From positions 1 through 64,000 of the forward strand of contig JANXTR010000025.1 in assembly GCA_025352325.1 (NCBI GenBank): a stretch of 64,000 nt of DNA, given 5' to 3'. A program made the position numbers and the translations under genes. The stretch comes from Microbacteriaceae bacterium. Lineage in GTDB: Bacteria; Actinomycetota; Actinomycetes; Actinomycetales; Microbacteriaceae. Every line of letters starts with the position of its first letter. The first letter of the stretch is position 1. The notes below the pieces were generated by a model. The model worked only from the letters and a program-made list of their open reading frames with translations, did no database searches and was not told the DNA's origin. Shown here piece after piece: positions 1 to 64,000 of the stretch.

Positions 1-40
1 TGCAAAGCCGTGCACACGGGTTCGAATCCCGTCGCCACCT
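1..40 (+). tRNA. tRNA-Cys (GCA), 3' part only
   Basis: The window opens inside the anticodon loop: TGCAAAG with anticodon GCA at bases 2-4. The T arm (ACGGGTTCGAATCCCGT) and the 3' acceptor strand CGCCACC follow, and the discriminator base is U (base 40). A U73 discriminator is a known identity element for cysteine tRNA. The CCA end is not encoded. The 5' half lies outside the window. Confidence 0.85.
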
Positions 41-68
41 CACTCACCGAAGCCGGTCCGCCGGTGAC

Positions 69-143
69 GGGCGATTGGCGCAGCGGTAGCGCGCTTCCCT
101 GACACGGAAGAGGTCACTGGTTCGATCCCAGTATCGCCCACCA
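69..143 (+). tRNA. tRNA-Val (GAC)
   Basis: A complete cloverleaf can be drawn. The acceptor GGGCGAT (69-75) pairs with ATCGCCC (133-139). The anticodon loop CTGACAC carries GAC, the T arm is CTGGTTCGATCCCAG, the discriminator is A (140), and CCA is encoded at 141-143. It lies 28 bp after tRNA-Cys, so the two are probably co-transcribed. The 3' end (119-131) has a 13-base exact copy at 9601-9613. Confidence 0.95.
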
Positions 144-144
144 T

Positions 145-172
145 GAAAGCCCCCGGGATTCCGGGGGCTTTC
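145..172 (+). terminator. Rho-independent-type hairpin after tRNA-Val
   Basis: A perfect 12-bp inverted repeat (145-156 with 161-172) encloses a GATT loop directly after the tRNA-Val CCA end. The U tract is short, as is common in actinobacteria. It would end the tRNA-Cys/tRNA-Val transcript. Confidence 0.8.
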
Positions 173-241
173 TGCATGTGCGGGGAGCGACTGCCACGCC
201 GGCTTCTGGGAAGGTCTGAGGGGGGGGCAGCGAGCGCGAAA

Positions 242-535
242 ATGTCTGGGGCGAGTGCCGGATCGGGGTTTGATCGGAACCTCACTGCTCAGGCCAGCTT
301 CAATGCACTGCTTGGTGTCGGAATAGTGGTCTTCGGGATTGCAGCTTGCACGGCGCTGGTGGTTGAAACTGTCGGTCTCGGTTGCTTCGCTGTAGCGGCT
401 GCTGTCACGGTCGCCTTCACTCCCCTGTTCGTTGCTACCACCGCCATAGCCGGAAAAGATCCGGGAAAGGATATTCATGATGCTTGGGCGGATCCGTTTA
501 ACTGGGTAAATTCCCCTTTCTCATCGGGTCCATGA
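242..535 (+). CDS. Small hydrophobic protein of unknown function
   Basis: This 97-aa reading frame starts at ATG 242. The open frame reaches back to 143, inside the tRNA-Val CCA end and through its terminator, so that upstream part cannot be coding. A G-rich stretch around 220-228 is the only possible ribosome site and lies rather far off. Residues ~15-65 are hydrophobic and form two likely membrane spans with three Cys. The tail is polar and ends NWVNSPFSSGP. It lies 15 bp before a second small membrane protein gene, so the two may be one transcript. I recognise no family. The hydrophobic Gly/Ala-rich segment followed by a short polar tail resembles C-terminal ends of large secreted polymorphic proteins, but that is only an impression. 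Confidence that it is a gene is moderate. Confidence 0.4.
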   Translation: MSGASAGSGFDRNLTAQASFNALLGVGIVVFGIAACTALVVETVGLGCFAVAAAVTVAFTPLFVATTAIAGKDPGKDIHDAWADPFNWVNSPFSSGP

Positions 536-550
536 CGGAGAGTGTTTGAA

Positions 551-811
551 ATGAACAAAAAGCGTCTTTGGGTCGTTGTCGCAATCGTCGGGCTACTCGT
601 CGTGGTGGTGGAGATCGTCGCCACCGGCGCTACTTCGAATCAGTCGCTCGGACGATTCGTCGGACCAACGGCGATCGTCTTCACTTTGGTCTCAGGTGGG
701 CTCTGGTTCCGCTTCGGGCCCGCCTATCAGCAAACCCGGATTCCCGTCGACCCCAAAGACGAAGACGACGAGAGCAGCAGCGACGCCAGCTCGACCCACT
801 CGAACTCATAG
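551..811 (+). CDS. Small two-span membrane protein, unknown
   Basis: The product is 86 aa from ATG 551, with a GGAG motif at 537-540 that fits as ribosome site; GTG 542 is an alternative. It starts MNKKR, then has a first membrane span (about residues 5-25) and a second (about 35-55). It ends with an acidic Ser-rich cytoplasmic-looking tail (KDEDDESSSDASS). It sits 15 bp after the preceding small hydrophobic gene. The pairing of two tiny membrane proteins invites comparison with toxin/immunity or small holin-like pairs, but nothing in the sequence proves it. No family recognised. Confidence 0.5.
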   Translation: MNKKRLWVVVAIVGLLVVVVEIVATGATSNQSLGRFVGPTAIVFTLVSGGLWFRFGPAYQQTRIPVDPKDEDDESSSDASSTHSNS

Positions 812-943
812 CTGAGGACTCACGTATCAGGCCAGCGAGAACACGTCCACGGGGGCTCCGTACACTGGCGTCGGCTTCGCGATCGGCGCCGACGCGGGCT
901 GCAGCTTCAATACAGCGAGAATTGTTCGATGTGATCCCCTCAG

Positions 944-1187
944 GTGAGCGAGCATTTATTTCTCCTTGTATGGGGCATCGTCATGCTTCTGATTGGGATC
1001 TTGCTTGTCGTCTTTCGGACGGATGTGGCCGACTGAATGCTGCACAACAGAAGGCCTTCTGGGGTCGTCTCGGAAATTGGACCGGCGCGGGTGGGCCGGG
1101 GCTATACGTCTTCCTGGGCGTACTCGCGCTAGCAATGGGGTGGCGCTCGTCGCGAGCTCCGTTGTCAAGTTGATCGCGGGAGGATAA
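944..1187 (+). pseudogene. Small membrane protein gene broken by two frameshifts
   Basis: Three adjacent frames read together give one plausible small membrane protein. Frame A starts at GTG 944 with a clear membrane span (MLLIGILLVVF) and reaches RTDVAD before TGA 1034. Frame B continues RLNAAQQKAFWGRLGNWTG and a second hydrophobic stretch to about 1137. Frame C finishes VALVASSVVKLIAGG with TAA 1185-1187. Each junction is equivalent to the loss of one base modulo three. The second is at a GGGG run (1137-1140), where one missing G restores the frame. The first lies at GGCCGACTG, where loss of a 4-nt CGAC copy would explain it. The composite resembles short actinobacterial proteins with two membrane spans flanking a polar FNAxQQ-like linker. 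Either a decayed gene or sequencing error. Confidence 0.5.
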
Positions 1188-1596
1188 GGGGTCGCCAACG
1201 GCTCGACGAGGCTGTCAACCCGACGCGAGCGCACGATAGACGGTTGCCTCACGAAACGCGAAGCATTGCAGCGACCTCGGCACGCGTTTACTCGGCTGAG
1301 TCGCTGAGTCGCCGTAGCCTGCAAGTTTCTTCGTGTCGAGCGCTCCGCGATCGTCCCCCGACCCGCCCTCGGGGCGACCCACCGCCGTGCGACGTTCTCG
1401 CAAAGGCTCTGTCGATCGCCGCCGAGTGGGGTATCGATGCGCATGCCCGATTCATGCCTTCCATCGACATCCGCCCGACAGCCGCCGCCGTCACTGACCG
1501 GGACCCCGCGACCTGGCCCGAGTGCTGGCGCGACCCAACCATTTATCGCCGATCTCGGGCGGGGCGCTCGAGTCATCACCAATAGGCTTCCACCTC
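1188..1596. other. Gene-free stretch
   Basis: About 410 bases with only Arg-rich shadow frames on both strands. None has a ribosome site, hydrophobic segment or recognisable motif. No RNA gene, terminator or clear promoter was found. Confidence 0.4.
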
Positions 1597-2124
1597 ATGG
1601 GGCTGTACGAAGATCTGCAAAATGAAGCGACGCGTGCTCGGCTCGCCGTCTCGGTTGGGGCGACGACGGCGGCAGATGCCGCCGCTCGACTGCCGGCGGC
1701 GCAGGAGGCGCTACAGCTGCTTCTAGCGACGAGTTTTGCGGTACTTCAGGAGAACCAGGTGCGCGCATCCATCGGCTTCGAGCCTGAGCACCAGTCTCAT
1801 CGTCTCTACGACTTGATCCCGGGCCCAGACCTCTACCGGCACGGGAGCTTCGGGTTCACAGCTCAGGGCGACCTCTACCACGTAGACCAATGGCGGGGCG
1901 CTGCGGATCCTGTCGTGGCGCGGGCGGTGAAGGACGCAGGTGGCCGGGAAGTGCTCTTCTTGGGGGCCCGCGTATATGTAGTCATTGACTCATCGAGCGG
2001 AGAGCGATTCCGTCTCCATGGCGAAAAGATCGTGTTTGACAGCGGTTGGGGCTTATCGATCACCGCGGACCGCTGGGCAAAAGACGCCGTTCTGGAGTTG
2101 TCGAAACAAGAGTTTCAGCGATAG
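1597..2124 (+). CDS. Hypothetical soluble protein
   Basis: The product is 175 aa from ATG 1597 (MGLYEDLQ). The frame is open further upstream to 1522, but the extension is Arg/Ser/Pro-rich and unlike the rest. Residues ~5-50 are Ala/Leu-rich and probably helical. The second half (DLIPGPDLYRHGSFGFTAQ, then strands such as REVLFLGARVYVVIDSS) looks like a beta-rich globular domain. No signal peptide and no membrane span. No ribosome site is obvious. I do not recognise a family. It is the last intact gene before the IS256 remnant and so belongs to the accessory region. Confidence 0.5.
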   Translation: MGLYEDLQNEATRARLAVSVGATTAADAAARLPAAQEALQLLLATSFAVLQENQVRASIGFEPEHQSHRLYDLIPGPDLYRHGSFGFTAQGDLYHVDQWRGAADPVVARAVKDAGGREVLFLGARVYVVIDSSSGERFRLHGEKIVFDSGWGLSITADRWAKDAVLELSKQEFQR

Positions 2125-2257
2125 AAGCGCGTCCCTTGGGTGACGTCCCCGGGAGTGGTGTGGTACCGGGTTCTTGAGCGTTGCTTCGGCAGCGTAGAGA
2201 GCCACCGTGTGATGGTCAGTGAAAACCGACTAAAAATCTCACGAAGGACACCACGCG

Positions 2258-2635
2258 ATGGCTTGAGTCCAGTCTGCCTTGGTCGACCTTCTCGCCCAAC
2301 TCAAACTCACCGAGGTCACCGACCGCATTCGGGTCGCGACCGAAACGCTCTATCAGGAGCTGATTGATGCGGAAGCGACCGCGTTCATCGGCGCCAGCCC
2401 GTTCGAGCGTTCCGAGGAACGCATTACTCACCGCAATGGCACCCGCCCTCCAGTGCTGACCACAACGGCCGGGGAGTTGGATTTGAAGATCCCGAAGCTG
2501 CGGGCGGGCACGTTCTTCCCCGCACTCCTGGAACGCCGTCGTCGCACCGATCTGGCGTTGTTCGCGGTCGTGATGGAAGCATATTTGCACGGTGTCTCGA
2601 CCCGGAAAGTCGATGACCTTGTCAAAGCGCTCTGA
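2258..2635 (+). pseudogene. IS256-family (Mutator-type) transposase, truncated
   Basis: ATG 2258 has a good ribosome site (GAAGGA at 2243-2248) but is followed by GCT and then TGA (2264-2266), a nonsense codon at position 3. The frame stays open afterwards and encodes about 120 residues typical of the N-terminus of IS256-family transposases: ALVDLLAQLKLTEV, AFIGASPFERSEER, HRNGTR, LDLKIPKLRAGTFFPALLE, YLHGVSTRKVDDLVKAL. Full-length members are about 400 aa with a downstream DDE core, which is absent here. The gene is cut exactly where the IS3 element begins (2633), and no continuation is found on the far side of that element. The missing part was therefore lost by deletion and is not simply displaced by the insertion. 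Confidence 0.85.
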
Positions 2636-2658
2636 ATCGCCCCGGGTTTAGTGGAGGG
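2633..2658 (+). repeat. IS3 terminal inverted repeat, orfB side
   Basis: It starts TGAATCGCCCCGGGTT and pairs with 3938-3963, with 2 mismatches over 26 bp. Confidence 0.9.
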
Positions 2659-3592
2659 CGGGTTCTCCCGAGGCCGGTTGGCGTCGGGGGTTGATCTCAC
2701 GGTAGTACTGATTTTCCTTCTCGATGGGTGTGAGGTATCCGATCGAGGAGTGGAGGCGGTACTCGTTGAACCAGTGCACCCAGGAGAGTGTGGCGAGTTC
2801 GAGTTCGTCGGCGGTGCGGAACGGGCCGTCGATCTTGACGCACTCCGTCTTGTAGAGCCCGACGACGCTCTCCGCGAGGGCGTTGTCATAGCTGTCGCCG
2901 ACGGTTCCGATGGAGGCGATCGCGCCCACGTCGGCGAGTCGCTCGGCATAGCGGATTGAGGTGTATTGGGCGCCCGCGTCAGAATGTTGGATGACCCCGG
3001 TGACGTCTTCGCCGGCTCGGTCGCGGACCCAGAGTGCCATCTCGAGCGCGTTCAACGGCAGCTCGGTCGGCATCCGATTCATTGTGCGCCACCCCACGAT
3101 CCGACGCGCGAACACGTCGGTGACGAACGCCGTGAACGCCATCCCTGACCACGTCGGGACGTAGGTGAAATCGACCACCCAGAGCTCGTTCGGGCGATCG
3201 GCGCGGAAGCGACGCTGCACGTGGTCAGCGGGACGGATCGTGGTGCTATCGGGCCGGGTCGTAACGAATTGCTCACCGCGGCGGATCCCACGCAACCCCT
3301 GTTGATGCATGAGTCGCTCCACAGTGCACCGGGCCACCACAATCCCCTCCCGGCGCAGCAGCCGCCAGATTTTCCTCGCACCGCTGATGCCGCGGCCGAG
3401 TTTGCGGTCCCAGAACACCCGCTCGATCTGCACGATCAACCCCGCGTCAGCGATGGACCTGGCTGACGCGGGTCGCTTCTTGAAGGCGTAATAACCAGAC
3501 GGGGCGATCTTGACCTGATGCTCGGTGAGCACTCGGCAGATCGGCTCGACCCCGAACCGGTCACGATGATCATCAATGAACTGAATCACCAC
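2648..3592 (-). CDS. IS3-family transposase OrfB, catalytic
   Basis: This 314-aa integrase-core protein performs strand cleavage and joining of the IS element. The rve-type DDE triad is visible: the first Asp in ELWVVDFTYV, the second in IQHSDAGAQYTS (the family HSDxGxQY box), and the Glu in NALAESVVGLYKTE. An HTH_21-like region with YGYxxxxxR-type sequence precedes the core. It overlaps the end of orfA by 7 nt in a different frame. As in other IS3 elements it is probably made mainly as an OrfAB fusion by -1 ribosomal frameshifting near the end of orfA; GTG 3592 could also act as an independent start. The C-terminal SSIGYLTPIEKE is typical of the family. Confidence 0.93.
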   Translation of the reverse strand: MVIQFIDDHRDRFGVEPICRVLTEHQVKIAPSGYYAFKKRPASARSIADAGLIVQIERVFWDRKLGRGISGARKIWRLLRREGIVVARCTVERLMHQQGLRGIRRGEQFVTTRPDSTTIRPADHVQRRFRADRPNELWVVDFTYVPTWSGMAFTAFVTDVFARRIVGWRTMNRMPTELPLNALEMALWVRDRAGEDVTGVIQHSDAGAQYTSIRYAERLADVGAIASIGTVGDSYDNALAESVVGLYKTECVKIDGPFRTADELELATLSWVHWFNEYRLHSSIGYLTPIEKENQYYREINPRRQPASGEPALH

Positions 3593-3912
3593 GGCAGTCG
3601 CGGGTCGGGCTCCCGCGCGAAGAACGAGGAAGCCGCCAACAATATTTCGTTCGCACGCTTCACCTCCCGGTTCTCACCCTCGAGCTGCTTGATCCTGACG
3701 GCATCGCTCGTGCTCGTTCCCGGCCGCTCGCCCGCATCGATCGCAGCCTGCTTGCACCAGCCACGCAACGTGTCGGAATTAACCCCGACACGCTGCCCGA
3801 TCCGCACCACCACAGCGTTCAGCGACAGCGCCGGATCTTCCTTCCTTGCCTCATACACGAGCCTCACGGCTCGATCCCGCAACTCCTGCGGATACTTCCT
3901 TTGTGCTGGCAT
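3586..3912 (-). CDS. IS3-family transposase OrfA, DNA-binding
   Basis: The product is 108 aa from ATG 3912 (MPAQRKYPQELRDRAVRLV); an upstream in-frame start at 3945 exists but lies within the terminal repeat. The N-terminal half is the HTH_Tnp_1 fold that recognises the IS ends (RIGQRVGVNSDTLRGWCKQ). The C-terminal part IKQLEGENREVKRANEILL is a leucine-zipper-like coiled coil followed by the family-typical ASSFFA segment. The stop codon TGA lies inside the orfB start region. No canonical A6G slippery string is visible, so the exact frameshift site is uncertain. Confidence 0.92.
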   Translation of the reverse strand: MPAQRKYPQELRDRAVRLVYEARKEDPALSLNAVVVRIGQRVGVNSDTLRGWCKQAAIDAGERPGTSTSDAVRIKQLEGENREVKRANEILLAASSFFAREPDPRLPW

Positions 3913-3937
3913 GATCAACATCCTTCGTTGAATCAGA

Positions 3938-3963
3938 CCCTCCACGCAACCCGGGGCGATTCA
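3938..3963 (-). repeat. IS3 terminal inverted repeat, orfA side
   Basis: Read on the minus strand it starts TGAATCGCCCCGGGTT, matching the other end at 24 of 26 positions. It lies 25 bp upstream of the orfA ATG, so promoter elements for the transposase may overlap it. Confidence 0.9.
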
Positions 3964-4104
3964 CTGTTGCACGAGGCTAAGGCTGACGCGACGTCGGCTC
4001 CCACATCGCCGCGTATGTGACTCGCATCGGCGCTGCGGCCGCTCGTCCGGCGTGAGGATTCCGTTAGGGCGTCGGCTTCGGGGCGGTCTCACGGGGCGTC
4101 CTGT

Positions 4105-4110
4105 TATCGT
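4105..4110 (+). promoter_or_regulatory. Candidate -10 element (TATCGT) before a short leader ORF
   Basis: TATCGT lies 6 nt before ATG 4117, the same geometry as at ten other starts in the window. It would yield a leaderless transcript beginning at the mini-ORF ahead of the LCP gene. Confidence 0.35.
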
Positions 4111-4116
4111 CACCAG

Positions 4117-4155
4117 ATGCGACTTCCCTGTTGGTCCCGCGGACCTCTCCGATGA
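4117..4155 (+). CDS. Putative 12-codon leader peptide overlapping the LCP gene start
   Basis: ATG 4117 opens a 12-codon frame, MRLPCWSRGPLR, whose stop TGA (4153-4155) overlaps the ATG (4152-4154) of the LCP gene in an ATGA arrangement. A -10-like TATCGT sits 6 nt upstream. Such a leaderless micro-ORF would deliver ribosomes to the LCP start by termination-reinitiation. Seen directly: the frame, the overlap and the -10-like motif. Its translation and any regulatory role are inferred. It is too short for any homology argument. Confidence 0.35.
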   Translation: MRLPCWSRGPLR

Positions 4156-5444
4156 GTCATTCATCGAGCCCCGGAAGCCGAGCGGGCTCTGCGGCCGCGC
4201 CCGTTCGTCATGGTCGCCAACGACGGTCACGTTCGGCGATTGCGGTGTTCAAACTCACGTTCGGTGCGATCGCCGTGGTCGCTTTGAGTGCCACGTCGAT
4301 CGCAGCGGTTGCGGCGTGGAGCACCTTGTCAAATGTGAAGCCGGGCATCCACCTTGCGCATCTCAACTCGGCGGAAGCCCATCTGGGCGTGGGAGCGATC
4401 GGGGGTGAAGTCAACCTGCTGCTGGCCGGGACCGACACCCGCACGGGGCAGGCAGGGTTCCAGAACAAGGCCGACCTGGCAGGTAGTTCCGGGGCTGGCA
4501 ACAACGACGTCACCATGGTGCTGCACATCTCGAAGGATCACAGCAATGCGACGGTGATCAGCATCCCGCGCGACCTCCTCATCCCGATTCCCGCGTGCCC
4601 TCGCGCGAGCGGCGGGACGATCGGCGGGACCAGTCAGGCGATGTTCAACACCACCCTGTCGCGGGGAGGGCTGGCCTGCACCGTCCTGACGGCAGAAAGC
4701 CTCACCGGGTTGAGCATCAACTACGCGGCCGAGATCAGCTTCGACGGCGTCATCGGTATGTCGGATGCTGTCGGCGGGGTCACCGTCTGCATCGCCACGC
4801 CGATCAACGACCCCTATGTCGGCCTCGACCTGCCCGCTGGGCAGCAGACCCTCGTCGGCGGCACCGCCCTCGCGTTTGTACGGAGCCGACACGGGGTCGC
4901 CGACGGCAGCGACCTCGCGCGCATCAGCAACCAGCAACTGTTCCTCTCGGCCTTGACCCGCAAGATCACGAGCGGAGGAGTCCTGGACAACCCGCTCACG
5001 CTCTACAACATCGCAAATACCGCGCTGAAGAATATGCAGCTCTCAGACACACTCACGCAGCCCACGACTATGGTGGCGATCGCCCTCGCGCTGAAGGGAA
5101 TTCCACTGGCGAACATCGTTTTTGTCCAGTACCCCACCAAGACCAACCCGGCGTTTCCGGGGCGGGTCGTCCAGGAGCAGCCCGCGGACTCGATCCTGAG
5201 CCACGCGCTCGTCGCCGATCAACCCATCCTGCTGACCGGTCAACTGGGTCGCGCCGCGGTAGCGGCTCCGGTCGTCGCGACTCCCACGCCAAGCGCGACT
5301 CCCACATCCAGTGCTCCGAAGGCGACGGCAACTCCGGCGCCGATCCACCCGTCGACACCCAGTGCGACCGTTTCACCGGTCGCACTGCCCGCGGACGTGA
5401 CGGGACAGAGCGCGGCGCAGCAGACCTGCACCAAGGGGCGGTGA
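4152..5444 (+). CDS. LytR-CpsA-Psr (LCP) family wall-polymer ligase
   Basis: LCP enzymes sit on the outer face of the membrane and transfer lipid-linked glycopolymers to peptidoglycan. This 430-aa protein has a short basic cytoplasmic N-terminus, one membrane anchor (about residues 32-60, FGAIAVVALSATSIAAVAAW) and an extracellular LCP domain. Family landmarks are present: LLLAGTDTRTG, NNDVTMVLHI, the VISIPRDLLIPIP block with its conserved Arg-Asp, and FVRSRHG followed by DLARISNQQLFLSAL. A Ser/Thr/Pro-rich, probably disordered tail (about residues 375-415) follows. ATG 4152 is preferred over TTG 4131 because it overlaps the stop of the upstream leader frame. It stands alone beside the IS3 element with no polymer-synthesis genes nearby, so the substrate is unknown. 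Confidence 0.9.
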   Translation: MSHSSSPGSRAGSAAAPVRHGRQRRSRSAIAVFKLTFGAIAVVALSATSIAAVAAWSTLSNVKPGIHLAHLNSAEAHLGVGAIGGEVNLLLAGTDTRTGQAGFQNKADLAGSSGAGNNDVTMVLHISKDHSNATVISIPRDLLIPIPACPRASGGTIGGTSQAMFNTTLSRGGLACTVLTAESLTGLSINYAAEISFDGVIGMSDAVGGVTVCIATPINDPYVGLDLPAGQQTLVGGTALAFVRSRHGVADGSDLARISNQQLFLSALTRKITSGGVLDNPLTLYNIANTALKNMQLSDTLTQPTTMVAIALALKGIPLANIVFVQYPTKTNPAFPGRVVQEQPADSILSHALVADQPILLTGQLGRAAVAAPVVATPTPSATPTSSAPKATATPAPIHPSTPSATVSPVALPADVTGQSAAQQTCTKGR

Positions 5445-5525
5445 GGGTGCCCTTGCCCGTTGGCGCCCCGTACCGGTGTGGTCCGAGTGCCGTGTGGATG
5501 GCGCGCGACACCGATGTCGCGGGAC

Positions 5526-5699
5526 ATGAGTTCTGACTTAGGTAGCGCGGCTTCGAAGCCTGTAGCGACCTGGCTCTCCCAACCGGCCGACCATGACTAC
5601 GAAGCCGCTCGGTCCTACCTGTCGCTGCTTCTTGGCGCGAAGAATACGAAGCTCACCGAGTGTGCGCGTCCATGTTCATCGACGAAGACGCCGACGTGA
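5526..5699 (+). pseudogene. N-terminal remnant of a ParB-like (nuclease-domain) gene
   Basis: From ATG 5526 the first ~45 residues (SKPVATWLSQPADHDYEAA, then RSYLSLLLGAKNTKLTE) resemble the start of a small actinobacterial ParB-like protein family with the motif HDYxAAxSYLSLL. The reading then becomes unrelated and stops at 5699, while full proteins of this type are about 200 aa. From memory such genes can precede an aquaporin gene, which is what follows here, also truncated. The family link is from memory of sequence style and is uncertain; decay is inferred from the length. Confidence 0.4.
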
Positions 5700-5716
5700 G
5701 TATTTAGGAGCCGGAC

Positions 5717-6094
5717 GTGGCAAAAGTCCTCCTGCCTGCCCCTGGGGACGGCCGCGCCCACGCGGAACTGTCGACACGGCATCGAGCGTTCGTCATCGGT
5801 TTCAACGACTCGCGTCTGGAGTGGATCCGGATCGGTGCCGAGCTCTTCGGCACATTCCTCCTGGTCCTCGTGGCAGCCGGCGCCGGAATCGTCGACTCGA
5901 CAACACACGGCGCCGTCGGCCGCGTCGCGGAGGTCACCGCGCCGGGCCTCATGGTGATGGTCATCATCCTGTCCCTCGGGGCGATTACGGGAGCTCACCT
6001 CAACCCATTGGCGACCATCGCCCATGAATCCGGCGCGGTCGTTCGGCCCCGAAACGTTCAGATTCCGACGATTTTCATTCCCGCGGAGTCGTAA
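5717..6094 (+). pseudogene. Aquaporin / MIP-family channel, C-terminally truncated
   Basis: GTG 5717 has a well placed AGGAG (5706-5710). The first ~100 residues fit the N-terminal half of a MIP-family channel: ELFGTFLLVLVAAGAGIV as the first membrane helix, VTAPGLMVMVIILSLGAITGAHLNP as the second helix and the half-helix with the first NPA-type box (here HLNPLATIAH, NPL in place of NPA). Normal family members are 230-280 aa with six spans and a second NPA box. Here the frame ends after 125 codons, and its last 12 codons are antisense to the 3' end of the aldo/keto reductase gene. The missing half was therefore probably removed by a rearrangement that brought the reductase gene in. Confidence 0.75.
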
Positions 6095-7077
6095 CGTTCC
6101 CCCGATGCTGCCGGTACGGCGTTCGAGATGTGCTCCAGTATGTCGTCGTCGAGAGTGATCCGGGCGGCAGCAGCGTTCTCGGCGAGGTGGCGTGGATCAG
6201 TGGTGCCGGGGATGGGGACGATACCGGGACCTTTATGGAGTAGCCACGCGAGTGCAAGTTGCGCCGGGGTGATGCCGTTTTCCGTGGCCAGGGCGCGGAT
6301 CGCTTCGACCAGGACGAGGTTGTTCTGTCGGTGTTCTGGGGCGAAGCGGGGCAAGTTGCGGCGCACGTCTAAGGGGTCCAGTTGCGAAGGGTCAGTGTGG
6401 CTGCCGGGCAGGAACCCTCGCCCCAAAGGCGCGTACGCGACTAGACCGATGCCTAGTTCCTGCAGTGTGGGCAGCACCGTGGCCTCCACATCGCGTGACC
6501 ACAGTGAGTACTCCTGCTGCACTGCCGCAATCGGATGAACGGCGTGGGCGCGCCGGATCGTTTCCGGCGACGCTTCGCACAGACCGATGTAGGCGACCTT
6601 GCCTTGCTGGACCAGGTCAGCCATCGCTCCAACTGTTTCTTCGATCGGTATGGAGGGATCCACCCGGTGCGCGAAGTAGATGTCGATCCGGTCCACTCCC
6701 AGCCGGCGTAGGGAGGCCTCGCAGGACGCGTACACGGTGGCAGGGCGGCCGTTTACCGTACGCCGCATGGTGACTGGATCCATCCGGATGCCGAACTTCG
6801 TGGCCACCACAGCTTCCTCCCGCCGATCAACCAACAGCCGGCCGAGCAGTTCCTCGTTGGTGTGAGGGCCGTACGCGTCGGAGGTATCCAGCAACGTACA
6901 TCCCAGATCCAGGGCGCGATGCAGCGTGCGTAGAGAGACCAACGGGTCAGGGGCCCCGTAGAAGCCTCCGGTCATGCCGAGGCACCCGACGCCTATCGCC
7001 GAGACAACCGGACCGGCGCTTCCGAGCCTGCGTGAGGGCATTGGCGCGGCGTCTACGGTCTCTGGGTCGCGGGTCAT
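6058..7077 (-). CDS. Aldo/keto reductase
   Basis: The product is 339 aa from ATG 7077 (MTRDPETVDAAPMPSRRLG). The frame stays open to 7287 but the extension is not protein-like. It belongs to the NADPH-dependent aldo/keto reductase family, a TIM barrel that reduces carbonyls. The catalytic set is recognisable: Asp in LLDTSDAYG and its Tyr, Lys in AVVATKFG, and His in IDIYFAHRVD. The cofactor-binding region lies near the end (GIVPIPGTTDPRHLAENA). Subfamily resemblance is to AKR13-like enzymes (GCLGMTGGFYG). The stop overlaps the end of the truncated aquaporin gene by 37 bp on the opposite strand. Substrate cannot be predicted. Confidence 0.93.
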   Translation of the reverse strand: MTRDPETVDAAPMPSRRLGSAGPVVSAIGVGCLGMTGGFYGAPDPLVSLRTLHRALDLGCTLLDTSDAYGPHTNEELLGRLLVDRREEAVVATKFGIRMDPVTMRRTVNGRPATVYASCEASLRRLGVDRIDIYFAHRVDPSIPIEETVGAMADLVQQGKVAYIGLCEASPETIRRAHAVHPIAAVQQEYSLWSRDVEATVLPTLQELGIGLVAYAPLGRGFLPGSHTDPSQLDPLDVRRNLPRFAPEHRQNNLVLVEAIRALATENGITPAQLALAWLLHKGPGIVPIPGTTDPRHLAENAAAARITLDDDILEHISNAVPAASGERYDSAGMKIVGI

Positions 7078-7361
7078 CGCACCCACGCTCCCACAGCGAA
7101 GACGGGCTTCCCCGGTTCGATCAGGGCTACCTTGCCGACGGCGAAGTCCTGGCACGCAGATCGGCGGAGAATTATGAAGCTCTTGGTACGAGAGTCGCGT
7201 TGACGAAATTGAACCGAGTTGTTGTTCACCCGGTCTCGGTGAGCCCTTGAGAATATGCGTATTTTCGGGAATGCTGTGCTGGCCCACCAGGGCCGCCTAC
7301 CGACGATGAAACCAAACGCGACAGCAGCACTACGCGCAATCTGCTGGGCTGTGGTGTGCAT
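7074..7361 (-). CDS. Small protein of unknown function upstream of the reductase
   Basis: ATG 7361 is preceded by an excellent ribosome site (AGGGAGG, about 5 nt away). The frame runs 95 codons (MHTTAQQIARSAAVAFGFIV), and its stop touches the reductase start, so the two could be coupled. The first ~20 residues look like a helical or weakly hydrophobic segment; the remainder is basic and unlike known domains. It may be the 5' end of a larger lost gene fused to intergenic DNA, or a true small gene. The ribosome site is the main support. Confidence 0.35.
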   Translation of the reverse strand: MHTTAQQIARSAAVAFGFIVGRRPWWASTAFPKIRIFSRAHRDRVNNNSVQFRQRDSRTKSFIILRRSACQDFAVGKVALIEPGKPVFAVGAWVR

Positions 7362-7482
7362 GGAAACCTCCCTAAGACGGACCGGACTGTTCCGGCTCTG
7401 ATCAGAGAGGGGCCCGCGGGCCCCCATTCAGAATACGTCCCGAATCCCGGCTTCGTCATTGGGAAAATGCCCCTCTTTCGGA

Positions 7483-7605
7483 TTAAGGAGTGGCTGCAGG
7501 CGCCAGCCGACTGACGTGATGTTCGACGGTTTTGGGCGTGATGCCGGGCCGCGGGCCGATTTCTGGATTAGTGAGGGACTCGCAGACGAGCTCCAGACCA
7601 AACTT
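7483..7605 (-). pseudogene. Remnant of a LuxR-type helix-turn-helix
   Basis: On the minus strand, residues ending the frame at 7483 read LELVCESLTNPEIG, then GITPKTVEHHVSRL. These match the scaffold and recognition helices of LuxR/GerE-type DNA-binding domains, which usually carry a TNxEIGxxLGxSxKTVxxHV pattern. The frame stops soon after the recognition helix, and nothing upstream resembles a full regulator, so this is a fragment. It lies upstream of the aldo/keto reductase on the same strand and may once have regulated it. Confidence 0.4.
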
Positions 7606-8065
7606 ACGCAGCAGAGCGGCCAGGCAATCAGGGCCCGGCCAGGCCCCAATCCCGCAACGGATTGCGAAAGCCCGACCCTCTTCCACTGCGACCAGCCGCA
7701 TTTGGCCGCTCGCAGCGAAAGCCCGAGCAGAAAAAGAGATTTTTCGGCCGGCAAAAACGAAAGGCACTCGAACCCCAACCCAGATGCCACGTTCTTCGCC
7801 GGGGAACAAGTGACCATCATCAACCCCGACAATGGAGACCGCGTCTGGATCCACGGACCCGGCTTCGAACATGAATCCTCGGGCTCTACGGTCGATCCGC
7901 GCGTCCTGGCAGCGTTCGGTAGCGCTGCGGATCCTGTCTACGAAAACGTCTCAACTGGCGAAGTCCTGCCCAAGTTTTCCCCGCCGAGTTGAGATCACAC
8001 ACGCCAGCCAGCGTTGCGACTACCGTCGTTGCCCGCTTGTCAGGTCTCAGGCTGCTATCCCGCTG
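7606..8065. other. Region without a convincing gene
   Basis: A plus-strand frame ends at 7992. Its last ~65 codons (GEQVTIINPDNGDRVWIHGP to TGEVLPKFSPPS) look protein-like, whereas the portion before ~7790 lies opposite the LuxR remnant and looks random. It may be the 3' end of a lost gene. No start signal could be assigned, and no promoter, RNA or repeat was found. Confidence 0.25.
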
Positions 8066-9097
8066 TTACTGAGTGGACGCGGGCGCGCGGGCGGTGACTC
8101 GGTCGAGAAATACGATGGTGGAGGAAAGAGCCGACTTGGAGGCGTCGAAGTCCAGATGAAACTGGTACTCGTGGGGGAGCGCGGGTTCAGTGTTTTTTGG
8201 GTAAAAGACGCTCGTCACATCGACGCCGAGTTTGGTGAGTCGGGCGGCGAAAGGCTCCGATTGGGTTGCGGTAAGCGGATCGGCGTTTCCACCGGATATC
8301 CAGGTCGGCGGGAAGTCGGCGGTCACATCATCGAGGGTTCCCATCAGCTGGCCGCCGGGGGTATTGGACCAATCCTTCGTCCCCAAATAGGCCCACAGAG
8401 CGGTTCGGAAACCCCATCCACCGATTCCAGGAGCATCCGGTATGCCGCTCACGTCATAGATGCCGCAATTGAGCACTACCCCCCGCACTTGATGTGGTGC
8501 TAGTGCTGGTGTGATTCCCACCTGCGCGGCGTATGCGGGGTTGGTGATCATCGTCGCGAGCTGCGCGGCATACTGCGATCCGGCTGAATCGCCCGCTATC
8601 ACGATTCGGTCGGCATCGATGCGGTATTGGTCGGCGTGGGCGGTAAGAAATCCGAGCGCATCATTGAGTTGAGCCACTGCAACGGGGTAAACGGCTTCAG
8701 GGGCAACCGAGTAGTTGACGGCAACAACGGTGTATCCGTGCGATGCCAGGATGCGCGCGTACGGTCTGACGTTGGCCTTGTCGCCCGAGATCCACGCGCC
8801 GCCGTGAATCCACACGACAGTCGGCAACGGGCCCGCCGAGTCTGCGGGTAAGAACACGTCAAGCGTTGTGTTCTTGCCGTCCGTTCCGTAGGGGACATCG
8901 AGCTTCTGGTCGATGCCAGCCGCTGGCTCATACGCCTGCATTTCTTTCTCGGTCTTGGCTGCTTGGTCTTCAAATACGGCACGGATAAGTAGGGAGGTTG
9001 GCCATGGACTCACAGCGCTGATCAGGGCTACCAAAGCACCCATCCCCAGCAGAATGACCGGGATCCCGTGCCGTTTGCGCCCCAGCCACGACCTCAC
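8066..9097 (-). CDS. Alpha/beta hydrolase, HSL-type esterase, membrane-anchored
   Basis: The product is 343 aa from GTG 9097. The N-terminus has a basic start and one hydrophobic segment (IPVILLGMGALVALISAV, about residues 12-30), suggesting a signal anchor with the enzyme outside the membrane. The oxyanion-hole motif HGGAW of the hormone-sensitive-lipase group is present (VVWIHGGAWISGDKAN). The nucleophile elbow is GDSAGS. The likely acid is Asp in GGNADPLT and the likely base is His in LPHEYQF. These proteins hydrolyse short acyl esters. It is divergent from the following region and has no operon partner. Confidence 0.9.
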   Translation of the reverse strand: MRSWLGRKRHGIPVILLGMGALVALISAVSPWPTSLLIRAVFEDQAAKTEKEMQAYEPAAGIDQKLDVPYGTDGKNTTLDVFLPADSAGPLPTVVWIHGGAWISGDKANVRPYARILASHGYTVVAVNYSVAPEAVYPVAVAQLNDALGFLTAHADQYRIDADRIVIAGDSAGSQYAAQLATMITNPAYAAQVGITPALAPHQVRGVVLNCGIYDVSGIPDAPGIGGWGFRTALWAYLGTKDWSNTPGGQLMGTLDDVTADFPPTWISGGNADPLTATQSEPFAARLTKLGVDVTSVFYPKNTEPALPHEYQFHLDFDASKSALSSTIVFLDRVTARAPASTQ

Positions 9098-9327
9098 GGC
9101 GCAACACTACCGGTCCACATCACTGCCACGCGGGATCGGAGATACTGCGATCGCATGGGGTTCCCCAGCGGGAACAGTGACCCGGCAACAGGCCGGGGGC
9201 CGTCGACGAGGGGACTAGTGAGACTGCGCAGGTTGACGAAACTAGCCGCAACTGCGGCCGATGCGTCTCGCCCCCTCGTAGCCGCCGGCTCGTCCCGCAT
9301 CAGACGCGGGTTGCGGGTCAACGGGCT

Positions 9328-9351
9328 CTCGAACGCGTGCTCGAACGCGTG
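9328..9351 (+). repeat. Tandem 12-bp repeat
   Basis: CTCGAACGCGTG occurs twice head to tail. The junction creates TCGAAC-N4-GCTCGA (9329-9344), one base from the mycobacterial-type LexA box TCGAAC-N4-GTTCGA. Confidence 0.6.
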
Positions 9352-9594
9352 GAGGAACCGAGTGTCCAGGTCCGAGGGTGTGTACCTGGGGCCGTCGGGC
9401 CCGATGTACGTTGATCAGACCGGACGCCCTCTTCCGAGCTTCCCGAAGGACTCCCGCCGCTTCCGAGCTTTCGCCTTCGCGTCGGACGGTGACTCGGCGG
9501 CGGTAGACTTCAGTTCGGTTATCGGCGGCAAGTTACCAGGGATCTTCGCCTTTCTTTCGCTTATCGCCCGTTCCAGGGCACGAATCATCCCCAA

Positions 9595-9620
9595 GTTGAT
9601 GGTTCGATCCCAGCATCAAC
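9595..9620 (+). other. tRNA T-arm-like fragment, possible attachment-site remnant
   Basis: GGTTCGATCCCAG (9601-9613) is an exact copy of bases 119-131 in tRNA-Val, and the similarity continues weakly to the CCA region. Here it is framed by a 7-bp inverted repeat (GTTGATG 9595-9601 with CATCAAC 9614-9620). No full cloverleaf can be built around it. It may be a degenerate att site left by an element integrated at the tRNA gene, or a deleted tRNA gene. Confidence 0.4.
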
Positions 9621-9630
9621 CACAGAAGGT

Positions 9631-9652
9631 CCTCGGTCACCCGAGGGTTTTT
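9631..9652 (+). terminator. Rho-independent terminator after the tRNA-like fragment
   Basis: CCTCGG (9631-9636) pairs with CCGAGG (9641-9646) around TCAC and is followed by GTTTTT. It sits 10 bp after the tRNA-like fragment, as a tRNA terminator would. Confidence 0.75.
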
Positions 9653-9679
9653 CGTTGCCCGGCGAGACCCTCCCCGCGG

Positions 9680-9685
9680 TAACCT
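9680..9685 (+). promoter_or_regulatory. -10-like TAACCT, 6 nt before ATG 9692
   Basis: The hexamer would place the transcription start at or next to the ATG, giving a leaderless mRNA. No good -35 is visible. Confidence 0.5.
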
Positions 9686-9691
9686 CGCCGC

Positions 9692-9898
9692 ATGCGCTAC
9701 GAGTGTGCATTCGTCGGGGGACCGCGGGACGGCGAATCTGAGTTGCTGCCCGTGAACATCGGCGACGACCTGCCGGTCCGTTTCGATTGCATCGAGGGAC
9801 ACTACCTTCTGACCTCGCGGCATGAGGGCGACCGTTGGCTACCGTCTTATCGGTACGTGGCTGACCGGGGGCGTATGACCGCTGAGACAGCGCGCTGA
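9692..9898 (+). CDS. Small conserved-looking protein, unknown
   Basis: This 68-aa protein starts MRYECAFVGGPRDGESELLP. The FVGGPxDG opening, a central strand and a C-terminal RWLPSYRYV element recur, from memory, in small uncharacterised actinobacterial and phage-encoded proteins. It is probably a compact beta-rich fold. The start is supported by a -10-like TAACCT 6 nt upstream. It has no operon partner and marks the outer side of the accessory region. No function can be assigned. Confidence 0.6.
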   Translation: MRYECAFVGGPRDGESELLPVNIGDDLPVRFDCIEGHYLLTSRHEGDRWLPSYRYVADRGRMTAETAR

Positions 9899-10164
9899 GC
9901 TCTTGGCTGAAGGCTCAGACACCCCGCACACTTTGTTATGAAACGCCACATCCGATTGCAGAGAGCGTTGCGCACTATCCCGTGTGTGAGTAGCGACGCC
10001 TGAATCCTGGCGGGGGATGCTGGCGGGGTCATGGTCGGCGTCCCAGCTCGGTGGAACTCCCCACGGTGCTTTGACTTCCGCGCATCCGAACCCGCCCCAC
10101 CCACATGAGTGCCACCGCATTGAGGGCTGTTGGAGACCCCCTACTGCCCGACATGATCGGAAGC

Positions 10165-10539
10165 ATGCCGACGGACATTGCCCTGACACTGGTGAGCTTC
10201 AGCCTCACCGTGCTGTCTCCGCATCCGATCTACGATCTGACGCCCTTTGCGGCCCCAACTCTGGTGGCGCGTGCCGACGACGACTTCATGTACGGCATTT
10301 ACAAGACCGGCTTCGAGGACGCCGATGATTCCACCCGGGCCGATCGTCTCCACGAGATCGTCGCCGAGGCGCTCGATCTGCTTGACGCCACCGGGGTCAG
10401 CCCGAGCGAGTTGCAGCACGAGGAAGTCCGAGTGCGCGCGTTCTTCACCTTCGACCCCGGCGCGGAGACCATCCACGCCGACATCGTGCGCCGGCTGGCG
10501 CGCATTAACGCGACCATCTGGATCGACGCGAACGGCTGA
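10165..10539 (+). CDS. Hypothetical protein, possibly DUF4279-like
   Basis: Read from ATG 10165 it is 124 aa (MPTDIALTLVSFSLTVLSPHP); ATG 10105 and 10153 are possible longer starts, none with a clear ribosome site. The order of elements is an N-terminal strand, a helix-rich middle (RADRLHEIVAEALDLLDATG) and a final segment DIVRRLARINATIWIDANG. This recalls DUF4279 proteins, which compare a paired signal over two similar halves, but the resemblance is weak. It is soluble and acidic. Codon use fits the host. The gene is followed by 277 bases with no gene. Confidence 0.5.
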   Translation: MPTDIALTLVSFSLTVLSPHPIYDLTPFAAPTLVARADDDFMYGIYKTGFEDADDSTRADRLHEIVAEALDLLDATGVSPSELQHEEVRVRAFFTFDPGAETIHADIVRRLARINATIWIDANG

Positions 10540-10741
10540 TGACGCTCGGCGGAAGACGCTGCCAACGTGACGAACACGGGAGTCCTGATCCGCCCGCGCG
10601 AATCCATCTTCGTGGTCGGCTACCGGCCGGCCGCCACGGCGACCGACGCGCTGGCGCTGTTCGCGACGGGTTCGGCAGACGAGCCCGCTTCATCGTGACC
10701 CGCACCCGATGCACCATGGATCGCTGGACCCTTTTGTTGGT

Positions 10742-10768
10742 CTCAGCCCGCTCAGCCCGCTCAGCCCT
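10742..10768 (+). repeat. Three tandem 9-bp repeats
   Basis: CTCAGCCCG, CTCAGCCCG, CTCAGCCCT lie in the intergenic stretch 37-63 bp upstream of the methyltransferase promoter. The copy number could vary by slippage. Confidence 0.7.
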
Positions 10769-10804
10769 CGACGTCCGTGTCGACCACGAGTCCGACGCAC
10801 GAGC

Positions 10805-10810
10805 TAGATT
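10805..10810 (+). promoter_or_regulatory. -10 element TAGATT, 6 nt before ATG 10817
   Basis: A good -10 match placed so that the transcript would start at the methyltransferase ATG. No ribosome site precedes the start. Confidence 0.6.
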
Positions 10811-10816
10811 GCGGGC

Positions 10817-11575
10817 ATGAGCTTCGAGGTCGGCGCCGATGCGTATGGACGGTTCATGGGGCGCTTCTCCGAGAAGCTGGCCGTCGAGCTGGCTGACTAC
10901 GCCGACATCGTGCCCGGTCAGCGGGCCCTGGACGTCGGATGCGGCCCCGGAGCGCTCACTGCCGTACTGGTCGAGCGGCTCGGGGCCGCTCACGTGTCGG
11001 CTCTCGATCCCAGCGCACCTTTCGTGGGCGCCGCGCGCTCGCGTCTGCCGGGGGTCGACATCCGTCTCGCCTCGGCCGAAAGCATCCCGTTCGACGACGA
11101 CACCTTCGACGTCGCCCTCGCCGAACTGGTGGTGCAGTTCATGAGTGATCCGATCGCCGGTATCGCCGAGATGGCGCGTGTCACGAAGCCCGGAGGCACG
11201 ATCGCTGCGTGCGTCTGGGACCACGGCGGTGATACCGGCGCGCTCTCGCCGTTCTGGAAGGCGGCGCGTTCGCTGAATCTCGGCGTCGGTGACGAGTCGG
11301 ACCTCGTCGGCGCGCGCGAGGGGCAGCTCACGAAGCTGTTCGGAACGGCGGGACTCTTTGACATCCGCTCGACCGTATTGACTGTGCACCTGCGGTTCGA
11401 GACCTTCGACGAGTGGTGGCGGCCATTCACCCTCGGCGTCGGCCCTCCGGGGGCGTACATCAGCGGTTTGAGCGACATGGCGCGGGAGGATCTGCGCGCC
11501 GCGTGCGAGGCGGTCCTCCCGATGGCGCCCTTCACGATCGATGCCAGCGCCTGGACGGCCGTCGGCCTCGTCTGA
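10817..11575 (+). CDS. Class I SAM-dependent methyltransferase
   Basis: This 252-aa enzyme has the Methyltransf_11 pattern. Motif I is ALDVGCGPGALTAVL (about residues 37-51), a SALDPS acidic loop follows, then LASAESIPFDDDTFDVALAE as motif II/III and VTKPGGTIAACVWD as the post-motif strand. The N-terminal YGRFMGRFSEKLAVELADY and the C-terminal FEEWW-like element (FETFDEWWRPF) are typical of small-molecule methyltransferases related to UbiE-type enzymes. Substrate unknown. A -10-like TAGATT 6 nt upstream supports the start. It is a single gene, with 72 bp before the glycosyltransferase. Confidence 0.93.
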   Translation: MSFEVGADAYGRFMGRFSEKLAVELADYADIVPGQRALDVGCGPGALTAVLVERLGAAHVSALDPSAPFVGAARSRLPGVDIRLASAESIPFDDDTFDVALAELVVQFMSDPIAGIAEMARVTKPGGTIAACVWDHGGDTGALSPFWKAARSLNLGVGDESDLVGAREGQLTKLFGTAGLFDIRSTVLTVHLRFETFDEWWRPFTLGVGPPGAYISGLSDMAREDLRAACEAVLPMAPFTIDASAWTAVGLV

Positions 11576-11635
11576 CGAAACAGTCGGCGCGCCCGACCCC
11601 CAACTTGGGGACTTAACTGTCTACCCCCCTTCCGT

Positions 11636-11641
11636 CACACT
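11636..11641 (+). promoter_or_regulatory. -10-like CACACT, 6 nt before ATG 11648
   Basis: Spacing to the start codon matches the leaderless pattern seen at other genes; there is no ribosome site before the start. Confidence 0.45.
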
Positions 11642-11647
11642 GGCCAC

Positions 11648-13585
11648 ATGGCACAGGTGGGCGTGCCCTCGGTTCAGAGCGTCGCGTTCGCGGAGCTGCT
11701 GCTGCAGTCGGGGCTGATCTCAGAGGACGATCTGGCATTCGCCCGCGCCGCGAAAGCGCGCACCGGCTCCCACATCGACGACATCCTGGTCAGTCAGGGC
11801 ATGGTCACTCCCGATGCTCTGCGCTCGGTTATGGCGCGCGCCTGGGGTCTTCCGGTGCTCGACCTCGCCTCGACCAAGCACGACTCGTCGCTGATGCACC
11901 GCTGGTCGGGTCAAATGATGGTTGCCGAGAACTGGATGCCGCTGCGCCGGATGCCCGACGGCACGATCCTCGTCGCGACCTCGCGCATCCCCGATGTCGA
12001 GCGCCGCGACCGCATCGAGCGCACCCTTGGGCTGCCCGTCACCTTCGGCGTCGCGACCTCTTGGGACATCCGCAACCTCGCCCTGCACGTATTCCGGGCC
12101 GAGATCGCGGATGAAGCAGCCAACGAGCTCTTCCGCCAGAACCCCTCGCTTTCCGCGCGCGTGGTGGTCTCCGCGGGCCAGCGCAACGGATTCATCGCCC
12201 TCCTCGCCGTCACGCTGATCGGACTGATGCTCTGGCCGAGTGGCGTGATCATCACCCTGCTGACGATGATCAGTCTGGTGTTCCTCGCCGGCACGGTTTT
12301 CAAATACCTCGTCGCGATGCGCGGCGCGAAGTACGACGTCGTCGAGCGGGTCACCGGCGGCCAGGTGGCGGCGCTCACCGACAGCGAGCTGCCGATCTAC
12401 ACGGTGCTTGTTCCGGTGTTCCGCGAGGCCAACATCGTCGGCCAACTCGTGGCCAACCTCGGCTCGATCGACTGGCCCGCCGACAAGCTCGAGGTGCTCA
12501 TCCTGATCGAGGAGGAGGACACCCTGACCCGGGATGCTCTCGCCGCCGCGTCGCCGCCCGCGAACTTCCATGTCGTGACGATTCCCAAGGGCTCGCCGCA
12601 GACCAAGCCGCGTGCCTGCAACGTCGGGCTGTTCTTCGCGACCGGCGAGTACCTGGTGATTTACGACGCCGAGGACACGCCCGATCCCGATCAGCTCAAG
12701 AAGGCCTACCTGGCATTCCGTCGCGGTGGCGACAAGACGGTCTGCATCCAGGCCTCGCTGAACTACTTCAACGCCGAGGAGAACGTGCTGACCCGCATGT
12801 TCACGCTCGAGTACAGCTACTGGTTCGACTACGTGCTGGCCGGACTGGATGCCGCGGACCTCCCGATCCCGCTCGGCGGTACGTCGAACCACTTCCGCAC
12901 CTCGGCGCTCAACGAGCTCGGCGGCTGGGACCCGTACAACGTCACCGAGGATGCCGATCTCGGCATCCGGGCGAGCGCGCTCGGCTACCGGGTCGGCGTT
13001 GTCAACTCGACCACCATGGAGGAGGCCAACACCTCCGTCCCGAACTTCATCCGCCAGCGCAGTCGCTGGATCAAGGGCTACATGCAGACGACGCTCGTGC
13101 ACGCGCGTCGGCCGCGTCAGTTGATCCGTGAGATCGGGTTGCGGCGCTTCCTGAGCTTTGCGCTGCTGATCGGCGGAACACCGCTGACCTTCCTCGGGGT
13201 GCTGCCGCTGTACGTTGTGACGCTCTTCACGATCTTCATCCCGACCCAGGTGCTCAGCCAGTTCTTCCCGGTCTGGCTGCTCTGGGTCTGCCTGATCAAC
13301 TTCATCATCGGCAACTCGGTGATGGTCTACCTCTCGATGATGGGCCCGTACAAGCGCGGCACCTTCAACCTGACGCTGTGGGCGTTGCTGAACCCGATTT
13401 ACTGGATCTTGCACTCGATCGCCTCCTACAAGGCGCTCTGGCAGCTCATCACGAAGCCGCACTACTGGGAGAAGACCGAGCACGGCCTCACGGCGCACAC
13501 CTCGGCGCAGGTCGACGCCGACGCCGCGACCTCCGCCGCCTCCGCCTCGGCCGCAGCGTCCGAGCCGACGGCGGCGAGTCGATGA
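11648..13585 (+). CDS. Membrane glycosyltransferase (GT2) with N-terminal MshEN-like domain
   Basis: This 645-aa protein is processive-synthase-like. Residues ~10-150 resemble the MshEN/GSPII_E_N fold found at the N-terminus of GspE-type ATPases: two related blocks (LLLQSGLISEDDLAFARAAK and ILVSQGMVTPDALRSVMARA), though the RLG residues used to bind cyclic-di-GMP are not conserved. Two membrane helices follow (about 180-223). The GT2 domain (about 248-480) has VLVPVFRE, the DxD-type YDAEDTPDP, a TED motif (VTEDADLG) and the QxxRW motif (RQRSRWIKGY). Four or so membrane spans and an Ala/Ser-rich tail close it. QxxRW marks processive polymerising enzymes. NfrB of Escherichia coli combines the same two modules in the other order. 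The stop overlaps the next start (ATGA), so the membrane partner is co-translated. Confidence 0.88.
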   Translation: MAQVGVPSVQSVAFAELLLQSGLISEDDLAFARAAKARTGSHIDDILVSQGMVTPDALRSVMARAWGLPVLDLASTKHDSSLMHRWSGQMMVAENWMPLRRMPDGTILVATSRIPDVERRDRIERTLGLPVTFGVATSWDIRNLALHVFRAEIADEAANELFRQNPSLSARVVVSAGQRNGFIALLAVTLIGLMLWPSGVIITLLTMISLVFLAGTVFKYLVAMRGAKYDVVERVTGGQVAALTDSELPIYTVLVPVFREANIVGQLVANLGSIDWPADKLEVLILIEEEDTLTRDALAAASPPANFHVVTIPKGSPQTKPRACNVGLFFATGEYLVIYDAEDTPDPDQLKKAYLAFRRGGDKTVCIQASLNYFNAEENVLTRMFTLEYSYWFDYVLAGLDAADLPIPLGGTSNHFRTSALNELGGWDPYNVTEDADLGIRASALGYRVGVVNSTTMEEANTSVPNFIRQRSRWIKGYMQTTLVHARRPRQLIREIGLRRFLSFALLIGGTPLTFLGVLPLYVVTLFTIFIPTQVLSQFFPVWLLWVCLINFIIGNSVMVYLSMMGPYKRGTFNLTLWALLNPIYWILHSIASYKALWQLITKPHYWEKTEHGLTAHTSAQVDADAATSAASASAAASEPTAASR

Positions 13586-14769
13586 GCCAGCTGGTCGCCC
13601 TCCCGCCGAGCGTGCGGGATCGCAGCAATCGCCGACCGGCCCGGACCCGCCTGGATGCCTTCCCGCGCGATCCGATCGCCAAGTGGATCCTGCGCGGACT
13701 GTTGGCAGTCCCGTTCCTGCTGGTCGCCTGGGCAGCGAGCTACAGCCCGCTCGACGGCACGCTGATCACCCCGAACCATGCGCTGCTCGAGCACATCGCG
13801 CGGATCGACTGGAACCGCGCAGACGTGACATGGATCGGCGAGATCTTCCCGCCGCTGTCGACCCTGCTCGCTGCCGCGATCCCCGGAGGGCAGTTCGGCC
13901 TCGCCGTCGCTGGGGCGCTCATTGCCGGCGTCTTCCTGCAGAAGATCCTCGAGATCATGGTGCAGCGGCAGTTCCACATCAGCACGACCGTCATCCTGAT
14001 GCTCGCCCTCGCGGCGAATCCGCTGTTCGCCTACACGGCGACGCAGAACTTCGCCGCCTTCCTCGGCCTCGCCTTCTTCGGGCTCGGGATCGCCGACATC
14101 GTGCGATTCGTCGCCTGGGGCAACACGCAGTCCGGCTTCCGGGCCGGCCTGTACCTGATGCTGGCCGTGCTGTCCGACCTGAGCGGATTCTTGTACGTGC
14201 TGACCGCCGCCTCGGCCGCTCCCTTCCTGCGTCTCGGTCGCGGCAATCGTCCGGGCGCGCGCGGAGCCAACGTGCTCGTCATCGTCTTCCCGACGATCGC
14301 CGCGATCGGTGCCATCGTGGGCCTCAACTGGATCTTCGTCGGCACCCCGCTCGGCACGGTCGGCGCCCGGATCCTCACCGGAACCCCCGAGCGCTTCGCG
14401 ACCGTCCTGCAGGTCCTCGCGACGCCGACCGGCTGGCTGCTGTTCGCCTCCGTGGCGAGCGCGTGGGTGATCGCACTGATCGTGCGGCGACCCGGATCAA
14501 TCCTGGTGTCGTCCCTGGTCTTCTTCGCCATCCTCGGTGCATACACGATCGGTCTCCTGCCCGCGGGATCGGCGGGCAATACCTTCCTGCTGATGACTCT
14601 GATGGCGATCGCCCTCGTCCCGACGCGGCGGGCGATGTCGGCGGTCGTGGCGATGGATGTCGTCGCCGTGCTGCAGATCGCCATCGCCTGGGCGACTGCC
14701 TTCAATCGCGACATCGTGCTGCAGTGGATGGACACGCTCACGCCCGTGCTCAACGCCTTCGGGCACTGA
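13582..14769 (+). CDS. Polytopic membrane protein coupled to the glycosyltransferase
   Basis: This 395-aa protein is predicted to have about nine to ten membrane helices. After a basic N-terminus of ~35 residues come spans such as GLLAVPFLLVAWAASYS, FGLAVAGALIAGVFLQKIL, STTVILMLALAANPLFAY and FLGLAFFGLGIADIV, with more hydrophobic blocks to the end. ATG 13582 overlaps the glycosyltransferase stop by 4 nt, so both are made together. No catalytic motif is recognisable. A long outer loop follows the first span (DGTLITPNHALLEHI), an arrangement common in Wzy- and GT-C-like membrane enzymes, so a second sugar transferase or a polymer-export partner are both possible. These are inferences from context. 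Confidence 0.8.
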   Translation: MSQLVALPPSVRDRSNRRPARTRLDAFPRDPIAKWILRGLLAVPFLLVAWAASYSPLDGTLITPNHALLEHIARIDWNRADVTWIGEIFPPLSTLLAAAIPGGQFGLAVAGALIAGVFLQKILEIMVQRQFHISTTVILMLALAANPLFAYTATQNFAAFLGLAFFGLGIADIVRFVAWGNTQSGFRAGLYLMLAVLSDLSGFLYVLTAASAAPFLRLGRGNRPGARGANVLVIVFPTIAAIGAIVGLNWIFVGTPLGTVGARILTGTPERFATVLQVLATPTGWLLFASVASAWVIALIVRRPGSILVSSLVFFAILGAYTIGLLPAGSAGNTFLLMTLMAIALVPTRRAMSAVVAMDVVAVLQIAIAWATAFNRDIVLQWMDTLTPVLNAFGH

Positions 14770-14816
14770 CACCGGGCGCCGGCTTCGCGCAGGCTGCCGG
14801 GCTTCCGGCGCGCCGG

Positions 14817-14822
14817 TACAGT
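14817..14822 (+). promoter_or_regulatory. -10 element TACAGT before thrS
   Basis: It lies 7 nt before GTG 14830, so the transcript would begin at that codon. Confidence 0.55.
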
Positions 14823-14829
14823 GGGGAAG

Positions 14830-16809
14830 GTGAGCGCTCAGACCGGTTTCGAACTGTTCCCCGATCGCTCCGTCGTCGCGCTGCGCGTCAACGGTGAGCT
14901 GAAGGACAAGGCGACCACGGTCACGGAGGCCGACACCGTCGAGGCCGTGACGATCGACTCGCCGGACGGGCTCGGCATCCTGCGTCACTCGGCCACCCAC
15001 GTCATGGCGCAAGCCGTGCAGGCGATCAACCCGGACGCCAAGCTCGGTATTGGTCCGCCCATCACCGACGGCTTCTACTACGACTTCGACGTCGAGACCC
15101 CCTTCACGCTCGATGACCTGAAGGCCATCGAGAAGGAAATGGAGCGGATCATCAAGTCCGGCCAGCGCTTCGTGCGCCGGGTTGTGACGGATGACGAGGC
15201 GCGTGCCGAACTCGCGAACGAGCCGTACAAACTTGAGCTGATCGGCTTGAAGGGTCACGCCGGTGCTGATGGGCTCAGTGGATCGGCGCAGTTCGAGGCC
15301 GGCGAGAGCGTCGAGGTGGGCGGCGCGGAGTTGACCATCTACGACAACGTCGACCCGGCATCCGGAGAGGTCATCTGGAAGGACCTCTGCCGCGGACCGC
15401 ACCTGCCGAGCACGCAGCCGATCCGCGGCGGCTACGCGCTCATGCGCGTCGCGGCGGCCTATTGGCGCGGCTCGGAGAAGAACAAGCAGCTGCAGCGCAT
15501 CTACGGGACGGCGTGGCCGACCAAGGACGAGCTGCGCGCGTACCAGACCCGCCTTGAGGAGGCCGCCAAGCGCGACCACCGCAAACTCGGCGCCGAGCTC
15601 GACCTGTTCTCGTTCCCGGACGAGATCGGCTCGGGGCTGGCCGTGTTTCATCCCAAGGGGGGAATCATCCGGGCCGAGATCGAGAACTACATGCGCGAGC
15701 AGCTGATCTCGCACGACTACGAGCTCGTGAACTCCCCGCACATCACCAAGGGGACCCTGTTCGAGACCAGCGGACACCTGCAGTGGTACCGCGAGGGGAT
15801 GTTCCCGCCGATGCACCTCGACGAGGAGATCGACGACGACGGCAACGTCACGAAGCAGGGCCAGGACTACTACCTGAAGCCCATGAACTGCCCGTTCCAC
15901 AACCTGATCTTTCGCGCGCGGGGCCGCAGCTATCGCGAACTGCCCTTGCGGCTCGCCGAGTTCGGCACGGTCTACCGCTACGAGAAGAGCGGCACGCTCT
16001 CGGGCCTGACCCGGGTGCGCGGGCTAACCCAGGACGACGCCCACATCTACGTCGCGCCCGAGCAGGTGAAGACCGAGCTGGCCAGCCAGCTCGAGTTCGT
16101 GCTCGAGACCCTGCGCGGCTACGGACTCACCGACTTCTATCTCGAGCTGTCGACGCGGGATCCCGACAAGTCCGTCGGATCGGACGTGCAGTGGGAGGAG
16201 GCCACCGAGACTCTGCGGCAGGTGGCCGTCGAATCCGGCCTCGAGCTCGTGGCGGATCCCGGTGGCGCGGCCTTCTACGGCCCAAAGATCTCGGTGCAGG
16301 CGCGCGATGCGATCGGACGCACCTGGCAGCTGTCCACCGTGCAGCTCGACTTCAACCAGCCGGAGCGATTCGAGCTCAAGTACGCGGCGAGCGACGGCAC
16401 ACTGCAGCAGCCGGTGATGATCCATCGCGCCCTTCTGGGCTCGATCGAGCGGTTCTTCGCGATCCTGCTCGAGCACTATGCCGGGGCGTTCCCGGTCTGG
16501 TTGTCTCCCGTGCAGGTGGTCGGCATCCCCGTCGCCGAGGAGTACGAGGGGTACCTGGGCGAGATCGTCGCGCAGCTGAAGGTCGACGGCGTGCGCGCCC
16601 AGCTCGACAGCAGCGACGGCCGGATGCAGAAGAAGATCCGCACGCACACCCAGTCCAAGGTCCCGTTCATGCTCATCGCGGGAGAGCAGGACCGCGCGGC
16701 GGGCACCGTCAGCTTCCGCTTCCGTGACGGCACGCAGGAGAACGGACTGGCCATCGATGAGGCGGTCCGGCGCATCAAGGACGCGATCGCCACCAAGGCA
16801 CAGGTCTGA
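14830..16809 (+). CDS. thrS: Threonine-tRNA ligase
   Basis: This class II synthetase charges tRNA-Thr; 659 aa from GTG 14830. GTG 14821 is in frame, but it lies inside the likely -10 element TACAGT. The TGS domain is at the N-terminus ([19 protein letters not shown]). The editing domain carries [11 protein letters not shown] and the CRGPHLPST metal site. The catalytic core has motif 2 ([13 protein letters not shown] region), KPMNCPFH with the zinc-binding Cys, and motif 3 near [19 protein letters not shown]. The anticodon-binding domain follows (residues ~560-655). Two bases separate it from the HIT gene, so the two are co-transcribed. Confidence 0.97.
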
Positions 16810-16810
16810 G

Positions 16811-17374
16811 GTGCGCGACTACGACGGCACCGAGTACCCGGATGGCGACGTCGAGTCGAGTCGCAGCTTCGCGGCGGTTCCCGATGGCTTCGCCCGGCTC
16901 TGGACGCCGCATCGGATCGCCTACATTGAGGCCGGCCCGTCGCGACCGAGCGACGAGTGCGTGTTTTGCACCGCGCCGTCCTTGAACGACGAGCAGGCCC
17001 TGATCGTTCACCGCGGCGAGCTCGCATACGTGCTGCTGAACCTCTTCCCGTACAACAGCGGCCACCTGCTCATCGTGCCGTACCGGCATGTTGCGACGTA
17101 CGACCAGGCGACCACCGAGGAGGTCGCGGAGATCGCCTCGATGACGCAGTCGGCGATGCGGGCGCTGTCTGCGACCTCGCGTCCGCACGGCTTCAACATC
17201 GGGATGAATCAGGGGGCGGTCGCCGGCGCCGGCATTGCCGAGCACCTGCATCAGCACGTCGTGCCGCGCTGGGCGTCCGACGCGAACTTCCTGCCGATCA
17301 TCGCGCAGACCAAGGCGATCCCGAAACTGCTTGGAGAGGCCCGGCAGGAACTCGCGGAGGCCTGGGCCGACTGA
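16811..17374 (+). CDS. HIT-domain hydrolase/phosphorylase
   Basis: The product is 187 aa from GTG 16811, one base after the thrS stop. The HIT active-site motif is HLHQHVV, with a FNIGMNQGAVAGAGIAEH approach loop, as in actinobacterial AP4A phosphorylase-like proteins. A CVFC segment near residue 40 (SDECVFCTAPS) could bind zinc together with downstream His residues. These enzymes cleave dinucleoside polyphosphates, which build up as by-products of tRNA synthetases, so the pairing with thrS is sensible. In many actinobacteria pgsA and mannosyltransferase genes follow, but here pdxS follows directly. Confidence 0.93.
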   Translation: MRDYDGTEYPDGDVESSRSFAAVPDGFARLWTPHRIAYIEAGPSRPSDECVFCTAPSLNDEQALIVHRGELAYVLLNLFPYNSGHLLIVPYRHVATYDQATTEEVAEIASMTQSAMRALSATSRPHGFNIGMNQGAVAGAGIAEHLHQHVVPRWASDANFLPIIAQTKAIPKLLGEARQELAEAWAD

Positions 17375-17467
17375 TTGAATATACGTTGATGAAGCCAACT
17401 CGAAATCGGTGGACTGCTCGGCGTCCCCGGGTGACGGCGTCCGCCCATACTCCCAGCAGAGGTCTCG

Positions 17468-17473
17468 TAGAAT
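17468..17473 (+). promoter_or_regulatory. -10 element TAGAAT, 7 nt before pdxS ATG
   Basis: A strong -10 hexamer at leaderless distance. No ribosome site precedes ATG 17481. Confidence 0.65.
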
Positions 17474-17480
17474 CGGCATC

Positions 17481-18372
<892 letters not shown>

Positions 18373-18383
<11 letters not shown>

Positions 18384-18990
18384 CGCGTCCGCCTCTGATC
18401 GCCCGAAGGTCGGCGTCCTCGCCCTGCAGGGCGACTTCCGCGAGCACCTGATGGTGCTGGGGAAGCTCGGCGCGGATGCCATGCCGGTGCGTCGCGAGAG
18501 CGAGCTGGCGGCGATCGACGGGCTGGTGATCCCGGGCGGTGAGTCCAGCGTGATGGACAAGCTGTCGCGGATTTTCGGCCTCGCCGGGCCTCTTCAGGCG
18601 CGCATCGCATCTGGGATGCCCGTGTACGGCACCTGCGCCGGCCTCATCATGTTGGCAGACACCGTGCTCGACGCCATCAACGGGCAACAGAGCCTGGGCG
18701 GCTTCGACATCGCGGTGCGACGCAACGCGTTCGGCAATCAGCTCAACTCCTTCGAGACCGACCTTGACATCTCGGAACTGGGCGAACCCGCGGTGCACGC
18801 GGTCTTCATCCGCGCCCCCGTGGTCGAGAGCGTCGGTCCGCGCGCCCATGCGTTTGCGACACTCGCGGACGGGCGCGTCGTCGCCGTGGAGCAGGGCAAT
18901 CTGCTCGGCACCTCGTTTCACCCGGAGATGACCGACGACTACCGCTTCCACGCGCGGTTCCTCGACACCGTCCGCGCGAACGCGTCATGA
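18373..18990 (+). CDS. pdxT: Pyridoxal 5'-phosphate synthase, glutaminase subunit
   Basis: PdxT releases ammonia from glutamine and channels it to PdxS. It is 205 aa from GTG 18373 ([20 protein letters not shown]), which overlaps the end of pdxS. Class I glutaminase triad: Cys in [12 protein letters not shown], and His and Glu in [11 protein letters not shown]. The [11 protein letters not shown] substrate loop is present. Co-translation with pdxS keeps the subunits balanced. Confidence 0.97.
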
Positions 18991-18996
18991 GCGCGG

Positions 18997-19449
18997 CTAC
19001 AGCACCTCGGTGCGGATGGTCACACTGATCGGCGAGGCCGATGCGATCGCGCGGTAGGCCGCCGAGGAGCGGATCTCACGGCCGAACGATTCGGCCGAGG
19101 TCGGCACGAAGCACCAGGCGTGGCCGCGTCCGAGAAGGCGGCGCGCGGGGGTCCACCGGTACGAGAGCGTGATGCAGAGCTGGGTGATCGGATCGGCGTC
19201 CTCGCGCACGAGCTGGCGCGTGAGGTCGACCGTGAAACGCTCGGCATCGGCATCCGGACCCCACTGCCACAGCAGCCCGTCGCCTTCGTTGCCGATCAGC
19301 GCGTGCTGGGCACGCATCGAACGGTAGAACGCGATCGAGAGTGAGACGGCGTCCGAGGCGTGCATCGTGTCGATCATGGTGCCGCGTTCGGTGGCGAATC
19401 GGCGCATGGCGTTCTCGGCGAACGAGATCCGGAACCAGCGCGAAACCAC
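18997..19449 (-). CDS. Hypothetical protein between pdxT and yebC
   Basis: This 150-aa soluble protein reads from GTG 19449 (MVSRWFRISFAENAMRRFAT). It contains a helical first half (DAVSLSIAFYRSMRAQHAL), a mid-region with GLLWQWGPDADAERF, and strands towards the end (ITLSYRWTPARRLL, PISVTIRTEVL). I do not know a family. It is convergent with pdxT, with 6 bp between the two stops, and divergent from yebC. The open frame is clean, with host-like codon use, so it is likely real. Confidence 0.65.
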   Translation of the reverse strand: MVSRWFRISFAENAMRRFATERGTMIDTMHASDAVSLSIAFYRSMRAQHALIGNEGDGLLWQWGPDADAERFTVDLTRQLVREDADPITQLCITLSYRWTPARRLLGRGHAWCFVPTSAESFGREIRSSAAYRAIASASPISVTIRTEVL

Positions 19450-19557
19450 TCGCCGAGCCTAGCCGGGGGATGCGCGATCTGCGCTGGGTAGAATCGTGGA
19501 GGGATTCGACACGCGGCTGCCGCCGCTACTCATCCTGCGAGACAGCGAAGGAGCACC

Positions 19558-20319
19558 GTGAGCGGGCATTCCAAGTGGGCGACGACCAAACACAAGAAGG
19601 CCGTCATCGACGGGCGTCGTGCCAAATCGTTCGCCAAGCTCATCAAGAACATCGAGGTCGCCGCCAAGATGGGCGGGGCCGACCTGTCTGGCAACCCGAC
19701 GCTAGTCGACGCCATCCAGAAGGCGAAAAAGACCTCGGTCCCCATCGACAACATCAACCGCGCCGTCAAGCGCGGCGCCGGGCTCACCGGAGAGTCCGTC
19801 GACTACCAGACGATCATGTACGAGGGCTATGGTCCCAACGGCGTCGCCCTCCTGATCGAGTGCCTCACCGACAACAAGAACCGCGCAGCAGCCGAGGTGC
19901 GCACGTTAATGAAGAGCAACGGCGGCACGATGGCCGATCCTGGCAGCGTGGCCTACAACTTCAGCCGTAAGGGCGTCATCTCGATCACCAAGACCGACGG
20001 GGTCACCGAGGACGACATCCTGCTGGCCGTTCTGGATGCTGGCGCCGAAGAGGTCGCCGACCAGGGCGGCGGCTTCGAGGTCGTCACGGAGCCCTCGCAC
20101 CTCGTCGCGGCGCGCACCGCGCTCGTGCAGGCGGGCATCGATTACGACTCCGCCGAGGCCGAGTTCGTGCCGAACCTGCACGTCGAGGTCGACATCGACA
20201 CTGCCCGCAAGGTATTCCGTCTCATCGACGCCCTCGAGGAGAGCGACGACGTGCAGAACATCTTCAGCAACTACGCGGTGCCCGCCGCGGTGCAGGCGCT
20301 GCTCGACGACGAGGACTAG
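19558..20319 (+). CDS. yebC: YebC/PmpR-family protein
   Basis: This 253-aa protein of the YebC/TACO1 family starts at GTG 19558, preceded by AAGGAG. It opens with [20 protein letters not shown], the family hallmark, followed by [20 protein letters not shown] and AVKRGAG. Acidic and beta-rich domains end with a conserved [10 protein letters not shown] segment. Members have been described as transcription regulators and more recently as ribosome-associated factors relieving stalling at proline-rich sequences. The place directly upstream of ruvCAB is widely conserved in bacteria. Confidence 0.97.
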
Positions 20320-20339
20320 GCGCGACACGCTCGCACCGT

Positions 20340-20355
20340 TCGAACACACGTGCGA
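20340..20355 (+). promoter_or_regulatory. LexA (SOS) box upstream of ruvC
   Basis: TCGAAC-ACAC-GTGCGA differs at one position from the mycobacterial SOS consensus TCGAAC-N4-GTTCGA. It overlaps the -35 region of the likely ruvC promoter (-10 at 20366-20371), so LexA binding would block transcription of ruvCAB until DNA damage. Confidence 0.7.
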
Positions 20356-20365
20356 ATGTGGCCGG

Positions 20366-20371
20366 TAGTGT
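20366..20371 (+). promoter_or_regulatory. -10 element TAGTGT, 7 nt before ruvC ATG
   Basis: Leaderless spacing. It lies just downstream of the likely LexA box. Confidence 0.6.
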
Positions 20372-20378
20372 CGTCGCC

Positions 20379-20957
20379 ATGCGCGTACTCGGTGTCGACC
20401 CGGGACTGACCCGCTGCGGCATCGGTATCGTGGATGTCGCAGCAAACCGTCGAGCGACCCTCGTGTACGTCGGGGTCGTTCAGACTCCGCCGACCATGGC
20501 CCTGGAGCAGCGTTTGCTCGCGGTCTCCCGCGGCATCCGCCTCGCCCTCGACGAGTACCGTCCGACGGCGATGGCCGTCGAACGCGTCTTCGCGCAGCAC
20601 AACCTCCGAACGGTCATGGGCACTGCGCAGGCCAGCGGCATCGCGCTGGCGCTGGGTGCCGAGTTCGGGCTCGCGGTTGGGCTGCACACGCCCAGCGAGG
20701 TCAAGGCGGCCATCACGGGCTACGGAGCGGCCGAGAAGGCGCAGGTCGGGGCGATGGTGGCGCGGGTGCTGGGTCTTGTCGCGGTACCGAAGCCGGCGGA
20801 CGCGGCGGATGCGTTGGCTCTTGCGATCTGTCACGCATGGCGCGGCTCAGCCGGCGGCGATTTCGACACGCGGCCGGCGGTCGCCGCTCTCTCGGCGGGA
20901 GCGACACCGGCTCAACTGGCCTGGCGGGCAGCCGAACGCAAAGCGGTGAGCCGATGA
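20379..20957 (+). CDS. ruvC: Holliday junction resolvase RuvC
   Basis: This 192-aa endonuclease resolves four-way DNA junctions made during recombination repair. It has the RNase H-like fold with acidic active-site residues visible: Asp in [14 protein letters not shown], Glu in [11 protein letters not shown], and Asp pair in [30 protein letters not shown] is the DNA-binding helix. ATG 20379 is chosen over the upstream in-frame codon because a -10 hexamer ends 7 nt before it. A likely LexA box lies upstream. The stop overlaps ruvA by 4 nt (ATGA). Confidence 0.97.
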
Positions 20958-21577
20958 TCTCCTCCGTCCGAGGCACCGTCCTCACCGTCACCGGCACCGT
21001 CGCCCTCATTGAGGTCGGCGGCGTCGGTCTCGGCATCCAGGTCACGCCCCAGCACGGCCTCAGCCTGCGCGTCGGGCACGAGGCGATGCTCTTCACGGCA
21101 CTGATCGTGCGCGAGGACGACCTCAGCCTGTTCGGCTTCGCCACCCCCGAAGAGCTCGCGGCGTTCGACCTGTTGCGCGGGGTCTCCGGCGTAGGCCCGA
21201 AGTCGGCACTCGGCGTGCTCGGCACCCTCACCCCGGTGCGGATCGCGCAGGCCGTCGCGGCGGAGGACGACGCGCCGTTCCGCAAGGTCTCAGGCATCGG
21301 CCCGAAGACGGCCAAGCTCATCGTGGTTTCATTGGCGGGCAAACTGATCGTCCCGACCGGGGCCAACTCGACGCCGGGCGTCTCGACGGGCTCGACCACC
21401 GTGACGAGCAGCGTCGTCGGCGCACTCGTCGGGCTTGGCTGGAACGACCGGGTGGCCGCGCAGGCCGTCGACGAGGCGGCCGAAGAGGCCAGCGCTGACG
21501 AGCGGGCGTCCGTGCAGGCGCTGCTACGGATGGCGCTGGCACGACTCGGACCGCAGCGCACCGGCGCGAACTCGTGA
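20954..21577 (+). CDS. ruvA: Holliday junction DNA helicase subunit RuvA
   Basis: RuvA tetramers hold the Holliday junction flat and recruit RuvB. The protein is 207 aa with an N-terminal OB fold ([20 protein letters not shown]), two helix-hairpin-helix motifs ([18 protein letters not shown] and [17 protein letters not shown]) and a C-terminal three-helix domain that binds RuvB ([20 protein letters not shown]). It overlaps ruvC and ruvB by 4 nt each, so all three are translationally coupled. Confidence 0.97.
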
Positions 21578-22647
21578 GCGACGACGGCAGCCGCGAGATC
21601 GAGTTCGATCCCGCCGACGTCACGGACGCCGATCTGGTGATCAAGCCGACTTCCGAGTCTGCGACCGAGCTCGCCTTCGAGGGCGCGTTACGCCCGAGAT
21701 CGCTCGCCGAGTTCGTCGGCCAGTCCAAGGTGCGCGGCCAACTGCAGTTGCTGCTGGATGCTGCGGCCCTGCAGAACCGAACGCCCGACCACATCCTGCT
21801 GGCGGGTCCTCCCGGGCTGGGCAAGACCACCCTCGCGATGATCGTCGCGCACGAGTCGAACCGTCCCCTGCGGATGTCAAGTGGCCCCGCGATCCAGCAC
21901 GCCGGCGATCTCGCCGCCCTGCTCTCGAGCCTGGTTCCCGGCGAGGTGCTCTTCATCGACGAGATCCACCGAATGGCGCGCTCCGCCGAAGAGATGCTCT
22001 ACCTCGCGATGGAGGACTTCCGGATCGACATCATGGTCGGCAAGGGAGCGGGAGCCACCAGCATCCCCCTCGACCTGGCCCCGTTCACACTCGTCGGCGC
22101 TACGACGCGGTCGGGCATGCTGCCGAACCCGCTGCGCGACCGGTTCGGCTTCACCGCAAACCTCGAGTTCTATGACGACGCCGAACTCGAGGAGGTACTG
22201 GCGCGCGCCGCCCGCCTGCTGGAGCTCGACATCCCGGGGGACGCCCGGCTCGAGATCGCGAGCCGCAGCCGGGGTACTCCGCGCATTGCGAACCGCCTGC
22301 TGCGCCGAGTGCGCGACTACGCGATCGTTCACGGTGGGGGAGCCGGGATGACTGCCGTGAACGCCGCCCTCGAACTGTACGACGTCGACCCGATCGGCCT
22401 GGACCGCCTCGACCGTGCCGTGCTCGAGATGGTCGTGACCCGTTTCGAGGGCGGCCCCGTCGGCCTGAACACGCTCGCCGTCTCGGTCGGCGAGGAGGCC
22501 GACACGATCGAGTCCGTGGTCGAACCGTTCCTGGTGCGGATCGGGATGCTGACCCGCACGCCGCGCGGGCGAGTGGCCACCCGACGCGCGTGGGACCACC
22601 TCGGCATGCGTCGCCCCGCCTCCGGCGCGCTGTTCGACGACGTATGA
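21574..22647 (+). CDS. ruvB: Holliday junction branch migration ATPase RuvB
   Basis: This 357-aa AAA+ hexameric motor pulls DNA through the RuvA-bound junction. Walker A is [11 protein letters not shown], Walker B is [10 protein letters not shown], and sensor 1 with the arginine finger region is [21 protein letters not shown]. The winged-helix end is at ~270-345 ([16 protein letters not shown]). GTG 21574 overlaps the ruvA stop (GTGA). Confidence 0.98.
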
Positions 22648-22723
22648 TTCTTGGGAGTTGCTCAGCCACAGTGCCTAGGCTGCAGCCCGTCTCTCCCCAA
22701 AACCTGGAAGGTTACCCTCCCTC

Positions 22724-23212
22724 ATGTCTTTCGCACCGACCATCGTGCACACTGCAGCCGCCGCCACAACCGGAGGGATCGATCCGCTGACGATCGGCCT
22801 GGTCGTCCTCCTGGCTGTCATGGTCATCTTCATGTTCCGCAACTCCCGCAAGCGCAAGCGCGACGCGGAGCAACTGCAGAACAAGTTCGTTCCCGGCGCC
22901 GAAATCATGACCCAGCACGGGATCTACGGCACGCTTATCTCGGTCGACGACGAGAAAAACGAAGCCATCATCGAGACGACCCCGGGCACGCGCCTGCGCG
23001 TGCACCGTCAGACGATCTCGCGGGTCATCGACCCGGTCGAGGCCGACGAGGCCGTCATCGACGAGCCGTCGGGCACGCAGCTCGAAGCCGGCACCCACGA
23101 ACTCAACCAGGACCACGCGATGCCGGCTGGCGACCCGCAGTACGGCGAGCGTGTCGGCGACGCGATCGTCGAGAAGCCGAAGCGCGCCCCGCGCAAGAAG
23201 GCCGCCGAGTAG
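22724..23212 (+). CDS. yajC: Preprotein translocase accessory subunit YajC
   Basis: This 162-aa protein has one membrane span (IDPLTIGLVVLLAVMVIFMF) followed by the conserved RNSRKRKRDAEQLQNKFVPG and GAEIMTQHGIYGTLISVDD. The C-terminal tail is acidic then basic. YajC associates with SecD and SecF, which follow. ATG 22724 has GGAAGG upstream at a slightly long distance. About 76 bp separate it from ruvB. Confidence 0.93.
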   Translation: MSFAPTIVHTAAAATTGGIDPLTIGLVVLLAVMVIFMFRNSRKRKRDAEQLQNKFVPGAEIMTQHGIYGTLISVDDEKNEAIIETTPGTRLRVHRQTISRVIDPVEADEAVIDEPSGTQLEAGTHELNQDHAMPAGDPQYGERVGDAIVEKPKRAPRKKAAE

Positions 23213-23333
23213 CGGTTACTCTGGGACGTCGGCCCGGTCCACCCGGGTCTGCGTCCAGAGCGCGGCCTGAATCGCCTGTCGCGATCTTCGCGCCAGCACC
23301 CACAGCACGCCGTACAGAAAGCAGAGTCGCCAC

Positions 23334-25196
23334 GTGGCAACGAGATCGACGACCCCGGCCCGCAAGGCTGTGAGATCGCTGGCCTGGCTCCTCGCCATCG
23401 TCGTCATCCTCGGGGTGCTGCTCGGAGCGGGCAAGCTGTTCTGGGGCTGGGGCCTCAAGCCGCAGCTGGGCCTCGACCTGCAGGGTGGCACCGAGATCAT
23501 CCTGACGCCGCAGCTGGCCAGCGGTCAGACGGTCACCAACGACGAGCTGAATCAGGCCGTGTCGATCATTCGCCAGCGGGTGGATGCCGCGGGCGTCTCC
23601 GAGGCGGAGATCAGTACGCAGGGCGTGAACAACATCGTGGTCTCGATCCCGGGCACCCCGGACGAGGCGACACTGCAGCGCATCCAGGCCTCGGCCAAGC
23701 TGGACTTCCGTGCCGTAATCCTCACCGGCAGCCCGTCGTCGGCCACCGCGGCACCGACGGCTACGCCGAGCGACGGCTCCACGCCGAGCCCGGCCCCCAC
23801 GCTGAACAGCGTTCCGACCGCGAAGCCGACTGACGGGAGCGACCCGAGCTGGGTGACGCCGGCCCTGCAGGACAAGTTCACGAACTTCGCCTGCTCCTCT
23901 CTCTCCTCCGTTGACACCAACCTCGCGCCGGCCAAGAAGCCCGTCATTACGTGTGACGACGCCGGCACGGCGACCTACCTGCTCGGTCCGATCGAGGTCG
24001 CGGGTGAGACGATCTCCGACGCCACTGCCAGCACAGTCACCTCCAGCCAGGGCGTGTCGACCGGCCGGTGGGCCGTCAACCTCGTCTTCAACGCTCAGGG
24101 CACCGCCGACTTCGCCAAGATCTCGACCCGGATCGTGCCGCTGGCGACCCCGCGCAACCAGTTCGCGATCGTGCTCGATGGCAAGGTCATCTCCGCACCG
24201 GTCATGCAGGCGGTCATTGCCGACGGCAAAGCCCAGATCACCGGAAACTTCACCCAGACGACGGCGACCACCCTCGCCGACCAGTTGAAGTTCGGCGCCC
24301 TGCCGATCGGATTCAAGGTCGAGAGCCGCAACACCATCGCGGCGACCCTGGGGAAGAGCCAGCTGCAGAACGGCCTCATCGCCGGTGGCATCGGTCTCCT
24401 CCTGGTCATCATCTACTCGCTGTTCCAGTACCGACTGCTCGGTCTCGTGACGATCGCCTCGCTGTTCGTCGCGGCCCTACTCACCTACGAGGTCATCAAC
24501 TTTCTGTCCTGGCAGAACGGCTACCGACTGTCATTGGCAGGTGTGGCGGGTCTGATCGTCGCGATCGGGTTCACGGCGGATTCCTTCATCGTCTACTTCG
24601 AACGAATCCGAGACGAACTGCGAGATGGGAGAGCTTTGCCCGGAGCCGTGGAGGCGGGTTGGAAGCGCGCCCTCCGCACGATCTATGCGGCGAAGTCGGT
24701 CAACCTGCTCTCGGCCGTCGTCCTGTTCGTGGTCGCCGTCGGCAATGTGAAGGGCTTCGCCCTCACCCTCGGGATCACGACGATCATCGACGTGCTCATC
24801 GTCATCATGTTTACGCACCCGATGCTGCAGCTCATCGCGCAGACGCGGTTCTTCTCGAGCGGACATCCCCTCAGTGGTCTCGACCCGACCGCGCTCGGCG
24901 CGATCTACCGCGGCCGGGCCGAGTTCCGGATCTCGTCCGAGGCCCGCAAGGCGGGCGCCAGCCGTGAGGCGGCCCGCCGTCAGACGATCGCCGAGCGCAA
25001 GGCCGCCGAGCTGGCGGCAGGCAGCAGGCCCGCCGCCGCCGACGAACGCGTCGAGGCCCCGTCGATCCAGACCCCGGTCGACGACGTGGTGGAGACCACC
25101 GCGACGTCCACGACCACCAAGCCCGCCGCATCCGGCGCGCGCACGCAACCCAAGCGGAGCAGCAAGTCGGGCCGCACCGGAGGGAAGAAGTCCTGA
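23334..25196 (+). CDS. secD: Protein translocase subunit SecD
   Basis: SecD with SecF uses the proton gradient to help release proteins on the outer side of the membrane. The product is 620 aa from GTG 23334. The first span (AWLLAIVVILGVLLGAG) leads to GLDLQGGTEIIL, the D1 motif. The periplasm-side P1 domain contains a Thr/Pro/Ser-rich insert (about residues 135-165), common in actinobacterial SecD. FAIVLDGKVISAP is motif D3/D4. Five C-terminal spans include FTADSFIVYFERIRDELR (D5) and AAKSVNLLSAVVLF (D6). The extended Ala/Lys-rich tail is cytoplasmic. It overlaps secF by one base. Confidence 0.97.
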   Translation: MATRSTTPARKAVRSLAWLLAIVVILGVLLGAGKLFWGWGLKPQLGLDLQGGTEIILTPQLASGQTVTNDELNQAVSIIRQRVDAAGVSEAEISTQGVNNIVVSIPGTPDEATLQRIQASAKLDFRAVILTGSPSSATAAPTATPSDGSTPSPAPTLNSVPTAKPTDGSDPSWVTPALQDKFTNFACSSLSSVDTNLAPAKKPVITCDDAGTATYLLGPIEVAGETISDATASTVTSSQGVSTGRWAVNLVFNAQGTADFAKISTRIVPLATPRNQFAIVLDGKVISAPVMQAVIADGKAQITGNFTQTTATTLADQLKFGALPIGFKVESRNTIAATLGKSQLQNGLIAGGIGLLLVIIYSLFQYRLLGLVTIASLFVAALLTYEVINFLSWQNGYRLSLAGVAGLIVAIGFTADSFIVYFERIRDELRDGRALPGAVEAGWKRALRTIYAAKSVNLLSAVVLFVVAVGNVKGFALTLGITTIIDVLIVIMFTHPMLQLIAQTRFFSSGHPLSGLDPTALGAIYRGRAEFRISSEARKAGASREAARRQTIAERKAAELAAGSRPAAADERVEAPSIQTPVDDVVETTATSTTTKPAASGARTQPKRSSKSGRTGGKKS

Positions 25197-26206
25197 TGTC
25201 ACGTTTCGGGGATTTCGGCAACGACCTCTACACCGGCAAGCGCTCGATCGACTTCGTCGGCAAGCGGCGCATCTGGTTCACCATCGCCATCCTGCTGGTG
25301 GTCGCGGCTCTCGCGGTTCCGCTGATCAAGGGCGGGGGCAACTTCGGCGATGGCTTCAAGTTCGGGATCGAGTTCCGGGGCGGCTCGCAGTTCCAGATCT
25401 CGGGAGCGAAGACGCTCGACACGCAGCTCGGCGAGAAGGCTGTGCACTCGGTTGTCCCCACGGCGATCGTCGACATCACGACGGTCGGCACGGACGGCGT
25501 GCGGGTGCAGACCAATCAGTTGACAAACCCCGAGACGATCGCCGTCACCTCCGCACTCGCCGACGCATACGGTGTAAAGACCACCGATGTCACCTCGTCG
25601 TTTATCGGAGCCACCTGGGGCGGCGACATCACGAAGCAGGCGGTCATCGGTCTGATCGTCTTCCTGATATTCGCGGCACTCCTGATGACGATCTACTTCC
25701 GCACCTGGAAGATGTCACTGGCCGCGATCATCGCGCTCGCGCACGACCTCGTCATCACGGCTGGCGTCTACGCCTTGATCGGATTCGAAGTCACTCCGGC
25801 GACAGTCATCGGCTTTTTGACAATCCTCGGCTACTCGCTGTACGACACGGTGGTGGTGTTCGACAAGATCCGGGAGAACACCGCGGAACTCAGTGACGAG
25901 TCCACGCGGACCTTCGGCGAGGCGGTTAATCTCGCGGTCAACCAGACACTCGTGCGATCGATCAACACGGGTGTGGTCGCGGCGCTGCCGGTCGCGGCGA
26001 TCCTCTTCATCGGATCTTTCATCCTGGGCGCCGATACGCTGCGCGACATCTCGCTCGCGCTTCTGGTCGGAACGCTGGTCGGCACGTATTCGACGCCGTT
26101 CGTCGCGTCGCCGCTCTACGCGGCTCTGCGACAGGGCGAGCCGGCCATTCAGAAACGCGACAAGCGCGTTCTCGCCCAGCGCTCCAAGAGCGCCGTCAAC
26201 GCCTGA
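25196..26206 (+). CDS. secF: Protein translocase subunit SecF
   Basis: This 336-aa six-span partner of SecD reads from ATG 25196, which shares a base with the secD stop. It has IDFVGKRRIWFTIAILLVVA as the first span, FGIEFRGGSQFQI as the conserved exterior motif, and then ILGYSLYDTVVVFDKIREN and LVRSINTGVVAALPVAAILF, the SecF equivalents of D5 and D6. ADTLRDISLALLVGTLVGTY closes the last spans. Basic C-terminal tail. Confidence 0.97.
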   Translation: MSRFGDFGNDLYTGKRSIDFVGKRRIWFTIAILLVVAALAVPLIKGGGNFGDGFKFGIEFRGGSQFQISGAKTLDTQLGEKAVHSVVPTAIVDITTVGTDGVRVQTNQLTNPETIAVTSALADAYGVKTTDVTSSFIGATWGGDITKQAVIGLIVFLIFAALLMTIYFRTWKMSLAAIIALAHDLVITAGVYALIGFEVTPATVIGFLTILGYSLYDTVVVFDKIRENTAELSDESTRTFGEAVNLAVNQTLVRSINTGVVAALPVAAILFIGSFILGADTLRDISLALLVGTLVGTYSTPFVASPLYAALRQGEPAIQKRDKRVLAQRSKSAVNA

Positions 26207-26282
26207 TCGCCTGCAGCGGACCTGACCACGGGCGATTCGTGACCCTCGTAGACTTCGTCTATATGAAGGCGGAGGTGTGCGC

Positions 26283-28544
26283 GTGACTGAGGCACAGGGC
26301 ACCTCATCGTTGCGCACGATTCTGCCCCGATTGTTCTCGCGGGCCCAGCCGGTCGGAGCTGTCGATCGCCTGCTCAAGACGGTCAGGACGCACCATCCGA
26401 AGGCGGATGTCGCCCTCATCGAGCGTGCATATGCCGCGGCCGACAAGGCGCACGCCGGGCAACTGCGCAAGAGCGGCGAGCCGTACATCACCCATCCGGT
26501 CGCGGTGGCGCAGATCCTCGCCGACCTCGGGATCGGGCCCAAGACTCTCGCCGCCGCGCTCCTGCACGACACCGTCGAGGACACCGACTACACCCTCGAC
26601 ATGCTGCGGCACGACTTCGGCGACGAGATCGCCATGCTCGTGGATGGGGTCACGAAGCTTGACAAGCTGAAGTATGGCGACAGCGCGCAGGCCGAGACCG
26701 TGCGCAAGATGGTCGTCGCGATGTCGAAAGACATCCGCGTGCTGGTCGTGAAGCTCGCCGACCGCCTGCACAACGCGCGCACCTGGGGCTTCGTGCCCAC
26801 GGCGTCGGCGGAGCGCAAGGCGCGGGAGACCCTGGAGATCTACGCTCCGCTCGCGCACCGGCTCGGCATCCAGACCATCAAGTGGGAGCTCGAGGACCTC
26901 AGCTTCGCGGTGCTCTACCCGAAGCTCTACGTCGAGATCGAGAGCCTGGTGCGCAACCGCAGCCCGCAGCGCGAGGAGTTCGTGCAGCAGGTCATCGACT
27001 CGATTAACGAGGATCTGCGCGCCGACCGCATCAAGGGCCAGGTCGTCGGGCGACCGAAGCAGTACTACTCGATCTACCAAAAGATGGTGCTTCGGGGCCG
27101 CGAGTTCGACGAGATCTACGACCTGGTCGGCATCCGGATCCTGGTGAACAACATCCGCGACTGCTACGCGGTGCTCGGTGCGATCCACGCACGCTGGAAC
27201 CCGATCCCCGGCCGTTTCAAGGACTACATCGCGACGCCCAAGTTCAACCTCTATCAGTCGCTGCACACCACGGTCATCGGGCCGACGGGCCGCGCCGTTG
27301 AGATTCAAATCCGCACGCACGAGATGCACCAGCGGGCCGAGTTCGGCGTTGCTGCACACTGGAAGTACAAGGAGCGCGTCAACACGGGCCGCGGCGAGGA
27401 TCGGGCGAGCGAGAAGGCGCCGACCTCCGACAACGAGATGGCCTGGCTGGCGCACATCAGCGACTGGCAGTCCGAGACCGCCGATCCGGGCGAGTTCCTC
27501 GACAACCTGCGCTTCGAGATCGGGGCGAAGGAGGTCTACGTCTTCACGCCGCAGGGCAAGGTCATCGGCCTGCCCGCCGGCGGAACGCCCGTTGACTTCG
27601 CCTACGCCGTGCACACCGAGGTCGGCCACCGCACCATGGGCGCGAAGGTCAACGGGCGCCTAGTCCCGCTCGAGAGCGAGCTCGGCTCCGGCGACGTTGT
27701 CGAAGTATTCACCTCGAAGAATCCGGATGCCGGCCCTAGCCAGGACTGGCTGAATTTCGTCAAGAGTCCCCGAGCTCGCAACAAGATCCGCGGCTGGTTC
27801 ACGAAGGAGCGCCGCGAGGAGGCGGTCGAGCAGGGCAAGGACGCGATCGCCCGCGCCATGCGCAAGCAGAACCTGCCGCTGCAAAAGCTCATGAACCAGG
27901 ACGTGCTCAACGAGATCGCGGCGCAGCTGCGGTTCGAGGGCGTCGAGTCGCTCTACGCGGCGGTGGGCGAGGGGCACGTCTCCACCCAGTCGGTGATCGA
28001 GAAGGTGCTCGCGTCGCTGCAGACGGATGCCGACGCCGACGAGGCCGAGCTGCCGTTCACTCCGAAGGGCCGCGCGCGCCAGCTGCGGCCGAGCGACTCG
28101 GGCGTGCTCGTTCGTGGGGCACCTGACATCCTCGTCAAGCTCGCCAAGTGCTGCACACCGGTGCCCGGCGACGAGATCGTCGGCTTCGTCACACGCGGCA
28201 CGGGCGTCTCGGTGCACCGCACGGACTGCAACAACGTGAAGTCGCTGCTCGACGAGCCCGAGCGAATGATCGACGTCGAGTGGGCGCCGACCTCGTCGAG
28301 CCTGTTCCTGGTGCAGATCCAGGTCGAGGCGCTCGACCGCTCGGGACTCCTGTCGGATGTCACACGGGTGCTCTCCGAGAACCACGTCAACATCCTGTCG
28401 GCGACGGTCTCGACCTCGAGCGACCGCCTGGCGTTGAGCCGCTTCGTCTTCGAGATGGGCGACACCGTGCATCTGGACCGCCTACTGAACGCCGTGCGGC
28501 GCATCGAGGCCGTGTACGACGTATACCGCGTCAACGCGGGCTGA
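26283..28544 (+). CDS. rel: Bifunctional (p)ppGpp synthetase/hydrolase Rel
   Basis: This 753-aa stringent-response enzyme makes and degrades (p)ppGpp. Start GTG 26283 is 7 nt after GGAGG; GTG 26277 is in frame but too close. The HD hydrolase domain (about residues 45-195) has ALLHDTVEDTDYT with an intact HDxxED, so hydrolysis is expected. The synthetase domain (about 235-360) contains GRFKDYIATPKFNLYQSLHT, and the RFKD form is typical of bifunctional enzymes. TGS (about 400-465, VYVFTPQGKVIGLPAGGTPV), the helical/zinc-finger region with AKCCTPVPGDEIVGFVTRG, and an ACT domain at the end follow. The 3' end overlaps a convergent gene by 14 bp. Confidence 0.97.
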   Translation: MTEAQGTSSLRTILPRLFSRAQPVGAVDRLLKTVRTHHPKADVALIERAYAAADKAHAGQLRKSGEPYITHPVAVAQILADLGIGPKTLAAALLHDTVEDTDYTLDMLRHDFGDEIAMLVDGVTKLDKLKYGDSAQAETVRKMVVAMSKDIRVLVVKLADRLHNARTWGFVPTASAERKARETLEIYAPLAHRLGIQTIKWELEDLSFAVLYPKLYVEIESLVRNRSPQREEFVQQVIDSINEDLRADRIKGQVVGRPKQYYSIYQKMVLRGREFDEIYDLVGIRILVNNIRDCYAVLGAIHARWNPIPGRFKDYIATPKFNLYQSLHTTVIGPTGRAVEIQIRTHEMHQRAEFGVAAHWKYKERVNTGRGEDRASEKAPTSDNEMAWLAHISDWQSETADPGEFLDNLRFEIGAKEVYVFTPQGKVIGLPAGGTPVDFAYAVHTEVGHRTMGAKVNGRLVPLESELGSGDVVEVFTSKNPDAGPSQDWLNFVKSPRARNKIRGWFTKERREEAVEQGKDAIARAMRKQNLPLQKLMNQDVLNEIAAQLRFEGVESLYAAVGEGHVSTQSVIEKVLASLQTDADADEAELPFTPKGRARQLRPSDSGVLVRGAPDILVKLAKCCTPVPGDEIVGFVTRGTGVSVHRTDCNNVKSLLDEPERMIDVEWAPTSSSLFLVQIQVEALDRSGLLSDVTRVLSENHVNILSATVSTSSDRLALSRFVFEMGDTVHLDRLLNAVRRIEAVYDVYRVNAG

Positions 28545-29118
28545 CGACCGCGCCTGCGCCCCGCAGCACCCAGCCGCCCAGCAATTCGGTGAGGCGCTTG
28601 GCCGCTCGACGCTTCTCGGGCAGGTTGCGGCGGCGGTTCAGCACCTCGCGGCATTCCTCGACGCCGAAGCCGCCCAGCCGGGCGAGTTCGAGGATCGCCT
28701 CGCACTCGACGGTGCTCAGCGACTCCCGGAATCTCGCCAGATCGACGGCGGTGCGAAGGGGAGAGGTGACGGACGCCGCGCCCAGGGCGACCCGGTCGGA
28801 GGGATCGAGCACGAGCTCGCGTACCCGCACCAGCGGGCTGAGCGGCAGACGTGCGCGCGCACCGAGGTCGACGCAGAACTCGTCCACGCGGGGGAGCGCG
28901 ACCGTCGCCCCCCAGACCCAGGCGGCGCTGCCGAGCTCGGCGATCAGCCGGGGGGAGCGGTCGCCGAGCACGGCCGCGGCCCGGTGCGCCGGGCCCTCGA
29001 GCTCGTCGATGGGGCACCAGCCCGCCGCGAGTTCATAAAGCTCGCCGTCCAGGCGCATCGCCCCGAGTTCGGCGGCCGGGATGTCGCGGTTGGTGAGCAC
29101 GGGAGCGAGGCGGGGCAT
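28531..29118 (-). CDS. Hypothetical protein, weakly AbiEi-like
   Basis: The product is 195 aa from ATG 29118 (MPRLAPVLTNRDIPAAELGA). The layout is a short N-terminal region (LDGELYELAAGWCPI), a middle with AWVWGATVALP and VTSPLRTAVDLARF, and an Arg-rich helical end (EVLNRRRNLPEKRRAAKRL). It resembles proteins annotated in actinobacteria as AbiEi-family antitoxin-like, in which the VTSPxRTAxDLAR segment is typical. The winged-helix N-terminus usual for those antitoxins is not clear, and no AbiEii-type nucleotidyltransferase lies next to it. It converges on rel. Function unknown. Confidence 0.6.
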   Translation of the reverse strand: MPRLAPVLTNRDIPAAELGAMRLDGELYELAAGWCPIDELEGPAHRAAAVLGDRSPRLIAELGSAAWVWGATVALPRVDEFCVDLGARARLPLSPLVRVRELVLDPSDRVALGAASVTSPLRTAVDLARFRESLSTVECEAILELARLGGFGVEECREVLNRRRNLPEKRRAAKRLTELLGGWVLRGAGAVVSPR

Positions 29119-29230
29119 CCCGCGATCGTGACGCACTCGCGTGGTCGCGGTCGGCATCCGGTACCGTTCGGTGGACTCAGCACCCTGTGGAAAGCGGCGC
29201 GGACGCCGCTGGACCTGCGAACCGGAGGAG

Positions 29231-30481
29231 CTACGAGCCCAGCGCGTCCAGCCAGATCTGGCGCGCGGCGAGAGCCTCTTCGGCGTCCTTGATCTTGCGG
29301 GCGTCGCCGGCCTTCGTCGCGGCGGCCAACTCGACCTCCAGCTTCTCGATCGCGGCCGTCAGCTGCGACGCCAGGCCGTCCGAGCGGGCCTGCTTCTCGG
29401 GGTTGGACTTGTTCCAGTGGTCCTCGTCGAGCTTGCGAACCGCCGTCTCGACCTTCCGCATGCGGTCTTCGACCGACTTCATCGAATCGCGCGGGATCTT
29501 GCCGATGGCGTCCCACTTGCGCTGGATGCCGAGCAGCTTCTCTTTTGCAACGTTGCGATCGGTCTCGGTGAGCAGCGGTTCCGCCTCGGTCAGGAGGGCC
29601 AGCTTCTGCTCGAGGTTGGCCGAGAACTCGACCTCGTCCTGGGCATCCACCTCGGCCTTGGCCGCGTAAAGTACGTCGCCAGCTGCCTTGAAGCGGGCCC
29701 ACAGGGCGTCGTCGACCTTCTTGCCAGCGCGTCCCGCCGACTTCCAGTCGTCGAGCAGGTTGCGGTAGTCCGGGATCGCCGCGGTGCCCTTGTTCGCCAG
29801 CGACTCCGCCTTCTCGGCGAGTTCCTGCTTGCGGGTGCGGGCCTCGCGATGGGTGCCGTCGAGCTCGGAGAAAAACGCCTTACGGTGGCCTTCAATCGTG
29901 GTGCGCGCGGCACGGAATCGCTTCCACAGCTCGTCGCCTTCAGTCTTGGGAAGGCGCGGGCCCTCCTGCTGGTGGGCCTGCCAGCTAGCGAAGAGCTCGT
30001 CCAGCTGGGTGGTGACGAGTTTCCACTGCGCCTTCGCGGGATCCTGCGCCGCGAGCGCCTCAACCTCGGCCACCAGCCTCTCGCGCTCGGTGATGGCGTC
30101 GGTGACGGCGGCCTTGGCCTCCGCGCCCTGCTTCTCGGTGAGTTCGCCGACGCTGCCGCTGAGCTTGTCGAGGCGCGCGGTGAGGGATGCCAGATCGCCG
30201 ACCGCATTCGCACCCGAGACCGCGGTCTTCAGGTGCACGATCGCCTTGGCGACGTCGCGGGCCGGAGCCCCGCCGCGCACGCGCTGCTCGAGCAAAGCCA
30301 CCTGACCGGCGAACTCCACATACTTGCGCTCGAAGTAGGCGAGAGCCTCCTCCGGCGTCGCGTCCGGATACTGGCCGACGGTGCGTTCGCCCTCGACCTC
30401 CCGCACGTACACGGTGCCGTCATCGTCGACGCGACCCCACGGGGTCTGATCGTCTGTCGCCACTTCTGCCAACCTCGTCAT
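29231..30481 (-). CDS. DUF349-domain protein
   Basis: The product is 416 aa from ATG 30481 (MTRLAEVATDDQTPWGRVDD). After a short N-terminal segment (TVYVREVEGERTVGQYPDAT) the protein is almost wholly alpha-helical, with several copies of the ~75-residue DUF349 unit. Each carries a W..FR/FK..-type core: LWKRFRAARTTIEGHRKAFF, LWARFKAAGDVLYAAKAEVD and KWDAIGKIPRDSMKSVEDRM. Highly charged and probably an extended coiled rod. Members are widespread in actinobacteria; function unknown. It lies upstream of the cyclophilin gene's end on the same strand, separated by ~70 bp. Confidence 0.9.
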   Translation of the reverse strand: MTRLAEVATDDQTPWGRVDDDGTVYVREVEGERTVGQYPDATPEEALAYFERKYVEFAGQVALLEQRVRGGAPARDVAKAIVHLKTAVSGANAVGDLASLTARLDKLSGSVGELTEKQGAEAKAAVTDAITERERLVAEVEALAAQDPAKAQWKLVTTQLDELFASWQAHQQEGPRLPKTEGDELWKRFRAARTTIEGHRKAFFSELDGTHREARTRKQELAEKAESLANKGTAAIPDYRNLLDDWKSAGRAGKKVDDALWARFKAAGDVLYAAKAEVDAQDEVEFSANLEQKLALLTEAEPLLTETDRNVAKEKLLGIQRKWDAIGKIPRDSMKSVEDRMRKVETAVRKLDEDHWNKSNPEKQARSDGLASQLTAAIEKLEVELAAATKAGDARKIKDAEEALAARQIWLDALGS

Positions 30482-30552
30482 CGAGTCCGGCGGCCTCTCG
30501 CCGAACGGCATCCAGCCTATTGCACGCCTTCGCGCGCGAAAACGGCCTGCCG

Positions 30553-31359
30553 CTACTTGAGCGTGAAGCCGGTGATCTTCGTGGGGATGGTCGGGGAGCC
30601 GTCGGTGGTGCTCCCGCCGCTCCCGGCGGTGATCCCGCCTGCGACGATCGTGCTCCTCAGCTGGTCGAGCCCGCTCGTGATGGTGCCGATCACGGTGTAG
30701 CCGCCCGCCGCATCCGCCGGGATGGTCGAGTCGTTAAAGGCGATGAAGAACTGGTGGCCGTTGCTGTAGCCGTTTCCGCTCGCGCGGGCCATCGCGATGG
30801 TGCCCGCCTTGTAGATGTTGTCCTTCGGCGCGTTCTCGACAGGTCCGTACGAGAAGGCCGAGTCGGCGGCGCCGGTGCCGTTGAGGGAACCGCACTGCAG
30901 GATCCCGAACCCGGTGCTCTCGGCGAGCCGGTGACAGGTCTTGCCCGGGTAGTAGCCGTCGTTGACGTCCTGGATGATGCCCGAGACGGCCTGCGGAGCC
31001 GCGGCCCCGTCGAGCGAGACGCCGAGCGCGACGTCGTTGAGCGTGACGGTGCCGGTCCAGGTGCGAGCGGCCGCGAGGCTCGGATCGGGCGCGCCCACGT
31101 TGGCCTGCGCCGAGGCGGAGGCCGAGGGGATGGCGGAGGCCGATGCGGACGCCGAGGCGGTCGCGCCGGGTCCGGCCTGGAAGTAGAAGATCTGGGTAGC
31201 GGCGGCGGCGCCGGCGATCAGAACGACGAGTCCGATCGCGATCACGTTGTCGCGGAACTTACGCTTCGTGGCACGGCTGTGCACCTCTTGGCGGGCGTTA
31301 TACACCTTCAGCCGGTCGCGTGCTTCGCGCGCGGCGCGCTCCTGGTTCTTCGATGCCAA
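30553..31359 (-). CDS. Membrane-anchored cyclophilin-type peptidyl-prolyl isomerase
   Basis: Read from TTG 31359 (268 aa), which has GGGAG 7 nt upstream; ATG 31407 is an alternative without a ribosome site. The N-terminus is basic and helical (NQERAAREARDRLKVYNARQ). One membrane span follows (NVIAIGLVVLIAGAAAATQI), then an Ala/Ser-rich linker and a cyclophilin domain outside the membrane. Catalytic-region motifs are YPGKTCHRLAESTGFGILQC (catalytic Arg after His) and NGHQFFIAFNDS. The domain speeds proline cis/trans switching in exported proteins. Divergent from rarA, 78 bp apart. Confidence 0.9.
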   Translation of the reverse strand: MASKNQERAAREARDRLKVYNARQEVHSRATKRKFRDNVIAIGLVVLIAGAAAATQIFYFQAGPGATASASASASAIPSASASAQANVGAPDPSLAAARTWTGTVTLNDVALGVSLDGAAAPQAVSGIIQDVNDGYYPGKTCHRLAESTGFGILQCGSLNGTGAADSAFSYGPVENAPKDNIYKAGTIAMARASGNGYSNGHQFFIAFNDSTIPADAAGGYTVIGTITSGLDQLRSTIVAGGITAGSGGSTTDGSPTIPTKITGFTLK

Positions 31360-31424
31360 GGCCGTACTCCCGTGGTCGCGGCGGGTCTGGTTCCGCCAGA
31401 AGAACATTAGTCGGACGAGCCGCA

Positions 31425-31430
31425 TACGCT
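31425..31430 (+). promoter_or_regulatory. -10 element TACGCT, 7 nt before rarA ATG
   Basis: A leaderless arrangement on the plus strand in the short region shared with the divergent cyclophilin gene. Confidence 0.55.
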
Positions 31431-31437
31431 GTTCAGC

Positions 31438-32808
31438 ATGAGCTCTCAGGCCGGACTCCGCAGCGGGTCGACTCCGCTGGCCGTGCGGATGCGTCCGACG
31501 TCGCTCGATGAGGTGGCGGGGCAGTCGCACCTGCTCAAGCCCGGGTCGCCGCTTGTCAACCTCGCGAACGACGCGACCGGGGCATCCGGATCGGTGTCGG
31601 TGATTCTCTGGGGGCCGCCTGGCACCGGGAAGACGACTTTGGCGCAGGCGATCGCGCACAGCTCGGGTCGCAAGTTTGTCGAGCTGTCGGCGGTGACGGC
31701 CGGCGTCAAGGATGTGCGCGAGGTCATGGAGGGCGCGCGTGCCAACAGCGACCTGTACGGGGTTTCGACCGTCCTGTTCCTCGACGAGATCCATCGCTTC
31801 AGCAAGGCCCAGCAGGACGCGCTGCTGCCCGGGGTCGAGAACGGCTGGGTGATCCTGGTCGCGGCCACGACCGAGAACCCCTCCTTTTCGGTGATCGCGC
31901 CGTTGCTCTCCCGGTCGCTCCTGCTGACGCTCGAGACGCTGAGCGACGACGATCTCGTGACGCTGGTGGATCGCGCGGTGTCTGACCCACGCGGCCTGCG
32001 CGGTGCCGTCGTTCTCGAAGATGAGGCCCGCGCCATGATCGTGCGGCTCGCGTCAGGTGACGCCCGGCGCGCGCTCACTGCGCTGGAAGCCGCCGCCATC
32101 TCCGCCTCGGCCGGAGTCGACGAACTCGACATCGACGAGGAGGCCGCGGGACTCCCGACCATCACCGTCGACATCGTCGCCTCGACGGTCGACCGCGCGC
32201 TGCTGCGGTACGACCGGCAGGGCGACGAGCACTACGACGTCATCAGCGCGTTCATCAAGTCGATCCGCGGTTCCGACGTCGACGCCGCGCTGCACTACCT
32301 CGCCCGGATGATCGAGGCGGGGGAGGACCCGCGCTTCATCGCCCGACGCGTCATGATCAGCGCGGCGGAGGACATCGGCATGGCCGACCCCCAGGCGCTG
32401 CCCATCGCGGTGGCCGCCGCGCAGGGCGTCCAGCTGATCGGAATGCCCGAGGGCCGCATCCTCCTCGCCGAGGCCGTCGTCTATCTGGCGACCGCGCCGA
32501 AGTCCAATGCCTCACACAAAGGGCTGGATGCCGCGATCGCCGACGTGCGCGTCGGCAAGATCGGGCGCATCCCGAAGCCACTGCGCGATGCGCACTACCC
32601 CGGCGCGAAGCGGCTCGGCCATGGAGCCGGGTACCAGTACTCCCACGACGCCGACTTCGGCGTGGCCACGCAGCAGTACCTGCCCGACGAGCTGGTGGGC
32701 ACGCGGTACTACGAGCCGACCGGCCACGGCAACGAGCGGGATGTCGCGGCCCGGCTCGAGAAGATCCGCGCCATTCTTCGAGGGCAACAGAGTCTGCGGG
32801 GCGACTGA
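31438..32808 (+). CDS. rarA: Replication-associated recombination ATPase RarA (MgsA)
   Basis: This 456-aa clamp-loader-like AAA+ ATPase acts at stalled replication forks. Walker A is [16 protein letters not shown], Walker B is [20 protein letters not shown], and sensor 1 is [14 protein letters not shown] with LLSR carrying the arginine finger region. The MgsA C-terminal domain (residues ~270-440) includes [30 protein letters not shown] and the terminal [20 protein letters not shown], all typical. ATG 31438 follows a TACGCT hexamer by 7 nt. Confidence 0.96.
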
Positions 32809-32820
32809 CCGCCGACCTCC

Positions 32821-32853
32821 TGACGGCGCCTTGACGGCGCCTTGACGGCGCCC
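32821..32853 (+). repeat. Three direct 11-bp repeats between rarA and the DUF1996 gene
   Basis: TGACGGCGCCT, TGACGGCGCCT, TGACGGCGCCC follow one another without gaps and a fourth TGAC starts next. An 11-bp period puts all copies on one face of the helix, as for OmpR/PhoP-type response-regulator boxes. They end 37 bp before ATG 32891. Confidence 0.75.
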
Positions 32854-32890
32854 TGACACTCCTCGAACATGGGAGGCGTTCTCTGGGCAG

Positions 32891-34009
32891 ATGGCGAAGA
32901 AGACACCCTCCAGGACCCCGTCCGAACCCACGTCCAACTCCATGCCCGGGGAGCCAGTGTCGGCGACGGCGCACCGAGTCGCCGACTGGTCGGGACAGGA
33001 GCTGGCGTACGCGCCGCCGCCTTGACGGCTGCGACACGGCCGCACGATCGCGGCGATCGTGATCGGAGCCCTCGTGATCGCGGGCGGGTCCACCGCGATC
33101 ATCGCCTCCGCGCTGAGCGGCGCGGTGCCTCCCGAGTCGATGGCCGGGATGTCGGGCACGAGCGGGTCACCAAGTGCCTCGGCGGCGGTCGGCCCGACCG
33201 TGATCACCGCCGGTTTCCCCACAGGAGGGCCCGGCATCTTCACCGACACCTGCCTGCGCACGAAGACGGCCCCGGACGACCCAATTCGGATGCACGGAAT
33301 GCCCGGCAGTTCGATGCAGCACGACTTTTTCGGCAACACCGCGACGACGGCGAGCAGTGTCACGCGAGACCTCGTCGGCGGCTCGACGAGTTGCACGACG
33401 AGCGCAGACGCCTCGGCGTACTGGACGCCAGTGCTCTTCCGGAACGGGACGGCCATGACGCCGAAGGGCACCCTGGTCTACTGGCGAGCTCCGAAGGGGG
33501 CGCAGGCGTCAGTTCAGACCGTCCCCGCCGGGCTGACGATGATCGCCGGCAACGAAGCGGCCGATGCGCCGCAGGGCAAGGCGGTCATCGGGTGGGGGTG
33601 CACCGGCCGAACTCAGCTGCGGCTGTCGGACTCGCCGCGGGACTGCACCTCGGGATCCCAGCTCCGGCTGACGATCGCGTTCCCGAACTGCTGGGACGGC
33701 ACGACCCTCGACGGGTCGAAACAGACCAACGTGGTGGCGCTGACGGGCACGGCATGCCCGGCGTCGTATCCGGTCCAGATCCCGCAGGTGGTGGTGCATG
33801 TGATCTACCCGACGTCGTTGACCTCAGGTCTGACCCTCTCGATCAGTCCGACGTTGCAGGGGTCTGTGACGACCGCGCACGCCGACTTCATGAACGGATG
33901 GAACGAGCCCGTCCTCACCGCCGATGTGACGGCGTGCGTCGTCACCGGCACCCGCTGCGGACCGGTGAGCGGAGCGGATGCCACGCCGAGGGGCGGACAG
34001 GTGGGCTGA
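32891..34009 (+). pseudogene. DUF1996-domain secreted protein interrupted by TGA
   Basis: ATG 32891 (MAKKTPSRTPSEPTSNS) opens a frame that stops at TGA 33023-33025 after 44 codons. It then continues in the same frame through a basic stretch (RLRHGR), a membrane/signal segment (TIAAIVIGALVIAGGSTAII) and a complete DUF1996 domain to 34009. Domain marks are MQHDFFGN, LTIAFPNCWDGTTLDG and HADFMNGWNEPVL. DUF1996 proteins are secreted and of unknown function, with a conserved Trp/His/Asp set. The single in-frame TGA lies in the cytoplasmic tail. Reinitiation at GTG 33059 could still give a 316-aa product with a shortened signal anchor, so the domain may not be lost. Confidence 0.75.
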
Positions 34010-34031
34010 GGGGTCGTCGCTGGTCGGTCTG

Positions 34032-34192
34032 CTAAGCTTTGCCGGTTCGCCTCCGAGGCGGACACATCCCATCCCACAACTCACCGGCGCCGCGACGTGC
34101 GCCCGGGCCCTGTTCGTCAGGATTATGAGGGAGGTGGCGATGTACGTCCGTGAGCAGCGACATCCGCTGCCATGTCATCTGGAAGGTATTAC
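34032..34192 (+). promoter_or_regulatory. Long leader and likely promoter of rpsD
   Basis: A -10-like TAAGCT (34032-34037) is followed by ~150 nt of leader before GTG 34193. The leader includes a GC-rich hairpin (CGCCTC/GAGGCG around 34050-34062). Ribosomal protein S4 often controls its own synthesis through mRNA structure, so the leader may be regulatory; no known S4-binding fold could be confirmed by eye. Confidence 0.4.
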
Positions 34193-34822
34193 GTGTCGAC
34201 CAAGTCCCGCACTCGCAGCAAGACCCGCCTCTCGCGCGCTCTGGGCATCCCGCTCACGCCGAAGGCGGCCAAGTACCTCGAGAAGCGCCCGTACGCTCCT
34301 GGTGAGCACGGCCGCACCAAGCGCAAGACCGACAGTGACTACGCCGTCCGTCTGCGCGAGAAGCAGCGTCTGCGGGCCCAGTACGGCATCCGCGAGGCCC
34401 AGCTCAAGATCGTTTTCGCCGAGGCCCGCAAGGCCCAGGGCCTGACCGGTGAGAACCTGGTCGAGCTCCTCGAGATGCGTCTCGACGCGCTCATCGTCCG
34501 TTCGGCCATCGCCCGCACCACGGCGCAGGCGCGCCAGATGGTCGTGCACCGCCACATCCTGGTCGACGGCAAGCTCGTCGACCGTCCGTCGTTCCGCGTG
34601 AAGCCGGGTCAGCTCATCCACGTCAAGCCACGCTCGGAGGGCATGGAGCCCTTCCAGGTCGCCGCTGCCGGTGGCCACGTCGACCTGCTGCCGAAGACCC
34701 CGGGTTACCTCGAGGTCGAGCTCGACAAGCTGCAGGCGCGTCTGATCCGTCGCCCAAAGCGCGCCGAGGTCCCGATCACCGCTGAGGTTCAGCTCGTAGT
34801 CGAGTACTACGCGGCTCGCTAG
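34193..34822 (+). CDS. rpsD: 30S ribosomal protein S4
   Basis: This 209-aa protein nucleates assembly of the small subunit by binding the 5' domain of 16S rRNA. GTG 34193 (VSTKSRTRSKTRLSRALGI) has GGAAGG 6 nt upstream; the ORF open from 34172 is longer but lacks a site. This is the C-minus form without zinc cysteines near the N-terminus. The S4 RNA-binding domain is seen at LLEMRLDALIVRSAIARTTA to HRHILVDGKLVDRPSFRV. Single gene with its own terminator. Confidence 0.97.
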   Translation: MSTKSRTRSKTRLSRALGIPLTPKAAKYLEKRPYAPGEHGRTKRKTDSDYAVRLREKQRLRAQYGIREAQLKIVFAEARKAQGLTGENLVELLEMRLDALIVRSAIARTTAQARQMVVHRHILVDGKLVDRPSFRVKPGQLIHVKPRSEGMEPFQVAAAGGHVDLLPKTPGYLEVELDKLQARLIRRPKRAEVPITAEVQLVVEYYAAR

Positions 34823-34838
34823 AAATCAGTACGTCGAG

Positions 34839-34865
34839 AGGCCCCGGTTCACGCCGGGGCCTTTC
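34839..34865 (+). terminator. Terminator after rpsD
   Basis: AGGCCCCGG (34839-34847) pairs with CCGGGGCCT (34854-34862) around TTCACG, followed by TTC, 17 bp after the rpsD stop. Confidence 0.85.
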
Positions 34866-34913
34866 GCGTATGGTGGACGCTGACCACTGAACCCCCACGC
34901 AAGGAGAATCACG

Positions 34914-35126
34914 ATGAAGGGTCTCGTCCTTCTGATCCTGGGAGTCGCCGCGGGCTTCGTGGCCGCTCACTACGTCTCCAAGAGCCCTCAGGGCAAGCAG
35001 TTCTTCGATGACATCGACGCGCGGGCTCACGACTTCGGCGACGCCGTGGTCGACGGGTACAAGACCCGCGAGGCCGAACTGCGGGCCGCAGCCGACGGCA
35101 TCGTCTCCGACTTCCGAGCCCGCTAG
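34914..35126 (+). CDS. Small membrane-anchored protein (YtxH-like layout)
   Basis: The product is 70 aa from ATG 34914, with an excellent AAGGAG ribosome site. One N-terminal membrane span (MKGLVLLILGVAAGFVAAHY) is followed by a charged amphipathic helix (KSPQGKQFFDDIDARAHDF and onwards to VSDFRAR). The layout recalls YtxH-type stress-associated proteins, but the match is only structural. It lies between rpsD and alaS; 82 bp separate it from alaS. Function unknown. Confidence 0.8.
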   Translation: MKGLVLLILGVAAGFVAAHYVSKSPQGKQFFDDIDARAHDFGDAVVDGYKTREAELRAAADGIVSDFRAR

Positions 35127-35208
35127 TCCCGCGCCGGCGCGCTGCGCGCCTTCGCTCCATCCAGGTACCGCCGCGCCCTCACCGCGCGAGCACTAGGAAC
35201 AGATCACC

Positions 35209-37866
35209 GTGCAGACCGCTGACATCCAACGCCGCTGGCTCACCTACTTCGGGGAGCGCGGCCACACTGTGGTGCCCTCCGCCTCCCTGGTGAGCGACGA
35301 CCCTGCCCTGCTGTTCACCGTCGCCGGCATGGTCCCCTTCATCCCGTACTTCACCGGGGTCGTCCCTGCGCCGTTCCCGCGCGCCACCAGCGTGCAGAAG
35401 TGCATTCGCACCCTCGACATTGAGGAGGTCGGCAAGACTACGCGGCACGGCACCTTCTTCCAGATGAACGGCAACTTCAGCTTCGGCGACTACTTCAAAG
35501 AAGAGGCGATCAGCTACGCCTGGGAGCTGCTCACGTCATCCGAGCAGAGCGGCGGCCTTGGCTTCGAGCCCGACAAACTCTGGGTCACTGTCTACGAGGA
35601 CGACGACGAGGCCATCGCGCTCTGGAAGAAGATTGCCGCCCTGCCCGACGAGCGCATCCAGCGCATGGGCAAAGAGGACAACTACTGGTCGACGGGGCAA
35701 CCCGGCCCGGCCGGACCGTGCTCCGAGATTTACTTCGATCGCGGCCCCGAGTTCGGGCCCGACGGCGGCCCGGTGGTCGACGACACCCGCTATATCGAGA
35801 TTTGGAACCTCGTATTCATGCAGTACTTGATCGCCGACGTGCAGTCGAAGACCGAGTTCCGCATCGTTAGCGAGCTGCCGCGCAAAAACATCGACACCGG
35901 CATGGGCATGGAGCGCGTCGCGTTCCTCAAGCAGGGCGTCGACAACATGTACGAGATCGATCAGGTGCGTCCGGTTCTGGATGTCGCCGCCGCCCTCTCG
36001 CGGCGTGCATACGGTGCCGATCACGACGACGACGTGCGCATGCGCGTCATCGCGGACCACGTGCGCTCGAGCCTCATGCTGATGACCGACGGCGTGAGCC
36101 CCGGCAACGAGGGGCGCGGCTATATCTTGCGCCGCCTGCTGCGTCGCGTGGTGCGCGCCATGCGCCTACTCGGCGTCGACGGCAACACCTTCCCCGAACT
36201 GTTCCAGGCCTCGCGGCTGGCCATGCGCGACGCCTACCCGGATGTCGAGGAGCAGTGGGAGCGCACCTCCCGCCTCGCCGTTGCCGAGGAGGAGACCTTC
36301 CGCACCACCCTCGCGAGCGGGACGACCATCCTCGACCTCGCCGTCGTCGACACGCAGCAGAAGGGCATCGCGGCGCTCCCGGGCGACACCGCGTTCCTCC
36401 TCCACGACACCTTCGGCTTCCCGATCGACCTCACGCTCGAGATTGCCGAGGAGGCGGGCCTGACGGTCGACCGCGCGGCCTTCGATCAGCTGATGCTCGA
36501 GCAGCGCACCCGCGCCAAGGCCGACGCCAAGGCGAAGAAGCGCGCTCTGGCCGACCTCTCGGTGTACTCCGAGATGCGGGCGGCGGGCGAGACCGTGTTC
36601 ACGGGTTACGACTACCTACAGACCGACTCGAAGATCCTCGGGATCCTGGTGGACGGGCATCCGGTCGACCGCGCATCGGCGGGCGAGATCGCCGAGGTCA
36701 TCCTCGCCGAGACGGCGCTCTACCCGGAGTCCGGTGGCCAGGCAGCCGACGCGGGATCGATCGTCGGCAACGGATTCGACCTCGAGGTGCTCGACGTGCA
36801 GCGCCCCGTGCGGGGGCTGATCAGTCATACCGTGCAAGTGACCTCCGGCGAGGTCGCCGTGGGTGCGGCGGCGACCAGCTTCGTCGACCCGATCTACCGG
36901 CACTCGGCGTCGCAGGCGCACTCCGCGACGCACCTCGTGCATGCTGCGCTGCGCCAAACTCTCGGCTCCGAGGCGCACCAGTCCGGCTCGTACAACAAGG
37001 CCGGCTACCTGCGCCTCGACTTCGCCTGGAATCAGGCGCTCTCGCCCGAGACCCGCAGCGAACTCGAGGAGATCGCCAACAACGCGGTGCGCGACAACCT
37101 GCAGGTGACCACGCGCATCCTGCCGATCGCCGAGGCGAAGGCGGCCGGTGCGATGGCGCTGTTCGGCGAAAAGTACGGAGACACCGTGCGCATGGTCGAC
37201 ATCGGCGGCCCCTGGTCCCGCGAGCTCTGCGCGGGCATCCACGTGCGAACCTCGGCCGAGGTCGGGCTCGTGAACCTGATCAGCGAGTCCTCGGTCGGAT
37301 CGACGAACCGCCGCGTCGAGGCGCTGGTCGGTCTCGAGGCCTTCCGCGACCTCGCCGCCGAGCGCGCGATCGTATCGACCCTGACCTCCTCGCTGAAGAC
37401 CCCTCGGGAGCTCCTGCCGCAGCGGATCGAGTCGCTCGTCGCCGAGCTCAAGGCGGCCGAGAAGAAAATCGCCTCCTTCGAGGCATCGCAGCTCTCCGGC
37501 CGCGTTCCCGCCCTCGTCGAGATGGCGACGCGGATCGGCGGCTACCTCGCGGTGGTCGAGGATCTCGGCACCCTGTCATCGGCCGACGAACTGCGCTCAC
37601 TCGCGACGAGCGTGCGCGAGCGTCTCGGCAGCGAGGCATCCGTGATCGCCCTGGCGGCCCGCGTCGGTGACAAGCCCTCTGTGATCGTGGCGACTTCGCC
37701 CGCGGCGCGCGAGCTGGGGGCGAAGGCGGGCGCGCTGGCGAAGCAGGCTGCCGGCGTTCTCGGTGGGGGCGGCGGCGGCAAGGACGACCTCGCCCAGGGC
37801 GGCGGCAGCGATGTCGCGGCGATTTCGGCGGCGTTGCTCGGCATCCAGACCGCGCTGCAGGGCTGA
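35209..37866 (+). CDS. alaS: Alanine-tRNA ligase
   Basis: This 885-aa class II synthetase starts at GTG 35209 (MQTADIQRRWLTYFGERGHT). The aminoacylation core spans residues 1-~450 with VQKCIRTLDIEEVGKTTRHG and GNFSFGDYFKEEAI, and the editing domain has the zinc-binding/editing set SHSATHLVH and ELCAGIHV. The C-Ala domain ends the protein with a Gly-rich loop (GVLGGGGGGKDDLAQGGG). It leads a long tightly packed run through ruvX, mltG and the aro genes. Confidence 0.98.
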   Translation: MQTADIQRRWLTYFGERGHTVVPSASLVSDDPALLFTVAGMVPFIPYFTGVVPAPFPRATSVQKCIRTLDIEEVGKTTRHGTFFQMNGNFSFGDYFKEEAISYAWELLTSSEQSGGLGFEPDKLWVTVYEDDDEAIALWKKIAALPDERIQRMGKEDNYWSTGQPGPAGPCSEIYFDRGPEFGPDGGPVVDDTRYIEIWNLVFMQYLIADVQSKTEFRIVSELPRKNIDTGMGMERVAFLKQGVDNMYEIDQVRPVLDVAAALSRRAYGADHDDDVRMRVIADHVRSSLMLMTDGVSPGNEGRGYILRRLLRRVVRAMRLLGVDGNTFPELFQASRLAMRDAYPDVEEQWERTSRLAVAEEETFRTTLASGTTILDLAVVDTQQKGIAALPGDTAFLLHDTFGFPIDLTLEIAEEAGLTVDRAAFDQLMLEQRTRAKADAKAKKRALADLSVYSEMRAAGETVFTGYDYLQTDSKILGILVDGHPVDRASAGEIAEVILAETALYPESGGQAADAGSIVGNGFDLEVLDVQRPVRGLISHTVQVTSGEVAVGAAATSFVDPIYRHSASQAHSATHLVHAALRQTLGSEAHQSGSYNKAGYLRLDFAWNQALSPETRSELEEIANNAVRDNLQVTTRILPIAEAKAAGAMALFGEKYGDTVRMVDIGGPWSRELCAGIHVRTSAEVGLVNLISESSVGSTNRRVEALVGLEAFRDLAAERAIVSTLTSSLKTPRELLPQRIESLVAELKAAEKKIASFEASQLSGRVPALVEMATRIGGYLAVVEDLGTLSSADELRSLATSVRERLGSEASVIALAARVGDKPSVIVATSPAARELGAKAGALAKQAAGVLGGGGGGKDDLAQGGGSDVAAISAALLGIQTALQG

Positions 37867-37883
37867 GCGGCAGCGTCAAGCGG

Positions 37884-38354
37884 ATGCGATCGGGCGTGCG
37901 CCTCGGCGTCGACGTGGGCAGGGCCCGGGTCGGCGTGGCCGTGTGCGACCGGGACGGAATCCTGGCGACCCCCGTGGTCACTCTGGGCCGCGGCGACACC
38001 ACAGTGGCGGACCTGCGGGCCCTCATCGAGGAGTACGCGGCAATCGAGGCGGTGGTCGGGCTCCCGCTGTCGATGCGCGGGGATGACACGGCGTCGACGA
38101 CCGACGCGCGCCTGCTCGCCGGGGAGCTCGCGGCATTCGTCGAGGTCCCGGTCCGGATGGTCGATGAGCGGCTGTCGTCGGTATCGGCGCAGCGTGCTCT
38201 GCACCAATCCGGCCGCACGGTGAAGGGCTCACGTCCCGTGATTGACCAGGTGGCCGCTGTTATCATCCTGCAGAACGCACTCGACTTCGAGCGCTCGGTG
38301 GGACGCCCGCCCGGCACCGTGGTCGACCCGACGCAAGGACGCACCAGTTCATGA
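37884..38354 (+). CDS. ruvX: YqgF/RuvX-family nuclease
   Basis: This 156-aa RNase H-like protein is implicated in maturing the 5' end of 16S rRNA. LGVDVGRARVGVAVCDRDG carries the first catalytic Asp, VGLPLSMRGDDTA the substrate loop, and VRMVDERLSSVSAQRALH with IDQVAAVIILQNALD the remaining acidic residues. It lies 17 bp after alaS, an arrangement conserved in many bacteria. Confidence 0.95.
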   Translation: MRSGVRLGVDVGRARVGVAVCDRDGILATPVVTLGRGDTTVADLRALIEEYAAIEAVVGLPLSMRGDDTASTTDARLLAGELAAFVEVPVRMVDERLSSVSAQRALHQSGRTVKGSRPVIDQVAAVIILQNALDFERSVGRPPGTVVDPTQGRTSS

Positions 38355-38357
38355 GAG

Positions 38358-39722
38358 ATGCCCGTCATGTCTGAGGCAGACGGCCGGCTGAATGACGGTC
38401 GGCCTGCGGAGCCGAGCTGGGACGACATCTTCCGTCCGAGCGGCGAACTTCGGCGGCCGGTGACGCCGGCGTCACCCGAGCCGGTGTCGGCCGAGCACCC
38501 GAACGCCCGGCTGTCCGATTCCTTCGCCGTGGCGGCCGCTGAGGCGCGAGCCACCCAGGCGCCTCCCGTTGCCGCGCAGCCGCAGTCCCGCCGCGAGGCG
38601 CGCGAAGCTGCCGCCCACCCCGCGCAGCGCGGGTGGGAGCCGCCGAAGAGAAAGCGGCGACTCGGCTGGCTGTGGGCGCTCCTGGTCGTCTTCGTGCTCA
38701 TCATCGGCGGGGGCGTCACCGGCTGGGTGCTCTTCGAGCCGCAGATCCGGTACGTGCTCGGCTGGGAAGCCCCGAACGACTACACGACAACCGGCAACGG
38801 AACCAAGGTGACCGTCGTCATCCAGTCCGGCGACATCGGTTCGAACGTCGCCAAGACCCTGGAGCAGGACGGGGTCACGAAGACCTTCGACGCTTTCTAC
38901 AAGCTGCTGCTCAAGAATCCCTCGGTGACGTTCCAGCCGGGCAGCTATCAGCTCCAGAAGCAGATGAGCGCGAGTTCGGCCCTCGCCGCGTTACAGGATC
39001 CGAAGAAGAAGGTCATCCACGTCGCCGTCATCAAGGAGGGTGTGTCTGCGGCCAGCGCGTTCGTGCAGCTCGCCTCGGCCACCGGTCTTCCCGTGGCGGA
39101 TTTTCACACCGCGGCAAAGAACTACGTCGCGTTGGGCGTGCCCGCCGAGGCGCCGAGCATCGAGGGCTTCCTCTTTCCGGCGACCTACACCTTCGACCCG
39201 GGTGTGACCGCGATGCAGGTGCTGCAGCAACTCGTCTCGAAGATGATCACCCACCTCGACAAGGCGGGCGTCGCACCGGCAGACCGCATGCGTGTGGTGA
39301 CGCTCGCCTCGATCGTTCAGCGCGAATCCGGTCCCAGCGTCTCGGACATGCACAAGATCGCGCGGGTCTTCCAGAACCGTCTGGATCAGGGCATGCGCCT
39401 GCAGTCCGATGCCACGGTCGCCTACGGCACCGGGCACGTCGAGCGCGTGACCACGACGGCGGCCGAACGCGCGGACGCGAGCAACAAGTACAACACCTAC
39501 GCGAATGACGGCCTGCCGGTCGGGCCGATCGGCCTGCCTGGGGCTGACGCAATCGACTCCGCGCTGCATCCGACCGATGGGCCGTGGCTGTTCTTCGTGG
39601 CCGTGAACCTCAAGACCGGCGAGACCGTGTTCTCGACGACGATCGCCGAGCACGATGCCGCCGTGAAACAGTGGCAGGCCTGGTGTCGGGCAAGCGCCGA
39701 GAACATGGCGTACTGCGCATGA
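38358..39722 (+). CDS. mltG: Endolytic transglycosylase MltG
   Basis: This 454-aa enzyme cuts new glycan strands in the membrane and so sets peptidoglycan length. A disordered cytoplasmic N-terminus (~95 residues) is followed by one span (RLGWLWALLVVFVLIIGGGV), a LysM-like domain and the YceG domain. The catalytic Glu is in VVTLASIVQRESGP. FLFPATYTF and the end block GLPVGPIGLPGADAIDSALH are family hallmarks. ATG 38358 is used; ATG 38367 is equally possible. The stop overlaps aroE (ATGA). Confidence 0.94.
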   Translation: MPVMSEADGRLNDGRPAEPSWDDIFRPSGELRRPVTPASPEPVSAEHPNARLSDSFAVAAAEARATQAPPVAAQPQSRREAREAAAHPAQRGWEPPKRKRRLGWLWALLVVFVLIIGGGVTGWVLFEPQIRYVLGWEAPNDYTTTGNGTKVTVVIQSGDIGSNVAKTLEQDGVTKTFDAFYKLLLKNPSVTFQPGSYQLQKQMSASSALAALQDPKKKVIHVAVIKEGVSAASAFVQLASATGLPVADFHTAAKNYVALGVPAEAPSIEGFLFPATYTFDPGVTAMQVLQQLVSKMITHLDKAGVAPADRMRVVTLASIVQRESGPSVSDMHKIARVFQNRLDQGMRLQSDATVAYGTGHVERVTTTAAERADASNKYNTYANDGLPVGPIGLPGADAIDSALHPTDGPWLFFVAVNLKTGETVFSTTIAEHDAAVKQWQAWCRASAENMAYCA

Positions 39723-40618
39723 GCCTGCCCGAGTCCGTCGGCGCGCCCGATCCCGCGGTCGCGCGCACGCTCGCCGTTCTCGGCTCGCCGGTCGCGCACT
39801 CGAAGTCGCCGCGGCTCCACGCCGCCGCCTACGAGGTGCTGGGCCTGCCATGGAGCTACTCGGCGATCGAGGTCATTGAGGGTAGCCTCGGCGCCTTCGT
39901 CAACACCTGCGACGCCAGCTGGCGGGGGCTCTCGTTGACCATGCCGCTCAAGCGCGAGGTGCTGCCGATGCTGGCGTCGCGCACCGCCCTGGTCGACTCG
40001 GTCGGGGCCGCGAACACGGTGCTGTTCGATGCCGACGGCGGCCTCAACGGTTTCAATACGGATGTCGCGGGGATCGTCGCCGCGTTCGCCGATCACGGGG
40101 TCAGCGGCCTCGAGAGCGTGCAGATCCTCGGCGGCGGAGCCACCGCGGCGTCGGTGCTCGCGGCCGTCGCCCAGCTCGGCGCGACACGCGCGCTGGTGTC
40201 GGCTCGGGATCTGAAGAAGGCATCGTTCCTGGCGCCCCTCGCGGAGACGCTGGGCGTCGAGCTGACGATCCGCCGACTTGGCGTGATGGATCGTTCGCTC
40301 ATCGTGCCCAGCGCCGTGATCTCGACCGTGCCGGGGGCCAGCGAGCACGGCATGGTCTACCCGGAGGCGATACGACAGACAGCGGTGCTCCTTGACGTGG
40401 CTTACGAACCGTGGCCGAGTGAGCTCGCCACCGCCTGGTCGGCGGTCGGCGGCACCGTGGTGAGCGGGCTCGAGATGCTGGTGCACCAGGCGATCGGGCA
40501 GGTGCGCATCTTCGTGACCGGCACCGAGGGCGGCGAACTGCCCCACGAGCTCGAGGTCGTGACCGCGATGTGGGCGTCCGTCGGACTGTCGGCGCATGCG
40601 GCTCGGCCCGCGCTCTGA
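39719..40618 (+). CDS. aroE: Shikimate dehydrogenase
   Basis: This 299-aa enzyme reduces 3-dehydroshikimate to shikimate with NADPH. The substrate site is VLGSPVAHSKSPRLHAAAY and SLTMPLKREV with the catalytic Lys; AANTVLFDADGGLNGFNTD contains Asn and the catalytic Asp. The nucleotide-binding loop is ILGGGATAASVLAA; the usual GxGGAxRA is GGGATAA here. ATG 39719 overlaps the mltG stop. First of five shikimate genes in the order aroE-aroC-aroK-aroB-aroQ. Confidence 0.95.
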   Translation: MSLPESVGAPDPAVARTLAVLGSPVAHSKSPRLHAAAYEVLGLPWSYSAIEVIEGSLGAFVNTCDASWRGLSLTMPLKREVLPMLASRTALVDSVGAANTVLFDADGGLNGFNTDVAGIVAAFADHGVSGLESVQILGGGATAASVLAAVAQLGATRALVSARDLKKASFLAPLAETLGVELTIRRLGVMDRSLIVPSAVISTVPGASEHGMVYPEAIRQTAVLLDVAYEPWPSELATAWSAVGGTVVSGLEMLVHQAIGQVRIFVTGTEGGELPHELEVVTAMWASVGLSAHAARPAL

Positions 40619-40630
40619 AAGAATGGCTGC

Positions 40631-41836
40631 ATGCTGCGTTGGTTGACCGCCGGTGAGTCCCACGGCCCCGAATTGGTGGCCGTGCTCGAGGGGTTGCCCG
40701 CCGGGGTGCCGGTCACCCGCGAGGGGATCCAGGCCGACCTCGAGCGCCGCAAGCTCGGCTACGGTCGCGGCGCCCGCATGAAGTTTGAGCAGGACGAGCT
40801 GAACTTCTCCGGCGGCGTGCGCCACGGCCTCTCGATGGGCGGTCCGATCGCGCTGCGCATCGGCAACACCGAGTGGCCGAAGTGGGTCGACGTGATGAGC
40901 GCCGAGCCGGTGGATGCCGCGGTCTTCGAGACCGGGCGAGGTGCTGCTCTCACGCGCCCCCGGCCGGGCCACGCGGACCTCGTGGGCATGCAGAAGTACG
41001 ACTTCGACGAGGCGCGACCCGTGCTGGAACGCGCGAGCGCCCGCGAGACCGCGGCCCGCGTTGCGCTCGGCGCCGTCGCGCGCGCATTCCTCGGGGAGCT
41101 CGGGGTCGCGCTGGTGAGCCACACGCTGTCCATCGGTCCGGTGCGGGTGCCCGAGGGCTCGCCGCTGCCGACCGTGGCCGACCTGAATGCGCTCGACACG
41201 GATCCGCTGCGGTGCTTCGACCCCGTGACATCCGGTCTGATGGTCGCCGAGATCGACGACGCGCACGACAGCGGAGACACCCTAGGCGGTGTCGTCGAGG
41301 TGCTGGCATACGGACTCCCACCGGGACTCGGCAGCTTCGTGCATTGGGACCGCCGACTCGACTCGCAGCTCGCCGGCGCTCTAATGGGCATCCAGGCGAT
41401 CAAGGGGGTCGAGGTCGGCGACGGATTCCTGACGACCACCCGCCGCGGCTCGCAGGCCCACGACGAACTGGTCGATGATGACGGCCTCATCACGCGCCTG
41501 AGCGACAAGGCGGGCGGCACCGAGGGCGGCATGAGCACGGGCACGCTGCTGCGCGTGCGCGCCGGGATGAAGCCCATCGCGACCGTCCCGCACGCCCTGC
41601 GTACGGTCGACGTCGCCACGGGTGAGGCGGCGGCGGCGCACCACCAGCGTTCCGACGTCTGTGCCGTGCCCGCTGCCGGTGTCGTCGCGGAAGCCATGGT
41701 CGCTCTCGTGCTCGCCAACTCGATGCTCGAGAAGTTCGGCGGGGACTCGGTCGGCGAGACCCGGCGCAACCTCGACACCTACCTCGCGGCCATCCCGAGC
41801 TCGCTGCGGACCGCCGCGAACTCGACGCCCGAATGA
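40631..41836 (+). CDS. aroC: Chorismate synthase
   Basis: This 401-aa FMN-dependent enzyme makes chorismate from EPSP. Hallmarks: [20 protein letters not shown] at the start, [35 protein letters not shown], and [20 protein letters not shown] near the FMN site. ATG 40631 has a weak -10-like AAGAAT 6 nt upstream and may also be read as part of the operon. The stop is the first link in a chain of overlapping mini-frames leading to aroK. Confidence 0.97.
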
Positions 41837-41870
41837 CCGGGGACTGGCGATGACCGGCGCGAGGCGATGA
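41833..41870 (+). other. Relay of two overlapping 6-codon mini-ORFs between aroC and aroK
   Basis: The aroC stop overlaps ATG 41833 (ATGA), which opens MTGDWR and stops at 41851-41853. That stop overlaps ATG 41850, which opens MTGARR and stops at 41868-41870. That stop in turn overlaps ATG 41867, the aroK start. The three units are imperfect 17-bp repeats beginning ATGACCG. A terminating ribosome could step from aroC to aroK by three reinitiations. Confidence 0.6.
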
Positions 41871-42370
41871 CCGTCGGTCCTCCCGTCGTGCTTATCGGCC
41901 CGATGGCAGCCGGCAAGACGCGCGTCGGCAAACGGGTGGCGCGCATCCTCGGCACGGGATTCCAGGACACCGACAAGCTCATCGTCGCCGAGCACGGCCC
42001 GATCCCGGCTCTCTTCGACGAGTTCGGTGAGCCGCACTTCCGTGCACTCGAGCGGGATGCCGTGGCGCGCGCGCTGGCCTCCGACGACGTCGTCGCGCTG
42101 GGTGGCGGGGCTGTGCTCGCGCCCGAGACGCAGGAGCTGCTCGCCTCCCACCGGGTTGTGCTCGTCACGGTGACACCCGAGGCGGTGGCGGCGCGGATCG
42201 GCGACGGTCGACGCCCGCTCGTCCGCGGTGGCCTGCGCGACTGGGAGCGCATCTACGCCGAGCGGCTCCCCATCTACCAGAAACTGGCACTCCTGACGGT
42301 CGACACCTCGCACCGCCCGATCGATGCCGTGGCACAGGAGGTGGCCGCATGGTCGACCCAGACGGCGTGA
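41867..42370 (+). CDS. aroK: Shikimate kinase
   Basis: This 167-aa P-loop kinase phosphorylates shikimate at O3. Walker A is VLIGPMAAGKTRVGKRVA, the shikimate site has FQDTDKLIVAEHG, and VALGGGAVLAPETQ is the GGG motif. RPLVRGGLRDWERIYAER is the lid with the essential Arg. It is short and compact, as usual. The 3' end overlaps aroB by 22 nt. The start is fixed by the ATGA overlap with the upstream mini-frame. Confidence 0.95.
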   Translation: MTVGPPVVLIGPMAAGKTRVGKRVARILGTGFQDTDKLIVAEHGPIPALFDEFGEPHFRALERDAVARALASDDVVALGGGAVLAPETQELLASHRVVLVTVTPEAVAARIGDGRRPLVRGGLRDWERIYAERLPIYQKLALLTVDTSHRPIDAVAQEVAAWSTQTA

Positions 42371-43470
42371 TCGCCGACGGCGTAACCGACACGCAGCCCG
42401 AGACCACCGAGATCCCCGTCGCGGGCACGCCCGGCTACTCGGTGTTCGTGGGTCGCGGGCTCTACCCGCGGCTCGGCGAGTTCTTTGGGCCGCGGGTCAA
42501 GAAGGTCCTCATCGTGCACGCACCGACGCTGGGTGCCCGCGCGGAGGTGCTGAGGGCGCAGCTGAGCGAGCGGTTCGAGGTCGTCCTGGCCGAGATCCCG
42601 GATGCCGAGGCCGCTAAGCGCGTCGAGGTCGCCGCCTTCTGCTGGCAGGTCATGGGGCAGACCGACTTCACAAGATCCGACGCCGTCATCGGCCTCGGCG
42701 GCGGAGCGACGACGGACCTGGCCGGCTTCGTGGCCGCGACCTGGCTGCGGGGGATCGATGTCATCCAGTTGCCCACGACCGTGCTCGCCATGGTCGACGC
42801 GGCGGTCGGCGGCAAAACCGGCATCAACACCGCCGAGGGCAAAAATCTGGTGGGCGCGTTCTGGGCGCCGAAGGCCGTGCTGTGCGACCTCGACGTGCTC
42901 GACGGCTTGAGCAAGAACGAGATCCTCGCGGGCTACGCCGAGATCGCGAAGGCGGGGTTCATCGCCGAGCCAGAGATCCTCGACACCATCGAGGCGGATG
43001 TCGACGCCGCCACCGATCCGACGACGCCCCAGTTCCGGCGCAACATGGAGCTCGCCATCGCCATGAAGGCCCGCATCGTCGGGGAGGACTTCACGGAGCA
43101 GGGGCTGCGCGAGATTCTCAACTACGGGCACACCCTCGGGCACGCGATCGAGCACGCGGAGCGGTACCAGTGGCGGCACGGGGCGGCGGTGGCGATCGGG
43201 ATGATGTTCGCCGCCGAGCTCTCGCGGCTGACCCGCTCGCTCAGTGACGACGCGGTGGATCGGCATCGCCGCATCCTGGACATGCTGAGCCTGCCGACCA
43301 CGTACCCGGCAGGACGCTGGCCGACGCTGCTCGCGACCATGAAGCGCGACAAGAAGGCGCGAGGCGACCTGCTGCGCTTCATCGTGCTCGATGACATCGG
43401 CCGCCCCACGACCCTCACGGGCCCCGAGGAGCAACTGCTGTTCGCCGCGTACCAGGAGATCAACGACTGA
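42349..43470 (+). CDS. aroB: 3-dehydroquinate synthase
   Basis: This 373-aa NAD- and metal-dependent enzyme converts DAHP to 3-dehydroquinate. After an N-terminal extension of ~20 residues it shows AVIGLGGGATTDLAGFVAAT (NAD loop), QLPTTVLAMVDAAVGGKTGI, the metal ligands in the EIAKAGFI and NYGHTLGHAIEHAE blocks, and HGAAVAIGMMFAAELS. ATG 42349 overlaps aroK. Confidence 0.97.
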   Translation: MVDPDGVIADGVTDTQPETTEIPVAGTPGYSVFVGRGLYPRLGEFFGPRVKKVLIVHAPTLGARAEVLRAQLSERFEVVLAEIPDAEAAKRVEVAAFCWQVMGQTDFTRSDAVIGLGGGATTDLAGFVAATWLRGIDVIQLPTTVLAMVDAAVGGKTGINTAEGKNLVGAFWAPKAVLCDLDVLDGLSKNEILAGYAEIAKAGFIAEPEILDTIEADVDAATDPTTPQFRRNMELAIAMKARIVGEDFTEQGLREILNYGHTLGHAIEHAERYQWRHGAAVAIGMMFAAELSRLTRSLSDDAVDRHRRILDMLSLPTTYPAGRWPTLLATMKRDKKARGDLLRFIVLDDIGRPTTLTGPEEQLLFAAYQEIND

Positions 43471-43474
43471 CCCT

Positions 43475-43585
43475 CTTGCTGGTTGGGTATCCGATCATCG
43501 GGTCAGCGTGCCGAATGTGGCCCGATACTGCTGAGGTTCTCCAGCGGTGTCGATACGGCGCTTCGCGCCCCCTCGACCAGCAAGG
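43475..43585. repeat. Degenerate REP-like palindrome pair between aroB and aroQ
   Basis: CTTGCTGGTTGGGTA (from 43475) is the near inverse complement of CCTCGACCAGCAAGG (ending 43585). The right-hand copy (43547-43585) has GTGTCGATACGGCGCTTCGC followed by GCCCCCTCGACCAGCAAGG, a foldable element. A related copy lies at 44079-44114. Confidence 0.55.
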
Positions 43586-43591
43586 TGCGGA

Positions 43592-43597
43592 TACTCT
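43592..43597 (+). promoter_or_regulatory. -10 element TACTCT, 6 nt before aroQ ATG
   Basis: Leaderless spacing to ATG 43604, directly after the REP-like element. Confidence 0.5.
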
Positions 43598-43603
43598 CGA
43601 GGC

Positions 43604-44041
43604 ATGCCTCGCGTGCTCGTGCTCAACGGACCGAATCTCGGGCGGCTCGGCAGCCGCGAGCCCGACGTGTACGGTGCCCAGGACCTGAGCGCACTCCGCG
43701 TGCTGCTCGCCGAGCAGGCGGGCGCCGCGGTCGAGATCGACCTGCGCCAGACCGACAACGAGGCCGAGCTCATCCACTGGCTGTACGAGGCTGTCGACAC
43801 GACGACCCCGGTGATCCTGAACCCGGCCGCCTTCACGCACTACAGCTACGCGCTGCGGGATGCCGTGGCACTTGTCACGAAGGCGGGGGTCGCGCTGGTC
43901 GAGGTGCACATCTCGAATCCGCACGCGCGCGAGGAGTTCAGGCACACGAGCGTCATCTCGGCCGTCGCCACCGGAGTCATCGCGGGATTCGGCTTCGACT
44001 CGTACCTGCTGGCGTTGCGCGTGGTCGCGCCGGGGGCGTAG
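43604..44041 (+). CDS. aroQ: Type II 3-dehydroquinate dehydratase
   Basis: This 145-aa dodecameric enzyme dehydrates 3-dehydroquinate. LVLNGPNLGRLGSREPDVYG carries the lid Arg and catalytic Tyr; ILNPAAFTHYSYALRDAV and VEVHISNPHAREEFRHTS hold the catalytic Asn/His/Arg set. The ORF is open from 43547, but ATG 43604 is supported by homology at the N-terminus and by the -10 hexamer 6 nt upstream. Confidence 0.96.
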   Translation: MPRVLVLNGPNLGRLGSREPDVYGAQDLSALRVLLAEQAGAAVEIDLRQTDNEAELIHWLYEAVDTTTPVILNPAAFTHYSYALRDAVALVTKAGVALVEVHISNPHAREEFRHTSVISAVATGVIAGFGFDSYLLALRVVAPGA

Positions 44042-44049
44042 AGGCTCCC

Positions 44050-44055
44050 GTACAC
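44050..44055 (+). promoter_or_regulatory. -10-like TACACT upstream of efp
   Basis: It lies ~85 nt before the efp ATG, so the efp mRNA would carry a leader containing the REP-like palindrome at 44079-44114. Confidence 0.4.
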
Positions 44056-44078
44056 TCGGACGGGCGCTGACGCGCCCC

Positions 44079-44114
44079 GGTCTCGATACGCCGCCGAACG
44101 GCTACTCGACCACC
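44079..44114. repeat. REP-like palindrome in the efp leader
   Basis: GGTCTCGATACGCCGCCGAA followed by CGGCTACTCGACCACC forms an imperfect hairpin with GTCTCGATACG and CTACTCGAC arms. From memory this type of element is dispersed in Microbacteriaceae genomes. Confidence 0.6.
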
Positions 44115-44139
44115 TCATCTTCACGAACGGAATCGAACC

Positions 44140-44706
44140 ATGGCCTCCGACACCAGCGACATCAGGAACGGCGCTGTCCTCAACATCGACGGACAGCTCT
44201 GGACGATCATCGAGTTCCAGCACGTCAAGCCCGGCAAGGGCGGCGCGTTCGTTCGCACCAAGGCGAAGAACATCATGAGCGGCAAGGTCGTCGATCGAAC
44301 GTTCAACGCCGGCACCAAGCTCGAGTTCGCCACGGTCGACCGCCGCGACTTCACCTACCTGTACCGCGACGGTGACGGCTTCGTCTTCATGGACGCGACC
44401 GACTACGACCAGGTCACCGTGTCGAGCAAGGTCGTCGGCGACGCCGCGAACTACATGCTCGAGAATCAGACCGTCACGATCGCGACGAACGTCGGCGAGC
44501 CGCTCTATGTCGAGCTCCCGGCCTCCGTCGTGCTGCTCGTGACCTACACCGAGCCGGGCCTGCAGGGCGACCGGTCGAGCGCGGGCACCAAGCCTGCGAC
44601 ACTCGAGACCGGCTACGAGATCCAGGTCCCGCTGTTCCTCGAGAACAACACGCGGGTGAAGGTGGACACCCGCACTGGCGACTACCTCGGCCGCGTCACC
44701 GACTAG
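44140..44706 (+). CDS. efp: Elongation factor P
   Basis: This 188-aa three-domain protein rescues ribosomes stalled at polyproline. The loop that reaches the peptidyl-transferase centre is [17 protein letters not shown], with the Lys position that is modified in some bacteria; the PGKGGAF form is standard. [20 protein letters not shown] and [20 protein letters not shown] are typical OB-domain segments. Nearby nusB follows after 14 bp. Confidence 0.97.
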
Positions 44707-44720
44707 GCGGCCGTCCCTCT

Positions 44721-45146
44721 ATGAGCGCACGCACCAAGTCGCGCAAGCGAGCCCTCGACATCCTGTTTGGGGCCGACCTGCGAGAACTCCCCATCGCCGG
44801 ACTCCTCGATGAGGAGGCCGCCCGCGCCGAGGCGAACCCGAAGCGCGAGTCCTCCTGGCCGTACGCGCGCGACATTGTCGAAGGCGTCGACTCGCACCTC
44901 GAGGACCTGGATGCCACGATCCGGGCGCACGCGGACGGCTGGCCGCTCGAGCGCATGCCCGCTCTCGATCGCACCATCGCCCGCATCGGCGCGTGGGAGA
45001 TTCTGTACAACGATGAGGTCCCGGACGGTGTCGCGATCGCTGAGGCCGTCGAGCAGGCCTCGCTGTTCAGCACCGAGGACTCGGCTGGCTTCCTCAACGG
45101 CGTGCTGGGCGCGATCGCGCGCGAGAAGGCCGACCAGGCGGGCTAG
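44721..45146 (+). CDS. nusB: Transcription antitermination factor NusB
   Basis: This 141-aa helical protein binds NusE (S10) and the boxA RNA in rRNA transcripts. It opens SARTKSRKRALDILFGADLR and carries the conserved ERMPALDRTIARIGAWEILY, VAIAEAVEQASLFSTEDSAG and FLNGVLGAIARE. Its TAG stop and the stop of the convergent MarR gene share the tetranucleotide CTAG (45143-45146). Confidence 0.96.
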   Translation: MSARTKSRKRALDILFGADLRELPIAGLLDEEAARAEANPKRESSWPYARDIVEGVDSHLEDLDATIRAHADGWPLERMPALDRTIARIGAWEILYNDEVPDGVAIAEAVEQASLFSTEDSAGFLNGVLGAIAREKADQAG

Positions 45147-45592
45147 ACCGGTCGGTCGGTCGCGATGGTCGCGAGGCGCTCGAGGGCACCGAGGGCGTCG
45201 CGCAGCGCGACGACGTCGCCCTTGTCGAGCTCCCGCAGCAGGTCGGCGAGCAGCTCGGCGCGCGCCGAGCGGGCACGCAAAACCTCATGCTGCCCAGCCT
45301 CGGTGACGCTCACTAGAATCGATCGGCCGTCGCTGGCATCTGGGATCCTGCTGACCAAACCGAGGCGCTCAAGGTCGCGGAGGGTGCGTGTCATGGTCGG
45401 CGCACTGACGAACTCGCGCCCCGCGAGGTCGCCCGGGCGGATCGGACCAATGCGGTACATGGTGGCCAGCGCGTTGAGGTGGCCCTGACCGAGACCCTTG
45501 CCGGCCGCGAGCATGCGGCGGTTGGCGCGCCCGATCGCGAAGGACAGTCCGCGCGACAGGTCCTCGATCGACGACGGTTCCGGCTCGGGCAT
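45143..45592 (-). CDS. MarR-family regulator
   Basis: The product is 149 aa from ATG 45592 (MPEPEPSSIEDLSRGLSFAI); the frame is open further to 45706 but that would run into the ABC promoter. The winged helix is HLNALATMYRIGPIRPGDLA with the recognition part SAPTMTRTLRDLERLGLVSR, and the wing is DASDGRSILVSVTEAG. Divergent from the ABC transporter operon (115 bp apart), so it is a good candidate repressor of that operon. Ligand unknown. Confidence 0.92.
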   Translation of the reverse strand: MPEPEPSSIEDLSRGLSFAIGRANRRMLAAGKGLGQGHLNALATMYRIGPIRPGDLAGREFVSAPTMTRTLRDLERLGLVSRIPDASDGRSILVSVTEAGQHEVLRARSARAELLADLLRELDKGDVVALRDALGALERLATIATDRPV

Positions 45593-45693
45593 GCTCCGAG
45601 GATATCCGGGCGGCGTCACGATTCGACACGACCCGCTCACCACGCACGTTTCTCCGCCTGACGCCTCGTTTTGCGGTGGCTCGGAGCGCTCCG

Positions 45694-45699
45694 TAGCCT
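45694..45699 (+). promoter_or_regulatory. -10 element TAGCCT, 7 nt before GTG 45707
   Basis: It would give a leaderless mRNA for the ABC ATPase and lies in the shared region with the divergent MarR gene. Confidence 0.5.
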
Positions 45700-45706
45700 C
45701 GCTCAA

Positions 45707-46531
45707 GTGTCACACTCCGACCCCGTGAGCAACGTCTCGGCTCCTGCCCTCCGGGTGAGCCTGCGGTCGGTGGCACGCCGCTTCGAGCAGCCGGACGGTT
45801 CGCAGCGCACGGTCCTGCGCGATATCGAGCTCGACATCCGCGCTGGCGAGATCGTCGCGATCCTCGGTCCGTCCGGTGGTGGCAAGTCGACCATGCTCCG
45901 ACTGGTGAGCGGACTCGATCGCGCAGACGCCGGGCGCGTCGAGATCGACGGGACTCCGGTCGCCGAAGTTGACCAGCGCAGCGCCGTCGCCTTCCAGGAG
46001 CCGCGCCTGCTGCCCTGGCGCACGGTGGAGCGCAACGTCCGACTCGGGCTGCCACGCGGCACTGAGCCGGCGGCCGGGCGGGCGCGCGTCGCCGAACTGC
46101 TGCGCCTGATGCAGCTGGATGCCGCGGTATCCCTTCGTCCGCGCCAGATCTCTGGCGGCATGGCGCAGCGCGCCTCCCTCGCCCGTGCCCTGGCGCGCAA
46201 CCCCGGCGTCCTGCTTCTCGACGAGCCGTTCGGGGCCCTCGACGCCCTCACCCGGCTCACCATGCAGGACCTCCTGCTCGAGGTCCACGCGGTCGAGCCC
46301 GCGACGATCCTGCTGGTCACGCATGACGTGGATGAGGCGCTCGTTTTGGCGGACCGCATCGTCCTGCTCGGCGAGACCCCCGACGCGCCGGGAACCGGGT
46401 CCACGATCCGCACGATCCTCCATGTGCCCGGCGAGCGCCCTCGTGATCGGGCCGCGGCCGCGATCGTCGAGCTGCGATCTCTGCTGCTGGAGGGCCTCGG
46501 CGTGCCGAGCCACCACGTCAGCGCCCCCTAG
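45707..46531 (+). CDS. ABC transporter ATPase, SsuB/TauB type
   Basis: The product is 274 aa from GTG 45707 (GTG 45725 possible). Walker A is ILGPSGGGKSTMLRLVSG, the Q-loop is VAFQEPRLLPWRTVERNVRL, the signature is ISGGMAQRASLARALARNP, Walker B is VLLLDEPFGALDALTRL and the switch His is LLVTHDVDEALVLADRI. The LLPWRTVxxNV block is characteristic of ATPases for sulfonate, taurine or nitrate-type uptake. It is the first gene of a three-gene transporter operon with a broken binding-protein gene. Confidence 0.93.
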   Translation: MSHSDPVSNVSAPALRVSLRSVARRFEQPDGSQRTVLRDIELDIRAGEIVAILGPSGGGKSTMLRLVSGLDRADAGRVEIDGTPVAEVDQRSAVAFQEPRLLPWRTVERNVRLGLPRGTEPAAGRARVAELLRLMQLDAAVSLRPRQISGGMAQRASLARALARNPGVLLLDEPFGALDALTRLTMQDLLLEVHAVEPATILLVTHDVDEALVLADRIVLLGETPDAPGTGSTIRTILHVPGERPRDRAAAAIVELRSLLLEGLGVPSHHVSAP

Positions 46532-46595
46532 AACCCCCGTCGGACGCCACAGCACGCGCGTCCGTCCACCGCACCATCACCGAGAGAGAACCCCC

Positions 46596-47645
46596 ATGAG
46601 AATCACCCGACTTGCCACCTTCGCGGCCATCGCGACGGTCGCCGCACTGGCCCTGACCGGCTGCGTCGCAGGCGAGGGCACCGCCACGAAGCCCACCGCG
46701 ACCGCCACGAAGAGCGCGGCGCTCGGCGAGGGCGGCTGGAGTGCGACCGCGCTCAACATCGACTAGGCGACCTACAATCCGCTGAGCCTGATCGTGAAGA
46801 AGGAGGGTTACCTCGAGTCCGCCTTTGGCGGTGCCGTCACGGTCAACTGGGTCAAGTCGGCCGGTTCCGCGGCCGCGAACGCCGCCCTCCTCGCTGGCGC
46901 CATCGATGTCGGCTCGACGGCCGGCTCTGCGGCGTTGCTCGCCCGCTCGAACCACTCGCCGATCAAGACGATCGACATCTACGCGCAGCCCGACTGGGCC
47001 GCGATCGTGGTGCCAAAGACCTCGACCATCACCTCGGTGAAGGACCTCGCTGGCAAGACCGTGGCCGCGCAGAAGGGCACAGACCCGTACTTCTTCCTGC
47101 TGCAGTCGCTCAACAAGTTCAAGGTGCCGCTGAGCTCGGTGACCATCGAGAACCTCCCGCACGCCAACGGCAAGGCGGCACTCGAGAACGGTTCCGTCGA
47201 CGCCTGGTCGGGTCTGGACCCGCTGCTGACGACGAGCGTGCTGACCGCCGGGTCGAAGAACATCTACGACAACCCCTCGTTCAACAGCTATGGCTTCCTG
47301 AACGCGACCGAGTCGTTCCTGCAGAAGTCGCCGGATGTCGCCCAGGCCGTCGTCGACGCCTACGAGAAGGCGCGCGCCTACGCGATCGCCCACCCGGAGG
47401 ACGTCGCGATCATCCTGGCGGCTGAGGCCGGCATCCCGATCAACGTGGCGCAGGCGAGCCTGAAGCGCACCGATCTGACGATCTCGCCGATCCCGGGCGC
47501 CGAGCAGACCAAGGTGCTCAAGATCATTGGGCCGATCTTCGTGGAGAGCGGCGACGTGCCGGCACAGTCGCAGGTCGACAGTGCCCTGTCGTCGCTGCTC
47601 GAGCCGAAGTACGCGAAGGCCGCGGACCCGACGGCGATCAAGTAG
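46596..47645 (+). pseudogene. SsuA/TauA-type binding lipoprotein gene with in-frame amber codon
   Basis: ATG 46596 starts a lipoprotein signal with lipobox ALALTGC (Cys about residue 23). The same frame meets TAG at 46764-46766 (codon 57) and then continues for ~290 codons as a typical NMT1/SsuA-like solute-binding protein: ATYNPLSLIVKKEGYLE, AAANAALLAGAIDVGSTAGS, KTVAAQKGTDPYFFLLQSLN. The codon before GCGACC is expected to be a Tyr (DYATYNPLSL), and TAC to TAG is a single change. Without readthrough only a 56-residue stub is made. A GTG at 46794 could start the mature part but without a secretion signal. The ATPase and permease genes around it are intact. Confidence 0.85.
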
Positions 47646-47649
47646 CCGG

Positions 47650-48573
47650 ATGACAGACAGCTCGAACGTCGATGCGGCGGTCCCGGAGACGGGGTCCGCC
47701 GCATCGGCGCGCCAGTTCCTGGCCAGCTGGCCCGCGGAAAGCTACCTGACACCGGCTGCTGTGCCAAAGGATCCCGCTGCGTCATCGGAGCCTGCGCACC
47801 CCCGCGGGCGCAGACGTTGGTGGCCGGTCGTGGGCGGCGGGATCCTGCCGGTCGCTCTGCTGATCGTGTGGTGGGCGGTCACCGCCGCGCAGCTGCTGCC
47901 GTCGTACCGTCTCCCGTCGCCCGCGGCCGTGGTGCAGGCTGCGGTCGACCTGCAGACCAACCCCCTATACCCGGGCGCGCTGTTCCGCGACATCGCCATC
48001 TCGGTGCAACGCGTCATACTCGGCTTTCTGATCGGCTCGCTGATCGGTCTGGTGCTCGGCTCGCTCGTCGGGCTCTCCCGCACCGCCGAGATCCTGCTGG
48101 GGCCGCTGCTCGGGGCCATCCGCGCCGTCCCCTCACTGGCCTGGATGCCACTGCTCCTGCTTTACCTGGGCATCTTCGAACCACCCAAGATTGTGCTGAT
48201 CACCATCGGGGCGATTTTCCCCGTGTTCACGACCCTGTCGACCGCACTGCGCCACGTCGACCCGCACCTGGTGGAGGTCGGTCGAGCGTTCGGCCTGCGC
48301 CGCTTCGAGCTGCTGACGACGGTGCAGCTGCCGGCTGTGCTGCCGTCGCTCGTGGCTGGGCTCCGGCTTGCTCTCGCGCAGTCCTGGCTGTTCCTGGTCG
48401 CCGCAGAACTGATCAGCTCCTCGATCGGGCTCGGGTACCTGCTCAGCGATTCGCAGAACAACAGTCGCGTCGATCGACTGTTCCTGGCGATCATCCTGCT
48501 GGCGATCCTCGGCAAGTCCACCGATGCTCTGATCGGGCTGCTCGAGCGACGGCTGCTGAAGCGCTGGGGCTAG
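47650..48573 (+). CDS. ABC transporter permease, SsuC/TauC type
   Basis: The product is 307 aa from ATG 47650, 4 nt after the binding-protein stop. A long cytoplasmic N-terminus (~58 residues) precedes six spans of the BPD_transp_1 fold, including [20 protein letters not shown] and [20 protein letters not shown]. The EAA coupling loop is [41 protein letters not shown] is typical of the sulfonate/nitrate/taurine permease group. Confidence 0.92.
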
Positions 48574-48582
48574 CCATCCTGC

Positions 48583-48588
48583 TACGCT
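48583..48588 (+). promoter_or_regulatory. -10 element TACGCT of the pyr operon
   Basis: The transcript would start near 48595, giving a ~50-nt leader that includes the PyrR-binding sequence. Confidence 0.5.
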
Positions 48589-48608
48589 TCCCACACCAAG
48601 GCATCCTT

Positions 48609-48638
48609 TAAATCCGTCCGGAGAGGCGGGGAAGGAGG
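48609..48638 (+). promoter_or_regulatory. PyrR-binding leader with overlapping ribosome site
   Basis: TCCGGAGAGGC (48617-48627) matches the PyrR RNA consensus UCCNGNGAGGY. It sits in a small hairpin (CCGTC 48614-48618 with GGCGG 48625-48629). The ribosome site AAGGAGG (48632-48638) follows at once, so bound PyrR would block initiation at ATG 48644. In Mycobacterium smegmatis a similar leader has been shown to regulate translation of the pyr operon; here it is inferred from sequence. Confidence 0.8.
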
Positions 48639-48643
48639 TCAGA

Positions 48644-49189
48644 ATGGCTGCACGAACGGTGCTGCATCAGGCTGACATCACGCGGGCGCTCACCCGCATC
48701 TCGCACGAGATCCTCGAGTCGAATCAGGGTTCCTCCGATCTCGTCCTCCTCGGCATTCCCACCCGTGGCGTGCTGCTCGCGCAGCGCATCGGCGCCATCC
48801 TCGACCAGCTCGAGCCGGGCTCGGTGGCGGTCGGTGAGCTCGACGTCACGATGTACCGCGACGACCTCGCCGGGCAGCCGACGCGCACGCCGAGTCCGAC
48901 GCGCGTGCCGGCCGGCGGCATCGACGGCAAGACCGTCGTGCTCGTGGACGATGTGCTCTACTCGGGCCGCACCATCCGCGCCGCTCTCGACGCGATCAAC
49001 GACCTGGGTCGACCCCGGGCCGTGCGCCTCGCGGTCCTCGTCGATCGCGGTCACCGCGAGCTGCCGATCCGGGCCGACTTCGTGGGCAAGAACCTGCCGA
49101 CCGCGGTCGCCGAGCGGATCAACGTGAAGCTGATCGAGACCGACGGTGAAGACTTGGTCGCCATTGCGGAGCGGGAGGCCACCGCATGA
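48644..49189 (+). CDS. pyrR: PyrR bifunctional regulator / uracil phosphoribosyltransferase
   Basis: This 181-aa PRTase-fold protein senses UMP/UTP and binds the leader RNA of its own operon. [33 protein letters not shown], the PRPP loop [20 protein letters not shown] and [20 protein letters not shown] are typical. First gene of pyrR-pyrB-pyrC-membrane protein-carA-carB-pyrF, all overlapping by 1-11 nt. The dehydrogenase gene pyrD is not in this operon. Confidence 0.97.
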
Positions 49190-50136
49190 AGCACCTGCTC
49201 TCGGTGCGCGACCTCGATCGCGACACCGCGGTCGGCATCCTGGACCTCGCAGAAGACATGGCGGATGTCGCCACCCGGGCTGTCCCGAAGCTGCCGACGC
49301 TGCGCGGCCGCACCGTGGCGAACCTCTTCTTCGAGGACTCCACCCGCACCCGTCTCAGCTTCGAGGCCGCCGCCAAGCGTCTGAGCGCCGACGTCATCAC
49401 TGTCAGCGCCAAGGGCTCCAGCGTCTCGAAGGGCGAGAGCCTCAAAGACACCGCGCAGACCATCGCGGCCATGGGCATCGACGCGGTCGTCCTGCGGCAC
49501 GGCGCGAGCGGCGCGGCTCGCGTGCTCGCCGACAGCCACTGGATCGACGCCGCCGTGATCAACGCCGGGGACGGCACGCACGAGCATCCGACCCAGGGAC
49601 TCCTCGACGCGTACACGATGCGCAAGACCCTTCACGGCGACGCGGCGCGCGGGAAGAGCCTGGACGGCGTGCGCGTCACGATCGTGGGCGACATCCTGCA
49701 CTCGCGGGTCGCCCGCTCGAATGTCTGGCTGCTGCAGACCCTGGGCGCGAGCGTGCACCTCGTCGGGCCCGAGACGCTGCTGCCGCTCGGCGTCGACAGC
49801 TGGCCGGTCACGCGCGGCACCGACCTCGATGCGGCCCTCGCCGAGAACCCGGATGTCGTGATGATGCTCCGCGTGCAGAGCGAGCGGATGCAGGCCGCCT
49901 TCTTCCCCCACGAACGCGAGTACGCCCGTCAGTGGGGCCTCGATGACGCGCGGCTGGCCCGACTCGCCCCGCATACGATGGTGATGCACCCCGGCCCGAT
50001 GAATCGCGGGCTCGAGATCTCGTCGGCCTCCGCCGACTCGGCGCGCTCCGTCGTGCTCCATCAGGTCGCGAACGGGGTGTCGATCCGGATGGCGGTCTTG
50101 TACTTGGTGCTGAGCGGGAGCGGGGCTGGCGCATGA
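49186..50136 (+). CDS. pyrB: Aspartate carbamoyltransferase catalytic subunit
   Basis: This 316-aa enzyme joins carbamoyl phosphate and aspartate. The carbamoyl-phosphate loop is [20 protein letters not shown], with [11 protein letters not shown] as the Lys loop. [12 protein letters not shown] and [13 protein letters not shown] are later active-site motifs. No regulatory pyrI is present, as in other Gram-positives. It overlaps pyrR and pyrC by 4 nt each. Confidence 0.98.
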
Positions 50137-51446
50137 CGCTCCTGATCACCGGGGCGAGGCTCCCCGACGGAACGAACACCGATCTGGTCGTCAAGAACGG
50201 CGTGATCGCCGAACTCGGCCCGGGCCTCTCGGCCCTGGGTGCGATCGTCATCGACGCGGCCGGCCTGCAGGCGCTGCCGGGTCTGGTCGACCTGCACACG
50301 CACCTGCGCGAGCCGGGGTTCGAGCAGAGCGAGACGGTGCTCACCGGGTCCCGCGCAGCTGCCGCGGGCGGCTTCACGGCGGTGCACGCCATGGCGAACA
50401 CCTCGCCGGTCGCCGACACCGCGGGCGTCGTCGAGCAGGTCGCCTCGCTCGGCGAACAGCATGGGTACGTCACCGTGCGCCCCATCGGCGCCGTGACCGT
50501 CGGCCTCGCGGGGGAGCGCCTCAGCGAGATCGGGGCGATGGCTCAGTCCCGTGCCGCGGTGCGCGTCTTCAGCGACGACGGCAAGTGCGTCTCGGACGCT
50601 TTGCTCATGCGGCGCGCCCTCGAGTACGTCAAGACTTTCGGTGGTGTCATCGCGCAGCACGCCCAGGAGCCCCGGCTCACCGAGGGCGCCCAGATGAACG
50701 AGGGTGCGCTGAGCTCGGAGCTCGGACTCGCCGGCTGGCCCGCGGTGGCCGAGGAGGCGATCATCGCCCGGGACGTCCTGCTCGCGCAGCACGTCGGCGC
50801 CCTGCTCCACGTGTGCCACCTCTCGACGGCGGGCAGTGTCGAGGTGATCCGCTGGGCGAAGGCGCGTGGCATCCGGGTCACTGCCGAGGTCACGCCGCAT
50901 CACCTCCTGCTCGACGAGCAGCTCGCTGCCGGGTACGACAGCCGCTTCAAGGTGAACCCGCCGCTCCGCCGCTCGGAGGACGTGCTCGCGCTGCGCGCCG
51001 CCCTAGCCGAGGGGATCATCGACATCGTCGCGACCGACCACGCGCCGCATCCGATCGAGACTAAGGAGTGCGCCTGGCAGGAGGCCAGCTTCGGCATGGT
51101 CGGTCTCGAGAGCGCGCTCAGCGTCGTGCAGGCCGCCGTGGTCGATTCAGGGCAACTGAGCTGGGGCGATGTGGCCCGCGTTCTGTCCCGCACGCCCGCG
51201 GCCATCGGCCAGCTCGCCGGCTACGACGCGCCGTTCACCATCGGTGCGCCCGCGAACTTCACCCTGATCGACCCGAGCGCGCGTCGTGTCTTCGGACTCG
51301 AGCAGCTCCACGGCAAAGGCGCGAACACGCCGTACCTGGGGCGCGAGCTGCCGGGGCGGGTCGTCGCGACCGTGCACCGCGGAGTCCCGACCGTGCTCGA
51401 TGGCGAGCTGCGGCCCGCCGAGGAGGTGGCGAACCGTGTCGCGTGA
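50133..51446 (+). CDS. pyrC: Dihydroorotase
   Basis: This 437-aa type I enzyme closes carbamoyl aspartate to dihydroorotate. The zinc ligands are in [15 protein letters not shown] (HxH), [12 protein letters not shown] and [12 protein letters not shown]. The [13 protein letters not shown] block binds substrate. It overlaps pyrB (ATGA) and its end overlaps the following membrane protein gene by 11 nt. Confidence 0.97.
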
Positions 51447-51972
51447 CCAGTGGCTGATCCTCTTGTCAGTGGCGATCCCGATCGTGCTCATCGCCCTCGG
51501 CATGGTGTTCGGATGGCGCGCACGCCGTCGCCGTCAATCCGACGTGCGGCGTCCCGCGAGTCCGCCCGCCGAGCTCGGAGCCCTGCTCCTCTCGGAGGAC
51601 ATGCTCTACGTCGCCACCACCCGCGCCGACGCCCCGCTCGACCGCATCGCCGTAGCGGGCCTGGGCTTTCGTGCTCGGGTGGTCGTGACCGTCGCGGAGG
51701 CCGGCATCCAGCTCGAGCTGGCGGGTCAGGACGCGGTCTTCCTGCCGACCGCGTCGCTCGAGACGGTCGGCCGTGCCACCTGGACCATCGATCGCGCGGT
51801 CAGCAACGACGGCCTGGTGTTCGTCCGCTGGATGCAGGCGGGCTCCGACGGCGCTGCCGCCTCGTTCGACAGCTACTTCCGTCCGTCCGACCCGGCGTCG
51901 CTGGTCGACGCCATCCAGAAGCTCATCCCCACGATCCCCACGCCGCCCACCTCGGCAGGAGCCGCCGCATGA
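51436..51972 (+). CDS. Bitopic membrane protein of the pyr operon
   Basis: The product is 178 aa from GTG 51436, which overlaps pyrC. One membrane span ([20 protein letters not shown]) is followed by a basic stop-transfer ([10 protein letters not shown]) and a cytoplasmic beta-rich domain ([39 protein letters not shown]). The domain could be a small PH-like barrel. In many actinobacteria a gene of this shape sits between pyrC and carA; its function is unknown. It shares ATGA with carA. Confidence 0.85.
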
Positions 51973-53144
51973 TCCAGACCGACCCCGCCGTCTTCGTCCT
52001 CGAGGACGGTACCCGTTACCCGGGCCACGCATACGGCGCACGCGGCCGCACCCTCGGAGAGGCCGTCTTCGCCACCGGGATGACCGGCTACCAAGAGACG
52101 CTGACCGACCCGAGTTACGCCGGGCAGATCGTCGTCATGACCGCGCCGCACATCGGCAACACGGGCATGAACGACGAAGACCAGGAGTCGAGCCGCATCT
52201 GGGTCTCGGGCTACGTCGTGCGCGACCCCTCGCGCATTGTCAGCAACTACCGCGCGACGCGCAGCCTCGACGACGAACTCGCCGCCCACGGGATCGTCGG
52301 CATGAGCGGCATCGACACCCGCGCCGTCACGCGGCGCCTTCGGGACGCGGGCGCCATGCGCGCCGGTGTCTTCTCGGGCCCGGATGCCGCGCTCAGCGCC
52401 GATGAGCAGCTCGCGATCGTGCGCGGCTCTCGCGAGATGGCCGGACTCAACCTCTCGGCCGAGGTGTCTGTGTCGTCGGTGACCGTCACCCCCGCGGTCC
52501 TGGACGACGCCACGACGCTCCTTGGCAACCTGGCCGTACTCGACCTGGGCGTGAAGCAGTCCACCATCGACAACCTCGCCCGCCGCGGCTTCGAGGTGCA
52601 CGTGATGCCGCAGAGCGCCACGCTCGACCAGGTGCTCGCGATCCAGCCGGTGGCCGCCTTCTACTCGAACGGCCCCGGCGACCCCGAGGCCTCCGACGGT
52701 CATGTGGAACTGCTGCGCGGCATCCTGGATGCCGGCCTCCCGTTCTTCGGGATCTGCTTCGGCAACCAGCTCCTGGGCCGCGCGCTCGGGCTCGCCACGT
52801 ACAAGCTCCCGTTCGGCCACCGCGGGATCAACCAACCCGTGCTCGACAAGGCCACCGGCCGGGTCGAGATCACCGCACACAACCACGGTTTCGCAGTCGA
52901 TGCGCCGCTCGATGGCGTCTTCGACAGCCCGAACGGCTACGGACGCCTGCAGGTCAGCCACGTCGGCCTCAACGACGACGTGGTCGAGGGCCTGAACGCG
53001 CTCGACATCCCGGCCTTCTCGGTGCAGTACCACCCCGAAGCCGCGGCTGGACCGCACGACGCCAACTACCTGTTCGACCGGTTCGCCGACCTTGTGCGCG
53101 CAAATCAGGCCTCGGCAGGCTCGACCAGCGAGGACAAGAACTAA
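51969..53144 (+). CDS. carA: Carbamoyl-phosphate synthase small subunit
   Basis: This 391-aa glutaminase subunit has the N-terminal domain with [20 protein letters not shown]. The class I glutaminase domain carries the nucleophile in [16 protein letters not shown] and His/Glu in [18 protein letters not shown] 51969 is fixed by the overlap with the preceding stop; the longer open frame from 51450 is a shadow. One base is shared with carB. Confidence 0.97.
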
Positions 53145-56100
53145 TGCCCAAGCGTGAAGACATCCGGAGCGTGCTCGTCATCGGTTCCGGACCGATCGTC
53201 ATCGGCCAGGCGGCGGAGTTCGATTACTCGGGAACCCAAGCCTGCCGCGTGCTCCGCGAGGAGGGCGTGCGCGTCATCCTGGTGAACCCGAACCCGGCGA
53301 CGATCATGACCGACCCCGATTTCGCTGATGCCACCTACATCGAGCCGATCACGAACGAGGCGCTAGAGGCGATCATCGCCCTGGAACGTCCGGATGCCGT
53401 GCTCCCGACGCTGGGCGGCCAGACCGCGCTCAACGCGGCCATCGCGCTCGACGAGGCCGGCATCCTGGCCAAGTACGGCGTCGAGCTCATCGGCGCGAAG
53501 GTCGAAGCGATCAAGAAGGGGGAGGACCGCAAGATCTTCAAGGAGCTGGTCATCGAGGCCGGCGCCGAGGTCGCGCGCAGCCACATCGCGCACACCGTCG
53601 GCGAGGCCGTCGACTTCGCCGATGATCTCGGCTACCCGCTCGTCATCCGGCCGAGCTTCACCATGGGCGGACTCGGATCGGGCTTCGCCTACGACCGCGA
53701 CGAACTCATCCGCATGGTCGGCGACGGTCTGCACCAGAGCCCGACTCACGAGGTGCTCCTCGAGGAGTCGATCATGGGCTGGAAAGAGTACGAGCTCGAG
53801 CTGATGCGCGACACCGCGGACAACACGGTGGTCGTCTGCTCGATCGAGAACGTGGATCCGGTCGGCGTGCACACGGGTGACTCGATCACCGTGGCTCCGG
53901 CACTCACGCTGACCGACCGCGAGTTCCAGCGCATGCGCGACATCGGGATCGACATCATCCGGGCGGTCGGCGTCGATACGGGGGGCTGCAACATCCAGTT
54001 CGCCGTCGACCCCGCCAACGGGCGGATCATCGTCATCGAGATGAACCCCCGCGTCTCGCGCTCCAGCGCTCTGGCCTCGAAGGCGACCGGCTTCCCGATC
54101 GCCAAGATCGCCGCGAAGCTCGCGATCGGCTATCGGCTCGACGAGATCGCCAACGACATCACCAAGGTGACGCCGGCGAGCTTCGAGCCGACGCTCGACT
54201 ACGTCGTCGTCAAGGTGCCGCGCTTCGCCTTCGAAAAGTTCCCGTCGGCGGATGCGACGCTCACGACCACGATGAAGAGCGTCGGCGAGGCGATGGCCAT
54301 CGGTCGCAATTACACGACGGCGTTGCAGAAGGCGCTGCGCTCGCTCGAGAAGCGGGGGAGCAGTTTCCACTGGGGCGGCGAGCGTCGCACCAAGGCGCAA
54401 CTGCTCGAGGTCGCGAAGGTCCCCACCGACGGGCGCATCGTCACCGTGCAGCAGGCGCTGCGGGCCGGCGCCACGATCGAGGAGGCCTTCGAGGCCACGA
54501 AGATCGACCCCTGGTTCCTCGACCAGATCGTGCTCATCAATGAGGTCGCCTCCGAGATCGGCGGCCTCGGTGCCCTCGATCGCGCGCTGTTCGAACTCGC
54601 GAAGGATCACGGTTTCTCGGACATTCAGATCGCCGAATTGCGGGGGCTCACCGAGCAGGAGGTGCGCAACGCGCGCTGGCAGCTGGGGGTGCGTCCGATC
54701 TACAAGACGGTCGACACCTGTGCCGGCGAGTTCCCCGCGCTCACGCCGTACCACTACTCGAGCTACGACCTCGAGACCGAGGTGCGTCCGAGCGATGCCC
54801 GCAAGGTCGTCATCCTGGGCTCCGGTCCGAACCGGATCGGGCAGGGTGTCGAGTTCGACTACAGCTGCGTGCACGCGAGCTTCGCGCTGCACGATGCCGG
54901 GTTCGAGACAATTATGATCAACTGCAACCCCGAGACCGTGTCCACCGACTACGACACCAGCGACCGGCTCTATTTCGAGCCGCTGACGCTCGAGGACGTG
55001 CTGGAGGTCATCCACGCCGAGTCGCAGTCCGGCGAGCTCGTCGGCGTGATCGTGCAGCTCGGCGGTCAGACCGCGCTCGGGCTCGCGAAGGGGCTCGAAG
55101 CCGCGGGCATCCCGATCCTGGGGACCTCCCCGTCGGCCATCGATCTGGCCGAGGAGCGCGGGCTGTTCTCGAAGATCCTCGACGAGGCGAAGCTGCTGGC
55201 GCCGAAGAACGGGATCGCCACCGACGCCCCCTCGGCCGTGCGTGTCGCCGAGGGAATCGGTTATCCCGTGCTGGTACGCCCGAGCTACGTGCTCGGAGGC
55301 CGCGGTATGGAGATCGTCTACGACACCCCCGGACTGGAGGACTACTTCGACCGGGTCCGCGAGCAGGCCATCATCGGCCCCGGTTCGCCACTGCTCGTCG
55401 ACCGCTTCCTGGATGACGCGCTCGAGATCGACATCGACGCCCTGTACGACGGCACCGAGCTGTACGTCGGCGGAATCATGGAGCACATCGAGGAGGCTGG
55501 CGTGCACTCCGGCGACTCGGCCTGCACCCTGCCACCGGTGACCCTCGGCCGCGGCATCCTCGACGAGGTGGTCGAGGCGACCCGCAAGATCGCCGAGGGC
55601 GTCGGTGTGCGCGGTCTGCTCAACGTGCAGTTCGCGATCGGCGCCGGCATGCTGTACGTGCTCGAGGCGAATCCCCGGGCGTCGCGCACCGTTCCGTTCG
55701 TCTCGAAGGCGCTGGGTATCCCGCTCGCCAAGGCGGCGTCCCTGATCATGGTGGGCCGGAGCATCCGGGATCTGGTCGACACCGGCATGCTGCCCGCCGC
55801 GGATGGATCGCACGTGCCGCTCGACTCGCCGGTCTCGGTCAAGGAGGCGGTGCTGCCGTTCAAGCGCTTCCGCACGCGGGAAGGCATGGTGGTCGACTCG
55901 GTCCTCGGGCCGGAGATGCGCTCAACGGGCGAGGTCATGGGCATCGACGCGGACTTCCCGCGCGCGTTCGCGAAGAGTCAGGATGCCGCATACGGCGGTC
56001 TGCCGTCCTCCGGCACCGTCTTCGTCTCGGTCGCCGACCGCGACAAGCGTGCGATCGTGCTGCCGATGCTCCGGATGTCGCAGCTCGGCTTCTCGATCGT

Positions 56101-56449
56101 CGCCACCGAGGGGACCGCCGAGGTGCTGGCACGGAACGGGATCCCGGCCACGACGGTGCGCAAGTACTTCATGGGCCAGACGGTTGTGGAGGGTGACCCC
56201 TCGATCGTCGATCTGATCAACGCGGGCGAGATCGACATCGTCATCAACACGCCGAGCGGGCGCAGCGCGCGGGCCGACGGATTCGAGATCCGCACGGCGA
56301 CGGTGGCGGCCGACAAGCCGCTGTTCACGACGATCGCCCAGGTCGGCGCCGCGGTGGCGTCATTCGAGGTGCACCGCGGAGAGATGCGGGTGCGCAGCCT
56401 ACAGAACTACGCGCTGGATCGCGCCGCACGGCTAGCGGCCGCAGGATGA
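53144..56449 (+). CDS. carB: Carbamoyl-phosphate synthase large subunit
   Basis: This 1101-aa protein has two homologous ATP-grasp halves: residues 1-~400 make carboxyphosphate and carbamate ([38 protein letters not shown]), a linker oligomerisation domain follows, and the second half (~555-935) shows [20 protein letters not shown] and [19 protein letters not shown]. The C-terminal MGS-like domain (~940-1090, [20 protein letters not shown]) is the allosteric site. Supplies carbamoyl phosphate for pyrB and arginine. Confidence 0.98.
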
Positions 56450-57282
56450 GCTTCGGCGCGCGTCTGGAGCGCGCGTTCGCGACCACCGGTCAGCTCTGCG
56501 TCGGGATCGACCCGCACGCGGGGCTGCTCGCGAGCTGGGGACTTCCCGACTCCGCCGTCGGTGTGCGCGACTTCGGGTTGCAGGTCGTGGAGGCCGCCGC
56601 CGGCCGGGCCGGGATCGTGAAACCGCAGGTCGCCTTCTTTGAGCGGCACGGGTCCGCGGGCTACGCGGCCCTGGAGGATGTGCTGGCCATGGCGCGCGCC
56701 GCCGGACTCCTGGTCATCGCGGACGCCAAGCGCGGTGACGTCGGGTCCACGGTCGAGGCGTACGGCGAGGCCTGGCTCACCCCGGGCTCGCCGCTCGAAG
56801 CCGATGCCATGACGGTCGTCGCGTACCAGGGGCTGGGATCTCTCGACGGGGTCATCGAGCGCGCGACCCGCTTCGAGAAGGGGCTGTTCGTGCTCGCGGC
56901 GACCTCGAATCCCGAGGCGGCGGCGACGCAGACCGCGCGTCGAACCGACGGCCGCTTCGTCGCGGCCGCCATCGTCGCCGACGTCGCTGGACGCAATGTC
57001 GCCGAGGCGTCCGGAGCTCTCGGATCGTTCGGAGTGGTAGTCGGCGCGACCATCGCCCTCGCCGACTTCGGGCTGTCGCCCGCCTCGTTCACCGGGATGC
57101 CGATCCTGGCCCCGGGATTCGGCCATCAGGGTGCGCGGATCGCCCAGGTGCCCGAACTGTTCGGTCCGGCAGCGCAGAATGTTCTCGTGAGTGCATCGCG
57201 CAGCATCCTGTCCGCAGGATCCGAGGGATTGATCGCGGCGATCGACGCCCATGTGAACGAGGTGGCCGCGTGCCGCGGGTAG
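56446..57282 (+). CDS. pyrF: Orotidine 5'-phosphate decarboxylase, type 2
   Basis: This 278-aa enzyme makes UMP. It is the actinobacterial type 2 form with the catalytic Lys/Asp cluster in [20 protein letters not shown], substrate loops [18 protein letters not shown] and [17 protein letters not shown], and [17 protein letters not shown] near the phosphate site. ATG 56446 overlaps carB. Ends 13 bp into the following fusion gene. Confidence 0.96.
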
Positions 57283-58166
57283 CCCCTCCCGACGTCGACC
57301 GCGTCGCGGCAGCCCAGGCGGCGGTCGCGGCTCGACGCGCGCGCGCCGCGGTCAAGCGGTCCGTCACGTCCCGCGGACGCACCGCCCTGGATGTCGCCGA
57401 GTCGGCCTGGGCGGGGGAGCCCACCAGCCCCGAAGCCACGCTGCGGGTGCGCGAACTGCTCATGAGCATCCCGAGCCTCGGACCGACCCGTTCCGAGAAG
57501 GCGATGGGCGAGCTGGGCATCGCCACCTCGAAGCGCGTCGGTGGGCTCGGCGTACGGCAGCGCGATCGGCTGCGTGACTACCTCTCGCTGCGTGAGGGGC
57601 ACCATGAGCTTCCGACCAGCCGGCTCGTCGTGCTCGCCGGTCCGACCGCGGTCGGCAAGGGCACGGTGTCGCGCCACATCCGCGAGAACTACCCGAACGT
57701 GCTCCTCAGCATCTCGGCGACCACCCGCGCGCCCCGACCGGGCGAGGTCGACGGCGAGCACTACTACTTCCTCAGCGACGAGCAGTTCGACGACATGATC
57801 GCGCGCGGCGAGTTCCTGGAGTGGGCGACCGTGCACAACGCCTCCCGGTACGGCACGCCGCGTCCGCCCATCGATGCGGCGCTGGCCGACGGTAAGAGCG
57901 TGCTGCTTGAGATCGATCTGCAGGGCGCGCGCTCGGTGCGACGCGAGATGCCCGAGGCGCTACTGGTCTTCCTGCTGCCTCCGAGCTGGGACGAACTGGT
58001 GCGCCGTTTGGTCGGCCGCGGCACCGAGGAGGCGGCCGAACAGGCCCGCAGACTCGAGACCGCGAAGGTCGAATTGCGGGCTCAGGACGAGTTTGATGTG
58101 AAAGTCGTGAACCGCGAAGTCGGCCAAGCTGCCGCAGAGGTCGTAGAATTACTCGAAGTGCCATGA
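57270..58166 (+). CDS. gmk: Fusion of actinobacterial IHF-like DNA-binding protein and guanylate kinase
   Basis: This 298-aa protein is read from GTG 57270. Residues 1-~105 match mycobacterial integration host factor (mIHF): [40 protein letters not shown] and [20 protein letters not shown]. This is a helical DNA-binding protein with an S13-like helix-two-turn-helix. Residues ~115-298 are guanylate kinase (GMP + ATP to GDP): Walker [24 protein letters not shown] site [19 protein letters not shown] and [14 protein letters not shown]. In mycobacteria mihF and gmk are separate adjacent genes; here no stop or start separates them. Overlap with pyrF is 13 nt. Confidence 0.93.
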
Positions 58167-58254
58167 CCGGGTCTTCCCTGACCATCGCGTTCACTCTTCT
58201 GCGATCGATGCTCCATCGTTCGCCATCCCGCTCCCAACTGTCCAGGAGGACACC

Positions 58255-58521
58255 ATGGTTGACAAGTACTCCGGCATCATCGACCCGCCGATCGACGACC
58301 TGCTCACCCACGTCGACTCCAAGTACCAGCTGGTCATCTTCGCGAGCAAGCGCGCGCGTCAGATCAACGACTACTACGCCGACCTGCACGAGGGGTCGCT
58401 CTTCGACAATGTCGGCCCGCTGGTCGATTCGACCATTGACGATAAGCCGCTCTCGGTCGCGTTGCGCGAGATCAACGAGGGCAAGCTCACGCTGACCCCG
58501 TTCGACGCTCCCGAGAACTAG
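58255..58521 (+). CDS. rpoZ: RNA polymerase omega subunit
   Basis: This 88-aa protein helps assembly of RNA polymerase and in some bacteria contributes to ppGpp response. [20 protein letters not shown] and [19 protein letters not shown] (the SKRARQIN motif contacts beta') are standard, as is [20 protein letters not shown] 58255 has AGGAGG upstream. It lies downstream of gmk, as in most actinobacteria. Confidence 0.97.
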
Positions 58522-58538
58522 TCGAACCCCGTCTCTCG

Positions 58539-59729
58539 ATGAACGTCGTCGTCGGGATCACCGGCGGCATCGCGGCCTACAAGGCTGTCAACGTCGTGCG
58601 CGGCCTGGTTCTGGCCGGGCATGATGTCCACGTCGTGGCGACGGATGCCGCGCTGCGCTTCGTGGGTCGTCCGACCCTCGAGGCGATCAGCCGCAATCCT
58701 GTCTACAGCGAGCTCTACGAGGGCGTTGCCGAGGTGCGCCATGTGGCGATCGGCCAGGCAGCGGAGTTGATCGTCGTCGCTCCGGCCACGGCCAACACGA
58801 TCGCCAAGCTCGCGAGCGGCCTCGCCGACGACCTGCTCGGCAACACGATCCTCGCGTCCAATGCCCCGCTGATCATCGCGCCGGCGATGCACACCGAGAT
58901 GTGGCAGAACCCGGCGACGGTCGCCAACGTCGCGACGCTCCGGTCACGAGGAGTTCGATTCGTCGGCCCCGCGATCGGGCAGCTCACCGGATCCGACTCG
59001 GGTCCCGGGCGCATGGCGGAGCCCGACGAGATCGTGGCCGCGGCGCTGACGGCGGTGGGTCGGCAGGATCTGGTGGGACGTCGCATCCTGATCACCGCCG
59101 GCGGGACGCGCGAGCCCCTGGATCCTGTCCGCTTCATCGGCAACCGCTCGAGCGGCAAGCAGGGCGTCGCCATCGCCCGTGCGGCGGCGGCCCGGGGCGG
59201 CGAGGTGACGCTGATCGTCGCCAACCTCGACGACGGCGTGCTCAGCGGGCTGAGCTCGACAGTGTCGGTACAGCAAGTCTCCACCACCCGGGAGTTGCAG
59301 GAGGCGGCGCTCCTTGCCGCGGGCACGGCCGAGCTGATCGTGATGGCTGCCGCCGTCGCCGACTACCGGCCTGAGACGGTCGCCGCGGGCAAGATCAAGA
59401 AGGAGACGCAGGGCGACACGCTCGAGTTGCGTCTCGTGCGGAACCCGGACATCCTCCACGAGCTCACCGACTCCCGCCACGACGGTCAGGTCATCGTCGG
59501 CTTCGCGGCCGAGACGGAGCCCGACCGGGATGCCCTGCTCGTCCTCGGCGCCGCGAAGGCCGCCCGCAAGGGCGTTGACTATCTCGTCGTCAACAGGGTC
59601 GGTTGGAACGAGACTTTCGGCAGCGACGACAACACGGTGATCGTTCTCGACGCAACCGGACGTAACGTGGCCGAGGCGAATGGCACCAAGGCGTCGATCG
59701 CCGACCGTATCCTCGACGTTGTGCTCTGA
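58539..59729 (+). CDS. coaBC: CoaBC: phosphopantothenoylcysteine synthetase/decarboxylase
   Basis: This 396-aa bifunctional enzyme performs two CoA steps. The CoaC flavoprotein half (1-~180) starts VVVGITGGIAAYKAVNVVRG, with VRHVAIGQAAELIVVAPATA carrying the active-site His and APAMHTEMWQNPAT the substrate lid (the PAMH form is normal in actinobacteria). The CoaB half (~185-396) has RRILITAGGTREPLDPVRFI and NRSSGKQGVAIARAAAARGG. 17 nt after rpoZ. Confidence 0.97.
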   Translation: MNVVVGITGGIAAYKAVNVVRGLVLAGHDVHVVATDAALRFVGRPTLEAISRNPVYSELYEGVAEVRHVAIGQAAELIVVAPATANTIAKLASGLADDLLGNTILASNAPLIIAPAMHTEMWQNPATVANVATLRSRGVRFVGPAIGQLTGSDSGPGRMAEPDEIVAAALTAVGRQDLVGRRILITAGGTREPLDPVRFIGNRSSGKQGVAIARAAAARGGEVTLIVANLDDGVLSGLSSTVSVQQVSTTRELQEAALLAAGTAELIVMAAAVADYRPETVAAGKIKKETQGDTLELRLVRNPDILHELTDSRHDGQVIVGFAAETEPDRDALLVLGAAKAARKGVDYLVVNRVGWNETFGSDDNTVIVLDATGRNVAEANGTKASIADRILDVVL

Positions 59730-59789
59730 GTTTCTGGTGACCACTGGCGTTCCGCTCTTCACTTTTCCGCAACCGAATAGGCCTCTACC

Positions 59790-60986
59790 GTGAGCTCTGC
59801 TCTCCGACTCTTCACCTCCGAATCCGTCACCGAGGGGCACCCCGACAAGATCTGCGATCAGATCAGCGACTCGATCCTGGATGCCCTGCTCGCCGTCGAT
59901 CCCCACGCGCGCGTCGCGGTCGAAACGCTCGTCACGACCGGTCTGGTGCATGTCGCCGGTGAGGTCACCACGAACGGTTACGTCGACATCCCGTCCATCG
60001 TGCGAAAGCGAATCACCGACATCGGCTACGACTCCTCGGACGTCTGGTTCGACGGCCGCTCCTGCGGTGTCTCCGTCTCGATCGGCGGCCAGTCTCCCGA
60101 CATCGCGCAGGGCGTCGACGACGCGTTCGAGACCCGCGAGGGCACGAGCATCGACGAGCTCGACAAGCAGGGCGCCGGTGACCAGGGCATCATGTTCGGC
60201 TACGCGACAAACGAGACGCCCACGCTCATGCCGCTCCCGATCTGGCTGGCGCACCGTCTCTCCGAGCGTCTCGCCGAGGTGCGGCACGCCGGTCTCGTCG
60301 ACTACCTCCGTCCCGACGGCAAGACCCAGGTGACGATCGGCTACGCGGGTGTCGTCCCGAGCTCGGTCGAGACCGTCGTGCTGTCAACGCAGCACTCGCC
60401 GAAGGTGAGCACCGAGACCCTCCGCGCCGAAATCGAAGAGCTGGTCATCCGTCCGGTCCTCGCCCGCATTGATCTGCCGTCCTCCGAGGCCCGGGTGCTC
60501 ATCAACCCGACCGGTCGGTTCGAGATCGGCGGCCCCCAGGGCGACGCCGGGCTGACCGGCCGCAAGATCATCGTCGACACCTACGGTGGGTCCGCTCGCC
60601 ACGGCGGCGGTGCCTTCAGCGGGAAGGATCCGTCGAAGGTCGACCGCTCGGCCGCCTACGCGCTGCGCTGGGTCGCCAAGAACGCGGTCGCCGCCGGACT
60701 GGCCGACCGCCTCGAGGTGCAGGTCGCCTACGCGATCGGCACGGCATCGCCGGTCGGTCTCTATGCCGAGAGCTTCGGCACGGCGCACGTGCCCGAGGAC
60801 TCGATTATCGACGCCATCAACGCGGTGTTCGATCTGCGGCCCGCCGCGATCATCCGGGATCTCGACCTGCTGCGCCCGATCTATGCGCAGACCGCCAGCT
60901 ACGGTCACTTCGGCCGCGAGCTCCCCGATTTCAGCTGGGAGAAGACGGACCGCGTCGAGGCTCTGCGCGGTGCCGCGGGGCTCTGA
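59790..60986 (+). CDS. metK: S-adenosylmethionine synthase
   Basis: This 398-aa enzyme makes SAM from methionine and [23 protein letters not shown] at the start, [17 protein letters not shown], and [20 protein letters not shown] (phosphate loop) are the signature motifs. GTG 59790 is used. The 60-nt upstream gap holds no SAM riboswitch that I can fold. The stop overlaps priA by one base. Confidence 0.98.
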
Positions 60987-63049
60987 TGCCTGACGGTGCG
61001 GGTGTCGCACCGGTGTCGTCGTCGGCGGCGGCGATTGCCGACACGGGACTCGTCGGACCAAGCGCTGCCGTCGTGCGGATCGCCCGCGTGCTCGTGGATT
61101 CGCCCCTGCCCCAGCTCGACCGGCTGCTCGACTACCGGATCCCCGGCACGATCGAGGGGGTCGGCCCCGGGATGCGCGTGGCAGTCCCGCTCCGAGCCGC
61201 CAGTCGCATCGCCGAGGGCTTCGTCGTCGAGTTGACCGGGCAGCAAGACTTCCCGGGACCGCTGAGCGACATCCTCGCGCTGGTGTCCCCGGTGCCGGTG
61301 CTGCGGCCCGAGGTCTGGGCGCTGGCGCGTGCCGTCGCTGACCGGTCCGCCGGCTCGGCGAGCGACGTGCTGCGACTAGCCGTGCCGACGCGGCAGGTGC
61401 GCGTCGAGAAATCCTGGCTCGCGCGCGGCGTAGAGCCCGCGCGGGCCGTCATCGACCCGCCGGAGCTCGAGGGGTATGCGCCCGGGGTGCTCGAGGCCGC
61501 TGTCGCGGCCCACGAGCGCATCGTGCTCGGCGTCGCACCCGGCGTGGCGGCGATCGCCGCGCCACTCGACACTGCAGCGGCCGACCGCGTGTGGGTCGGC
61601 CGCTGGGCGATCACGCTCGCCCGGCTCGCGGCGCGGGTGGTCGCGGCGGGCGAGTCCGCGATCCTGGTGGCGCCCGACTACCGGGACCAGGAGCAGCTCG
61701 CGGCCGCTCTCGCGGCGCTCCTGCCCACAGAGGCGATCGTGCGACTTGACGCGCGCCAGTCCAACCCCGACCGCTACCGCGGCCTCCTGCGGGCTCTGGG
61801 ACCGCAGCCGGTAGTGCTGCTGGGCAACCGCTCGGTCGTCTACGCGCCGGCGTCGAAACTCGGACTCATCGCGATCTGGAACGACGGCGATCCGTTGCTG
61901 GGCGAGCCGCTCGCCCCGTACGTCCACGCGCGGGATGCAGCGCTGATCCGGCAGGAGCAGCAGGGAGCCGCGCTCGTCTTTGCCGGCCATACGCGCACCA
62001 CCGAGGTGCAACGGCTGGTCGAGGTGGGCTACCTGCGCGAGCTCGGGCTGACGCGGCCGCGGCATCCGCGTGTCATCCCGTCGGCGAACATCGCCGCGCA
62101 GGACCGCCTGGCGGCGCAGGCGCGCATCCCGTCCATCGCCTGGCGCGAGGCTACGGCCGCCTCGAAGCTCGGACCAGTGCTGGTGCAGGTGGCACGTCCC
62201 GGGTACGCGCCGGGTATGCGGTGCGTTGACTGCGGCGAATCCGCCCGCTGCCGGGTCTGCGGCGGCCCGCTGCATCAGAAGCGCCACGGCGGCATCCTGA
62301 GTTGCAACTGGTGCGGCGCCCCCGAAGCCGCGTGGCGCTGCAAAAACTGCCAGTCGACGCGGATCCGTCCGGCGGGCGCCGGCGCGAACCGCACCGCGGA
62401 GGAGCTCGGCAGGGCGTTCCCCGGGGTGCGCATCGTTGTCGCCGACGGGGAGCGGAGCATCCAGGCCATCGGCGCCGCTCCCGCCATCGTGGTCGCCACC
62501 CGCGGTGCCGAGCCGATCGCGGCCGGCGGCTACCGGGCGGTGCTGCTGCTCGACGGCGATCGCATGGTGGCGCGTGAGAGCCTGCGCGTCGGGGAGGACT
62601 GCCTGCGCTGGTGGTCGGATGCCGCCGCACTCGCCGCCGACGACGCTCCGGTGGTCCTGGTCGGGGTGGGGGGCACGTTGGCGTCCGCCCTGGTGACCGG
62701 ACGCCAGGCGGACTACGCCCGCGCCGAGCTCATCGACCGCCGGGCCCTCCGCTTCCCGCCTGCCGTGCGGGTGGCGACCGTCACCGGCCTTCCCGACGCG
62801 GTATCGGCAGCCCTCGCCGCCCTTCCCGGCGGGGTGGAACCGGTCGGCACCACTGTCACCGAAGATGCGGCACGCGCGATCGTCCGCTTCGACTACGGGC
62901 ACGGGGCTGCCGTTGCGCTGGCCCTGCGCTCCGAGGTCATCCGGCAGGCGACGACCCGGCGCAAGGCCGTTCCGGGCTCGCCTCGCCGCGGCCGCCAGCC
63001 CCTGCCGTTGCGGGTGCACTTCGACGATCCTGAGCCGTTCGCCGAGTAG
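60986..63049 (+). CDS. priA: PriA-like primosomal protein lacking a Walker A motif
   Basis: This 687-aa protein reads from ATG 60986. The N-terminal 3'-DNA-binding domain is seen at ARVLVDSPLPQLDRLLDYRI and AVPLRAASRIAEGFVVELTG. In the place of the GxTGSGKT helicase motif it has a degenerate IVLGVAPGVAAIAAPLDTAA. The paired zinc-binding region is intact, with eight Cys: CVDCGESARCRVCGG, CNWCG and CKNC. This is the known actinobacterial form, probably unable to unwind DNA but still likely to act in replication restart through DNA or protein binding. Confidence 0.9.
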   Translation: MPDGAGVAPVSSSAAAIADTGLVGPSAAVVRIARVLVDSPLPQLDRLLDYRIPGTIEGVGPGMRVAVPLRAASRIAEGFVVELTGQQDFPGPLSDILALVSPVPVLRPEVWALARAVADRSAGSASDVLRLAVPTRQVRVEKSWLARGVEPARAVIDPPELEGYAPGVLEAAVAAHERIVLGVAPGVAAIAAPLDTAAADRVWVGRWAITLARLAARVVAAGESAILVAPDYRDQEQLAAALAALLPTEAIVRLDARQSNPDRYRGLLRALGPQPVVLLGNRSVVYAPASKLGLIAIWNDGDPLLGEPLAPYVHARDAALIRQEQQGAALVFAGHTRTTEVQRLVEVGYLRELGLTRPRHPRVIPSANIAAQDRLAAQARIPSIAWREATAASKLGPVLVQVARPGYAPGMRCVDCGESARCRVCGGPLHQKRHGGILSCNWCGAPEAAWRCKNCQSTRIRPAGAGANRTAEELGRAFPGVRIVVADGERSIQAIGAAPAIVVATRGAEPIAAGGYRAVLLLDGDRMVARESLRVGEDCLRWWSDAAALAADDAPVVLVGVGGTLASALVTGRQADYARAELIDRRALRFPPAVRVATVTGLPDAVSAALAALPGGVEPVGTTVTEDAARAIVRFDYGHGAAVALALRSEVIRQATTRRKAVPGSPRRGRQPLPLRVHFDDPEPFAE

Positions 63050-63064
63050 GGGCGCTCGACACGG

Positions 63065-63070
63065 CAGAAT
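63065..63070 (+). promoter_or_regulatory. -10-like CAGAAT, 6 nt before fmt ATG
   Basis: Same leaderless geometry as at the other genes; no ribosome site before ATG 63077. Confidence 0.4.
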
Positions 63071-63076
63071 CGACGG

Positions 63077-64000
63077 ATGCCCCCTTTTCGGATCGTCTTC
63101 GCGGGAAGCCCCGCCGCGGCGGTGCCCAGCCTGCGCGCGCTGCTCGACGGACCGCACGAGGTGGTCGCCGTCGTGACGCGGGAGGACGCCCCGCTCGGGC
63201 GTAAGAAAATCATGACTTCGACACCGGTGGCAGTCGTCGCGGAGACCGCGGGGGTGCCGGTGATCCGCGCCAATCGTCTCGCGCCGGTCACCGAGCAGCT
63301 GCTGGCCGTCGGCGCCGAACTCGGCGTGATCGTCGCCTACGGCGGCCTGATCCGCGAACCGCTGTTGAGCGGTCCGCGCCTCGGATGGATCAACCTGCAC
63401 TTCTCGCTGCTGCCGCGCTGGCGAGGTGCCGCCCCGGTGCAACGGGCGCTCATAGCGGGCGATCGCGTAACCGGCGCTGCGGTCTTCCAGCTGGTTCGCG
63501 AGCTCGATGCCGGCGACCTCTTTGCGACGCTCGAGCGGACGATCGGCGCCCACGAGACGGCCGGACACCTGCTGGAGTCCCTCGCGGTCTCCGGAGCCGA
63601 GCTGCTGACCGGGGTGGTCGACGCCCTCGCGGAAGGCACCGCGGTCGCGGTTCCGCAGTCCGGGGAGCCCACCCTCGCTCCGAAACTCGTTCTCGCCGAC
63701 GGCCGCCTCGACTGGAACGAGACGGCCGAACGGATCATCGACCGATTCCGGGGCACCACGCCTGAGCCGGGCGCGTTCACCGAGGTGGCCGGCGAGCGGC
63801 TGAAGGTGCTGGACGCGATGGTGGCGCACGACGCTCCAGCCCTGACCGCCGGACGGATCGAGCTGCGTGCTGGGCGCCTGCTCGTGGGAACCGCGGGCGC
63901 TCCGATCGAACTGGCAACCGTGCATCCGGCGGGGAAGCGCGCGATGCCAGCCGCCGACTGGTGGCGTGGACGCGCGGCAGACGCCCCGGTAGTCGCCTCG
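63077..64000 (+). CDS. fmt: Methionyl-tRNA formyltransferase (3' end outside window)
   Basis: 308 codons are present and the frame is still open at the last base; members are about 310 aa, so it is nearly complete. It formylates initiator Met-tRNA using 10-formyl-THF. RIVFAGSPAAAVPSLRALLD opens the Rossmann domain, the catalytic block is NLHFSLLPRWRGAAPVQRAL with Asn, His and the SLLPxxRG loop, and ELDAGDLFATLERTIGAHET carries the catalytic Asp. The C-terminal OB domain follows. 27 bp after priA. Confidence 0.95.
   Translation, partial: MPPFRIVFAGSPAAAVPSLRALLDGPHEVVAVVTREDAPLGRKKIMTSTPVAVVAETAGVPVIRANRLAPVTEQLLAVGAELGVIVAYGGLIREPLLSGPRLGWINLHFSLLPRWRGAAPVQRALIAGDRVTGAAVFQLVRELDAGDLFATLERTIGAHETAGHLLESLAVSGAELLTGVVDALAEGTAVAVPQSGEPTLAPKLVLADGRLDWNETAERIIDRFRGTTPEPGAFTEVAGERLKVLDAMVAHDAPALTAGRIELRAGRLLVGTAGAPIELATVHPAGKRAMPAADWWRGRAADAPVVAS

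Follow-up and report, generated by a model that had tools for sequence, protein, structure and literature searches.

Among the closest described systems are termination-reinitiation at overlapping stop and start codons and the MIRU repeats. PMC10666635 reports that a gap of about 20 nt nearly abolishes reinitiation, that the addition of 38 nt lowered it by 80–90% or wholly in three E. coli gene pairs, and that coupling needs no more of the upstream gene than its last 15 nt. In the review PMC12548453, short ORFs are described as delivering ribosomes to a coupled gene, with MIRUs as the natural case, and MIRUs are said to permit insertion with little effect on expression; PMC4213456 gives three tandem 77-bp MIRU units for senX3-regX3 of H37Rv.

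We analyzed the aroC-aroK junction in a 64,000-nt stretch of Microbacteriaceae DNA (contig JANXTR010000025.1; hereafter the window), in which NCBIfam models gave the gene order aroE-aroC-aroK-aroB-aroQ-efp. The curated NCBIfam cut-offs were passed by aroC and aroB, while aroK and aroE gave matches that were strong by E value yet below the cut-offs (for aroK against the shikimate kinase models, the best E value was 3.7e-27, with every match below the curated cut-off). The features of the junction are as follows.

40631..41836, + strand: aroC, chorismate synthase, 401 aa, stop TGA at 41834-41836 (NCBIfam TIGR00033, E 2.9e-123, above cut-off)
41833..41853, + strand: mini-ORF 1 (MTGDWR), read from the sequence; its start overlaps the aroC stop (-4) and its stop overlaps the mini-ORF 2 start (-4)
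41833..41873, + strand: imperfect tandem repeat of 17 bp, 2.4 copies, 83% matches (Tandem Repeats Finder); +34 bp relative to both congeners
41850..41870, + strand: mini-ORF 2 (MTGARR), read from the sequence; its stop overlaps the aroK start (-4)
41861..41864, + strand: GAGG, Shine-Dalgarno (SD)-like, 2 nt before the aroK ATG and badly spaced
41867..42370, + strand: aroK, shikimate kinase, 167 aa, in the aroC frame; its start coincides in the alignment with those of both congeners

An earlier note on this DNA had described three ATGA overlaps that chain the aroC stop, the frames MTGDWR and MTGARR, and aroK, and our analysis confirmed this arrangement. ATGA occurs at 41833, 41850, and 41867, that is, at intervals of 17 bp, and the three overlaps join the aroC stop, two 6-codon frames, and the aroK start. 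The first ATGA opens mini-ORF 1, with the reading frame ATGACCGGGGACTGGCGATGA, and the second opens mini-ORF 2, with the reading frame ATGACCGGCGCGAGGCGATGA. The gap from aroC to aroK is 30 nt, and the gene pair itself thus lies outside the spacing typical of termination-reinitiation (-4, -1, or a few nucleotides), whereas each of the three consecutive junctions lies within it. A rough survey of the window, with 46 genes called approximately, covered 32 close pairs on the same strand, and only the aroC-aroK pair had a relay (mini-ORFs bridging a stop and the next start by such overlaps).

The description of the units as 17-bp imperfect repeats was likewise borne out, by the period of 17 found with Tandem Repeats Finder and by the identities between copies, which amount to 13 (A/B), 10 (B/C), and 9 (A/C) of 17 positions. 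Taken alone, this similarity is only moderately unusual, as equal or greater repetitiveness was seen in 30 of 3,000 random 51-mers of the window (~1%) and in 13 of 3,000 shuffles (0.4%). A chain of two mini-ORFs arose in 6.8% of dinucleotide-preserving shuffles of the window's own spacer, since ATGA belongs to the shuffled material. When searched as a triple rather than as single 17-bp copies, the exact 17/17 ATGA arrangement occurred once in the 2.83-Mb genome of the window and was absent from the two congeners. A loose pattern for other ATGA chains gave 136 matches in the genome, and 40 matches picked by eye among the 100 listed were examined; among these 40 there is, as a sequence pattern, at least one further three-ATGA chain, with 14/14 spacing and 5-codon frames (L145, G000:C8:172890-172921). 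Separately, about three copies of an 18-bp repeat, ATGAAA(G/C)A(C/T)CTCAGTGCA, were observed near a contig end (L146, G000:C12:124-215).

The window's genus was represented by three genomes in the set compared, the window's own included. Both congeners (AroC identity of 94% and 82%) have a bare 4-nt aroC-aroK overlap (ATGA and GTGA) and an aroK of the same N-terminal length, and the window differs from both by exactly +34 bp, or 2 × 17. The alignment, for which cut stretches with a ragged 5′ end were the input, puts the 34 bp after the aroC end that the genomes share and before the aroK start. The proposal that the stop-start junction was tandemly duplicated, for which the earlier note had suggested a check of repeat number in relatives, is supported by this exact difference from two plain-overlap congeners, neither of which has the 34 bp, and by the repeat signal. 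Such a duplication, a mechanism that we infer, is the simplest account of the 34 bp and the most likely one, ahead of another type of insertion. The ancestor would have had the plain overlap (aroC-ATGA-aroK) still present in both congeners, and the window's lineage would have gained 34 bp, most likely because a segment of about 17 bp spanning the stop-start junction was tandemly duplicated twice, or doubly in one event. Every duplicated copy would have carried its own ATGA, giving two mini-ORFs of 6 codons linked through overlaps of 4 nt, and for this reason the insertion would have left no plain gap. The double relay is real and young, and it is probably a duplicated coupling junction. An error of assembly or sequencing would be conceivable for a structure known from one genome only, a draft of 54 contigs, but the surrounding frames are all intact, and a collapsed or stuttered repeat is unlikely because the copies differ from each other; we regard such an error as very improbable. 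A side observation concerns JABBOD010000020.1 (L005), titled "Acidobacteria bacterium," which has an aroC-aroK junction and an AroC 94% identical to that of this Microbacteriaceae genome, so that its label looks wrong.

The duplication could also have been neutral. The 34 bp would then be a tolerated spacer, with aroK starting from its own site or through ordinary 30S binding aided by nearby ribosomes, and the mini-frames would do nothing that matters. Slippage-like repeats that form no relay are consistent with this reading: they were found at the aroC-aroK junction of three Cryobacterium loci (L028, L040, and L027), and the junction thus tolerates repeat events. In Cryobacterium frigoriphilum (L028), the aroC stop is followed by a 16-bp unit, in about four copies, that repeats the aroC end with its TAG stop. 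Against neutrality, the window retains all three ATGA and both frames despite 4 to 8 mismatches per 17 positions between copies.

Ribosome-binding signals also bear on a neutral spacer. Anti-SD energies were obtained by a simple duplex calculation. We found no well placed SD for aroK; the sole anti-SD match near its ATG is the GAGG, which at 2 nt is too close, and its energy is -1.7 kcal/mol without the last 4 nt before the ATG and -5.9 kcal/mol with them. Upstream of the mini-ORF 1 start, pairing is about 0 kcal/mol, and for mini-ORF 2 a GGGG stretch (41839-41842) pairs with the anti-SD at -5.7 kcal/mol and at a fair distance. The earlier note had named a separate aroK start with a ribosome site of its own as evidence against the relay; such a start is not clearly present, the match of mini-ORF 2 being the better placed one. 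The lack of a well placed aroK SD argues against the neutral reading. The aroB start (42349), situated within the end of aroK, differs from aroK in this respect, for its SD-like match is very strong (-14.8 kcal/mol; 42328-42370 of the window). Across the junctions compared, median SD strength was -4.4 kcal/mol for relays, -1.9 kcal/mol for direct overlaps, and -2.65 kcal/mol for spaced junctions, from which no conclusion is drawn because most relays belong to one genus. The local RNA fold (41770-41930) was no better than shuffles (z of 0.46). Two further candidates were rejected at the junction: a structured leader, given the ordinary fold and 0 Rfam matches, and an internal promoter, for which no promoter-like site was found.

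Given the gap data in PMC10666635, direct aroC-aroK coupling should be largely lost across a plain gap of 30 nt. The known demands of reinitiation would be satisfied by a chain of three -4 overlaps with 6-codon frames between them. A ribosome finishing aroC would restart immediately, translate six codons, terminate, and repeat this until it arrives at the aroK start; mini-ORF 2 may in addition load ribosomes on its own via its GGGG site, and the mini-ORF peptides would have no function of their own. The explanation that we favor, with moderate confidence, is that the duplicated stop-start junction preserved aroC-aroK coupling across the insertion, and coupling would be the reason for the persistence of the structure. 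The lack of a promoter-like site and of an Rfam match at the junction counts in its favor, and the ordinary RNA fold and the moderate repeat signal taken alone count against it.

The 34 bp also sets aroK in the aroC frame, with one TGA, followed by C, and 10 sense codons between the two genes. TGA followed by C could be a leaky stop signal, and readthrough could permit some AroC-AroK fusion, since the aroK ATG lies in frame 0, 11 codons past the TGA, with no further stop. However, frame 0 is expected one time in three by chance, and it is also found in 9 of 54 spaced family junctions (aroK is in frame +1 in 40 of the 54, an excess that shared ancestry may explain). AroC-AroK fusions in relatives were rejected as a candidate, with 0 fusions among 168 junctions, and the long open-frame values that had pointed to them stem from upstream stop-free frames. 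We consider readthrough highly unlikely as the explanation of the locus.

We then return to the preservation of coupling with a census of aroC-aroK junctions in relatives. The samples were nonrandom, the named loci being the 80 best AroK relatives and the rest being taken down ranked hit lists; identical junctions were removed, and near-identical ones may remain. Outside the family, 71 junctions were classified, comprising 62 direct overlaps (-4 or -1), 7 spaced junctions (one of them 1,101 bp, i.e., with genes not truly adjacent), 1 relay, and 1 other overlap. Since 62 of 71 overlap directly, tight aroC-aroK coupling is probably ancestral. The 173 classified junctions of the family comprised 67 direct overlaps, 22 relays (the window's double one counted), 54 spaced junctions without a relay, and 30 other overlaps; beyond these, there were one junction without a called start (L219, a relay on closer look) and one partial junction. 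The 54 spaced, relay-free junctions indicate that adjacency coupling is dispensable there, which is in line with a neutral spacer. So is the relay frequency outside one genus, g46, which is near the shuffle expectation: among the first 156 junctions, 75 were spaced, of which 11 had a relay (6 of them in g46), whereas shuffles gave an expectation of 6.3. A family-wide enrichment of relays, being unconvincing outside g46, was thus rejected. Outside g46 there are eight relays, counting that of the window, and three of them (L013, L019, and L144) lead to an upstream candidate aroK start instead of the one predicted from length. In genus g5 (7 genomes, five of which were examined singly), relays were found in L126 and L128 and a direct TGATG in L223, L226, and L228. 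Two mini-ORFs were found only in the window among the 22 family relays.

Genus g46 was chosen for a full search because six of six sampled members had a relay, and one aroC-aroK mini-ORF of 6 to 11 codons was present in 15 of 15 genomes (L206-L220). The layout is aroC TGATG, mini-ORF, TGATG aroK, with mostly -1 overlaps; L208, having lost the usual TGATG start, has gained a GTGA, and L206, having lost the second TGATG, has a GTGA. In both g46 and the window, mini-ORFs bridge the aroC stop and the aroK start by -4 or -1 overlaps, one mini-ORF in g46 and two, by -4, in the window, and the two relays look to be of independent origin. The stop-to-start distance in g46 takes the values 19, 22, 28, and 34 nt, each of which gives the frame needed for one hop; all differences in spacer length are multiples of 3, and the peptides differ. 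The AroK match is split in two in the genomes G398 and G403, perhaps owing to draft errors. For the 10 of 15 genomes with equal spacer length, divergence was 0.37 at interior sites, 0.05 at the four diagnostic TG..TG sites, and 0.22 at aroC third positions.

Neutral evolution of the g46 relay was simulated on the aroC tree with third-position rates, no indels, and a root carrying the relay. At the scale matching interior divergence, a mean of 3.8 to 4.2 of 15 tips retained the relay, and all 15 retained it in 0 of 3,000 runs; at a scale of 0.35, about half the observed divergence, all 15 did so in 1 of 3,000 and 0 of 3,000 runs. In an earlier simulation with another neighbor base, all 15 were retained in 0.1% of runs at a scale of 0.5 and in 2.65% at a scale of 0.25, the latter (a quarter of the third-position rate) giving an interior divergence of 0.17, far under the observed 0.37. 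These comparisons support selection in g46 on the architecture of the relay, not on the peptide. The test was post hoc, as the pattern was first seen in one of 85 family genera, and the effect size survives this. Selection for a relay at this same junction speaks against the neutral reading of the window's duplication, which we consider unlikely overall, though it is the strongest rival of the favored explanation. The conserved g46 relay is the most interesting by-product of the analysis; it points to selection for chained stop-start hops and offers a natural test set in which the peptide is free and start, stop, and frame are held.

The earlier note had further suggested a chain of termination and reinitiation that sets the AroC:AroK ratio. 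The coupling part of this proposal gained indirect support from the recurrent relays, their presence throughout g46, and the gap data in PMC10666635; the ratio part did not, as the chain may simply preserve an older coupling. Since reinitiation is imperfect, as PMC10666635 establishes in principle, every hop would lose ribosomes, AroK would be lowered relative to AroC, and the ratio could be selected. Nevertheless, peptides and hop number are unconserved, and g46 and the congeners use one hop or none; a down-tuning device is improbable.

Beyond this locus, relay mini-ORFs might be a general, selected way to keep coupling as a junction grows, with length free while stop-start hops remain, a reading that we put forward tentatively and hold to be less likely than preserved coupling in the window. 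Within it, the single hop conserved across a genus and the freshly duplicated double hop of the window would make the stop-start junction a duplicable module. If ribosomes hop along noncoding mini-frames, operons can absorb insertions without loss of coupling, and many "intergenic" spacers of 20 to 40 nt in GC-rich bacteria should be reread as translated relays. The relay also bears on a dispute, found in PMC10666635 and PMC12548453, over the distance that ribosomes travel after termination.

In the open-access literature, we found no report of a mini-ORF relay made from duplicated stop-start junctions, which is not proof of absence. Among known tiny operon ORFs, mgtQ, an 8-codon ORF between Salmonella mgtC and mgtB, promotes the downstream gene, according to PMC8092293, by stem-loop opening and ribosome-destabilizing codons; in the window, the overlaps chain directly, and no unusual fold, and hence no stem-loop sequestering the downstream ribosome-binding site, was seen at 41770-41930. 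The minigenes of axe-txe (PMC8708949) and engineered short upstream ORFs (PMC13255528) are nonfunctional mini-ORFs that increase, in cis, the translation of the gene that follows, the distance to the start being important. These are two-codon or designed frames with their own ribosome-binding sites, whereas those of the window are made from duplicated stop-start junctions. MIRUs, as in senX3-regX3, are repeats between co-oriented genes and contain an ORF that connects with the following gene through a -4 overlap, and the three ATGA of the window show the same overlap of a repeat ORF with neighboring stops and starts. The MIRU unit is a long, dispersed one of 77 bp that seems mobile and occupies many sites; in contrast, the window's unit is 17 bp, encodes six codons only, and lies at one site, its 17/17 triple occurring once in the window's genome when searched as a triple. 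Finally, the -4 overlaps (ATGA) of the window are of the kind used in ordinary termination-reinitiation, which works at -4 and -1 overlaps (ATGA, TGATG), but while the usual systems have one overlap between two real genes, the window has three in a row and interposes two hops that are not genes.
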